DNA from: Candidatus Gottesmanbacteria bacterium RIFCSPHIGHO2_01_FULL_40_15
GTDB taxonomy: Bacteria > Patescibacteriota > Microgenomatia > 2-02-FULL-39-11
DNA length: 38,088 bases
Reading direction: 5' to 3'
NCBI GenBank assembly: GCA_001779115.1
Contig: MFJF01000018.1
Span: forward strand, 1-38,088
The position numbers and the translations under genes are program-made. Below are positions 1 through 38,088 of the stretch, piece after piece. Below the pieces are notes generated by a model. That model did not search any database. It saw nothing but the letters and a program-made list of their open reading frames with translations, and was not told the origin of the DNA. How positions within the stretch are numbered: position 1 is the stretch's first letter; each line of letters opens with the position of its first letter.

Positions 1-962
1 AAAAATTAAATTACCGAATAGGAGAGGAAGTAGCGACGAGAAAAGCATACGGCAATGCTTTGAAAAGATTGGGTAGGGATTATCCTGATCTGGTTTCACT
101 GGACGGAGATGTCAAAAATTCCACATACGCGGAGATTTTTAAAGAGGCTTTCCCCGGGCGCTTTTTTGAAATGTTTATTGCCGAACAGAACATGGTCGGG
201 GCGGGAGTCGGAATGGCCAGACTCGGATTTATTCCCTTTGTTTCATCTTTTGCCTGTTTTTTAACCCGAGGGTTTGACCAGATTAGGATGGCCGGGATCG
301 GGGGAGCAAACGTTAAATTCTGCGGATCCCATGCCGGAGTATCCATCGGGGAAGACGGACCGTCACAAATGGGACTGGAGGATTTATCAATGTTCAGGTC
401 TGTTTTCGGATCGACTGTTTTATATCCCTCGGATGCGGTTTCAACGGAGAGACTGGTTGAGCAAATGTTAAAAACAGCAGGAATCTGTTATATCAGGACA
501 GCAAGACCGGCAACTAAAGTTATCTACGGCAATGATGAGAAATTTCCGGTCGGAGGAAGCAAAATTCATAAGGTCAAATCTCAAATGTCAAATGTTAAAT
601 CTAAGGTGATTATTGCGGCGGCAGGGATTACTTTTCTTGAGGCTATGAAGGCACAGGAGGAATTAATTAAAGAAGGAATTGAGGCGATTGTTGTTGATTG
701 CTATTCGATCAAGCCGATAGACGGAGAGACTTTAAGAAAATTAGCCGAAGAAGCAAATTATTTTATAACTGTTGAAGACCATTATGAAGCGGGAGGATTG
801 GGGGAGACGGTTCTTAATGTTTTCGCTTCCGATCCGGTTGTTAAGGTTCATTGCATGGCTGTTTCCAAGTTGCCAAGAAGCGGAAAACCGGCAGAACTAA
901 TGAATTTTGAGGAGATTGATGCTGCCTCGATAGTAAAAAAAGCCCGCAGCATATTACATTAA
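1..962 (+). CDS. tkt: Transketolase, C-terminal part (gene enters from left edge)
   Basis: Transfers two-carbon ketol units between sugar phosphates in the non-oxidative pentose phosphate pathway, using thiamine diphosphate; cytoplasmic. The visible part holds the pyrimidine-binding domain (ATRKAYGNAL, then SLDGDVKNS, MFIAEQNMVGAG) and the C-terminal domain (VEDHYEAGGLGE). The TTG at 60 in the ORF track is not a credible start: the frame is open to base 3 and the residues before it (GEEVATRKAYGNALKRLG) are conserved transketolase sequence, so the 5' half lies outside the window. An unusual KSQMSNVKSK stretch at the domain boundary is encoded by a heptanucleotide tandem repeat. A transaldolase lies 4 kb downstream. 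Function is confident; whether the full gene is single-chain or split cannot be seen. Confidence 0.9.
   Translation, partial: KLNYRIGEEVATRKAYGNALKRLGRDYPDLVSLDGDVKNSTYAEIFKEAFPGRFFEMFIAEQNMVGAGVGMARLGFIPFVSSFACFLTRGFDQIRMAGIGGANVKFCGSHAGVSIGEDGPSQMGLEDLSMFRSVFGSTVLYPSDAVSTERLVEQMLKTAGICYIRTARPATKVIYGNDEKFPVGGSKIHKVKSQMSNVKSKVIIAAAGITFLEAMKAQEELIKEGIEAIVVDCYSIKPIDGETLRKLAEEANYFITVEDHYEAGGLGETVLNVFASDPVVKVHCMAVSKLPRSGKPAELMNFEEIDAASIVKKARSILH
574..601 (+). repeat. Heptanucleotide tandem repeat inside transketolase
   Basis: Four consecutive 7-mers: TCAAATC, TCAAATG, TCAAATG, TTAAATC. They encode a polar stretch between the pyrimidine and C-terminal domains, where an insertion would be tolerated. 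The same period and a similar unit recur at 5284-5318 and in the rplK leader. Confidence 0.75.
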
Positions 963-982
963 CGTCCAGAAAATTAGCGCAG

Positions 983-988
983 TAAAAT
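983..988 (+). promoter_or_regulatory. -10 box for the LRR gene
   Basis: TAAAAT ends 8 bases before the ATG at 997, so transcription would begin at or next to the start codon. No clear -35 and no Shine-Dalgarno sequence is visible. Confidence 0.3.
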
Positions 989-996
989 TCAGTTTG

Positions 997-1899
997 ATGA
1001 GCTTTCGGAATGCAGGAGAATATTTTGAAATTTCAATTACCCGCAAAAACAGCTGGATTTTAGCAAGCTCCGTTACTTTCATAATAATGTCTCTTTTTTC
1101 CCTGATTGAAAACTCTTTTTTCCGTGTTGAAGATTATTTTGTACCCCGGTCGATGATAACCATTGCCAAAAAAGCCGTAGCATGCGGCAATGGTAATCAG
1201 CCGGAGGAGCCAATGCCAACTTTAAAACTTATTGCGCAAAATAAAACCGATACCTGCAAACTTTTTATGGACGGGAGTGATTTGAAACAAATTTATGCTG
1301 AGATAAAGGAATTTAACAAGCTTGAGGAACTGCATCTGGCGTCAAACAGGTTAAAAACCCTTCCCAAGGAAATCGGTGATCTTCCCATAAAATATATTGA
1401 TTTGGGAAAAAACCAATTAGTGACAGTTCCCAAAGCGGTTCTGGAACTTGAGAAACTGCAGAAACTGGAAATCGGATTTAACCAGATCAGAACAATACCC
1501 GGAAACGTAAATAAGCTGACGGAATTAAGATTTGCCAGTTTTAACAAAAATTTAATTATCAAATTACCAAGAGCAATTGGGGAGCTTAAAAAACTTGAAT
1601 TTCTGGAACTCGGGGATAACAGAATTGTAATATTACCAAAAGAAATAGGCGGGCTTTCCAATCTTAAAGAATTGTATTTATACAATAACAGCCTGCATAA
1701 AATTCCGGTTGAAATCGGACTTTTGGAAAAATTGGAAATACTTGATTTAAGGAATAATCGGCTAAAAGATATACCCGAAGAAACAGGAAATCTGAAAAAT
1801 CTGAAACGTATTGAGCTGTCAGGGAATAATATTAATAATGAAGTAATAGAAATGTTGAAAAAAAGGCTACCCGATACAAAAATTGTCAACATAAAATGA
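997..1899 (+). CDS. Leucine-rich repeat protein with N-terminal membrane anchor
   Basis: About 300 aa. A hydrophobic segment near residues 20-40 (ILASSVTFIIMSLF) suggests a signal anchor. From roughly residue 100 to the end there are about eight tandem LRRs of ~23 residues with the pattern LxxLxLxxNxLxxLPxxIGxL, the bacterial form also common in Leptospira. LRR arrays form curved solenoids that bind proteins or glycans; the ligand is unknown. The track starts at TTG 994, directly before ATG 997; I prefer the ATG. The gene overlaps the following glycosyltransferase by four bases (ATGA), so the two are probably translationally coupled and functionally linked at the envelope. Confidence 0.85.
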   Translation: MSFRNAGEYFEISITRKNSWILASSVTFIIMSLFSLIENSFFRVEDYFVPRSMITIAKKAVACGNGNQPEEPMPTLKLIAQNKTDTCKLFMDGSDLKQIYAEIKEFNKLEELHLASNRLKTLPKEIGDLPIKYIDLGKNQLVTVPKAVLELEKLQKLEIGFNQIRTIPGNVNKLTELRFASFNKNLIIKLPRAIGELKKLEFLELGDNRIVILPKEIGGLSNLKELYLYNNSLHKIPVEIGLLEKLEILDLRNNRLKDIPEETGNLKNLKRIELSGNNINNEVIEMLKKRLPDTKIVNIK

Positions 1900-3101
1900 A
1901 AAGGAGAAGAATAATATTACTTTTACCGGTAGTTCTTTTAGTTGTTTTAACAGGCTGTTTTTTGTTGATCAGGAATAAAAAACTTTATGATGACGAATAT
2001 CCCCATTATCAGCAGATTGAGGTATTTCTGAAAAGGGATTTAAGGATTGTTAAGGGTTTATCAAAACTGCCGGGCTATCCTTTGGCTGTTGCAGCATTGG
2101 GGGGACTTTTTAATTTGGAAAAATTACCAAACCTGCGGGCAGTTTCATCCGGATTATCTCTTTTGTCAATCGCGGTCTTTTTCATACTGGTGAATTTCAT
2201 AGACAGACAGGCAGGTATTATTAAAACACTGCAATATATCCTTCTTCCCATCCAGTTTCCTTTTTTATTTCTTTTGTACAGCGAGGGGTTTTCCAACCTG
2301 GCAGTATTTCTGATGATTTATTTTGTTTTGAAGAAAAAGTATTTTCTTGGGGGGATTCTCAGTATTCTCGCTGTAATTATTAGGCAAACCAATATTATTT
2401 GGGCGGCAATGATGTTGATGATTGGTTATTTATTGGAATACGGTCCGGCAATTAACCGGGATTTCTTGAGAAAATATTTATCCAAGACATTTATTTTTGT
2501 TGCCGGTTTTTTACTTTTTATCCTGTTCGTTTATCTGAATAAGGGAGTAGCCGTCAGGGACCAGGCTGCCATGCCGACTTTCCAGGTTCACGCCGGAAGC
2601 GTCTATTGGACACTTTTTTTACTGTTTATTTTATTTTTACCCGTTCATTTAGCCGCCACAGGCAGGATTGCCCGCAGAATTGCCCGGAACCGGTTAATAC
2701 TTATTCCTCTGATTATTTTTGTTATTACCGGCGTTATTACTTTTAATAATCTTCATCCGATGAATACGAGCTGGGAGCATTTAAGAAACAGAATCCTTCT
2801 ATTATATTCTTCGGATTTATGGAAAAGAACAGCTTTTTTTATCTTCATTTCATATACCGTTTTATCATTAAGCACCATAAAATTAATAAAAAAAGAATAT
2901 TATCTTTTATATCCGTTTGCATTTTTATCAGTTTTCCCTTTTTGGCTGATTGAATCAAGATACAGCCTGACGGCAATTATTCTTTTTATGCTGTTTAGAA
3001 AAAGCGGGAACAGGAAATTGGAATATCTTATCCTGGCAATTTTTGCCGTGTTCAGCCTTATATTTTTTAAGGGGTACCTGAACCGCGATTTTTATTTGTG
3101 A
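1896..3101 (+). CDS. Multi-pass glycosyltransferase, DIE2/ALG10 family-like
   Basis: 401 aa with about ten membrane segments. Several features match the eukaryotic ALG10 alpha-1,2-glucosyltransferase family (last glucose added to the N-glycan lipid precursor): an acidic motif in the first luminal loop (DDEYPHYQQ, near residue 32), a KLPGYPLAVA stretch like the TxPGLY region, FLFLLYSEGFSNL like the YYTDxxS region, and RQTNIIW near residue 163, a hallmark of ALG10. In a bacterium it would use a polyprenyl-phosphate sugar donor to glycosylate a lipid-linked or protein acceptor outside the membrane; the substrate is unknown. It is coupled to the preceding LRR gene. An ordinary GT-C mannosyltransferase is the alternative, but the RQTNIIW match favours ALG10. 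Confidence 0.7.
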   Translation: MKRRRIILLLPVVLLVVLTGCFLLIRNKKLYDDEYPHYQQIEVFLKRDLRIVKGLSKLPGYPLAVAALGGLFNLEKLPNLRAVSSGLSLLSIAVFFILVNFIDRQAGIIKTLQYILLPIQFPFLFLLYSEGFSNLAVFLMIYFVLKKKYFLGGILSILAVIIRQTNIIWAAMMLMIGYLLEYGPAINRDFLRKYLSKTFIFVAGFLLFILFVYLNKGVAVRDQAAMPTFQVHAGSVYWTLFLLFILFLPVHLAATGRIARRIARNRLILIPLIIFVITGVITFNNLHPMNTSWEHLRNRILLLYSSDLWKRTAFFIFISYTVLSLSTIKLIKKEYYLLYPFAFLSVFPFWLIESRYSLTAIILFMLFRKSGNRKLEYLILAIFAVFSLIFFKGYLNRDFYL

Positions 3102-3130
3102 AAAGAGGAAACGGTTCGTTTTAAAAAAAT

Positions 3131-3143
3131 GCCGCACAGAGAA
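3131..3143 (+). repeat. Left inverted repeat of the 3.1-4.3 kb unit
   Basis: GCCGCACAGAGAA matches the reverse complement of 4291-4303 exactly. The flanking bases are also partly alike (TTTAA.AA before the core on both sides). Confidence 0.5.
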
Positions 3144-3168
3144 AACTGAAAAATAATAAAAGGTTCGC

Positions 3169-3196
3169 TCCTTAAACCCGCTTTTTGGGCTAAGGA
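3169..3196 (+). terminator. Hairpin downstream of the ALG10-like gene
   Basis: TCCTTA...TAAGGA with inner CCC...GGG forms a hairpin ~70 bases past the stop codon. There is no strong T-run, so termination is uncertain; it may belong to the adjoining structured unit. Confidence 0.3.
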
Positions 3197-3238
3197 ACGT
3201 AAATTAGTTAAAATTATTTCAGTTTTTGGCTTAAGACT

Positions 3239-3349
3239 TTTGGAGCGGGGGTATGTTTTTGCGCGTTACCGGGAAGTCATCCGGGTAAACCTGCATCCGG
3301 CAGGCTTTATGACTTCATCCCGATCTATCGGGACGCATATCCGTTTAAG
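3239..3349 (-). repeat. Structured ~110-bp direct repeat, copy 1
   Basis: Nearly identical to 3692-3801. Read on the minus strand it holds a TCCCGAT/ATCGGGA hairpin, an AAGTCAT/ATGACTT stem enclosing CCTGC/GCAGG, and an outer GCGT/ACGC closing pair. The few differences between copies fall in loops or unpaired linkers. It lies downstream of the small membrane protein gene at 3420-3665. This accounts for most of the 318 gene-free bases after the ALG10-like gene. Confidence 0.7.
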
Positions 3350-3419
3350 CATTTTCCTTCTTTACTCCTCTTAGGAAGGTGATATTGAGTTTTGACGGAC
3401 CCCCATGTGAAATTAAATA

Positions 3420-3665
3420 TTAAAGAAGAAACGGTAGTGACCAAAACGGTACCATAGATCCTAGTAAGGAACCAAGGAAAACACCGAAAGTCACAAGTGA
3501 AATACAAAAAATAACTTCACCGTTACTTCTGGCAAAGGCAAGCGCAGTTAATAGTGCAAGAATTACTAATCCGATAATGGCAAGGATTGGTTTTCCTACA
3601 ATAAAACCTATTAGAAAGCCTACGCTGAAGGCAAGAATATAATTTTGGAACTGGTGCATGTTCAT
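3420..3665 (-). CDS. Small Gly-rich membrane protein (paralog of 3832-4071)
   Basis: About 81 aa, with two or three hydrophobic helices rich in Gly (VGFLIGFIVGKPILAIIG, FGVFLGSLLGS). It aligns along its length with the next gene (shared IGF..G, LA..G..IL, GV..GSL.GS..PF), so the two arose by tandem duplication. The track's 135-aa version runs upstream through the structured repeat; ATG at 3665 is the sensible start, preceded by a purine-rich AAGAAG tract. Function unknown. Holin-like, small stress-membrane or toxin-like roles are all possible; nothing decides between them. Confidence 0.6.
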   Translation of the reverse strand: MNMHQFQNYILAFSVGFLIGFIVGKPILAIIGLVILALLTALAFARSNGEVIFCISLVTFGVFLGSLLGSMVPFWSLPFLL

Positions 3666-3691
3666 TTTTTTCTTCTTTTTTTCCAAATATC

Positions 3692-3801
3692 TTTGGAGCG
3701 GGGGCATGTTTTTGCGCGTTACCGGGAAGTCATCCGGGGAAACCTGCATCCGGCAGGCAAATGACTTCATCCCGAACCATCGGGACGCATATCCGTATAA
3801 G
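3692..3801 (-). repeat. Structured ~110-bp direct repeat, copy 2
   Basis: Sits between the two paralogous membrane protein genes. It has the same stems as copy 1 with changed loop bases (for example TGGT in place of TAGA between TCCCGA and TCGGGA). The block CGGACCCCCA follows each copy (3396-3405, 3811-3820), directly after copy 2 and ~45 bases after copy 1. Confidence 0.7.
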
Positions 3802-3831
3802 TTTCCAGAGCGGACCCCCAAATACACTGCT

Positions 3832-4071
3832 TCAAAAGATTAACTGAAGCAGTGCCGAAAACGGCAACCGTGAACCGGAAAGGCTACCAAAAAGAACACC
3901 CAGGCCAAATCCGGCGACAAAACCGGTTTTGGTTCCGGCTTTGCTAATTAACGCTAGGACTACTGTAATAAGCAGGATAATAAAACCAAGCCAAGCTAAA
4001 ACAGCCTGACCTAAAGCAAATCCGATTATCATCCCGCTTACAAATCCCCAAAATTCGGGGTTTTTTTTCAT
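3832..4071 (-). CDS. Small Gly-rich membrane protein
   Basis: 79 aa with two long hydrophobic segments (FVSGMIIGFALGQAVLAWLG; TGFVAGFGLGVLFGSLSG) separated by a basic loop (SKAGTKTG). It is paralogous to the gene just downstream. Start ATG at 4071 follows an AAAGGA purine tract. A ~190-base hairpin-rich region precedes it and probably forms its leader. Both genes run on the minus strand inside the inverted-repeat unit. I do not recognise the family; the tandem copies, each followed by the structured repeat, suggest the gene and repeat were duplicated as one module. Confidence 0.65.
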   Translation of the reverse strand: MKKNPEFWGFVSGMIIGFALGQAVLAWLGFIILLITVVLALISKAGTKTGFVAGFGLGVLFGSLSGSRLPFSALLQLIF

Positions 4072-4094
4072 TTTTTATTTTTTCCTTTCTGAAG

Positions 4095-4285
4095 TGTCAC
4101 CCCGGCACCCGGATTCTCTACCGGAAATTATTTTCCGAATAGAGTTTTTTCAGACAGAGGCTTCCCTGTTCACAAATTGTCCCCGACAATTTAAGGGGAT
4201 AGTTAGTCTGGCTGATGGGGAGAAAGCCGGCCGGAAATTTCCCTATTTTTAAGACCGATTATCTCCCCAACAGCTTATTTAGGAT
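4095..4285 (-). ncRNA. Hairpin-rich leader or structured RNA of unknown family
   Basis: Read on the minus strand this gene-free stretch folds into several stable hairpins: GGGGAGA/TCTCCCC closed by CTG/CAG, AAATTGTC-GGG-GACAATTT (perfect 8-bp stem) inside a CAGAC/GTCTG stem, CTCTA..CGGAAA/TTTCCG..TAGAG, and the palindrome GGAAATTTCC. It lies directly upstream of the membrane protein gene at 3832-4071. It is not tmRNA, SRP, RNase P or a tRNA by the conserved motifs I looked for. A regulatory leader is the simplest reading. Confidence 0.4.
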
Positions 4286-4290
4286 ATATT

Positions 4291-4303
4291 CTCTGTGCGG
4301 CTT
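4291..4303 (-). repeat. Right inverted repeat of the 3.1-4.3 kb unit
   Basis: TTCTCTGTGCGGC is the exact reverse complement of 3131-3143. Confidence 0.5.
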
Positions 4304-4323
4304 GTTAAAGAGCTACCGTTTTA

Positions 4324-4845
4324 ATGAATAACACAGTAATAAAAGATGAATGTAAGAAAGAGAGTCTTACCCAATTCTTATGTAAACTTCAATATCCTTT
4401 TATGCGGTTACCTGATGATTACTCAAATCCATTTTATAAAAATTTATCAGGGAGACAGATAATGATCAGAGGCATAGATTCAGTTCTATTATTCAGCAAA
4501 GATCCGAAAAATTTGGCTGATTTTTACAAACAAAAAGTCGGACTTGAAGTGGAGCTGGTGGGGGAATACGGAAATAATTTTGAAGAGAAGATATTCGGGG
4601 TGAAGGCCGGAGATTCAAATCTCCTGTCAATTCTTCACCATTCGAAACTTAAAGGACCGAATAAGGAACCGGAGCGGTTTATGATTAATTTTGAGGTTGA
4701 CAATATTGAGGAAACGGTTTCTAAACTGGAGAAAAACGGGGTTAAAAAAATACAGGAGATTTACCATGTGGAAGATTACGGAAAAATTGCCACGTTTGAA
4801 GATCCCGACAAAAACTACTTCCAGATGGTGCAGGTAAGGTCATAA
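4324..4845 (+). CDS. VOC (glyoxalase/bleomycin-resistance) superfamily protein
   Basis: From residue ~47 the protein is a single VOC module of ~127 aa: MIRGIDSVLLFSKD, LADFYKQKVGLEVE, a central FEVDNIEETVSKLEKNG and the closing FEDPDKNYFQMVQ. VOC proteins are metal-dependent isomerases, dioxygenases or drug-binding proteins; a single module works as a dimer. The substrate cannot be told. The 46 residues before it have no VOC match. ATG 4462 has a GGGAGA Shine-Dalgarno sequence at good spacing and may be the true start; ATG 4324 overlaps the edge of the upstream inverted-repeat unit. Both are possible. Confidence 0.75.
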   Translation: MNNTVIKDECKKESLTQFLCKLQYPFMRLPDDYSNPFYKNLSGRQIMIRGIDSVLLFSKDPKNLADFYKQKVGLEVELVGEYGNNFEEKIFGVKAGDSNLLSILHHSKLKGPNKEPERFMINFEVDNIEETVSKLEKNGVKKIQEIYHVEDYGKIATFEDPDKNYFQMVQVRS

Positions 4846-4854
4846 AGATACGGA

Positions 4855-4883
4855 TTGACATAACAGGATAAATCTGATAAAAG
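4855..4883 (+). promoter_or_regulatory. Promoter TTGACA-17-TAAAAG
   Basis: TTGACA at 4855-4860, a 17-base spacer and TAAAAG at 4878-4883 with TG one base before it. The start codon at 4895 is 12 bases past the -10, so the leader would be about 5 bases. It supports the small gene that follows. Confidence 0.65.
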
Positions 4884-4894
4884 TCAGGTTTAAT

Positions 4895-5092
4895 ATGGCA
4901 ATTTCCGAAATGGATTTTTCACCTCCCGAACAAATTCCCAAAGAGGAACTTGAAACTTTGGGACTGGCCGAAGAAATCGGTCCCGGAGACGGGATGAAGC
5001 ATGAACCCGACGACAGAGAACCCCGATATTGTGATAAAGAAGACCATATGGCAAGAAGTGATGCCGCAAAAAATGGTCTTTCAAGACCTTAA
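4895..5092 (+). CDS. Small acidic hypothetical protein
   Basis: 65 aa, acidic and Pro-rich (MDFSPPEQIPKEELETLG; EDHMARSDAAKNGLSRP), without membrane segments. No family recognised. A near-consensus promoter ends 11 bases before its ATG, which argues it is expressed. The last codons form a short GGTCT/AGACC hairpin (5075-5088) that may act as a weak terminator before the transaldolase gene. The opposite-strand ORF at 4890-5084 is a shadow. Confidence 0.55.
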   Translation: MAISEMDFSPPEQIPKEELETLGLAEEIGPGDGMKHEPDDREPRYCDKEDHMARSDAAKNGLSRP

Positions 5093-5124
5093 TACTTATT
5101 CTTTTATATATGAAACTATTAATT

Positions 5125-5130
5125 TATAAT
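5125..5130 (+). promoter_or_regulatory. -10 box for transaldolase
   Basis: A perfect TATAAT ends 7 bases before the ATG at 5138, so transcription should start at the ATG itself. No Shine-Dalgarno sequence and no clear -35. Confidence 0.5.
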
Positions 5131-5137
5131 AATATGC

Positions 5138-6019
5138 ATGAGAGAATTTTCTTCAAAGATCTTCATAGACGGAGGAGAACCGGAAGAAACAAAACTAGCT
5201 TCGGAAATTCTTCTTAAACAGACCGGCCGGCCTCTTGACGGACAAACGACCAACCCCACATTGATCGCAAAGAAACTTCGCGATCAAAACTCAAAATTCA
5301 AAACTCAAAACTCAAAACTAACAGAAGAAATGGCTTTGAGTGAATACAAGCGAATTGTCCAAGAAATGAGCAAAATAATACCAAAAGGTTCGATATCAAT
5401 TCAGGTTTTTGCCGATAAATATACTTCTTTCGAGGAGATGCTTGATCAGGCCAGGGACAGAGCCGGTTGGATTAAAAACGCCTCAATTAAGTTTCCCTGT
5501 ACACAGGAGGGATTAAAAGCGGCTGGCACTGCCTGTATGGAAATGCCAATTAATATAACTCTGGTTTTTTCCCAAAACCAGGCGGCGGCAGTTTATGCAG
5601 CCACTAAAAATAATAAATATCCTATATTTATTTCTCCATTCGTAGGAAGACTGGATGATAAGGGAGAAAACGGGATGGATGTTGTTAAAAATATCATCAG
5701 GATGTATAAAAACGGAGACGGTCATGTGGAAGTTCTTACCGCTTCAATTCGCAATATTGAGCATATTCTGTATGCAATACAACTCAAATCAGACATAATG
5801 ACTATTCCTTATAAGGTTTTCAGACTATGGGCCGATAATAAATTTGGAGCACCTGACAGTAATTATGTTTATAAACCTGATAATCTTAAGGAAATTCCAT
5901 ACCGTGATAATATTGAATTGGGAAAAGACTTTAGAGAATACGATTTAAGCCATCCATTGACCGATGCGGGAATTGAGAGATTCTATTCCGACTGGACGGG
6001 TATGTTTGAACAGATTTGA
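5138..6019 (+). CDS. tal: Transaldolase
   Basis: Moves a dihydroxyacetone unit between sugar phosphates in the non-oxidative pentose phosphate pathway, partnering the transketolase at the left edge. Family signatures are FIDGGEPEETKLA and GQTTNPTLIAKKL at the N-terminus, and IKFPCTQEGLKA around residue 118, where Lys is the expected Schiff-base residue. Further matches are NITLVFSQNQA, FISPFVGRLDD and VLTASIRN. At 293 aa it is within the range of the family. Residues ~49-61 (DQNSKFKTQNSKL) are an insertion encoded by five perfect TCAAAAN heptamers. The gene appears leaderless. Confidence 0.9.
   Translation: MREFSSKIFIDGGEPEETKLASEILLKQTGRPLDGQTTNPTLIAKKLRDQNSKFKTQNSKLTEEMALSEYKRIVQEMSKIIPKGSISIQVFADKYTSFEEMLDQARDRAGWIKNASIKFPCTQEGLKAAGTACMEMPINITLVFSQNQAAAVYAATKNNKYPIFISPFVGRLDDKGENGMDVVKNIIRMYKNGDGHVEVLTASIRNIEHILYAIQLKSDIMTIPYKVFRLWADNKFGAPDSNYVYKPDNLKEIPYRDNIELGKDFREYDLSHPLTDAGIERFYSDWTGMFEQI
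5284..5318 (+). repeat. Heptanucleotide tandem repeat inside transaldolase
   Basis: Five uninterrupted 7-mers: TCAAAAC, TCAAAAT, TCAAAAC, TCAAAAC, TCAAAAC. They encode a polar QNSKFKTQNSK stretch in the N-terminal part of the enzyme. The period is 7, so the reading phase shifts at each unit, yet no stop appears. Confidence 0.85.
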
Positions 6020-6064
6020 GCAGTATTTTGAGGCTAACAATGTATAGATTTGATAAGCCTAATA

Positions 6065-6070
6065 TATAAT
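6065..6070 (+). promoter_or_regulatory. -10 box for the DUF2270-like gene
   Basis: TATAAT followed by only five bases and then ATG at 6076, implying a leaderless transcript. No Shine-Dalgarno sequence. Confidence 0.5.
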
Positions 6071-6075
6071 ATTTT

Positions 6076-6747
6076 ATGGAAGACACAACTGACCATTTGG
6101 ATTTTTTAGGAGATTTAGTCAATCTTCCCGAAGCCTATTACGGGTTTATTTACCATTATTACCGGGCTGAGGTTTATCGGGAAACGAACTGGAGAAACCG
6201 GCTGGACACTACGACCAACTGGTCAATTGTGGTAACGGCGGCAATGCTTTCTTTTGCTTTCAGCAATTTTACCGCTCCCCATTCATTAATCCTGGTTAAT
6301 TATCTTCTGGTCTGGTTTTTTCTTTATGTTGAGTCGAGGCGGTTCAGATATTACTGGTTACTTCGGGAGAGAACACGGATAATTGAAAAGCAGCTTTTGT
6401 CCCAGATTTTTTCGGCAAAAGCAATAAAACCTGATGTCAATAAATGGAAGGAAAAATTATCGGACAGCTTTAAAAATCTCAATGTGCCGATGTCCAGGCT
6501 GGAGTCGGTAGCCTGGAGGCTAAGGAGAAATTATCTCCTGATTATTCCGGTGGTTTTTGCTTCATGGTTGGCCAAGGTCCATATGTCACCTTTTCCGGCA
6601 GAAACGCTGGATGAATTTTTCAGAAATGCCAGAGTATGGTTTTTTCCGGGAAATATAGTTTTTACAGGATTCCTGCTGACGGTAATAGCTTCTTTTGTGA
6701 TCGCTTTCTATATTCCCCAGAAATCGGAACACTCAGACCTGCCCTAA
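6076..6747 (+). CDS. DUF2270-like integral membrane protein
   Basis: 223 aa. The N-terminal half matches what I know of DUF2270: FIYHYYRAEVYRETNWRNRL, then DTTTNWSIVVTAAMLSFAF and VESRRFRYYWLLRERTRIIE, with two membrane helices between residues ~50 and 90. Two more hydrophobic segments lie near residues 150-165 and 190-215. The family is widespread in bacteria and archaea and its function is unknown; the conserved Arg/Tyr-rich stretch after the second helix faces the cytoplasm in a likely topology. It stands alone with its own promoter. Confidence 0.75.
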   Translation: MEDTTDHLDFLGDLVNLPEAYYGFIYHYYRAEVYRETNWRNRLDTTTNWSIVVTAAMLSFAFSNFTAPHSLILVNYLLVWFFLYVESRRFRYYWLLRERTRIIEKQLLSQIFSAKAIKPDVNKWKEKLSDSFKNLNVPMSRLESVAWRLRRNYLLIIPVVFASWLAKVHMSPFPAETLDEFFRNARVWFFPGNIVFTGFLLTVIASFVIAFYIPQKSEHSDLP

Positions 6748-6823
6748 TTTCCTTAACCCGTAATAAAAAAATTCACCTTATGAATCATCAAATATGGAAA
6801 AAAGGGTATTATATGCCGATTTT

Positions 6824-6832
6824 TGGTAAAAT
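6824..6832 (+). promoter_or_regulatory. Extended -10 for the protease gene
   Basis: TGgTAAAAT, 13 bases before the ATG at 6846. The leader would be about 7 bases with no Shine-Dalgarno sequence. Confidence 0.45.
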
Positions 6833-6845
6833 ACGATAATTTTTT

Positions 6846-7709
6846 ATGAATGAGAAAAAACCATACGGAATGTATCCCATTGATTTCCGTAACGAAAGAA
6901 GACAAGCTTTAAGTGTTATTCTTTTTTCCGGAAGCGCCATTATTACGGCAGGTTGCGGATTATTTAATCTATTATTTCCGCCCAAAGACAATTATTCGAG
7001 GATAAAAGCAACTTCTCAAGCTTTAGCCGGAGATCCGGAAATGCTTGATATAACTCTTGAAAATTTGCCGAAATCACTCAGAGACAATGCCGTGAAGATA
7101 ACCTTTAAAGGAAAGAGAGAGATAGACGGAGCGGAAGGAGATTTTTTTGCCTCAGGGATGGTGCTTCGGGAAAATAATGAAAATATTATTATTGTCAGCG
7201 GAAAGCATGTGCTGTTTCCGGAGGGTATTGAGATAGATAATCTTTCTTTAAGCCAGCCTCAAAATAAAGACAGCAGGGAATTAAAATTCTCAAGAGAGGA
7301 TATAATTGGACATTTTCGGGGAACTGGTGAAAACGAGGCATCAATATTGGTTATTAATAAAAAATCTCCTGGTAGATTTACCGCTTACAGCCCGATAATA
7401 ATAAACCCCAGACCGTTAAATGCGGGAGAAGTATTATTTTCAATTTCATATCCTGACGGAAGCGGAGCAGTAGGCTGGTTTGCAAATAAATATACGGTAA
7501 CCGGGAAAACAGGAACTATTGACGGAATCTCAAATTTATCAATATGCACAGGGATCAATAATTCCGGCGGGAGCGGCAGTCCGGTTGTAAATATTGAGGG
7601 TGAATTAGTCGGATTTACCATGGCCGGTCATACGGTTATTGAGGAAGTAGGGATAATAAAAGCGACTTCACTAAATGATCTGGTAACAAAAATTAAGGAA
7701 CAAGACTAA
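6846..7709 (+). CDS. Trypsin-like serine protease domain protein, possibly membrane- or lipid-anchored
   Basis: 287 aa. Residues ~21-40 form a hydrophobic export segment ending in ITAGC, a possible lipobox with Cys37. The body is a chymotrypsin-fold protease: VSGKHVLF gives the catalytic His (121), GGSGSPVV gives the nucleophile (Ser243 by alignment to GDSGGP), and ELVGFTMAG is the usual last strand. At the Asp position the sequence reads NEASILVI, so the Asp seems replaced by Glu164 or lost. The protein may therefore be weakly active or act as a binding module. It acts outside the cytoplasmic membrane. No clear partner is adjacent. Confidence 0.7.
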   Translation: MNEKKPYGMYPIDFRNERRQALSVILFSGSAIITAGCGLFNLLFPPKDNYSRIKATSQALAGDPEMLDITLENLPKSLRDNAVKITFKGKREIDGAEGDFFASGMVLRENNENIIIVSGKHVLFPEGIEIDNLSLSQPQNKDSRELKFSREDIIGHFRGTGENEASILVINKKSPGRFTAYSPIIINPRPLNAGEVLFSISYPDGSGAVGWFANKYTVTGKTGTIDGISNLSICTGINNSGGSGSPVVNIEGELVGFTMAGHTVIEEVGIIKATSLNDLVTKIKEQD

Positions 7710-7733
7710 AATTTCTCTTACTTTGACTTCTGA

Positions 7734-7742
7734 TGTTACAAT
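7734..7742 (+). promoter_or_regulatory. Extended -10 before the 147-aa secreted protein
   Basis: TGtTACAAT lies 13 bases before ATG 7756. TTGACT at 7723 with TATAGG at 7745 is an alternative pairing. Either gives a very short leader. Confidence 0.35.
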
Positions 7743-7755
7743 ACTATAGGATTTT

Positions 7756-8199
7756 ATGCATGAGAAAACCAGAAAAAAGTTGACATTTCCCATTTTATTA
7801 GGTTTCCTGGCAACTCTCGGAATACCGTTTGTTGTTAATGAATGCCAGAGAACCCAGGGAGTGGTACCTGTTGATACCGGAAAATCTATTCCGCCTCAAG
7901 TATTTGCAGAAGAGACACCTGTTGATTTTGGGCCTAAACCGCATGATATTCCGTCAAATTGCAGAATGATTAATACACCCGATGCCTCGAATTTTAATGA
8001 TAAGCTTCCAAGAATTAATAATGCGTTCAGAGCTGCTGATAATATGGGAGATCCCGGTTTGAGTAAATTACCCTATGAAATAATATATGGACCTGACAGT
8101 GGAAAGTCCGGATCAGTTACAGTATATTCGTGGGATCAGTTCATGGAAGCATTTCATGAAACCAATAATGGTGATTTGATTTGTGCTATTGATCCTTAA
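7756..8199 (+). CDS. Secreted or anchored hypothetical protein
   Basis: 147 aa with a basic N-terminus and one hydrophobic segment (residues ~10-27, FPILLGFLATLGIPFVV), so likely exported; a Cys follows in VVNECQ. The mature part is polar with no recognised domain and contains two further Cys (SNCRM near the middle and DLICAIDP at the end). It has its own promoter just before the ATG and is not clearly co-transcribed with the protease upstream. Function unknown. Confidence 0.6.
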   Translation: MHEKTRKKLTFPILLGFLATLGIPFVVNECQRTQGVVPVDTGKSIPPQVFAEETPVDFGPKPHDIPSNCRMINTPDASNFNDKLPRINNAFRAADNMGDPGLSKLPYEIIYGPDSGKSGSVTVYSWDQFMEAFHETNNGDLICAIDP

Positions 8200-8664
8200 T
8201 TATAATTCTTTTTCCAGCAGTAAATATCTTAAATTTCTGCCTATCCAGGGACCGGGGCCGGTGGCAATTGTAGATAATAATGCACCTGCTGATAAAGCTG
8301 TTAATTCCGAACTCTGTGTTGATAATCCGTAAAATAATCCGCTTGTTTCAAACGCAATAACTCCGGGAATTAATAAATATTTTACGTATCCTTTATCGGA
8401 TAATCGAGATGCTATACCAAATACAGAACCAAAGCCTACACCAATTAAACCCCAGGTTAACGCATGATCTGTTGCAGAAAATTGTAAGGATAAGGATGAG
8501 AATTTCTCTTTTAATACAGTAAATGAATACATTAGATGTTTATTGATATCCTGGCCTCTGTTTTCGATTAATTTTGAAACTTTATCCGCTAAGGAATTTT
8601 CCTGCATATTTAATGCTATTTTTTCAGAAGGAGTGAGTGTTTGCCGTAATATTTCAGGATTCAT
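8200..8664 (-). CDS. Small membrane protein of a family seen four times here
   Basis: About 154 aa. It has an amphipathic N-terminal half (LRQTLTPSEKIALNMQENSL) and three or four hydrophobic segments. Its C-terminal part (VIAFETSG..., SSELTALSAGALLSTIA..., IGRN) aligns with the 14307-14711 protein (LLAFEIGS..., QPELQSASTALLISSAGG..., IIRN), so they are probably homologs. An extended -10 box (TGcTATACT, 8688-8696) overlaps the first codons of the track's longer version, so the ATG at 8664 is the better start. Function unknown. It is convergent with the preceding gene, with the stops adjacent. Confidence 0.6.
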   Translation of the reverse strand: MNPEILRQTLTPSEKIALNMQENSLADKVSKLIENRGQDINKHLMYSFTVLKEKFSSLSLQFSATDHALTWGLIGVGFGSVFGIASRLSDKGYVKYLLIPGVIAFETSGLFYGLSTQSSELTALSAGALLSTIATGPGPWIGRNLRYLLLEKEL

Positions 8665-8687
8665 AAAAATAATAATTTTGGTTATGA

Positions 8688-8696
8688 AGTATAGCA
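8688..8696 (-). promoter_or_regulatory. Extended -10 for the gene at 8200-8664
   Basis: On the minus strand TGcTATACT; it overlaps the 165-aa track version's start, which favours the internal ATG at 8664. Confidence 0.45.
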
Positions 8697-8741
8697 TTGA
8701 ATTGGCTGTAGATCAAAACTATAGGTTTTTTGGGGAAAATC

Positions 8742-8782
8742 CCGATGTGCAGGTAGGATTCCACTCCCGGAGTGGAAAGTGT
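8742..8782 (+). repeat. Palindromic repeat, copy 1 (TTCCACTC-CCG-GAGTGGAA)
   Basis: CCCGATGTG...ATTCCACTCCCGGAGTGGAAAG; a near copy is at 28302-28335. The core is an 8-bp hairpin with a 3-base loop. It resembles a REP-type extragenic palindrome. Confidence 0.6.
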
Positions 8783-8810
8783 TTCTGATTTTAACAGGAG
8801 TGTTTTTTTT
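8762..8810 (+). terminator. Competing hairpins ending in a T8 run
   Basis: CACTCC (8762-8767) can pair with GGAGTG at 8769-8774 or with a second GGAGTG at 8797-8802, which is followed directly by eight Ts. The second pairing would make a terminator and the first would prevent it. It lies 120 bases before the strongly Shine-Dalgarno-led gene at 8932, so it could be a terminator or an attenuator. The long loop makes the terminator form weak. Confidence 0.35.
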
Positions 8811-8915
8811 GGAAAAAATAAAATTAAGCTTGTTCTTACTTAATTATTTCCCTTTTTTGGATTAAATATTACCTGATCTTTTTACTATGACGATCTATTA
8901 ATCAAATCCGAGGAA

Positions 8916-8925
8916 GGGAGGTGAT
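8916..8925 (+). promoter_or_regulatory. Strong Shine-Dalgarno site
   Basis: GGGAGGTGAT, near-perfect complement to the usual 16S 3' end, six bases before ATG 8932. Most genes in the window lack any such site. Confidence 0.8.
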
Positions 8926-8931
8926 ATTAGA

Positions 8932-9156
8932 ATGAAAATGCTTATATCTTTTTTGGCAGCGGTGGTTTTTGCCTTTTCAGCAACTGCGGTAATGGCACAA
9001 ATCACAGACTACACGGCCGAAAATGTGACCGGTAACATGACAAATAATATCACGACGACTCCGACAACGACTCCCGAACCACAGGGAGGCGGACCGGGAA
9101 CAGTGGCAGAACCGGAGGGAGCTCCCAATACAGGAATGGGAGGGACAGCCGGTTAA
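8932..9156 (+). CDS. Small secreted Thr/Pro/Gly-rich protein ending in an APNTG motif
   Basis: 74 aa. A signal peptide (residues 1-22, LISFLAAVVFAFSATAVMA, cleavage after AMA or MAQ) is followed by a Thr-rich linker (NNITTTPTTTPEP) and a Gly/Pro-rich tail with APNTG eight residues before the end. A sortase gene begins 70 bases downstream, and APNTG resembles a sortase sorting motif (LPxTG type), but the usual C-terminal membrane helix and basic tail are missing. It could be a substrate or an accessory of the sortase, or a small wall peptide. The very strong Shine-Dalgarno site suggests high expression. Confidence 0.65.
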   Translation: MKMLISFLAAVVFAFSATAVMAQITDYTAENVTGNMTNNITTTPTTTPEPQGGGPGTVAEPEGAPNTGMGGTAG

Positions 9157-9178
9157 ATAATTTATAGGAAGACGGTGG

Positions 9179-9216
9179 CGGTAAGCGGGGGAACTTTTTG
9201 ATCCTCCGACTTACCG
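9179..9216 (+). promoter_or_regulatory. Long hairpin between the secreted peptide and sortase genes
   Basis: CGGTAAG/CTTACCG plus CGGGGGA/TCCTCCG (one mismatch) form a ~14-bp stem in the 70-base spacer, ending 10 bases before the sortase ATG. There is no T-run. It may block read-through, stabilise the upstream mRNA 3' end, or lower sortase translation. Confidence 0.45.
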
Positions 9217-9226
9217 TATATATAAA

Positions 9227-9778
9227 ATGAAAAAAATTCTGTTAACCCTTGTTATTGCAGCCGGATTGCTGTTTGGTACAATCGCCGGAGCAAAAGGCAG
9301 TGAAAAGTTAAATTTCCGGCAACTTTTGTTGTGGCACAGCCGGCCAAATACAGTGAAAATTCCGGATATTGATGTTGAAGCTAAAGTGGAATGGGTAGGA
9401 GAGGATAACCAGGGGAATATGGACATACCCAAGGACACTGATAATGCAGCCTGGTATGAAAAGGGATACTATCCCGGAGAGAAGGGCAGTATGGTAATAG
9501 CCGGTCATAAAGATTCCAAAACCGGTCCGGCCATTTTTTATAATCTGGATAAACTTTCATTCGGGGATGCGATCACAGTTTCGGATATGAAGGGGAAAAT
9601 TTACCGTTACATTGTTTTTGATAAAAAGCTTTATGAAGAGGATATGTTTCCGGTCAAAGAAATATTCGGAAAAACTGATTTTAGCATACTTAATTTAATA
9701 ACCTGTAAAGGAACTTTTAACAGAAGTGACGAGAGTTATTCCCACCGATTGGTTGTTTCGGCAAAGTTGGTAGAATAA
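9227..9778 (+). CDS. Sortase (class E/F-like transpeptidase)
   Basis: 183 aa. A membrane anchor or signal segment at residues 3-20 precedes a sortase domain with all three active-site residues: His94 in VIAGHKD, Cys160 in NLITCKG and Arg174 in YSHRLVV. Other family features are FYNLDKLSFGDAITV and the N-terminal KIPDIDVEAKVEW. Sortases cleave a sorting signal and join the protein to a cell-surface amine. The compact size and GHxD..TG..IF..L motif resemble the class E/F group. The gene just upstream ends in APNTG and is a candidate partner. TATATA sits a few bases before the ATG, so it may also have its own promoter. Confidence 0.85.
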   Translation: MKKILLTLVIAAGLLFGTIAGAKGSEKLNFRQLLLWHSRPNTVKIPDIDVEAKVEWVGEDNQGNMDIPKDTDNAAWYEKGYYPGEKGSMVIAGHKDSKTGPAIFYNLDKLSFGDAITVSDMKGKIYRYIVFDKKLYEEDMFPVKEIFGKTDFSILNLITCKGTFNRSDESYSHRLVVSAKLVE

Positions 9779-9791
9779 ATGGAGAGGTATT

Positions 9792-9926
9792 TTATTTCAG
9801 AATTAAATATTCAACAATAATGATTATTCCCAAAGTATTTACGGCAAAAAAAAGCCATATCATACGCTCGGATAAAGTAAGATTTTCCAGTGTTTTTTCA
9901 ATTTGGCGGTCAACCGGGTCGGAAGC
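9792..9926 (-). CDS. Very small single-pass membrane protein
   Basis: 44 aa from the ATG at 9926: a charged N-terminal half (DRQIEKTLENLTLSERM) and one C-terminal helix (IWLFFAVNTLGIIIIVEYLIL). The track's version has 22 more residues with no coherent character. No Shine-Dalgarno sequence or good promoter is visible, so the call rests on composition alone. Function unknown. Confidence 0.35.
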   Translation of the reverse strand, partial: ASDPVDRQIEKTLENLTLSERMIWLFFAVNTLGIIIIVEYLILK

Positions 9927-10010
9927 CATAGCAAATTGACAAAAAACCCCGGCTGGTGTAGATTTATGCTGCAACACAGAAAAACCAGCCAATGGTTTCT
10001 TATGGTTGCC

Positions 10011-10046
10011 AAGCCGGAGTGAGTTTACCCAACGAACTTCCGGCTT
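10011..10046 (+). terminator. Hairpin AAGCCGGA/TCCGGCTT
   Basis: An 8-bp perfect stem followed by GTAGTTTT on the plus strand. It lies in the gene-free 10.0-10.1 kb stretch. A weak terminator, or just an intergenic palindrome. Confidence 0.35.
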
Positions 10047-10094
10047 GTAGTTTTAATTCAATTAATATTTTATGGGATTAGGCGGAGTTTAACC

Positions 10095-10115
10095 AATGCA
10101 TAACAGATATGCATT
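10095..10115. repeat. Perfect inverted repeat AATGCATA-n5-TATGCATT
   Basis: An 8-bp stem with a 5-base loop, just past the stop codon of the minus-strand gene at 10121. No T-run on either side. It could stabilise the 3' end of that mRNA or bind a dimeric protein. Confidence 0.4.
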
Positions 10116-10120
10116 GACAG

Positions 10121-10705
10121 TCAGGTTCTTTTTTCCATGTCTTTCTCAATGAGTTTTCTTAAATAGACAGATTTGGGTATTTTGTCTATCCTTGATAATT
10201 TTTTCAGAAAAGTGGCAATTTCGGGAGTTATAAAGAAGGTAAAGCGCGTATCGGCAGTTCCCTTCACATAATAAATATAATCATCAATTATATCGGATAG
10301 AGTTTCCGGGCTGTATTTTTCACACACTACTCTCTCGTCCCGATAGTGGATAAGAAGTGTTGGGGGATTGCCTGATGAATAGAGGATAAGGACAGGTTTA
10401 TTCAAATTAAGGGCGAGGGATATTTCGTAGCCGATTGAGATTGAGAGAAAGGTTGTTTCAGCAACAATAAAGTCACTTCCTTTTATCCACTTTTCCAATT
10501 GTTTATGGAATTTAATCCGGTCTTCCTTTTTTTCCAGTTTTACTTCCGATTCAGTTGAGTTGATAATATGGTCCGATATGACATGGCAATTTTTGAATTT
10601 TAGATGGTTTATTATTTTTAAATAGTTTTCCAGATAGTGTTTTTTTCCGGTTATTGAAGCAGTAAAATAAACAGTTACAGGTTTTTGTTTTTTAATTTTT
10701 TTCAT
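10121..10705 (-). CDS. Nucleoside 2-deoxyribosyltransferase-like protein with C-terminal RHH-like tail
   Basis: 194 aa. The first ~130 residues resemble the nucleoside 2-deoxyribosyltransferase fold: VYFTASITG at the start, FHKQLEKWIKGSDFIVAET, then SISIGYEISLALNLNKPVLILYS, where Glu94 of GYE is at the position of the catalytic Glu. The family cleaves or exchanges N-glycosidic bonds in nucleosides; related folds cut NAD or modified nucleotides in immunity. The last ~45 residues (FTFFITPEIATFLKKLS...SVYLRKLIEKDM) look like a ribbon-helix-helix DNA-binding or dimerisation tail, an unusual pairing. It diverges from the next gene; a TATAAT lies 9 bases before its ATG. Confidence 0.6.
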   Translation of the reverse strand: MKKIKKQKPVTVYFTASITGKKHYLENYLKIINHLKFKNCHVISDHIINSTESEVKLEKKEDRIKFHKQLEKWIKGSDFIVAETTFLSISIGYEISLALNLNKPVLILYSSGNPPTLLIHYRDERVVCEKYSPETLSDIIDDYIYYVKGTADTRFTFFITPEIATFLKKLSRIDKIPKSVYLRKLIEKDMEKRT

Positions 10706-10714
10706 ACCAGGTTT

Positions 10715-10720
10715 ATTATA
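10715..10720 (-). promoter_or_regulatory. -10 box for the deoxyribosyltransferase-like gene
   Basis: TATAAT on the minus strand, 9 bases before the ATG at 10705; leader about 2-3 bases. Confidence 0.45.
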
Positions 10721-10768
10721 ATTTTATCACAGTTTGTAATAATCAGAAGATATTAAGGGCAAAAAGCG

Positions 10769-10777
10769 TGTTATAAT
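10769..10777 (+). promoter_or_regulatory. Extended -10 TGtTATAAT
   Basis: A consensus extended -10, 22 bases before ATG 10800. Drives the three-gene run 10800-11917; divergent from the promoter at 10715-10720. Confidence 0.6.
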
Positions 10778-10799
10778 CCGGTTTAGGATCCGGTTAAAT

Positions 10800-11240
10800 A
10801 TGAAGAAACTTATACAGAATTATTTATTTATTTGTGATGAGGCATTTTTGGGCCAGGGCGGGAAAATGAACATCATCGGAATTTTCCGGACTATCAATAT
10901 GTCCAAGCTACCAGGGACTCATTTAAAAACCGTTTTGGTCGGTAATTTTGATGTTCTGGATAATTCATTAAAAGAGGTAAGCCTGGAAATATCCCTAACT
11001 GACAGCCGGGGCGTATCCCAGGGATTGACGGTGGGTCCGATGAAAATGACCGTTCCGGAAAATAACAAAGGCAGAAATATTAATATTCTGATTGAAATGG
11101 GTAACGTGAAGTTTGAGAAAGAAGGGAAATACGCATTTCTGGTTAAAGCAGACGGCGAGACAGTCGGAAAAGCCGATTTTACCGTTAATCCTTTAAACCA
11201 ACCGACCAATATCGGGGTAAAAGGGAAGACAGTTAATTAA
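10800..11240 (+). CDS. DUF6941-like conserved hypothetical protein
   Basis: 146 aa, soluble, mostly beta-strand. The pattern YLFICDEAFLGQGGKMNIIGIFRTI followed by a P..H.KTVLVGNFDV segment and ISLTDSRG resembles the DUF6941 group of small bacterial beta-proteins, whose function is unknown. It is the first of three closely spaced genes (six bases to the next start) after an extended -10 promoter, so it is probably co-expressed with the DUF5674-like gene. The assignment is by remembered pattern and is moderate. Confidence 0.6.
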   Translation: MKKLIQNYLFICDEAFLGQGGKMNIIGIFRTINMSKLPGTHLKTVLVGNFDVLDNSLKEVSLEISLTDSRGVSQGLTVGPMKMTVPENNKGRNINILIEMGNVKFEKEGKYAFLVKADGETVGKADFTVNPLNQPTNIGVKGKTVN

Positions 11241-11246
11241 AAATAT

Positions 11247-11588
11247 ATGAACATACTTAGAGATCCGATAAATATTGTTGAAATGAGAAAAATGGCGGTT
11301 TCCAAATTCGGCCTAATGGTAAAAGCGGTAGTTGATGTTGAAAAGGAAATTATGGCTGTTTACGGCGATCTTCATGCCGATGAGGAAAAATTGCTTATTG
11401 AGGACGGATCCGAGCAGCATAATTTATGGGGAATAAATATTTATCCTGAAGAATCAGGGGATAATTTGGTTGAATTTGATTCCATGATCAATATCAGGCC
11501 GGTTATGGATAACATGACCAGGAGTGTTGAAAATCCGGTAACCCGGGAGAAAATTATAAAAATTGTTAAAAAACTTATTAAAAAGTGA
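11247..11588 (+). CDS. DUF5674-like protein
   Basis: 113 aa. The core matches the DUF5674 pattern well: FGLMVKAVVDVEKEIMAVY, then GDLHADEEKLLIEDGS, NLWGINIYPEE, EFDSMINIRP and a Lys-rich helix at the end. The family is very common in candidate phyla bacteria; its biochemical role is unknown. It overlaps the next gene by four bases, a pairing I recall as usual in these genomes, so the two products probably act together. Confidence 0.75.
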   Translation: MNILRDPINIVEMRKMAVSKFGLMVKAVVDVEKEIMAVYGDLHADEEKLLIEDGSEQHNLWGINIYPEESGDNLVEFDSMINIRPVMDNMTRSVENPVTREKIIKIVKKLIKK

Positions 11589-11917
11589 AATTTATTCATA
11601 AGGATTTGGCTGCGGGACGATGGAATGAACTAAATTTAGCCGAACAGCTGGCCAATGTCGGAAGCGAAGTGGAAAGAACAATAAGTTGGAGGAATAAGGG
11701 TAAACAGGAATACAGCCGGCAGGCATTTATGCGTGCATTAGAGCTTGTTTTTTTGACAATTTCCGCACCCAATAACAGAAAAAGATTGAAAGAGCTGACC
11801 CGGTTATACGAAGTGCTGGCGGATTATTTTGCCGGAGACAACATTTACGGATCATCGGATGAGCTCTGGCGGAAATATTTTTACTTTTTTAATTATATTG
11901 CCAGAAAAGATAAATAA
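11585..11917 (+). CDS. Conserved hypothetical protein paired with the DUF5674-like gene
   Basis: 110 aa, soluble and helical. MKFIHKDLAAGRWNELNLAEQLANVGSEVERTI and ALELVFLTISAPNNRKRLKELTRLYEVLADYF are typical of a short family I know from Patescibacteria next to DUF5674, with no assigned function. The ATG at 11585 overlaps the previous stop. The convergent carbonic-anhydrase-like gene ends four bases after it. Confidence 0.7.
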   Translation: MKFIHKDLAAGRWNELNLAEQLANVGSEVERTISWRNKGKQEYSRQAFMRALELVFLTISAPNNRKRLKELTRLYEVLADYFAGDNIYGSSDELWRKYFYFFNYIARKDK

Positions 11918-11921
11918 GAGG

Positions 11922-12284
11922 TCAATCAACAGGTTCAAATGAGCCGTTGAGCTTGAGGTAATAAAGGATGACTTTCAGGCCGGGATATTTTTCCACAATT
12001 TCTTTTTGGGCTTTGAGAAGATCCCGTATGTGAGTTCCGGCCGATCCCTGTTTGCCGTAAGCTCCGCAATCCTCGTGATTTATGAGATAAACTTCCTTTA
12101 TATGGTGAAGCCGATGTGATACTTCCAGCTGTTCAAGCACAAAAGGAAGATCTTTTACTCCGCCGGCAATTGAGAGGCGGTCGTAACCGTCTTTTAAATC
12201 CTCAACCCAGGATATGAGAAATTTCTGAATGCGGAAATCGATACAATGGACAATAATTGAGCGGCAAGAATGAGCTGCTTTCAT
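11922..12284 (-). CDS. Reduced beta-carbonic-anhydrase-like protein
   Basis: About 120 aa. HCIDFR near the N-terminus corresponds to the CxDxR motif and NHEDCGAYG to the HxxC motif of beta-carbonic anhydrases, so the zinc ligands (Cys, Asp, His, Cys) appear present. SIAGGVKDL fits the glycine-rich segment between them. The protein is much shorter than classical enzymes (~200 aa) and lacks the C-terminal helices, so CO2 hydration is likely but not certain. The track ATG (12290) is contiguous with the -10 box; the second ATG at 12284 fits a leaderless start. Confidence 0.7.
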   Translation of the reverse strand: MKAAHSCRSIIVHCIDFRIQKFLISWVEDLKDGYDRLSIAGGVKDLPFVLEQLEVSHRLHHIKEVYLINHEDCGAYGKQGSAGTHIRDLLKAQKEIVEKYPGLKVILYYLKLNGSFEPVD

Positions 12285-12290
12285 GGGCAT

Positions 12291-12318
12291 ATCTTAGCAC
12301 AGGCGATGGTTTTATCAA
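12291..12318 (-). promoter_or_regulatory. Promoter TTGATA-16-TAAGAT with TGn
   Basis: On the minus strand TTGATA (12318-12313), 16 bases, TGc and TAAGAT (12296-12291). The track start codon follows the -10 directly, so transcription would begin near the second ATG (12284), which decides the start. Confidence 0.55.
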
Positions 12319-12349
12319 GTTGAAATAGTGAGAAAGATGACTATAGGAT

Positions 12350-12589
12350 TTATCTTCTGGCAGGATGATTTGTCGTGGCCGGAACATCTATTTCGCCTGG
12401 ATGCGGAAGATCGTGTCGGTCTAACCAATCCGGTTTACCCAGAATTATTTCTTGAATTTCTTTTGAAGTTTCCCAACCATCGAAAATTACTTTTGCTTCC
12501 AAAGCTAATTGTTTTTTAATTTCAGCCAGTTTCCCTTCGAAACCTATTTTAGGAGATTGATCCGCCATAGAAGTTAATGATAAGTCCAT
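12350..12589 (-). CDS. Small charged hypothetical protein
   Basis: 79 aa (or 72 aa from a second ATG that begins MADQSPKIGFEGKLAEIK). Soluble, with a helical, Lys/Glu-rich first half and a Pro/His-rich tail. TAAAAT/TATAAT boxes overlap the first ATG, so the second ATG (12568) would fit a leaderless or short-leader mRNA. No family recognised. The overlapping ORFs at 12202-12387 and 12328-12519 have poorer composition and are treated as shadows. Confidence 0.45.
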   Translation of the reverse strand: MDLSLTSMADQSPKIGFEGKLAEIKKQLALEAKVIFDGWETSKEIQEIILGKPDWLDRHDLPHPGEIDVPATTNHPARR

Positions 12590-12658
12590 TATATTTTACA
12601 TCATAAAAACAAATTTTTCATTTAATTAGGAAGGTTATGACGGGACAAAACGGATTTT

Positions 12659-12667
12659 TGATATAAT
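12659..12667 (+). promoter_or_regulatory. Extended -10 TGaTATAAT
   Basis: Consensus extended -10, 15 bases before ATG 12683; leader about 9 bases, no Shine-Dalgarno sequence. Confidence 0.6.
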
Positions 12668-12682
12668 ACTAGGCTGGTATGG

Positions 12683-13072
12683 ATGATAAAAGAATTATTT
12701 TTAAACGCAAATACCGGTGAACTAAGTCTTTTTAACTCTTTAATTAATGAAAGAGCGGTCAGAATTTTTCCGGTAATTTGGGAATTTACGGAGAAACGGG
12801 GAATAGAGACTGACAGATTGCTTCAGGAAGGCATAACTAAAATAGATCCGGCGATGGGAATATTCGGATCGGCAATAGGCATTGCTTTTGGACTTGCCGC
12901 CAGAGAAAGCGTTAAAGATCTTATTGCGGTTGAGATTATTGAAGCTTTGGGTTGGACGGCGACAACAGTGATGGGAGGAGACGCTTTAGGAGATGCATTT
13001 GCCGTTTCCATGGCAGCTTCAGCAACAACTTTTTTAATATCCAAATTTTTTCCTTCCAAGAGAGAATTATAA
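12683..13072 (+). CDS. Small membrane protein of unknown function
   Basis: 129 aa: a polar helical N-terminal half (NERAVRIFPVIWEFTEKRGI) and two or three hydrophobic, Gly/Ala-rich segments (GIFGSAIGIAFGLAA, VEIIEALGWTATTVMGG, FAVSMAASATTFLISKFF). The architecture resembles the proteins at 8200, 14307 and 14708, so it may be a distant member of the same family. It has its own extended -10 promoter and precedes dinB by 33 bases. Confidence 0.6.
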   Translation: MIKELFLNANTGELSLFNSLINERAVRIFPVIWEFTEKRGIETDRLLQEGITKIDPAMGIFGSAIGIAFGLAARESVKDLIAVEIIEALGWTATTVMGGDALGDAFAVSMAASATTFLISKFFPSKREL

Positions 13073-13105
13073 AGAAGCTGATCTTCCTGTAAAATATAAA
13101 TATCC

Positions 13106-14272
13106 GTGAAAATCATTGCCCATCTTGATATGGATTCATTTTATGCCTCAATCGAGGAGCGGGATAATCCGCAATACCAAGGCTTACCGGTTGCAGTCGG
13201 TGCTTTACCGAACGGCGGCAGCGGACGCGGTGTGGTTTCAACAGCCAATTATAAAGCCCGGGAATACGGAATATTTTCGGCAATGCCCATTTCCGTTGCC
13301 TGGAGATTATCCGAGGAAGCAGGCCGCCAGGGCAGGCCGAGAGCAATATTTCTGCCGGTTGACATGAAAAGATACGCGGAAAATTCCAAACGGGTAATGG
13401 AAATTGTCAGACAAGTGATGGAAAAAGAAGTCAAATCGGCAATAATTGAACAAACGTCAATTGATGAGGCATATCTTGATTTATCGTTTACCGGGAGTTA
13501 TGAAAAAGCGGAAAGTTTAGCGGAAAAAATTAAAAAGGATATAAGAGAAAAAGAAAAACTGACCTGTTCGGTCGGTATCGGACAGAACAAACTGATTGCC
13601 AAGTTAGCTTCTGCCAAAAATAAGCCTGACGGGTTGACCGCAGTGACGTTATCCCAAATTTCCGGGTTTATGGATTCGATCGGCCTGAGGGATATTCCGG
13701 GAATCGGACCCAAGACAGAAGAAAAGTTAAATAAAAAGGGAATCATGAGTATTTCCGGTTTACTGAAATTAACGAAGGATGAACTGGTCGGGATGTTCGG
13801 GAAATGGGGGGAGGATATTTATGATAAAGCACGGGGAATAGACGAGTCAGAGCTTGAGACCGGCAGGGAGACAAAATCCATCAGTGAACAGGAAACATTC
13901 GGGAAAGATACTTTGTCCGGATTATTTTTGATTGAAAAGCTGAGGAAGTTAGTGAAAGAAGTTCACATAAGAATGATATTGGAAAATATCAAAACATTTA
14001 AAACTGTAACAATTACGGTCAGATTTTTTGATTTTGAAACGAAGAACAAAGCCCACACCATTGAAATGGCATCAGATGACAGGGATTTACTGGAAAGAGA
14101 AGCTCTAAAACTTTTCCTACCTTTTTTGGACAAAAGGGGTAATCCGAAACTGAAACCGCTCAGGTTGATCGGAGTCGGGATTGAGAATTTCAACAGGAAA
14201 AATGATAATAATAAAGAATCCGGAAAAGAGAGGTCAGGACAAACGGATTTATTTGATAACAATCAAATTTGA
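13106..14272 (+). CDS. dinB: DNA polymerase IV (Y-family, DinB)
   Basis: Translesion DNA polymerase that copies past damaged bases at the replication fork. 388 aa, normal for the family. Catalytic metal ligands are visible in HLDMDSFYASIE (Asp8, with Asp10 nearby) and SIDEAYLDL (Asp120, Glu121). SVGIGQNKLIAKLASAKNKPDG and the helix-hairpin-helix segment IPGIGPKTEEKLNKKGI are also diagnostic. The tail ends in QTDLFDNNQI, which could serve as a beta-clamp binding motif (QxDLF). Start is GTG 13106, with TAAAAT ten bases before it and no Shine-Dalgarno sequence. No SOS box was recognised upstream. Confidence 0.95.
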   Translation: MKIIAHLDMDSFYASIEERDNPQYQGLPVAVGALPNGGSGRGVVSTANYKAREYGIFSAMPISVAWRLSEEAGRQGRPRAIFLPVDMKRYAENSKRVMEIVRQVMEKEVKSAIIEQTSIDEAYLDLSFTGSYEKAESLAEKIKKDIREKEKLTCSVGIGQNKLIAKLASAKNKPDGLTAVTLSQISGFMDSIGLRDIPGIGPKTEEKLNKKGIMSISGLLKLTKDELVGMFGKWGEDIYDKARGIDESELETGRETKSISEQETFGKDTLSGLFLIEKLRKLVKEVHIRMILENIKTFKTVTITVRFFDFETKNKAHTIEMASDDRDLLEREALKLFLPFLDKRGNPKLKPLRLIGVGIENFNRKNDNNKESGKERSGQTDLFDNNQI

Positions 14273-14296
14273 TTTTCCAAAATATATAAGTATAAT
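14269..14296 (+). promoter_or_regulatory. Promoter TTGATT-16-TATAAT
   Basis: Starts within the last codons of dinB; TATAAT ends 10 bases before ATG 14307. Drives the 14307-15572 run. Confidence 0.55.
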
Positions 14297-14306
14297 TCTT
14301 TAATTC

Positions 14307-14711
14307 ATGGCAAATATAAGCGAATTACCGGCATTTAGAGAAATTGCTGAAACAGTAAATTTTAGCCGGATAAAATCACTGGTTAACGAAAGAGGATCAG
14401 AGTTGAGTGCCGCAGCAGCAGCGGCAATGTTACCGGTAACGGATAAATTAGATAACGGTTTTTCCAGCATCAGGAATATGGGAATATACGCAATATCAGT
14501 ACCCACCGGATATTTAGCCGGACGAGATGTTGCAGGAAGAGGTTTAGGAGAAACATTGGGATTACTTGCTTTTGAAATCGGTTCATGGGCGGCGGCAAAT
14601 CATTTCCAGCAGCCGGAACTTCAATCAGCAAGTACCGCTCTACTTATAAGTTCAGCCGGAGGCATTATTCACGGTATAATCCGAAATACCGCTCGGGAGA
14701 AGAATGAATGA
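14307..14711 (+). CDS. Small membrane protein, same family as 8200-8664
   Basis: 134 aa. Polar N-terminal helices (ELPAFREIAETVNFSRIKSL) are followed by Ala/Gly-rich membrane segments. The C-terminal half (LLAFEIGSWAAANHF...ELQSASTALLISSAGG...IIRN) matches the 8200-8664 protein in order and spacing. It overlaps the next gene by ATGA, and a promoter lies just before it. Function unknown; the tandem and dispersed copies suggest a lineage-specific expansion. Confidence 0.65.
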   Translation: MANISELPAFREIAETVNFSRIKSLVNERGSELSAAAAAAMLPVTDKLDNGFSSIRNMGIYAISVPTGYLAGRDVAGRGLGETLGLLAFEIGSWAAANHFQQPELQSASTALLISSAGGIIHGIIRNTAREKNE

Positions 14712-15151
14712 AAGAGAGCGAGTATATGACTGAAGCAGGCATTCCCAATGAAATCCGAGAAACTAAAACCGCGCAAAGTTTAAGGGACACATTTAACTTT
14801 TTAAAGTCCCAAGGTAAAAAGCTTTTGGAAGAAGTAAATAACAGCAGAGTTACAGTCATGGCCGGCTTGGCGCCTATTGTGGGCGCTTCCATACTTCAGG
14901 AGAGAAATTATCCTCCGGTAACTGAAGACCCGTTTGTTTATATGGCTGCTCCATTGTCAGCAGCCGCGGTATTAAGCCGTACAACTGAAGGGAGATATAA
15001 ATTATATGTTTCAGCTGGAGCCGTAGCATTAGGTACGGCAGTTTCTTTAGTTACAAACGAGCCGGCTGCGGCGATTGCCGGTGTTTCAACCGCGGCAGGA
15101 TTCGGATTAGGGAGTATTTTAAGAGGCCGAAGGCTTCCCGTAACTGAATAA
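14708..15151 (+). CDS. Small membrane protein, probably of the same family
   Basis: 147 aa: an N-terminal amphipathic region (QSLRDTFNFLKSQGKKLLEEV), then three or four Ala/Gly-rich hydrophobic segments (VTVMAGLAPIVGASIL, VYMAAPLSAAAVLS, LYVSAGAVALGTAVSLV, AAAIAGVSTAAGFGLG) and a basic tail. Architecture matches its upstream neighbour, with which it shares an ATGA overlap, so they are co-translated and may form a hetero-oligomer. ATG 14726 (MTEAGIP) is an alternative start. Confidence 0.6.
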   Translation: MKESEYMTEAGIPNEIRETKTAQSLRDTFNFLKSQGKKLLEEVNNSRVTVMAGLAPIVGASILQERNYPPVTEDPFVYMAAPLSAAAVLSRTTEGRYKLYVSAGAVALGTAVSLVTNEPAAAIAGVSTAAGFGLGSILRGRRLPVTE

Positions 15152-15170
15152 AACATAAATTGAAACCAAA

Positions 15171-15572
15171 ATGGAATTAAGAGAATTATTTATTAATGCC
15201 TGTCAGATGGCTTCTTTTACTGCAAGTCAGATTAAGGATTTAGAGAAGAAAATTGTTGAAAACTCTTTAAAATCAGCTGTTACCGGAATGTATGAAGTAT
15301 TGGGAAAAAAAATAAATAAAAATGAAGCGGAAAGTTTAAAAACGGAATTTGAAGCTGAAAAGAAACTTACCGGCAAGAGTTATTCATCCGAGCAGAAAAT
15401 AGAGTTGGTGAAGAGGATTTTTAACAGATATTTGAAACAGGCGGAAATTGACGGGATAACTAAAACCGCGTTTGACGAGGAATTCCGGATTACAGCCAAA
15501 ACAATTTCAGACCATCTTGATCAGAAGGATCAGCAGGTACAGGCACTTCGGAAACAGTTAGAGCAGGCATAA
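15171..15572 (+). CDS. Helical, coiled-coil hypothetical protein
   Basis: 133 aa, highly charged and helical with no membrane segment; the last 30 residues (ISDHLDQKDQQVQALRKQLEQ) form a likely coiled coil. It begins 19 bases after the two small membrane protein genes and is probably in their operon, so it may be their cytoplasmic partner. Family not recognised. Confidence 0.6.
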   Translation: MELRELFINACQMASFTASQIKDLEKKIVENSLKSAVTGMYEVLGKKINKNEAESLKTEFEAEKKLTGKSYSSEQKIELVKRIFNRYLKQAEIDGITKTAFDEEFRITAKTISDHLDQKDQQVQALRKQLEQA

Positions 15573-15660
15573 ATTTCCTGAACTTCAAATCTTTTAGGTA
15601 TTTTACAAATATTAATTTAAAGAGTATATTAGTCGAATCAAATTATTATTTAGTGTAAAA

Positions 15661-17520
15661 ATGACACGAATTAGTGAGCTTGAAAATAACTTTATTCCTC
15701 AAATTATAAATATTGATCGGATGGTCGGTCTTAAATTACCTTGGCGTAATGAAACTCCCCGGAAATTTAGAGTTATTTATCCTATATCCCATGAAGAAAT
15801 TAAATTACCAAAACCTATTGAAGCTGACAGCGTCATTGCTTTTGAACTTGAGAGAATGAACAGATACCGGAAAGCATTCGGACTGGAACATACGGATTTG
15901 ATAATTGAAGATCTTAAATCCGATCAAAAAATTTTATTATCTGACGTAAGAATGGCAGTAGCGGCATCAAATTCACTGACTTTCACTCTGGATGAGGAAA
16001 CTATCAAGGTAAGAAGTTCATGGGAAAATTCCCACCATGATCATTTCCATGACAGAAGAGAAGATAAATGGAATTGGACATTTGTTTACAACTCTCCGGA
16101 TAATTTTTACGGGAAAAACCGTTTCTTAATATATTCATCGGCACTTTTTAACCGCTGGCATGATTTTATGCAAAATGAATATAACAGGATGAAATCCAAA
16201 GGTATTGATATTGATACCAGACTGGGACATCAAAGCGGAGCGGCAGTTTTGTTATCACTTTTTACTGAAGAATACGCGGAATTGACCGGAATGGACGATA
16301 AATATACTAAAACAGCCAGTACAATCTGTAATACAGCCGCTTTGATGGCTTTGTGCCACGATCATTATCAGACCGCAATACTTTTGGAAACGCTGTCGAC
16401 CGGATCAGGAGAAAATCCGGTTGATTTGAGCGACAGCGAACTGAAGGAATCTTTTTTAGCCGGTAATCTGGATGTAGCAAGAATGAGAGAGAAGGATTTG
16501 GTCCGGCTGCATAGGGCTATAAGTGGAATAAGTGCAGAGAAAGGTTTCGGTCTGACGCCTTTTTTAGAGGATAAATATGCAAAGGAATTGGCAGAAATGG
16601 AAAAAAGCGAAAAGTTTTTATTTGACGGCGGGAATATCAGCGGGGAAGAACGGGAACAATTGAGGATGGTTTTAGAATACGGGTTTGCGGCTGATTTGAC
16701 AGATTCGATCAGTCCGACTGACAAGGCGTTATGGAGAAGATATCTTTTGGAGAAATATAAAGACCGAATACAGTTCGATACCGATACAAAGGAAATTAAG
16801 GAAGGTATCGCCGGGCTTTCCAATGGGGTTAATTATAAGCATATCTTTTCTCTCCAACATGATATCGGCCGGGTTTGGGCTGAATGGTTTTTATTGGGCA
16901 ATTTAATCAGAAACAGCCATTATCTCAGCTATAACGGGGAAAAGACCAATGCGGGGAACATTCAACTGCAGGAGGGGAAAAGAAGAATTAATCATATATT
17001 AAAATCAGTAATCGCTTCAACGGTTGAAGATTTTAATAAAACGGGAGAAGGCTTGTTAAGGAAAGACCCGAATTTAATAACAGAAATAAAATCCGGCCTG
17101 ATGGATGAGCTTCTTAAGAAAAAAGAGGAAAGGATCAGAGAAATAATGAGCAAATATATTTATTATTACAAACTAGCCGCCAACGGCAGCCGGTCAGTTT
17201 ACGGAGGGGAACAAGCATCTGCAGCACTGGAAAACAAATTCGGGCAGCTTTTGAGGGGAATCAGCCAAGAGGAGGGGAATATCAGGAGACATTTAAAAGG
17301 CAAGAAGCTGCGTCATGAGGGAACCGTTACACAATTGAAACCGGATAATGCGGATTTAATAATAAACCGATTCCGGGAATTGAATAATTACGTGGCTGAG
17401 AAATTATTCAATCAGTTAGGCATAGAGCGAAAAACATTTAAAAATAAGTTTTGGATGCCTTACGGATCTTATTATTCACTCGGAGATATCAGCCAGATGA
17501 CAACAATCTCAAATTTATGA
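15661..17520 (+). CDS. Large protein with a divergent HD-like domain
   Basis: 619 aa, soluble. Residues ~185-240 read LGHQSGAAVLLSL...TASTICNTAALMALCHDHYQ, which resembles the start of an HD phosphohydrolase domain (His190, then His233-Asp234), usually a metal-dependent nucleotide phosphohydrolase. A His-rich stretch (SHHDHFHD, near 124-131) could also bind metal. A later HDIGRVWAEW echoes an HD motif. The C-terminal third is Lys/Glu-rich and helical. I did not recognise a full family and the HD call is tentative. The preceding gene is 88 bases upstream; TATTAT before the ATG may be its -10. It overlaps the convergent PP2C-like gene by six bases. Confidence 0.6.
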   Translation: MTRISELENNFIPQIINIDRMVGLKLPWRNETPRKFRVIYPISHEEIKLPKPIEADSVIAFELERMNRYRKAFGLEHTDLIIEDLKSDQKILLSDVRMAVAASNSLTFTLDEETIKVRSSWENSHHDHFHDRREDKWNWTFVYNSPDNFYGKNRFLIYSSALFNRWHDFMQNEYNRMKSKGIDIDTRLGHQSGAAVLLSLFTEEYAELTGMDDKYTKTASTICNTAALMALCHDHYQTAILLETLSTGSGENPVDLSDSELKESFLAGNLDVARMREKDLVRLHRAISGISAEKGFGLTPFLEDKYAKELAEMEKSEKFLFDGGNISGEEREQLRMVLEYGFAADLTDSISPTDKALWRRYLLEKYKDRIQFDTDTKEIKEGIAGLSNGVNYKHIFSLQHDIGRVWAEWFLLGNLIRNSHYLSYNGEKTNAGNIQLQEGKRRINHILKSVIASTVEDFNKTGEGLLRKDPNLITEIKSGLMDELLKKKEERIREIMSKYIYYYKLAANGSRSVYGGEQASAALENKFGQLLRGISQEEGNIRRHLKGKKLRHEGTVTQLKPDNADLIINRFRELNNYVAEKLFNQLGIERKTFKNKFWMPYGSYYSLGDISQMTTISNL

Positions 17521-18369
17521 CTTTTGACCGCCTATCACGATATAAAGACCTTCTACATTTTCACCCAGGAGAGTTTCCGGAGGTTGTTGTATATTAACTA
17601 AAGCTCTATTATTGTCCTGAGATTTTTTTTTAAGAAACCCGATACGATCAAAAAGGACTGACTTTTTCGGAATTTCCGGAGGGGGTAAAATTCCGTCTGT
17701 CGCTAAAAGTACCGGCAGAATATCCAAATCTTCAAGCGGAACAAATTCGGAATCTATTAAATCATTTCTTTTTTTTTGGTTCAGGAGCAAATTGAACGGA
17801 GGATAACGGAGATTAACCGGTCCTGTTTTATACAAGTCCTTTTTTGTCCGGCGGGCATAAAAATTAGTGCCCAGGGAACCGATTACCGCCTGATAAGAAT
17901 CAGGATTTAAATCAAACCAGCTGAAAGAAATTCCGGAGGCGGAAATAAGGTCTTGAAGTATTTCTTCGGATTTTAAATTCAGATCGCGGAAATCCACTTT
18001 TTCAAATAAAATGTTTAATATTTCCGGCGTTTCCGGGAGAGGTGGTTTATCCGGTGATGTTATATGAGCTGACGCAAACCGGTAATAAATGTCAGTAAAT
18101 TTATTAATTATAAATTTACCAAGAACAGATTCAGTAACCATATTATCATTACAATCCATATATAGAAATTCCGGCATGGAAACATCCCAAACCAAAATCC
18201 GGTCAGGAAAAATATAATGACCGTCACCCTGAAATTGACGAAACTTTCCGTCCAAACCACGCCGCAGATATTTCATTCGGTATGCAATGTTTCCGGTTAA
18301 TTTTCCGGATTTTTCAAATACCGTAACCGCGGGCAATATTCCGCCGGTCTCTATAGGTTGGGTTGTCAT
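17515..18369 (-). CDS. Possible divergent PP2C-like (PPM) phosphatase
   Basis: 284 aa, soluble. The order of motifs resembles PPM phosphatases: a GDGHYIFPDRILVWDVS segment, a central VIGSLGTNFYARRTKKDLYKTG (like the strand carrying GNVGDSR and the following loop), and DILPVLLATDGILP (like the acidic DGDxLLLxSDGL motif). Several canonical metal-binding Asp are not obvious, so it may be inactive or only structurally similar. It is convergent with, and overlaps, the 619-aa HD-like gene. Low to moderate confidence in the fold; the ORF itself is clear. Confidence 0.45.
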   Translation of the reverse strand: MTTQPIETGGILPAVTVFEKSGKLTGNIAYRMKYLRRGLDGKFRQFQGDGHYIFPDRILVWDVSMPEFLYMDCNDNMVTESVLGKFIINKFTDIYYRFASAHITSPDKPPLPETPEILNILFEKVDFRDLNLKSEEILQDLISASGISFSWFDLNPDSYQAVIGSLGTNFYARRTKKDLYKTGPVNLRYPPFNLLLNQKKRNDLIDSEFVPLEDLDILPVLLATDGILPPPEIPKKSVLFDRIGFLKKKSQDNNRALVNIQQPPETLLGENVEGLYIVIGGQKS

Positions 18370-18489
18370 AATTTAATCTAATTGGCAGGATTAATCTTTG
18401 GGAGGATCCGATTAACGGGATGCAGGAATTCAATATATTATACAAATATCAGAACAGATTACAAGTTGATTAATAATTTCAACCGGGAC

Positions 18490-18518
18490 TTGATTGGGAT
18501 GAAATCTTAAGTCATACT
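18490..18518 (+). promoter_or_regulatory. Promoter TTGATT-17-CATACT for galT
   Basis: Good spacing; the -10 ends 9 bases before ATG 18528, so the leader is about 3 bases. Confidence 0.5.
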
Positions 18519-18527
18519 CATTAATAT

Positions 18528-19373
18528 ATGGCTAAATTTGTTCCCGATGTCAAAACCCAGAGATGGATAGTAATTTCGCAAACCAGAGTAAACAGGCCGG
18601 ATGACGCCAATGAGGGAGAAAAACCGAAAGCATGTCCCTTCTGTACCGGCAATGAAGCGATGACACCTTCTGAAATCATGAGAATAGGCGAAGGAGAGAA
18701 GGATAAACCGGGTTGGAAAATCAGGGTAATCCCCAATAAATATCCGATTACCGATGTACATGAAGTAATAATCCACAGCCCCGATCATGATAAGAACATA
18801 GAAGAATTAAATATTGAACAAGTTACAGCTCTTTTGAGGGTCTACAGGCAAAGATTCCAGGCACACACGTTTGACGGCCAGGTGATGATTTTCTGCAACC
18901 ACGGGGAGCATGCCGGGGCATCCTTACACCATCCCCATTCACAACTGGTCCTTATTCCGAAACAGATAAATTTGGACGCACTGGTTCGGGAGCCTATAAT
19001 GAACGTGATTGAAGATAATAATTTCTTTGTTACATACTGCCCTGATTTTTCCCAATGGCCGTATGAGATCTGGATTTCACCCAAGAAAGAAGGAACTACA
19101 TACGGCGAAGTGACAGATGAAGAAATAAAGGATTTGGCTGATCTTCTCCAGAATTCCCTGTGCCGCCTGAAAAGCAAGCATAACGATCCGCGGGTTATGA
19201 AAATCAATCCCAATATTCAGTTTGCCTATAATTTTTATATCCACCACGCCAAAAATTGGTTTATACGGATTATTCCCCGGATGGTCCACCGCGCCGGTTT
19301 CGAGCTTGGTACCGGTTTGTCGGTCAATATTGTTGATCCGACGGTAGCGGCACAGGAATTAAAGGTTCAGTAA
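18528..19373 (+). CDS. galT: Galactose-1-phosphate uridylyltransferase family protein
   Basis: HIT-superfamily nucleotidyltransferase that exchanges UMP between UDP-sugar and hexose-1-phosphate (Leloir pathway and UDP-sugar supply). 281 aa. Zinc site CPFC at 36-39, active-site HHPHSQ at 134-139 with His137 as the expected nucleophile, and the GEHAGASLHHPHSQ context are diagnostic. It is shorter than E. coli GalT (~348 aa), as is usual for the candidate-phyla form, which may act on other sugars or be an ADP-glucose:phosphate adenylyltransferase. It has its own promoter; no galE or galK is nearby. A 117-aa gene follows 11 bases later. Confidence 0.85.
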   Translation: MAKFVPDVKTQRWIVISQTRVNRPDDANEGEKPKACPFCTGNEAMTPSEIMRIGEGEKDKPGWKIRVIPNKYPITDVHEVIIHSPDHDKNIEELNIEQVTALLRVYRQRFQAHTFDGQVMIFCNHGEHAGASLHHPHSQLVLIPKQINLDALVREPIMNVIEDNNFFVTYCPDFSQWPYEIWISPKKEGTTYGEVTDEEIKDLADLLQNSLCRLKSKHNDPRVMKINPNIQFAYNFYIHHAKNWFIRIIPRMVHRAGFELGTGLSVNIVDPTVAAQELKVQ

Positions 19374-19384
19374 ACTTATTATTA

Positions 19385-19738
19385 ATGACAGGAAATACAG
19401 GTAAAGAAGGGGTTGGAATCAGTCCTGAAGATGTCGCACTATACAGCGAAAAATTTCCGAAATTGTCTCCGGAGGAGATTCAAGACGTGATAGTCAGTTA
19501 TTTGGAAGGACTTGATGGAAATAATATCATGATTTTTGTCCCAATATTTATTGAAAAAAAATTGCATGAAAGAAATATGCAAAAACAACTGACTGATCTT
19601 AATGAAGAATTCGTCAAACAAATATTTCCGGATCAGTTAACAGCTCAACCGCAAGAACCGTCGGAACAGTTTCAGATAAGAGACACTTTGCTTCCAAAAG
19701 TTCTTAAGACCATCAGAGGAGTTATTTTCCGCGGATAA
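19385..19738 (+). CDS. Hypothetical protein downstream of galT
   Basis: 117 aa, soluble and helical. ISPEDVALYSEKFPKLSPEEIQDVIVSYLEGL suggests a small helical bundle; a Gln/Pro-rich linker (LTAQPQEPSEQFQ) leads to a basic end. It begins 11 bases after galT and is likely co-transcribed. Family and function are not recognised. Confidence 0.55.
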   Translation: MTGNTGKEGVGISPEDVALYSEKFPKLSPEEIQDVIVSYLEGLDGNNIMIFVPIFIEKKLHERNMQKQLTDLNEEFVKQIFPDQLTAQPQEPSEQFQIRDTLLPKVLKTIRGVIFRG

Positions 19739-19808
19739 ACCTTTTAATCTTACGATTTTCTTACACTTAACTTTCTTTGTGAAAATTTTAGTATGAGAAA
19801 GTTTAAAA

Positions 19809-21368
19809 ATGCCAGGCATAGAATCGGGAATATCCAATTTTGATAGTCCGAAAGTATTAATTACCGGTGCGGGATTATTACCGGATGAATTAGCTCGAAA
19901 CGGATCCGGAAATCCGGAAGACGTAATTTTTCGCGAAGAAAAGATTGATATTTTTAAAAATGAGGAGCAATTAGTCCAATTGCGGGCAGAGTTAAAAGAG
20001 AAGGGATTTGTAACCCAGAAGGGAGAAGCAGTTAAAACAGGAGTAAACGAAGCAGCGACAATTCTAAGAGAAATCAACAATGGAAGGACTTTGAGAGATT
20101 TTATAAGTAAGTCGGGTAAAATACTGGCCGGTACGGCATTAAATCAGAGGATAAAAAGCATTGAATCAGGCAAGTTCGATATAAGAAAAGAAAAAGAAGA
20201 TGACGCTTTATTAAATAAAAAATTAAGCCTAATATGGGATGGACGAAAACCGGAAGAACTTCCGGGTTGGGGTCAGGGAATCAGAACAAATCAGCCTGTC
20301 CCTTTACCGGAGAAAATTAACCAGCGTTCTGCCAAAAACAGGAAAGAAACAGTAAGACAAATTAAAAAAAAACTGAAGCGGTTCGTAAATCCGGAATCCA
20401 AATTATCATATCTTACAGGCATGGCGGCAGGTACACTGCAGCAATTTTTGGCAAAAGAAGCATTAAAATCCATGCCGATGCTGACATATGAGGACCGGTT
20501 AATGTTGGCCAATACATTCCAGGCAGCAACGGCCATCGCGGCTGTCGGGGGAAATTTAGTAATCGGTAAATTACAGAATAAATCCGATTTATTTAAAAGG
20601 CTTGAGAATAAGATAAAAATCGAAGATATAATCAACGGTTATATATTATCAAGAGCAGTAGTAGCCGCATCGCGCAATTTCGGAGCTGAACATCCTGAAA
20701 TCGGGGAGAGAATTTTGGGATTTGTAAAGGGTATTTTTAACGGGGACGGGGGAGAAGTAACAGGTGAAACCGGTTTTATTAAGAATGATATTTTTCCATT
20801 GGATTTTCCGGAAGCGGATGCACCCGGATCACATGCAATTTCAGACCGGCATGATTTTATTGAACACAATCCAGCGACGGCGCAACCGGAAAAATCTCAC
20901 GTCCGGCCCGGAATTGCAGCGGTGGCGGAGGAAAATTTTTTGGGGAAAGCCAATGTTCCTGACGGAGGAAATAAAGGCATCATTTTTGAGAGTAATCCTT
21001 CAGATCAAAACGGAGAAAAATTTGACGAAATTGTCCCGGTAGCCGAACCGGAAGCTGCAGAAAACACGGGAAATTTCGGGGAATATGAGGAATATATTGT
21101 GAAAAATGGTGATACATTAGGTCAAATCGGATTGGAACACGGTTGGAAGGATCCGTACGGACATAATATGACGCAAACTATTGTCAGAAACATGACGGAA
21201 CTCATTTCAGATGAAAATGCGGAAGCAATCTCGGAAGTAGTAAAAAATCCCGGAATGGCAGCCCGGATAGGCGGCAAAGTAACCCGGTTTTGGGAAACAA
21301 TAATGGCAGCGGCAAGATATATACGTCCGGGGCAAAAATTGTTAATTCCTGTAGGGGAGGGAAAATAA
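19809..21368 (+). CDS. LysM-domain protein with large helical N-terminal region
   Basis: 519 aa. Residues 1-190 are charged and helical with no signal peptide. A hydrophobic part around 200-260 (LSYLTGMAAGTLQQF; ANTFQAATAIAAVGGNLVIG) may enter the membrane. A Pro/Glu-rich linker follows. The C-terminal ~90 residues are LysM-like, opening with YIVKNGDTLGQIGLEHGW and closing with YIRPGQKLLIPVG. LysM binds peptidoglycan or other N-acetylglucosamine polymers. The LysM is about twice the normal length, with ~40 extra residues between the Asn region and the final PGQ motif. Export route is unclear. Confidence 0.7.
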   Translation: MPGIESGISNFDSPKVLITGAGLLPDELARNGSGNPEDVIFREEKIDIFKNEEQLVQLRAELKEKGFVTQKGEAVKTGVNEAATILREINNGRTLRDFISKSGKILAGTALNQRIKSIESGKFDIRKEKEDDALLNKKLSLIWDGRKPEELPGWGQGIRTNQPVPLPEKINQRSAKNRKETVRQIKKKLKRFVNPESKLSYLTGMAAGTLQQFLAKEALKSMPMLTYEDRLMLANTFQAATAIAAVGGNLVIGKLQNKSDLFKRLENKIKIEDIINGYILSRAVVAASRNFGAEHPEIGERILGFVKGIFNGDGGEVTGETGFIKNDIFPLDFPEADAPGSHAISDRHDFIEHNPATAQPEKSHVRPGIAAVAEENFLGKANVPDGGNKGIIFESNPSDQNGEKFDEIVPVAEPEAAENTGNFGEYEEYIVKNGDTLGQIGLEHGWKDPYGHNMTQTIVRNMTELISDENAEAISEVVKNPGMAARIGGKVTRFWETIMAAARYIRPGQKLLIPVGEGK

Positions 21369-21369
21369 A

Positions 21370-21630
21370 TTAAACCTGACCCTTTTGCTGCAGACCCAAA
21401 AGCCAAAGAACTGCTTCTTTTTTATACCTCCGGTCGCCTCTTGAGTTTATCCTGATGGCGGGAAGCTTTCCCCTTTTACCCCATCTTTTAATCGTCAGGG
21501 GAGAAACGCGCAGGATTTTAGCAACTTCACGGACAGTTAATAATTCGGGCCATTCATCACCAAGAGCCATAAACTTATTCAGCAAACGGTTGACCCCATG
21601 TTCAAGCAGGGTTTTTGAGTACGGAAGCAA
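21370..21630 (-). CDS. Excisionase-type helix-turn-helix DNA-binding protein
   Basis: 86 aa. LLTVREVAKILRVSPLTIKRWGKRGKLPAIRINSRGDRRYKKEAVLWLL is a MerR/excisionase-like winged HTH. Such proteins act as excisionases, BldC-like regulators or antitoxin-type repressors. The TTG start at 21630 is preceded by AAGGAG at ten bases, which supports the longer version; ATG 21570 would give a 66-aa protein. The inverted repeat GCAAC-T-GTTGC overlaps the start codon region and could be an autoregulatory operator. No integrase is nearby. Confidence 0.75.
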   Translation of the reverse strand: MLPYSKTLLEHGVNRLLNKFMALGDEWPELLTVREVAKILRVSPLTIKRWGKRGKLPAIRINSRGDRRYKKEAVLWLLGLQQKGQV

Positions 21631-21778
21631 CTGTTGCCGACTCCTTATTTAAATGTTAATAATCCGGAGCAGAAGACTCGAATCCAATATCAATTTGATA
21701 TTTACTGTAACATATGAATTTCAATATTGTCAATAGTAATCAAAGAGGTGCAATCAGAATGTTATAGAATGATGTACT

Positions 21779-22885
21779 TTAGAGGATGGTGAATGTAATT
21801 TTATCGCAGGAGACGGCGATGTTTACAGCAGGGTTGAAAGTACCCAGCTGAAGGCTGTTGACTCCGGTCGGCCGAAGGACAGTGATGGTTCCTTCAAGGG
21901 TGTAACCGGGAGTAACTTGAGGAGGAAGAGGCGCCGGCCGGGATGGCGGAATTCCCAGAATTATTCTGATTAAATCTCCAATAAAGCTTAAGGGATTGAA
22001 TCTGTTTTCTGTTTGCGCGCCAAGAATCCCGCTGGATTGGCCGTTGACTACATAAGATAGAGCGGGAGTGCCGTTTATATCCAGCCATATATTATAAAAA
22101 CCGGCTTTTTGGTCATCTGAAGGAACAGTGTAGGCCCATGATGTTTGGTATCTGTCTGTAGTTTTCGGAATTTTAACGCCATTAAGAGCACCAGAACTTG
22201 TTATTTGCACCCCGTCCCTTTCCACATGATAGATAACCGAAACCGGACCTGTTTGGGCCGGATCGGTTGCCCTGACAATGGTTGTTATTTTAAAAGTTGA
22301 TCCGACTCCAATCTGACCCTGAACTGAAGTTTGCTGGCAAATAAAAGCTTTGACAGGTTCTTTGGTAACCGGCGGAAGAGAAGGAGCTATATTACCTGTG
22401 GTCGGATTTACAGGTTTTTCTTCTTTAGGTTTTTCCGGCCCCTGACATGAAGAATAGCACTGGATTTGTTTGTAATCGCAGTAACCCAAACCGGGATTAC
22501 AATATTTTTTTGTTGAATCCAAAATATCTATCTGGCCGCATTCTCCGGGATCAAGCCGGGCTTTATCACAGTCGACAATTGTCCGATAAGCACCCGGATC
22601 GGAAAAACCGCAGTATTGATTGTTACCGCAGCCTTTGGGACAATGCATAACCTGGCAAAGACCGGTATATGTTCTTCCCGTATTAACACAAGTTGCACCT
22701 TGTGGAGGCCACTTTAACCGGCAGGTTTTTTCATAATCGACAGCCCGGGGTCTAATGTCCTGGGATTGCCTGGAGAAAAAAATGACAAGAAACATTGCCA
22801 GAAGAAGGATGAAACCGATAACCAAAGACGGAAAGCTTAAGTTTTTTTGAAACTTATCAGCCGCTTTTTTTTTAATTTTTGGCAT
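21779..22885 (-). CDS. Cys-rich surface protein with N-terminal membrane anchor
   Basis: 368 aa from the ATG at 22885. A Lys-rich cytoplasmic start and one helix (SLVIGFILLLAMFLVIFF) anchor it; the outer part has a first domain with more than ten Cys (CPKGCGNNQYCG, GYCDYKQIQCYSSCQG), a Pro-rich linker (NIAPSLPPVTKEPVK), a beta-rich domain and a Pro-rich C-terminal region. The track's TTG start lies on the -35 box of a TTGACA-17-TAGCAT promoter, so ATG 22885 is the start. It belongs with the surface genes at 24-29 kb by composition. Ligand unknown. Confidence 0.7.
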   Translation of the reverse strand: MPKIKKKAADKFQKNLSFPSLVIGFILLLAMFLVIFFSRQSQDIRPRAVDYEKTCRLKWPPQGATCVNTGRTYTGLCQVMHCPKGCGNNQYCGFSDPGAYRTIVDCDKARLDPGECGQIDILDSTKKYCNPGLGYCDYKQIQCYSSCQGPEKPKEEKPVNPTTGNIAPSLPPVTKEPVKAFICQQTSVQGQIGVGSTFKITTIVRATDPAQTGPVSVIYHVERDGVQITSSGALNGVKIPKTTDRYQTSWAYTVPSDDQKAGFYNIWLDINGTPALSYVVNGQSSGILGAQTENRFNPLSFIGDLIRIILGIPPSRPAPLPPQVTPGYTLEGTITVLRPTGVNSLQLGTFNPAVNIAVSCDKITFTIL

Positions 22886-22904
22886 TGCTTTATCCCGTAA
22901 TTCA

Positions 22905-22933
22905 ATGCTAGGCGAGAGGGTAATTGTTGTCAA
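22905..22933 (-). promoter_or_regulatory. Promoter TTGACA-17-TAGCAT
   Basis: On the minus strand, TTGACA at 22933-22928 and TAGCAT at 22910-22905. It overlaps the track's N-terminal extension and so decides the start of the Cys-rich protein. Confidence 0.7.
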
Positions 22934-22967
22934 TACGGGGCAACCAATACCCGGGAGAACGGCAACT

Positions 22968-22998
22968 AAAAAACATCCGTAAATCAGGGATGTTTTTT
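22968..22998 (-). terminator. Bidirectional intrinsic terminator after rplL
   Basis: AAAAAACATCC...GGATGTTTTTT, with A and T tracts on both sides of a short stem. Ends rplJ-rplL transcription 25 bases after the rplL stop. Confidence 0.8.
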
Positions 22999-23022
22999 AG
23001 CCCCGTGATGTCCTTGATAGAA

Positions 23023-23412
23023 TTATTTTAATTCTACTGTTGCTCCGGCGGCTGTCAATTTGGTTTTGGCTTCTTCCGCTGTTTTTTTGTTGACTCCATT
23101 CATTACTTCTTTCGGAGCTGATTCTACCATAGTTTTAGCTTCCTGAAGACCCAAGGTGGGAACGAGTTCGCGGACTGCTTTAATGACGGAGATTTTATTG
23201 CTACCCGGTGCACTTAAGACTACATTGAAAGTAGTCTGTTCGGGCGCGGCTTCAGCCGGGGCTCCAGCGGGTGCAGTTTGAGGTACGGCCATAGCCGCAG
23301 GTGCCGCCGATACGCCGAATTTATCTTCCAGAGCTTTAACAAGATCCGCCAAATCCATGACTGACATTTCTTCCACCGCTTTCAGAATATCGTCTTTTGT
23401 TAATTTTGCCAA
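23023..23412 (-). CDS. rplL: Ribosomal protein bL12 (L7/L12)
   Basis: 129 aa. Forms the flexible ribosomal stalk that recruits translation GTPases; binds L10 as dimers. The N-terminal dimerisation domain, an Ala/Pro-rich hinge ([16 protein letters not shown]) and the C-terminal domain ([38 protein letters not shown]) are all present. Start is TTG with a perfect AGGAGGTGAC Shine-Dalgarno site, fitting its need for several copies per ribosome. Separated by 37 bases from rplJ and followed by a clear terminator. Confidence 0.97.
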
Positions 23413-23417
23413 ATAAT

Positions 23418-23427
23418 GTCACCTCCT
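23418..23427 (-). promoter_or_regulatory. Strong Shine-Dalgarno site of rplL
   Basis: AGGAGGTGAC on the minus strand before the TTG start. It makes the non-ATG start credible. Confidence 0.8.
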
Positions 23428-23449
23428 AATATGATTTTTAATTTTAAAT

Positions 23450-23998
23450 CTAATCCGGTTTTTTGTTTTTAATATTATTTAAAACAATAACGATTTTTTG
23501 GAGATTCCAATTAAGACTGTTATGAAGGCCGTAAATCGGTGATTTCAATCCGGCGAAAAGAGTGGCGAGAAGTATGTCTTTTGACGGCAATATTGCCAAC
23601 TTATCAAAATCTGCCGAAGTTGTCAGTTTATTTTCCAGAACTCCGATTCTAACTTTAGGAAGAGAGAAGCTTTTGGAGAAGTTAAAGAGTTCTTTGACGG
23701 CAGCCAGAGGGTCACCGTAAGCAAAAAAAGCGGCATTTGAATCTTTCAGGGACTCGTATAATTTCTCTTTATTTTCTTTTGTTGTTTTTTCAGTTTTATC
23801 AAGGGATATTTTAAAAAGAGTATTTTTTACGACAAGAAGATCAGCTTCAACTTTTTTGAGAGATTTTCTTAAATCTTCAAGCTGCTTATGGGTAAGACCT
23901 TTGTAATCGGTAAGAAAGAATGCCCGGGCTTTATTGAGTTTTCCGGTTACTTTTTCAACGATTTCGGCTTTTTTCGGATGAGGTGTTTTTCTTTTCAT
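23450..23998 (-). CDS. rplJ: Ribosomal protein uL10
   Basis: 182 aa. Base of the ribosomal stalk; binds 23S rRNA and L7/L12 dimers. ARAFFLTDYKGLTHKQLEDLRKSLKK and VVKNTLFKISL are typical, as is SPIYGLHNSLNWNLQKIVIVLNNI at the end. A structured L10 leader ending in a terminator whose T-run touches the start codon precedes it, so expression is probably under autogenous attenuation by L10-L12. In most bacteria rplK-rplA lie directly upstream; here 6.3 kb of surface genes separates them. Confidence 0.95.
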   Translation of the reverse strand: MKRKTPHPKKAEIVEKVTGKLNKARAFFLTDYKGLTHKQLEDLRKSLKKVEADLLVVKNTLFKISLDKTEKTTKENKEKLYESLKDSNAAFFAYGDPLAAVKELFNFSKSFSLPKVRIGVLENKLTTSADFDKLAILPSKDILLATLFAGLKSPIYGLHNSLNWNLQKIVIVLNNIKNKKPD

Positions 23999-24098
23999 AA
24001 AAAAATCCCTACCTACAGGGATTCAGATAATATTAAATCTTTTTCCCTCGGTAGGCTATTTTTAACCCCGCTTAGCGGGGACCTACTGTCTTTAGGAT
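23999..24098 (-). promoter_or_regulatory. L10 leader with attenuator
   Basis: Minus-strand leader with GTAGG/CCTAC enclosing CCCCGC-TAA-GCGGGG, the hallmark layout of the ribosomal protein L10 leader. It ends in AATCCCT-GTAGGT-AGGGATT followed by T7 and, directly, the rplJ ATG. CCTACC of the leader (24055-24050) can pair with GGTAGG inside the terminator (24013-24008), giving an antiterminator. L10-L12 binding to the upper structure would release the terminator. Confidence 0.8.
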
Positions 24099-24104
24099 CC
24101 AATG

Positions 24105-24134
24105 ATTGTAGCATATGTCCGAATCAGATGGCAA
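24105..24134 (-). promoter_or_regulatory. rplJL promoter TTGCCA-18-TACAAT with TGc
   Basis: On the minus strand; the -10 is extended (TGcTACAAT). A start near 24098 yields the ~100-base L10 leader. Confidence 0.65.
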
Positions 24135-24152
24135 GAAGAAGAAAAGTTAATT

Positions 24153-25106
24153 TCAGTTTGTGCAGAGGTTGCTGGTAGCGCAGGGTTGTCCCTGAACTGC
24201 CGCACCGAAACTGTTTAACTGAAGATAACCTGGACAGATCTGCTGGTTGAAGTAATTGAGAACATCGTCCCAGCCGGCGGCATTGGGAACTACCCGGCAG
24301 GTACCCGGACTGCTGGCAATACCAAGGACAGTCGGACGGTGGCAAAGGGAATCTGAATTTCCGGCATAGGCGGCCACAAAGACTGTGGCGCTTATAGGCA
24401 CTGATTTGAAAACCTGAGCTTCTTTTATGGCGGCATCTTTGGCAACGGTTCTGGAAACATCAATACCATCAATAATTTTATTACCGCGGCCGTCCGATGT
24501 CAGGATAACGACGTTTTTAACTCCTGAGGGACCGGGATTATTTTTAAACTGGGTTGTACCGATCCTTTCTCCGCAGACAATACAGGTTCCCGACCCTTCA
24601 TACTTGACGGAAGTTAATGCCGACTGAACGGTACTTAAACCACCTGATAAATTAGTCAGTTTGATATGGAGTTTGCTCGGTACACTAGAGCCATTTGATG
24701 TTAACGACCTGCCAAAAGATGAAATTCCTACCCGGACTTTGCCGTTTTTGGCAGCGGGGGACTGGGCAATTTTATCTATCAAATCTTTAACTGCCTGTTT
24801 TGACCATTCCAGTTTGGTTTTGGTAACGCCGTTAACCGTTTCTTTGTTGTTCATACTTGATGACCTGTCCATGACAAACATCAGATCAACAGGTTGGGCG
24901 GCGCATGATGGAGGAGTGGGGGAAGGAGCGGCAACCGCCGTAAAGGCTGAATAGCAGACAGGTCCGGCGGCCTGTGACTTTTGAGGAGAAATATCAGTGT
25001 CGGAATTCATGACGTAAACTGTGTAAATAAGGGCCGACAATACCATTATCAGGGAAATAAGACTGAGCTCATTTACATGGAAGACAAATTTTTTCAGATT
25101 TTTCAT
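24153..25106 (-). CDS. Membrane-anchored von Willebrand factor A (VWA) protein
   Basis: 317 aa. One N-terminal helix (LSLISLIMVLSALIYTVYVM) anchors an extracellular VWA domain from residue ~70: VDLMFVMDRSSSM carries the DxSxS MIDAS motif, VVILTSDGRGN supplies the later metal-site Asp, and VRVGISSFG is a core strand. VWA domains bind protein partners through a divalent metal. Cys pairs near residues 175 and at the C-terminus suggest disulfides. Twelve bases downstream of the 378-aa Cys-rich surface protein, so the two are likely co-expressed. The ORF ends just before the rplJ promoter. Confidence 0.8.
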   Translation of the reverse strand: MKNLKKFVFHVNELSLISLIMVLSALIYTVYVMNSDTDISPQKSQAAGPVCYSAFTAVAAPSPTPPSCAAQPVDLMFVMDRSSSMNNKETVNGVTKTKLEWSKQAVKDLIDKIAQSPAAKNGKVRVGISSFGRSLTSNGSSVPSKLHIKLTNLSGGLSTVQSALTSVKYEGSGTCIVCGERIGTTQFKNNPGPSGVKNVVILTSDGRGNKIIDGIDVSRTVAKDAAIKEAQVFKSVPISATVFVAAYAGNSDSLCHRPTVLGIASSPGTCRVVPNAAGWDDVLNYFNQQICPGYLQLNSFGAAVQGQPCATSNLCTN

Positions 25107-25118
25107 AATTTTATATTA

Positions 25119-26255
25119 TTAATTACTTGTTGTTACCGAATATTCCAGCATTTGAGCGCTGACCTGATATGAACCGGTTGACGTAATTTTATAAGATGAA
25201 GTCCGGCCGATATAAGTTCCGGTTGAAGTTTTTCCTGCCGGAACCATCTGGGAAAAGACATATTTATTGGTTGTTTTATTGAGAAGGCGGAAATTCATAT
25301 ATCTGATTATTTTTCCTCCTGCGGCTGTTCCGTAAGCGACAAATGAAACATTATTGCCGACTTTTACCTGTCCGCCGACGGGAAGGGCATAGCCGTTAAC
25401 CAAAGTCACAACTTTAGTGCAGGTCAGAGCATTAAGGTAAGGTGTCGGTGATTTGGTCGGAGTTTTCGGCGGTGGTGTGGGCGTTTTAGTCGGTGTTGTA
25501 ATAATAACACCTTTACTGAACCACTTGACGCATTTTCCGTCGGCGGCGGAGAAGCGGCCGTCACTCAGGGTAAAGTAGCCGTTAACCTGGAAGTTGACAG
25601 GATATTTTCCTCCCCAGTTCAGATCGGGTTTGTTTATTTCACTATATGAAACGGTAAAGGTGGCCGATGTTTGACCTGAGGCAGCGGTTATAACTTTCTG
25701 GTATTGGGCAGTACCGCTAAAAAAGATCGGTTTAGTACCATTATCACGGTTATAAAAGGCCAGGGTAAAGCTTTTAATTGCAGTTCCGGATGGCGGTGTG
25801 CCGTTGACGGTAACGGTTAATGACTGGCCGGAATTTAAGACCGATTTGGAAATTGATGACGAGGTGCAAACATAAGGGCGCTGAACCGGTGTCGGGGTCG
25901 GTGATTTAGGAGGCAGAGGCGGGGAAGTAGGTTCACAACTTTTATCATGTCTTTTCCAAATACCGGTTCCGGGAGCGGCACCGGCGATATCTATCTGTTC
26001 CGCACCGCAATTTTTAGAAAAGCAGGCGCTTTGGCAGCCTTCACAGAGGGGAATGTCATTAACTACAGGATCATCTTTATTCCATGACCAATAATGGTTG
26101 ACCCAAGTTGTGGGGTAGGCATTTGAATAGCAACAGGATTGAGTACAATAATATTGGTTTGTTTGGGCAGCTATTTGTCCGGTTCCGGTTTTGTTGAGGA
26201 TAAAAAATCCGAGGATAAATACAAGACAACCCGGCAGGAGCAGAAATTTTTTCAT
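25119..26255 (-). CDS. Secreted Cys-rich protein with Thr/Pro linkers
   Basis: 378 aa. A signal peptide or anchor at residues 1-30 (LLLPGCLVFILGFFIL), a Cys-rich N-terminal domain (YCTQSCCYSN, LCEGCQSACFSKNC), then two beta-sandwich-like modules separated by Thr/Pro linkers (SPTPTPVQRPYVCT and KTPTPPPKTPTKSPTPYLN). Each module opens with a Cys-containing strand after the linker. Likely a surface-exposed adhesin or structural protein; no catalytic motif was seen. Co-transcribed with the VWA gene. Confidence 0.7.
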   Translation of the reverse strand: MKKFLLLPGCLVFILGFFILNKTGTGQIAAQTNQYYCTQSCCYSNAYPTTWVNHYWSWNKDDPVVNDIPLCEGCQSACFSKNCGAEQIDIAGAAPGTGIWKRHDKSCEPTSPPLPPKSPTPTPVQRPYVCTSSSISKSVLNSGQSLTVTVNGTPPSGTAIKSFTLAFYNRDNGTKPIFFSGTAQYQKVITAASGQTSATFTVSYSEINKPDLNWGGKYPVNFQVNGYFTLSDGRFSAADGKCVKWFSKGVIITTPTKTPTPPPKTPTKSPTPYLNALTCTKVVTLVNGYALPVGGQVKVGNNVSFVAYGTAAGGKIIRYMNFRLLNKTTNKYVFSQMVPAGKTSTGTYIGRTSSYKITSTGSYQVSAQMLEYSVTTSN

Positions 26256-26295
26256 TTAAAGCTTATATATCAAACATAAAGGAGTATTTCTCGGC

Positions 26296-26325
26296 TTGTC
26301 AATAGGGAGATAGAGTTGTTAAAAT
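26296..26325 (+). promoter_or_regulatory. Divergent promoters sharing one -35 region
   Basis: Plus strand: TTGTCA at 26296-26301, 18 bases, TGt then TAAAAT at 26320-26325, 9 bases before ATG 26335. Minus strand: TTGACA is read from 26302 to 26297, with a weaker TTATGT 17 bases on, toward the 25119-26255 gene. The two -35 boxes overlap, so the promoters should compete. Confidence 0.55.
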
Positions 26326-26334
26326 AATTATCTT

Positions 26335-26727
26335 ATGGATATTGGAATGGCACCTGATTTGAGACAAAATATTATTGTTACCCTTTATCTTCTTTTTTCA
26401 CACAACTATATTGCTTTTGCTTATTTTACCGGAATAATTCTGGGGATAATCCTGTCGATCTGGAAACCCTCCAGGTTTTCCGTTTTTATCCTGTTGGGTT
26501 TTGCCGTTCTTCTTTTTTCATATGAATATGACAAGCATATCATTGCCGGGCTAAGGGAGCAGACATTGCAGTCGATTATAACCGTCACACCCCATTTCCG
26601 GTTCCAGAGACTAATAAACCTTTTTATTTCAGAAATTTTGCCGGTAGTTTTTTATGTTTCGGGGTGGGGATTAGTATTTGCGGCCGTTATATATGCCGGA
26701 ATGAAACTGGGGAAGAGTGAAAAGTAG
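26335..26727 (+). CDS. Three-helix membrane protein
   Basis: 130 aa with three clear membrane helices (NYIAFAYFTGIILGIILSIW; FSVFILLGFAVLLFSYEY; ILPVVFYVSGWGLVFAAVIYAGM). The polar loop between the second and third is basic. No family recognised. It is the only plus-strand gene in the 21.4-33.2 kb minus-strand region and has its own promoter back-to-back with that of the secreted Cys-rich protein. Confidence 0.6.
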   Translation: MDIGMAPDLRQNIIVTLYLLFSHNYIAFAYFTGIILGIILSIWKPSRFSVFILLGFAVLLFSYEYDKHIIAGLREQTLQSIITVTPHFRFQRLINLFISEILPVVFYVSGWGLVFAAVIYAGMKLGKSEK

Positions 26728-26740
26728 ATAACTATTTTTC

Positions 26741-27475
26741 TTAGTATGAAATGTCCAGTGTCCCGATTTGTTGGTCGGAAAGTTGGAGAGATTTGAGCCA
26801 GTTGGTGAAATCATCTTTTGCCGCTGATGTTTTTTGAATTACAGTAAAGCGAAAAAGGTTAGTGTCGCTCAGAAATTCCGATTGAACGGAAAAAGACCCG
26901 CTATCATACGGAGTAAAGTTGGCCAGATATACATCGGGATGGTTTTCTCGCTGAAATAGCCTTTCAGCTTCGGCTGCTCCCTCGGGCATAGTATCGGGAA
27001 TATTTTGCAGGGATCCGGCGGTAGTGAATGAATAAGTGGCTGAGGGAAGCGAGTAATTTTTATATTTGACGATATAGGTATATTTTGTGCCTTCTTCAAG
27101 GACCGATTTGGGAGTTATTTCCAGTTGATTGTCTTTAATACCCATTTCATAAGGGAAAGCGGGATTGGAAGAAAATTCGATTACTTCTTTTTTTACAGGC
27201 TGATCGAAGGTAATTGTCAGGGAAGTTTCAAGCGGAATATTTTGAGTTTCATCAGGCGGAAAGACGGAGATAATTTTGTAAAGGGCAATGTTGGTGTCAT
27301 AATCAGGAGCTGTTGAATCAGTATAATTTGAATCATTTTGTATTATTTTGTTATTGTCTAATTCAGTCGTTTGGGTTTTATTTTTGCCGGCATTAAGCCA
27401 ATAAATAACAGGCAGAAGAAGGATGATCAATCCGAATAAGACAATTATGATGTTTTTTTTAGTTATTAAGGTCAT
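26741..27475 (-). CDS. Membrane-anchored protein with SbsA-type Ig-like domain
   Basis: 244 aa. One helix at residues 8-27 (IIIVLFGLIILLLPVIYWL), a polar Asn/Thr-rich spacer, then an SbsA Ig-like domain (Big_5 type): ISVFPPDETQNIPLETSLTITFDQPV and KYTYIVKYKNYSLPSATYSFTT. These domains occur in surface-layer and adhesive proteins. A C-terminal ~80-residue part is not recognised. Ten bases separate it from the CHAP gene upstream, so it is probably in one operon with it. Confidence 0.7.
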   Translation of the reverse strand: MTLITKKNIIIVLFGLIILLLPVIYWLNAGKNKTQTTELDNNKIIQNDSNYTDSTAPDYDTNIALYKIISVFPPDETQNIPLETSLTITFDQPVKKEVIEFSSNPAFPYEMGIKDNQLEITPKSVLEEGTKYTYIVKYKNYSLPSATYSFTTAGSLQNIPDTMPEGAAEAERLFQRENHPDVYLANFTPYDSGSFSVQSEFLSDTNLFRFTVIQKTSAAKDDFTNWLKSLQLSDQQIGTLDISY

Positions 27476-27485
27476 AGATTATTAT

Positions 27486-28244
27486 CTAATTTTTTCTTAT
27501 CCAGCCGATCAGATTCGGACTGTCTATTGTCGTAATGCTTAATCTGACTTCACCCCGGGTACCCAGGTTGGCTTCAGCTACTTTAAAGACTGACGGACTG
27601 AAAACCTCAACAACATAGGCAATATGGCCGTAGGTATCATAATTCCAAATAGCCAGATCATTTGTTCTTATTCTAGCACCCAGTTTTCCGTCGATGAAGC
27701 GGTAGCCGGTCGGGAGTCTGGTGGCGAAGTCAATGGCATTTCCGCCGTTATTAACCGGGTAGCCGTACATCCTGGCTGTTGCCGCCCTGACAAAACCGAC
27801 GCATTGCAGATAAGTATTGTGGATAGTTGAGAATTTCAGTTCGCTTTGAACCAATATTGAGAGATTATTAGGAAGGATCAGTTTATTAACACAGGACAGG
27901 GTGGATATTGAGATTATTCCTCCGGGGCAAATCTGGCGGATTTTGTTCACCAGATCCATTACTTCGGCGGCTTTTTCACCTGATGAAGGGACATCGGTGG
28001 GTTGGGGTTGGTTGGTTGGTCCTGAAGTTACAGGCGGAATCGGAGAGCTGTTGGAAGCGGGAGGCGCAATTGTAGGTGAGGGTTGTGCTGTCATTGTCGG
28101 AGTCCGGGTCGGAGGCGGAGTGAAATTCTGAAGTTTGATGGTTTTGGGAGAGGTTACGATCTGGGCGTAAACGATCTGTTTTTTAATCAGGATAAAGTTT
28201 ACCAACAGGAGGAAAACGGATACAGGAACTACACTTGCGGGCAT
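27486..28244 (-). CDS. Secreted CHAP-domain peptidoglycan hydrolase
   Basis: 252 aa. Signal peptide at 1-28 (VSVFLLLVNFILIKKQIVYAQ), a Pro/Thr-rich linker (residues ~40-90), and a C-terminal CHAP domain. QCVGFVRAATARMYGYPVN holds the nucleophilic Cys, YGHIAYVVEV the His, and KVAEANLG the third polar residue. CHAP enzymes cut amide bonds in peptidoglycan. The gene seems leaderless: TTGACA-18-CTTAAT ends 7 bases before the ATG. It lies next to the LCP gene, as would suit wall assembly and remodelling. Confidence 0.8.
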   Translation of the reverse strand: MPASVVPVSVFLLLVNFILIKKQIVYAQIVTSPKTIKLQNFTPPPTRTPTMTAQPSPTIAPPASNSSPIPPVTSGPTNQPQPTDVPSSGEKAAEVMDLVNKIRQICPGGIISISTLSCVNKLILPNNLSILVQSELKFSTIHNTYLQCVGFVRAATARMYGYPVNNGGNAIDFATRLPTGYRFIDGKLGARIRTNDLAIWNYDTYGHIAYVVEVFSPSVFKVAEANLGTRGEVRLSITTIDSPNLIGWIRKN

Positions 28245-28251
28245 TAATATA

Positions 28252-28281
28252 ATTAAGACAAAAGGTGAGGGGGGTTGTCAA
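28252..28281 (-). promoter_or_regulatory. Promoter TTGACA-18-CTTAAT for the CHAP gene
   Basis: Minus strand, with TGt before the -10. ATG at 28244 is 7 bases past the -10, implying a leaderless transcript. Confidence 0.6.
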
Positions 28282-28301
28282 TCAGGTTAAGGTTATTATC
28301 C

Positions 28302-28335
28302 CGAAGTGTAAAGCTATTCCACTCCCGAAGTGGAA
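28302..28335 (+). repeat. Palindromic repeat, copy 2, overlapping the LCP stop
   Basis: CCCGAAGTG...ATTCCACTCCCGAAGTGGAAAG, closely like 8742-8782. The hairpin encodes the last residues of the LCP protein (LSTSGVE) and its stop. Confidence 0.6.
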
Positions 28336-29471
28336 AGAATTTCCAGCTGGTCGGTAATGAATTTTTTGACTGCCGTATAGTTATGGAGGCCTTCTTTGGG
28401 CTTGATTATCTGGGCGGATCCGGCATTTCCTGATGTCAGTACATTGGCGGTTGAGAGGTTGATATTTTTAACTTTGAACTGACTGGCTTTGGTAATTGCC
28501 GGTAAAAGGAATTTAACGATATCAGTATTTATGTCTGTTGATGTATGAACGGCAAATTCCCTGAAAGATCCGGGCAGATTTTTCAGCCCGTCCAGGCTGA
28601 TTATTTTGTTTTTAACGGCCGACAGAACTTCCTGCTGTCTTATATTTCTGGACATATCTCCGGCAGATGATCCGTGTCTGGAGCGGACATATTTTAAGGC
28701 ATCGCCTCCCTGCATTATTACTTTGCCTTTTTCAAAACGGAGGTGTTCATAACGGCAGGGAAACTGTCTTTCCAGTTCAAATCCCGTGTATTTGGCATGC
28801 AGTTTTGTAATTTCACCGGGTGTCATACCGCAGGTTTCCAGCTCTTTTCCCTGGACCGGATACCAGGGATCATCAAGAGTTTCACCGATTTCCACTTCAA
28901 TTCCTTTCAGATTCAGGCCGATTGCCCTCTGAAAACCGACAAAATCAATTCCGATAAAATAATCCGTTCCCAGACCGGTAATTTGTTCAATTAGGCTTTT
29001 TAGGCTTTCTGCTCCGTTGGCTACCGGATTTTGTCCGCTTTTCTTACCCGAGGCGGCGGCAACAGCATTTAATTTCATTTCCCGGCCGTCTGCAGTTTTT
29101 ACCCACAGATCGCGGGGAAATGAAACAAAGGCGATTGTTGCCCTGTCAAAATCCACATAAATCAGCTGGACAGCGTCAGTCAAAAAGCCCCCGTCATGAC
29201 CGGCGCCTCCGTATCCCAAAAGCAGAATTCCCAGGGTTTTCAGATTGGCAGTATCGGTCAGACCGGGCAGTAAATCATCGGTTTGGGAGAGGACTTCCGA
29301 CCGGCCGGGATTATTTGAAGAAAAATTTCGGCTAATAATCACCAATGCCAGCGTTGAGATGAAACCTAATATGAGACCCAGCAGGATAAATTTGTTTTTG
29401 TTAAACGGAGTAGAGAATTTTTGAACTTTACCGGGCTCGGTTTCGGAATTTAGATTTAAATGTTTATACAT
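28314..29471 (-). CDS. LytR-CpsA-Psr (LCP) family transferase
   Basis: 385 aa. One N-terminal membrane helix (FILLGLILGFISTLALVII), then an extracellular LCP domain: LGILLLGYGG, DAVQLIYVDFDRATIAFVSFPRDLWV, and YVRSRHGSSAGDMSRNIRQQEVL, whose Arg residues bind the pyrophosphate of polyprenyl substrates. LCP proteins attach glycopolymers to peptidoglycan or proteins from lipid-linked precursors. Together with the CHAP hydrolase and sortase it shows a monoderm-like wall. The C-terminus is formed by a palindromic repeat, and the last ~50 residues may be LytR_C-like. Confidence 0.9.
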   Translation of the reverse strand: MYKHLNLNSETEPGKVQKFSTPFNKNKFILLGLILGFISTLALVIISRNFSSNNPGRSEVLSQTDDLLPGLTDTANLKTLGILLLGYGGAGHDGGFLTDAVQLIYVDFDRATIAFVSFPRDLWVKTADGREMKLNAVAAASGKKSGQNPVANGAESLKSLIEQITGLGTDYFIGIDFVGFQRAIGLNLKGIEVEIGETLDDPWYPVQGKELETCGMTPGEITKLHAKYTGFELERQFPCRYEHLRFEKGKVIMQGGDALKYVRSRHGSSAGDMSRNIRQQEVLSAVKNKIISLDGLKNLPGSFREFAVHTSTDINTDIVKFLLPAITKASQFKVKNINLSTANVLTSGNAGSAQIIKPKEGLHNYTAVKKFITDQLEILSTSGVE

Positions 29472-29497
29472 GGGCAGGGCAGTAGAGTTTATAAAAT

Positions 29498-30226
29498 TTA
29501 TCTCATTCCATTATTCCGGAATCCCTGATAATATACCGAATTTCTGATTGCCTTTGAATAACAGGGATTTTCAATATACTTATCAAGAATTTCCTGACAA
29601 ATCCCCGCAGGATCCATTAAATTTTCAATGAGAAAACCGGATACAGACGGAGATTTTGTTAAGGATATGAAGTTATTAATTTTTTCAATTAATACTTGCG
29701 GTTCTTTTTCATCTTTTATCTGTTCCTCTTGTTGTTTCCAAAGTTTATATTTACCTTCATGAGTAAACCAACCGTTTTGAAACACTTTGAGCGTCATATC
29801 GGAGTGTAACAGGGAAGCAGCTCTTCTTACAGAATTGTCCGGGTTATCTCTTGCCAAAAGGAAAACTGCTTCCGGAAAGGGAATATCATTATAATCTTTA
29901 CCTTCAATAATTTTAAACATTTCTTCCGGATCCAATTCCAGATTAATACTCCGGCGCAGGTAATTGAGGGCAGTTTTCATGAGTTGGGGATCACCAGTCA
30001 GAATAAGGTTGTTAAAGCCTTGCGCCAGATTATCCGACATTTTCGACATATATATACCGGCTAAATGTTTTTTTACTTCAGGAGAGCTTGAGCAAAGTTT
30101 AACTTTAGCTTTTATCAACCGGAAGATTTTGGCGGGTTTTTTTTGACCTCTGATCATTTTAACGAAATCCCGATCATAAGGATCAAAGAGATCGACTTCG
30201 GAAGGGCCGATTTCTTTCAGGTTCAT
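29498..30226 (-). CDS. Helical-repeat hypothetical protein
   Basis: 242 aa, soluble and all-helical; segments such as HLAGIYMSKMSDNLAQGFNNLIL and FPEAVFLLARDNPDNSVRRAASLL suggest HEAT- or TPR-like repeats. No family recognised. It lies between rplA and the LCP gene. An extended -10 (TGaTATAGT) ends 9 bases before the ATG, so it has its own, nearly leaderless transcript rather than being read from the rplKA promoter. Confidence 0.6.
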   Translation of the reverse strand: MNLKEIGPSEVDLFDPYDRDFVKMIRGQKKPAKIFRLIKAKVKLCSSSPEVKKHLAGIYMSKMSDNLAQGFNNLILTGDPQLMKTALNYLRRSINLELDPEEMFKIIEGKDYNDIPFPEAVFLLARDNPDNSVRRAASLLHSDMTLKVFQNGWFTHEGKYKLWKQQEEQIKDEKEPQVLIEKINNFISLTKSPSVSGFLIENLMDPAGICQEILDKYIENPCYSKAIRNSVYYQGFRNNGMR

Positions 30227-30235
30227 AGCGGCGGT

Positions 30236-30244
30236 ACTATATCA
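30236..30244 (-). promoter_or_regulatory. Extended -10 TGaTATAGT
   Basis: Minus strand, 9 bases before ATG 30226; leader about 2-3 bases. Confidence 0.5.
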
Positions 30245-30334
30245 TAAATATTCTTGGAAATCAAAAAAAAACGTTATATTTTGATAGATATTGATTATGA
30301 TCGAGCGGGTTGGAGGAGAGTTAGCCGATATTTT

Positions 30335-31228
30335 TTACTTTATTTTTATTCCGGGCGACATGGTGGATTTGAGAGTTACTTTGCCGATTTTTTTAGCATC
30401 AACGGATTTTATTAATGATTGGTAGTTAGCCACAATCTGGTCATCTTTGAATGACAGTTTGCCGATTGCCTGATGGATAACGGGCACCTCCTGTGATTCT
30501 GTTTTCCAGTTAAGTTCACCGGCTTCCAGTTTTTTGGCGACTTGGTCAGGTTTTTCCGATATGGTACCGGTTTTGGGATTGGGCATAAGTCCGCGGGGAC
30601 CCAGGAATTTGGCAACCTTGGCCAGTTTGGGAACAGCCTTGGGATGGGCTACCAGGGCGTCAAAATCAATTTTTCCTTCGGATATTTTTTTGACTATGTC
30701 ATCAACATTTGATTCGTCGGCTACCATTACTCTTACTTTTTTGCCGGTACCATGAGGAAGATTGACTTTTCCCCTCAACCCAGTTTCCGTCGTATTGATA
30801 TGAACTTCGACTGTTTCATCGAATTTGGCATAAGAGATTTTTCTCAGAAGCGGAACGGCTTCATTGATATCGTACTGTTTGGAGGCATCCAATTTCAAAA
30901 GAGAAGATTGGTAATTTTTGCCCCTGACTCTTATCTTTTTCTTTTTTTTAGCCTTTTTATCCTCTTCTTCGATTTTTATACCTTCATCCTGGTCTCTTTC
31001 GACTTCACGGGAGAGTTTTATAAGCTTTTCCAGTTCTTCTTCAGAGTCGGCTCCGACGGTTTTAACCCGTTCGCCGCCTTTCATGCCTGTTAAATGGATT
31101 TTTTCCTGCTTTTTATCCTTTTTGCCGGCACCTTCCCTTTTTTTCTTTTCTTCACGCTGAACCTTGCGCTTTTCGCGCTTTTCTTCTTCTCCAGTTCCGC
31201 CGATTTGGGTTATTCTTATTTTTCCCAT
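30335..31228 (-). CDS. rplA: Ribosomal protein uL1 with long Lys/Glu-rich N-terminal extension
   Basis: 297 aa, against ~230 for most bacterial L1. From residue ~104 it is normal L1: DINEAVPLLRKISYAKFDETVEVHINT, GLRGKVNLPHGTGKKVRV, LGPRGLMPNPKTGTI and the final TLKSTMSPGIKIK. L1 forms the mobile stalk at the ribosomal E site and in many bacteria represses its own operon. The first ~100 residues (EEEKREKRKVQREEKKKREG, KKAKKKKKIRVRG) are charged and likely disordered or RNA-binding. It starts one base after the rplK stop, so the two are one operon. Confidence 0.95.
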   Translation of the reverse strand: MGKIRITQIGGTGEEEKREKRKVQREEKKKREGAGKKDKKQEKIHLTGMKGGERVKTVGADSEEELEKLIKLSREVERDQDEGIKIEEEDKKAKKKKKIRVRGKNYQSSLLKLDASKQYDINEAVPLLRKISYAKFDETVEVHINTTETGLRGKVNLPHGTGKKVRVMVADESNVDDIVKKISEGKIDFDALVAHPKAVPKLAKVAKFLGPRGLMPNPKTGTISEKPDQVAKKLEAGELNWKTESQEVPVIHQAIGKLSFKDDQIVANYQSLIKSVDAKKIGKVTLKSTMSPGIKIK

Positions 31229-31229
31229 A

Positions 31230-31655
31230 TTATTCTATTTTGACTCCCATTGAACGGGCTGTGCCTTCAACTACTTTAACAGCCTGTTCAACCGTGTCGG
31301 TATTAAGATCTCCCATTTTTTCCCGGGCGATGGCTTCAACCTGGTCTTTTTTTAGCGTGCCAACCGCTTCCCTGCCTGTTTTGCCGCTGCCTTTTTCGAT
31401 TTTAAGCTGTTTTTTTATCATTTCGGCAACAGGAGGTAATTTGGTGATAAATGAGAATGTCCGATCAACATAGACCGTAATAACAGCAGGGATAACCTGG
31501 CCTTTTTTGTCAGCTGTTTTCTCGTTATAAGCACGGACGAAATCCATAATCGGCAGTCCGTGCTGGCCCAATGCCGGCCCGACCGGAGGAGCAGGGGTAG
31601 CCTCTCCTGCCGGAAGATTAAGCTTTATGATTGTTTTTACTTTTTTCGGAGGCAC
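31230..31655 (-). CDS. rplK: Ribosomal protein uL11
   Basis: 141 aa, standard length. Binds the GTPase-centre region of 23S rRNA with the L10-L12 stalk. Diagnostic segments are IKLNLPAGEATPAPPVGPALGQHG, FVRAYNEKT and the C-terminal EGTARSMGVKIE. Start is GTG 31655 with no Shine-Dalgarno site. The leader contains AT-rich heptamer repeats and a hairpin. In most bacteria nusG is immediately upstream; here ~4.5 kb intervenes. Confidence 0.96.
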   Translation of the reverse strand: MPPKKVKTIIKLNLPAGEATPAPPVGPALGQHGLPIMDFVRAYNEKTADKKGQVIPAVITVYVDRTFSFITKLPPVAEMIKKQLKIEKGSGKTGREAVGTLKKDQVEAIAREKMGDLNTDTVEQAVKVVEGTARSMGVKIE

Positions 31656-31663
31656 GGTACAAT

Positions 31664-31738
31664 ATAAAATTTAAAAATTAAAAGATAAAAATTAAAAATT
31701 AAAAATTTAAAAATAAAATTTACAAATACAAATTAAAA
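31664..31738 (+). repeat. Heptanucleotide tandem repeats in the rplK leader
   Basis: Read on the plus strand: ATAAAAT, TTAAAAA, TTAAAAG, ATAAAAA, TTAAAAA, TTAAAAA, then less regular units (TTACAAA, TACAAA, TTAAAAA). The period is 7, as at 574-601 and 5284-5318. It occupies the last ~75 bases of leader before the rplK GTG. Confidence 0.6.
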
Positions 31739-31739
31739 A

Positions 31740-31833
31740 TAGAAACAGGGGAACGGGAAAAATATAAATTTTTGAAGTTTCGGCGTTCCTCCGCCTTCCT
31801 ATCCCAATCTCGTAGAAACAGGTAACGGAAATA
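31740..31833. repeat. Imperfect direct repeat flanking a GGCG/CGCC hairpin
   Basis: TAGAAACAGGGGAACGGG (from 31740) and TAGAAACAGGTAACGG (from 31813) flank GGCG-TTCCTC-CGCC (31782-31795). On the minus strand this lies in the rplK leader and might be the L1 regulatory site or the scar of an insertion. Confidence 0.4.
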
Positions 31834-31839
31834 TTAACA
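31831..31839 (-). promoter_or_regulatory. Extended -10 TGtTAATAT for rplKA
   Basis: Minus strand; transcription from here would give a ~170-base leader carrying the hairpin and heptamer repeats. A TATATT just before the GTG could give a second, short-leader start. Confidence 0.45.
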
Positions 31840-31868
31840 TACAATAGCAAAAAAGTGAAGCGACAAGT

Positions 31869-33179
31869 TTATTTCAATTTAGTATAAGCAGTTAACGCAT
31901 TGAGTATTTCATAATCGGTATTAGGAAATACCGATCTGATTTCTGCAGCTCTGCGAGCGCCCAAATTTTCATCCCGTGTGGATTTAATCCAACTACTTTT
32001 GCAGGCCGAAATTAATTCTTTAGCATTTTCCGAATTTAACTGATCTCTATGAAAAAAAGCGATTTTATAAGCCAGATTAAGAAATCCTGACAAAGCAAGC
32101 CAATTTTCCGGTTTAACTTCAGTTTTAGAATATTTCGTCAGTAAGGATTTGATTAATCTGTCAGCCTGATCAGACTCGATTATTCGCGCGGTTTTGTTTT
32201 CAACTTCCGGAGAGTTTAAAATATTTAACAGAAAACGGGCGTATTGTCCTGTTGAAATTATATCATCCCGGTCAGAAGTTGAATCGAGAAAGTAAAAAGT
32301 TACCGATCTGATAAAGTCACTGCCGGGGGAAACCGGAATATCATGATAAATATCAGCCATATTTTTCCATAACCGGCGGTGATGAATATCAACAGGAGTT
32401 GATTTGATTTTTTCCAGAATTTCCGGATCAAAGAACGACTGTTGTGACCATTGTTTTTGTGTTTCACCGGCACATTCATCATTATCTATATTTAGCAGTA
32501 ACCAGAAATTATCCAAGTCCATATTATTTGCATTTTCCGGATCGCTTGTTATTTTCAGCTGATTGGCAAACTTAACCTTAATTTTATCCGGCAGATTTCT
32601 AAATGCCAGCGCCCTAAAAAAAAGATTGCGGGAAGCATCCAAATCCGCTTCACTTATATAACCCGGAGCAGTCTGGAATTTTATTTCCATGGCATCTATC
32701 AGCCTGTTTATTCCCGTAATCCGGGTTTTATCTTCCGGGTCAAAATCAGCCAGAGATTTTTCCAGTTCAATATTTAATTCTATTAAATGGAAAGCTTTAG
32801 CCAGAATTTGGGAAATATTCCGGGACCGGATCTGTTCAAAATAACTTGATTCATCCGGTATGCCGCTTTTGAGCGTATAAGTAAATTCATGTATTAAATC
32901 CGATCTCCGGGTTATGATTGATTCCCGATTTTCTCCCTGCCATAGTTTTACCAAATGTCCAATTCTTCCTGAATTAATGTTTAATTCTTTCGCCAAAGGA
33001 TAGACAGCTGTTACAAAATCTTCCGCTTTTAGCGATTTCAGTTCTTGTGCATCATCAGGGTGAAGAAATCGGGCAAATCCGAATAAATACTGGTGCGGAT
33101 CACCTCCGTACCGTTTTTCAAAATAACGGGGTATTTTTGAGAATATCCGGCCACAGCCCGGAGACGATTCTGTATTCAT
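31869..33179 (-). CDS. FLHPD-domain hypothetical protein (larger paralog)
   Basis: 436 aa, soluble and helical. Residues ~20-130 (RYGGDPHQYLFGFARFLHPDDAQELKSL, DFVTAVYPLAKELNINSGRIGHLVKLWQGEN, a following ITRRSDLIHEF) align with the 35231-35713 protein. The remaining ~300 residues are helical, with segments resembling superhelical repeats, and have no recognised match. Both paralogs sit in the block between nusG and rplK. No catalytic motif is visible; the helical architecture and the HTH-like ELNINSGRIGHLVKLW stretch hint at a scaffold or regulator. Confidence 0.6.
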   Translation of the reverse strand: MNTESSPGCGRIFSKIPRYFEKRYGGDPHQYLFGFARFLHPDDAQELKSLKAEDFVTAVYPLAKELNINSGRIGHLVKLWQGENRESIITRRSDLIHEFTYTLKSGIPDESSYFEQIRSRNISQILAKAFHLIELNIELEKSLADFDPEDKTRITGINRLIDAMEIKFQTAPGYISEADLDASRNLFFRALAFRNLPDKIKVKFANQLKITSDPENANNMDLDNFWLLLNIDNDECAGETQKQWSQQSFFDPEILEKIKSTPVDIHHRRLWKNMADIYHDIPVSPGSDFIRSVTFYFLDSTSDRDDIISTGQYARFLLNILNSPEVENKTARIIESDQADRLIKSLLTKYSKTEVKPENWLALSGFLNLAYKIAFFHRDQLNSENAKELISACKSSWIKSTRDENLGARRAAEIRSVFPNTDYEILNALTAYTKLK

Positions 33180-33254
33180 AAATATTTTCCAGAAAGCATT
33201 TTATAATGCTATAGGGTTTTTGGCAAGTATTGACGATTTTGGAAATAAAATAAT

Positions 33255-33283
33255 TTGGATTATAATAGCGGGGCAATTATAAT
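33255..33283 (+). promoter_or_regulatory. Promoter TTGGAT-17-TATAAT
   Basis: Ends 12 bases before ATG 33296; leader about 6 bases. Confidence 0.55.
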
Positions 33284-33295
33284 AATAAGAGTTTT

Positions 33296-33637
33296 ATGAA
33301 ATCTATAGAAGCTATATCCACGCCGCCGGTTCTCGGTGATGAAGGCAGTTTCGGACCGGCTGGGAGAAGAGGCGATATTTTTCGGTATGACCAAACTAAT
33401 TTAACCGGGATGGTCAGATTAAAATCAATAAGAAACGGAGGAGGTCAACGTTCGTTTTTTGATGAATCCGGAAATATTACAAGACCGGGAACCCCAAAAG
33501 TTTCAGAGTCGAAACAGCCGGAAACCGATTCGGTAGGAGATTATTTTGAAAAAATTGTTTATCCGAAAGTTACAAAAACAACATTAGGTCCGCCGACCAA
33601 TAAAGAAATATTTGATTTATTTCCCGCGGGTGAATAA
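33296..33637 (+). CDS. Disordered hypothetical protein
   Basis: 113 aa, rich in Gly, Pro, Ser and Thr (ISTPPVLGDEGSFGPAGRRG; PGTPKVSESKQPETD), probably unfolded except for a short C-terminal part (DYFEKIVYPKVTK). A good promoter lies just before the ATG. An intrinsic terminator 40 bases after the stop ends its transcript. No family recognised. Confidence 0.5.
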   Translation: MKSIEAISTPPVLGDEGSFGPAGRRGDIFRYDQTNLTGMVRLKSIRNGGGQRSFFDESGNITRPGTPKVSESKQPETDSVGDYFEKIVYPKVTKTTLGPPTNKEIFDLFPAGE

Positions 33638-33661
33638 AGCTTAAAGCGCCGCCTTGACAAA

Positions 33662-33677
33662 TAATTGTTAACAATTA
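33662..33677. promoter_or_regulatory. Perfect 16-bp palindrome TAATTGTTAACAATTA
   Basis: Self-complementary with no spacer, so suited to bind a dimeric regulator. It lies just after a TTGACA (33654-33659) and just before the terminator in front of pepD. Confidence 0.5.
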
Positions 33678-33679
33678 AG

Positions 33680-33703
33680 CTGCCTCAGAGGGGCAGTTTT
33701 TTT
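33680..33703 (+). terminator. Intrinsic terminator abutting the pepD start
   Basis: CTGCCTC-AGA-GGGGCAG (7-bp stem with one G-U pair) and T7. It ends two bases before ATG 33706, so the pepD mRNA either begins within it, or must read through it. Confidence 0.7.
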
Positions 33704-33705
33704 AT

Positions 33706-35262
33706 ATGACTCCGGTATTACACGAAACACCGCTAGGAAAAAGCTATGAGACTTTTTCGGATTTTATTGCTTCAGCGGAGGAATCAGAAGCCGATCAGGG
33801 AATAATCAGGCTTTGGCGGCATTTTGATAATCTTTCACGAATTCCCAGAAATACGGGAAAAGAAGTCGAAGCCCGGGATTACGCGGTTAAATTTGCCCGG
33901 GAGCGAAAAAACAGGGGTTTTGAGTATGAAATTGACGGGGCGGGAAATCTGCTTATTATTATTCCGGCATCTGAGGGATTGGAAAATAAAGCCGGAATTG
34001 TTCTCCAGGGACATTTGGATATGGTCTGCGCCGGTAAACCGGATCCATCAGTTTACGGCGTTAAACCAAAAGTTGATGATAGCGGAGAATGGGTTTATGC
34101 CGATAATACGACACTCGGAGCGGATAACGGAATCGGGATAAGCGCCATGCTTTCCGTGGCAGATGAAGAACATAAACACGGACCAATAGCTTTGATATTT
34201 ACCGTCCGTGAGGAGGCAATAGACGACGGGGCCAGCCATATGGATTTTAAGAATGAGCTTCAGGGATTTGAATATTTGTTAAATCTAGATTCGGAAGACG
34301 GCGGCAAGGCGACAATCAGCAGCGCTTCAACGCAGGACGCATTTATTGACCTTCCCGTATATTTTGAGGAAATAGGAGAAAGAACAATCTGGAAACTGCA
34401 GGTAAGTAATCTTCAGGGAGGACATTCAGGCGAGGATATCGGGGAAAACAGAATGAACGCATTAAAAATTCTGGGGGGATTTTTTGAAAATTTGAGTGAT
34501 TCAAAAAGTGAATTTTCAATGAATATTGTTCATATAGGGGGAGGTTCGGTTCATAACGCCATTCCGTCTGAAGCTGAATTATATTTTACGGCCGTTGGCG
34601 AAGACGGAAACAGTCTGACTGAGGAAGAGATCAGAGTCTGGACGGACTCGATAAGAAACGGGATAAATATCAGCAGATATAATCTGGATGACAAAAAGAG
34701 GATAAATATTATGCTGGAAGAATCCGCTGCCGGATCGGAACTGGTTATGGACAATAAGTCGTCCGAAAGAGTTATCAATCTGATCAGCAGATTGGCTCAT
34801 GGTGCATACAACCTGAGTGAAAAAAGCGAAATTATGTTATCAGTAAATCTGGCTACGGTAAGAACCGAACGGGACGAAGTAAAAATAGTGTCGATGATCA
34901 GAGGAAATGAAAAATGGCTGACGGAAGCGATGATTGAGGAAATAAATAAAATTTCGAGAGAGCACGGCGGGTCTTTTAGTAAAAGCAATTTTTATCCCGG
35001 CTGGCAGGCAGACCCGGAGGCGGAAATAAACTCCATTGCCGGCAAAGCCTGGCGGCAAGTTACCGGAACGGAACTGGAATTGGGATCATCCCATTGCAGT
35101 CTTGAATGCGGGCAAATCATCAGAAAATATCCCCAGCTTCAGGCAATATCTTTAGGCGCGGTTATTGAGGGAGGACATACTATAGAGGAAAGGGTAAATA
35201 TCAGATCGGTCGGGATATTATTTGAATTTGTCAAAAAGTTTGTCGGGGCGGTGCCTTCATAG
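33706..35262 (+). CDS. pepD: Aminoacyl-histidine dipeptidase (PepD-like, peptidase M20C)
   Basis: Zinc metallopeptidase that cleaves dipeptides; cytoplasmic. 518 aa, slightly longer than E. coli PepD (485). Domain start is IRLWRHFDNLSRIPRNTGKEVEARDYA. The metal-ligand motifs are QGHLDMVCAG (HxD), TTLGADNGIGISAML (bridging Asp) and FTVREEAIDDGA (catalytic Glu pair). LQVSNLQGGHSGEDI marks the lid domain, and SHCSLECG plus GAVIEGGHTIEERV the closing motif. The ~25 residues before the domain are extra. It overlaps the convergent 35231-35713 gene by 32 bases. Expression may depend on read-through of the terminator at its start. Confidence 0.9.
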   Translation: MTPVLHETPLGKSYETFSDFIASAEESEADQGIIRLWRHFDNLSRIPRNTGKEVEARDYAVKFARERKNRGFEYEIDGAGNLLIIIPASEGLENKAGIVLQGHLDMVCAGKPDPSVYGVKPKVDDSGEWVYADNTTLGADNGIGISAMLSVADEEHKHGPIALIFTVREEAIDDGASHMDFKNELQGFEYLLNLDSEDGGKATISSASTQDAFIDLPVYFEEIGERTIWKLQVSNLQGGHSGEDIGENRMNALKILGGFFENLSDSKSEFSMNIVHIGGGSVHNAIPSEAELYFTAVGEDGNSLTEEEIRVWTDSIRNGINISRYNLDDKKRINIMLEESAAGSELVMDNKSSERVINLISRLAHGAYNLSEKSEIMLSVNLATVRTERDEVKIVSMIRGNEKWLTEAMIEEINKISREHGGSFSKSNFYPGWQADPEAEINSIAGKAWRQVTGTELELGSSHCSLECGQIIRKYPQLQAISLGAVIEGGHTIEERVNIRSVGILFEFVKKFVGAVPS

Positions 35263-35713
35263 AATTTTTATATTCCAGAGACTGTTCTAACCTGTTTTTG
35301 CCGTTTGTGATATTTTGAGCTTTGTGAATTTCCAATGATTTTTTAATCATTTCCAGGGGGAAAACCGTGGCGATTACGCGGATGAAATCGAGACCGTTTT
35401 CTTCCATCAGGACGAGCTGCTCCAATAGTTCTTCTTTTCTTCCGAAGGCTTCTTGCGCATTTTTACCGGCCCAGGTGCTTATTATAATTTTCAGTCTTTC
35501 AGGATTTAATTCTGCTGCAGTATCCAAAGGCGTGATGGTTTTTATTAAATCACCGGTTGATATGCCGGAAAGTTGTGCAGCTGAATCAGGATGAAGAAAC
35601 AACCCCTTTCCATATAAAAACCGGCCGGTGTCAGATCCGAATTTTAAAGCTAACTGATGATTAAGTTCCTGATAGAATCCGGCGGCGCGAACGGTAATTT
35701 TTTCAAGGCTCAT
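35231..35713 (-). CDS. FLHPD-domain hypothetical protein (shorter paralog)
   Basis: 160 aa, soluble and helical. KFGSDTGRFLYGKGLFLHPDSAAQLSGI, DLIKTITPLDTAAELNPERLKIIISTWAGKN and RKEELLEQL align with the N-terminal domain of the 31869-33179 protein, including spacing. It lacks that protein's long C-terminal region. An extended -10 (TGaTAAACT) ends 8 bases before the ATG, implying a leaderless mRNA. Its 3' end overlaps pepD. Family not recognised. Confidence 0.6.
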   Translation of the reverse strand: MSLEKITVRAAGFYQELNHQLALKFGSDTGRFLYGKGLFLHPDSAAQLSGISTGDLIKTITPLDTAAELNPERLKIIISTWAGKNAQEAFGRKEELLEQLVLMEENGLDFIRVIATVFPLEMIKKSLEIHKAQNITNGKNRLEQSLEYKNSMKAPPRQTF

Positions 35714-35721
35714 AAGCGGAT

Positions 35722-35730
35722 AGTTTATCA
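35722..35730 (-). promoter_or_regulatory. Extended -10 TGaTAAACT
   Basis: Minus strand, 8 bases before ATG 35713; nearly leaderless. Confidence 0.45.
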
Positions 35731-35741
35731 GGGTGAGCCGG

Positions 35742-35978
35742 TCAAACCAACTTTTTTTTAATTTTTGACAACTGATGGGGGTTAATATTGAGCTCTGCTA
35801 CTTTTGTTGTTTCCGATAATATATTAGTAAAATTCAACCAGTAGTCTTTTAACAAATAACGGTTCTTTAATTTTTTAATTTTATCTATATTGACAGAGCC
35901 GGAATGATAAAGCCTGAAATTTTTTTCCTCCAAAGCAGAGTAAAGCAAATGTTGCCAGATTGTTTCGATTTTTCTCAT
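35742..35978 (-). CDS. Small basic protein, possible FLHPD-domain fragment
   Basis: 78 aa, basic. The C-terminal half (DYWLNFTNILSETTKVAELNINPHQLSKIKKKL) resembles the ELN..R segment of its two larger neighbours (PLAKELNINSGRIGHLVKLW; PLDTAAELNPERLKIIISTW), so it may be a reduced member. TATAAT ends 9 bases before the ATG, and an 18-bp inverted repeat lies directly upstream. Function unknown. Confidence 0.55.
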   Translation of the reverse strand: MRKIETIWQHLLYSALEEKNFRLYHSGSVNIDKIKKLKNRYLLKDYWLNFTNILSETTKVAELNINPHQLSKIKKKLV

Positions 35979-35987
35979 ATAAAATAG

Positions 35988-36011
35988 ATTATATTTCGAT
36001 ATTCATCGAAA
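35988..36011 (-). promoter_or_regulatory. Promoter with adjoining operator-like inverted repeat
   Basis: TATAAT on the minus strand (35993-35988) is directly preceded by TTTCGAT-ATTC-ATCGAAA (35994-36011), a perfect 7-bp inverted repeat in the -35/-10 spacer position. It may be the site of a repressor acting on the 78-aa gene. Confidence 0.5.
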
Positions 36012-36085
36012 GACAAATAAATAAATTCAGTGCTTATAACGGATTCGGAGTGTAAGGAGTCTAAGATTAAGGGCAGTTACCAAAG

Positions 36086-36183
36086 TTTACGGATTTGTAA
36101 AAAATCGAGCTCAACCCCGATGTCGCTTTGCTTATCGGGATTTCGAATTATAATTTACGGATTTGTAAAAAATCGAGCTCAAC
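36086..36183 (-). repeat. 30-bp direct repeat duplicating the nusG 3' end around a palindrome
   Basis: 36086-36115 and 36154-36183 are identical over 30 bases. The right copy is the coding end of nusG (VELDFLQIRK); the left copy lies past the stop and would still encode VELDFLQIRKLW-stop. The 38 bases between contain CCCGAT...ATCGGG. The event replaced the last codons of nusG by a shorter ending (KL-stop). Confidence 0.8.
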
Positions 36184-36873
36184 AGGAGTTTCCCGGCCGA
36201 AGATGGAGACTAAAACTTTAACTTTGCCTTTTTCCTCATCAATCTGGTCTATTGTTCCCAGAAAATCAGCGAATGGTCCGTCAACAATTTTGACCGCTTC
36301 ACCTTTACTGAATTTAGCCTTAAACCTGGGGGCTTCCAACTCCATGAATTTCATAATAGCCTGAACTTCCTTGTCCGAGATCGGAGTCGGTTTATTGCCC
36401 ATTCCCACAAATGCGGTTACTCCCTGGGTGGTTCTGACAGCCAGCCAGCTTTCATCATCCAGGTCCATTCTGACAAGAATATAACCGGGAAAAATTTTTT
36501 CCTTTGTTTCTTCCTTTTTACCGTGGCGGACAACAACGATATTTCTGGTGGGAACAAGAATTTCAAAGATTTTGTTGCCTAAATTCATGGCGGCAATTCG
36601 CTGTTTGAGCGCGGCAGAAGCTTTATTTTCGTGGCCGGAATAAGTATGAACCACAAACCATCTGCCTTTTTGGGGTTTCGCATCAGTTGCTCCGGACAGA
36701 GGGGCGGCTTCTTCCTGTTTTTCGGCCTTACTTAGAGAAGGATTTTCCGCTTCCTTAACTGTTTCTGACGGCGGAGGATCATTGACCGGATTCTCTTTTG
36801 CCGGTTGAGGTGATTCAGTTATTAAATTTTTAACTTCCTTTTCAGCTTTTTTTTCTTTCTTTTTGGGTGCCAT
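36148..36873 (-). CDS. nusG: Transcription termination/antitermination factor NusG with N-terminal extension
   Basis: 241 aa, against ~180 for E. coli NusG. The NGN domain begins near residue 69 (KGRWFVVHTYSGHENKASAALKQRI) and includes FPGYILVRMDLDDESWLAVRTTQGVTAFVG; the KOW domain is FSKGEAVKIVDGPFADFLGTIDQI to the end. NusG binds RNA polymerase and couples it to Rho or to ribosomes. Residues 1-65 are Lys/Glu/Pro-rich and probably disordered. The 3' end has been altered by a 68-bp duplication-insertion. It follows secE by 14 bases. Confidence 0.95.
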   Translation of the reverse strand: MAPKKKEKKAEKEVKNLITESPQPAKENPVNDPPPSETVKEAENPSLSKAEKQEEAAPLSGATDAKPQKGRWFVVHTYSGHENKASAALKQRIAAMNLGNKIFEILVPTRNIVVVRHGKKEETKEKIFPGYILVRMDLDDESWLAVRTTQGVTAFVGMGNKPTPISDKEVQAIMKFMELEAPRFKAKFSKGEAVKIVDGPFADFLGTIDQIDEEKGKVKVLVSIFGRETPVELDFLQIRKL

Positions 36874-36887
36874 ATATCAGTTATAAT

Positions 36888-37109
36888 TTATTTATTAAGA
36901 ATCAATCCGGTAGCCTGGGTTAAAACCAGATCGAGTCCTCCGATGTAAATACCAAAAACTAGCGAAATAACAACAACGACTATTGTTAATTTGATAACCT
37001 GCTCGCGAGTCGGCCAGGTAACTTTTTTTAATTCGTTTCTGACTTCTTTTAGAAACCCGACCGGTCCGCCTTTGAAATCCGGCTTCATCGGTGAACGGAT
37101 ATCAATCAT
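36888..37109 (-). CDS. secE: Preprotein translocase subunit SecE
   Basis: 73 aa from the ATG at 37109. Single-helix SecE: GFLKEVRNELKKVTWPTREQVIKLT is the conserved amphipathic region and IVVVVISLVFGIYIGGLDLVL the membrane helix. It clamps SecY in the protein-export channel. The track's 106-aa version adds 33 residues of no SecE character; a TATGAT box (37133-37128) lies inside that extension, 18 bases before ATG 37109, so the shorter start is right. Confidence 0.9.
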   Translation of the reverse strand: MIDIRSPMKPDFKGGPVGFLKEVRNELKKVTWPTREQVIKLTIVVVVISLVFGIYIGGLDLVLTQATGLILNK

Positions 37110-37127
37110 ATTATGGCTTACAAGTCT

Positions 37128-37133
37128 ATCATA
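37128..37133 (-). promoter_or_regulatory. -10 box for secE-nusG
   Basis: TATGAT on the minus strand within the track's SecE extension; leader about 11 bases. Confidence 0.4.
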
Positions 37134-37233
37134 ACCAAAGTAGTCTTGCAAAGAGAATTGAATAGCCTGTATTACAGTTTTGCCCGTCAGAATTTGACAT
37201 CTTGACAAGCATCAACAATTATGATTAAAATAA

Positions 37234-37262
37234 TTGAAGAAATTATGTCCGGAGCATACTAT
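37234..37262 (+). promoter_or_regulatory. Promoter TTGAAG-17-TACTAT
   Basis: Good spacing; transcription would start near 37269, upstream of a leader peptide and attenuator. Confidence 0.6.
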
Positions 37263-37280
37263 CAGTGTTTTCTTAGCATT

Positions 37281-37316
37281 ATGAACCTCACTAAAAGCGA
37301 GGTTTGGTGTGGTTAG
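37281..37316 (+). CDS. Possible leader peptide MNLTKSEVWCG
   Basis: An 11-codon ORF (ATG to TAG) starts about 12 bases after the predicted transcription start and overlaps hairpin 1 and the 5' arm of the antiterminator. Such placement is typical of ribosome-controlled attenuation. It has one Trp codon (TGG) and one Cys codon (TGT) near its end. No Shine-Dalgarno sequence is visible, so translation is unproven, and the ORF could be a chance one. Confidence 0.35.
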   Translation: MNLTKSEVWCG

Positions 37317-37370
37317 GAAAAATAAATTTAGGAAAATCATACCAAACCCCGCACAAGCGGGGTTTTTTTT
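37284..37370 (+). promoter_or_regulatory. Attenuator with mutually exclusive hairpins
   Basis: Hairpin 1: AACCTC (37284-37289) with GAGGTT (37299-37304). Hairpin 2: 37301-37314 with 37335-37348, 14 continuous pairs including two G-U. Hairpin 3: AACCCCGC (37345-37352) with GCGGGGTT (37357-37364), loop ACAA. Hairpins 1 and 2 share 37301-37304; hairpins 2 and 3 share 37345-37348. Hairpin 2 is therefore an antiterminator. Which signal switches it is unknown. Confidence 0.7.
37345..37370 (+). terminator. Intrinsic terminator before the 37.4-kb gene
   Basis: An 8-bp GC-rich stem with a 4-base loop, ending in T8, directly followed by the AAGGAGGAGG Shine-Dalgarno sequence of the next gene. Confidence 0.85.
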
Positions 37371-37397
37371 AAGGAGGAGGTGGAAATTGATAATACT

Positions 37398-37682
37398 ATG
37401 TCATTAATTAAAGAAGGATTAGATATACAACCAATTTCTGTATCAAAAGAATCAATGTTAGGCGGAATCGTATTTCAGCGGGGTTGGGGAAAAGGTGTAT
37501 CTGCGGCAGAATTACAAGAAGCCATGGAAACATTATTAGAAACTCATGAGCGGGCTGTTAATGGTGATCCCGGTGCAGCTTCAGTGTTAGAAGCGGCAAA
37601 AGATATTTTTGGAGGTGATTTTGATTCCGCAAAAAAAAGAATTAGGGAAGTAGCAGGTCAGTCTTCCGGGAACAACCGGTAA
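37398..37682 (+). CDS. Attenuator-controlled small hypothetical protein
   Basis: About 94 aa from ATG 37398 (100 aa from GTG 37380). Soluble; MLGGIVFQRGWGKGVSAAELQEAMETLLETHERAVNGD is followed by a helical end (FDSAKKRIREVAGQSS). No family recognised. The Shine-Dalgarno sequence (37371-37383) overlaps GTG 37380 and is ~14 bases from ATG 37398; an ATT at 37386 has more usual spacing, so the exact start is open. A dedicated promoter, leader and terminator precede it, so its product is probably conditionally expressed. Confidence 0.65.
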   Translation: MSLIKEGLDIQPISVSKESMLGGIVFQRGWGKGVSAAELQEAMETLLETHERAVNGDPGAASVLEAAKDIFGGDFDSAKKRIREVAGQSSGNNR

Positions 37683-37748
37683 TTCTATTAACAGAAAGGT
37701 AATTAATAAAATTGACATTTTTGGGCTGTCGCGGGCGGTTTGATTAAT

Positions 37749-37988
37749 TTATGAAGGTTTTTTTCTTTCAGGATGCGTCAGACTATAGATATCTCCGTGA
37801 TAAACAGTTTTTCCTATTATCAATGTAAAGGATTTTCCCCGGGTGAATCCGGTGACAATCGGAACATCCGGTGATTCCGGATAGTCAGAATCTTCATCTT
37901 CAAATTCTTGATTTTCACGATCCGGGTATTGATCGGAAAAATTATTGATTACATCTGATGGAAGTGATGTAATAATTTCTTCTGCCAT
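37749..37988 (-). CDS. Small acidic hypothetical protein
   Basis: 79 aa. An acidic first half (DRENQEFEDEDSDYPESPD) is followed by a short beta-rich part (VPIVTGFTRGKSFTLIIGKTVYHGDIYSL). TAAAAT on the minus strand (38001-37996) ends 7 bases before the ATG, suggesting a leaderless mRNA. Family not recognised. Confidence 0.5.
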   Translation of the reverse strand: MAEEIITSLPSDVINNFSDQYPDRENQEFEDEDSDYPESPDVPIVTGFTRGKSFTLIIGKTVYHGDIYSLTHPERKKPS

Positions 37989-38038
37989 AAATATAATTTT
38001 AACTTAGCCCGTCAAAAAGTACTATCATAAGAATTTAT

Positions 38039-38067
38039 TTGACAATTTTCCGCTGATTTTCGATAAT
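38039..38067 (+). promoter_or_regulatory. Promoter TTGACA-17-GATAAT at the right edge
   Basis: Near-consensus boxes with ideal spacing. The -10 ends 14 bases before an ATG at 38082. Confidence 0.7.
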
Positions 38068-38081
38068 GTCAGGTACCTTTT

Positions 38082-38088
38082 ATGAAAA
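38082..38088 (+). CDS. Start of a gene that leaves the window
   Basis: ATGAAAA at the very end, about 8 bases after the predicted transcription start of the promoter at 38039-38067. Only two codons are visible, so the call rests on the promoter. Confidence 0.3.

Follow-up and report, generated by a model that had tools for sequence, protein, structure and literature searches.

The window, by which we mean the whole stretch of DNA analysed (38,088 nucleotides), is contig 18, from base 1, of a Candidatus Gottesmanbacteria genome of 1.33 Mb in 32 contigs (G000). Close to its start, a gene for an LRR protein and a gene for a putative ALG10-type transferase lie together among pentose-phosphate and housekeeping genes. 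The features of this locus are as follows.

3-962, plus strand: C-terminal half of transketolase, flanking gene (Pfam match and synteny).
994-1899, plus strand: LRR protein of 300-301 amino acids (LRR_8, 82.7 bits), overlapping the start codon of the ALG10-type gene (ATGA, 1896-1899).
1896-3101, plus strand: membrane protein of 401 amino acids assigned to the DIE2/ALG10 family (PF04922), by profile match and predicted GT-C fold.
1992-1997, plus strand: Asp33-Glu34 in the first loop, an acidic pair of the catalytic GT-C type, invariant in 19 of 19 relatives.
2382-2402, plus strand: RQTNIIW motif, residues 163-169, with Gln164 invariant in 19 of 19.
2754-2789, plus strand: HPMNTSWEHLRN loop, residues 287-298, consensus HPxNQ...FLRN, with Asn290 and Asn298 invariant.
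2946-2963, plus strand: LIESRY motif, residues 351-356, with Arg355 and Tyr356 invariant, as is the preceding Trp350.
4324-4845, plus strand: glyoxalase-family protein, the next conserved gene past the LRR-ALG10 pair (Pfam match and synteny).
5138-6019, plus strand: transaldolase, flanking gene, whose synteny with transketolase is kept in four relatives (G041, G072, G023 and G082).

The LRR gene is listed from a TTG at 994, although an ATG at 997 is an equally good start, and its product has a single N-terminal hydrophobic segment (residues 19-37 of the 300-residue form), with the LRR part predicted to be outside. Just downstream of the ALG10-type gene is a repeat of about 115-125 bases, present in two copies (3223-3349 and 3676-3801) that are some 453 bases apart and 89-93% alike, and not found elsewhere in the genome. 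Between the ALG10-type and glyoxalase genes there are also two minus-strand open reading frames, 3420-3665 (81 amino acids) and 3838-4071 (78 amino acids), which encode small, strongly hydrophobic and similar-looking proteins. Further along the window, a sortase-family gene (9227-9778; PF04203, 86.8 bits) suggests covalent anchoring or processing of surface proteins.

The first-pass annotation had read the gene at 1896-3101 as an ALG10/DIE2-type transferase from three short strings, all of which were located in the translation (DDEYPHYQQ at residues 32-40, YSEGFSN at 128-134 and RQTNIIW at 163-169), and the HMM comparison that it proposed bears out the assignment. In an hmmscan against all Pfam, the window protein matched PF04922 (DIE2_ALG10) at 62.1 bits (E 7.6e-17), compared with a curated whole-protein cut-off of 27 bits, the match comprising two stretches in the N- and C-terminal halves of the profile. 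As a yardstick for this score, the ALG10 of a red alga matched an older version of the model with an E-value of 1.3e-15 (PMC3958852). In the same scan of all Pfam no model for PMT, PMT_2, GT22, ALG6_ALG8, STT3 or PIG-V appeared at E < 1, a level that was otherwise reached only by two unrelated families below their thresholds; a better match to PMT, GT39 or GT83, which the first-pass annotation had named as grounds for dropping its reading, was looked for and none was found under E = 1. No NCBIfam model matches the window protein, and a sequence search of the solved structures in our PDB copy gave no match. Together with a first-loop Asp-Glu pair that is invariant across the alignment, these comparisons strongly support placing the window protein in the ALG10/DIE2 family (GT59, PF04922). 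Eukaryotic contamination was ruled out as a source of the gene, as the flanking genes are bacterial, the contig carries a bacterial L10 leader, and homologues are found on bacterial contigs, one of them a 13.8-Mb contig from an isolate.

Conservation was assessed in a family alignment of 19 bacterial sequences, in which the motifs take the forms YTD or YxE, RQxNI, HPxNQ...FLRN and LIExRY. Human ALG10 presumably has strings similar to these bacterial motifs, in the same order. Several GT-C enzymes require an acidic motif located after TM1 in their first loop (PMC6801728), and Asp33-Glu34 occupies this position in the window protein. The protein begins with MKRRR, is predicted to have about 11-13 membrane helices and has no soluble domain, in likeness to ALG10, for which a published topology model gives 13 TMD (PMC6801728). 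By the positive-inside rule, the MKRRR sequence would place the N-terminus inside, and the first loop with Asp33 and Glu34 should face outside.

An AlphaFold2 model of the window protein built from a 12-sequence alignment had a pLDDT of 90.7 and a pTM of 0.91. The leading folds in a Foldseek search of the PDB with this model were ALG12, ALG3, AglB, STT3 and ArnT, with probabilities of 0.97-1.00, TM-scores of 0.33-0.45, 10-15% identity and a best E-value of 0.017. All E-values were therefore above 0.001, and the fold call rests on the probabilities and the consistency of the match list. On this footing the model is reasonably taken to have a GT-C fold, and the search does not discriminate between GT-C families; the PDB copy searched yielded no solved structure of ALG10. 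In BFVD, a Nitrosopumilus spindle-shaped virus protein (A0A514K2W1) had a weak GT-C-like likeness (E 6.7e-4, probability 1.00, TM 0.50). No relative of the window protein was found among the viral contigs searched.

The genome carries a second full-length ALG10-family copy on contig 14 (C14), which scores 69.1 bits against PF04922 (stretches 5-163 and 203-390) and aligns without gaps to the window protein over 372 residues at 40% identity. A weak match of the C14 copy to NCBIfam NF046093 (21.5 bits, where 150 is the cut-off) was disregarded. Eight relatives score 51-134 bits against PF04922, the highest being a Peribacteria protein (G454) that matches 386 of the 391 profile positions (5-390) in a single stretch at 134 bits. 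One relative (L034) also has a sub-threshold match to PMT_2, whose score of 22.8 bits is lower than the 71.4 bits that it reaches against PF04922. For neither the window protein nor these relatives did a rival family pass its threshold. The bacterial relatives are highly divergent, with 25-38% identity to the window protein. The family-profile search delimits them well, giving more than 230 bits to every member and at most 45 to the GT-C group that comes next.

Among bacteria the family is rare and patchy. Of 15 genomes sampled from the window's family, seven have full-length copies (G000 and G168, with two each, and G041, G072, G082, G119 and G158), and these seven with G014 and G242 make up the nine genomes above the PF04922 cut-off in a class sample of 280. 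A sample of 380 genomes from the phylum contained, beyond the window's genome, only the Peribacteria homologue. Outside the phylum, the cut-off was exceeded in a MAG without a phylum name (L071), a deltaproteobacterial MAG (L074), Archangium lansinium (L075; an isolate genome, on a 13.8-Mb contig), an Acidobacteria MAG (L076), a Gemmatimonadetes MAG (L079) and the genome of L078. This last (G633; L078 and L081) has two PF04922 genes and is a MAG titled Bordetella parapertussis, a label that is doubtful. The ALG10-type proteins of the Gemmatimonadetes MAG are longer (574 amino acids at L085 889-2613; 563 at L079 1629-3320), with the extra residues, about 200, being N-terminal. Sampling of 247 genomes from the phylum of the Acidobacteria MAG recovered the seed genome only, and 146 genomes from the phylum of Archangium gave the seed genome and one frame barely over the cut-off that is an outsider by the family profile. 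Such a distribution suggests horizontal transfer or repeated loss. In a tree of the bacterial sequences, the window copy, C14 and the G041 and G072 proteins group together at 100/99, with the window copy falling outside the other three; the deep branches are mostly weak, and as such we claim no direction of transfer.

The first-pass annotation had further proposed that the transferase is coupled to the LRR protein and perhaps glycosylates it. The ATGA overlap was located as described, four bases from the ATG at 1896 to the end of the LRR reading frame at 1899. However, of the 20 neighbouring plus-strand pairs listed for the window's first 21 kb, three overlap by four bases, and the overlap was rejected as stand-alone evidence of coupling. 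Coupling finds partial support in the neighbourhoods of close relatives. An LRR gene of the same type lies within about 10 kb of all four ALG10-type genes of the sub-clade (three genomes from two genera), at distances of 0 to about 8 kb. On contig 14 (L028) the LRR gene (2344-3240) is followed by a GT-C gene (3285-4802) and the ALG10-type gene (4780-5991), and G041 and G072 each have LRR genes in tandem at some 7-8 kb from their ALG10-type gene, separated from it by glycosyltransferase genes. By a rough estimate (20 kb in 1.3-1.7 Mb, with one to three LRR places), the chance of one such proximity is about 1-5%, and G041 and G072, being of the same genus, do not count as independent cases. At the window's locus itself, the order of the transketolase, glyoxalase and transaldolase genes is kept in G041 and G072 but no LRR-ALG10 pair intervenes, and in G023 and G082 transketolase adjoins transaldolase. 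With its site empty in these syntenic relatives, the pair has most simply been inserted as a unit.

In the other lineages inspected the association was not seen. LRR relatives are present in five of the 15 genomes of the window's family, G000 included, and G082, G119 and G158 have the transferase with no such LRR in that search; for other phyla, inspection of the lists of open reading frames around the homologues showed no LRR gene. The ALG10-type enzyme thus has no general need of a neighbouring LRR protein, and the part of the coupling claim that stands is a local, lineage-level association. Moreover, the upstream LRR protein, which groups with the membrane-anchored LRR proteins of G041, G072 and contigs 14 and 25 (C25) of G000, is closer to those of G041 and C25 than to that of C14. 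This disagrees with the ALG10 tree, and so the LRR-ALG10 pairs did not simply duplicate together. The LRR genes of G041, G072 and C25 differ in additionally adjoining an asparagine-synthase gene cluster. At these three loci (L136, L137 and L138, respectively) the neighbours of the LRR gene are an asparagine synthase, a fusion of S24 peptidase and nucleotidyltransferase, a P-loop protein and a PqqD-like gene (Pfam match in L138), which together recall a lasso-peptide-like RiPP cluster.

That the window protein is a protein glycosyltransferase acting on the LRR protein encoded just upstream would agree with the gene overlap, with the proximity in all four sub-clade members, with the outside-facing prediction for both proteins, and with the fact that at the transketolase locus the two genes are present or absent together. 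Even so we consider it unlikely. No such LRR protein accompanies the homologues of G082, G119 and G158, which represent related genera, or those of more distant lineages such as Peribacteria, Archangium and Acidobacteria; ALG10-type enzymes act on lipid-linked oligosaccharides; and the window protein lacks a soluble acceptor-binding domain, a feature by which PMT, STT3 and ArnT differ from the ALG enzymes. The LRR protein has two N-x-S/T strings, too few to mean much.

Membership in the ALG10 family, and the fact that prokaryotes do have STT3-type pathways, might instead suggest a role similar to N-glycosylation, in which the window protein would cap a lipid-linked oligosaccharide and an oligosaccharyltransferase would then move the glycan to proteins. 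A profile search of 16 genomes for STT3 (PF02516), in which four archaeal controls were all positive, gave no match in G000 or in 13 further family-bearing genomes. The exceptions were G168, where a single frame narrowly passed the cut-off over a stretch of 133 positions, and G632, with sub-threshold matches only. Since STT3 was not found in its genome, the window protein is unlikely to finish an N-glycan; an ALG10-like role in N-glycosylation is disfavoured by these profile results, and we hold this pathway to be highly improbable.

The window protein shares its fold with ALG12, ALG3, STT3/AglB, ArnT and Pmt1-Pmt2 (Foldseek probability mostly 0.97-1.00), in contrast to an identity of 10-15%, TM-scores of 0.33-0.45 and no sequence-family match. 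Other bacterial GT-C genes, which we take to be GPI18/PIG-V-like, form a weak group with faint profile similarity to the family, and are set apart by scores of at most 45 bits (members, above 230) and by a C-terminal end of FTRGHWV[SA]. A relation between ALG10 and Gpi18 has been suggested earlier (PMC4973528). That the window protein is a generic bacterial GT-C enzyme (ArnT-, PMT- or GPI18-like), with a likeness to ALG10 limited to short motifs, could draw on how numerous and divergent GT-C enzymes are, on the similar PDB fold matches to ALG12, ALG3, STT3 and ArnT and on the sub-threshold PF04922 matches of this weak group, but it is largely refuted by the profile scores of the window protein and its Peribacteria relative, the lack of any other GT-C model at E < 1 and the broad score gap, and seems scarcely credible.

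The window protein thus resembles the ALG10/DIE2 of the eukaryotic ER (dolichyl-phosphate-glucose alpha-1,2-glucosyltransferase, GT59) in its profile match over both halves, its first-loop acidic pair, its predicted helices without a soluble domain and its GT-C fold, and differs in being bacterial, in having a second copy in the same genome and in belonging to a genome where STT3 was not found. GT-C enzymes use polyprenyl-phosphate-linked sugars at the outer, or lumenal, side of the membrane (PMC6801728), and the neighbourhood of the Peribacteria homologue suggests how such a donor might be provided. A GT2 gene starts nine bases downstream of it, and among solved structures the GT2 product best matches dolichol monophosphate mannose synthase and next undecaprenyl-phosphate L-Ara4FN transferase, the class of enzymes that make polyprenyl-phosphate-sugar donors. 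Homologues of this GT2 were found in all ten genomes tested. G000 has 17, the nearest 37% identical and on contig 15; none adjoins the window's ALG10-type gene, and these GT2 proteins are candidate donor synthases. In related Gottesmanbacteria the surroundings of the ALG10-type gene resemble a surface-glycan locus and include GT-C and GT2 genes, a sugar epimerase/dehydratase and a DegT aminotransferase, whereas the window's own copy is surrounded by pentose-phosphate and housekeeping genes without a glycan cluster.

We therefore lean, with some confidence, towards a bacterial ALG10-family transferase that acts at the outer face with a polyprenyl-phosphate-hexose donor and a lipid-linked surface-glycan acceptor, by a route other than STT3. 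The window protein would be embedded in the cytoplasmic membrane so that Asp33-Glu34 in the first loop lies at the outer face; a GT2 synthase similar to DPMS or ALG5 would make the polyprenyl-phosphate-hexose at the inner face; the window protein would move the hexose onto a lipid-linked surface glycan, probably as the terminal residue; and the completed glycan would reach the cell envelope independently of STT3. A lipid-linked acceptor is suggested because the protein, like the ALG enzymes, has no soluble domain for binding an acceptor, and a surface glycan is the best guess given that STT3 is missing from nearly all family-bearing genomes. Sugar and acceptor switch within GT-C families, and the substrate is not readable from sequence. 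Our computations directly support the family membership, the invariant loop residues, the GT-C fold, the second copy, the lack of an STT3 match in the genome and the presence there of GT2 candidates for making the donor; we infer the outward topology, donor class, acceptor, identity of the sugar and any functional link to the LRR protein.

A survey of the N-glycosylation pathway in 2016 concluded that the glycosyltransferases of the ER lumen, including ALG10, appear unique to eukaryotes, with no prokaryotic homologues by BLASTp and profile searches leading mainly to PMT and DUF2029 proteins (PMC4973528). In the open-licence literature we found no description of bacterial PF04922 proteins, and Pfam may already list bacterial members. 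In light of that survey, a bacterial branch of ALG10 matters for the origin of the pathway. One tentative and rather doubtful scenario is that there is an old bacterial lineage of transferases capping lipid-linked glycans independently of oligosaccharyltransferase, from which eukaryotic ALG10 was recruited, and which in a lineage of Patescibacteria pairs with a surface LRR protein as a transferable two-gene unit. With full-length bacterial homologues that pass Pfam's cut-off, among them that of a myxobacterial isolate, a tree could be used to test where ALG10 came from, and the bacterial proteins would be candidates for solving a structure of the ALG10 family.
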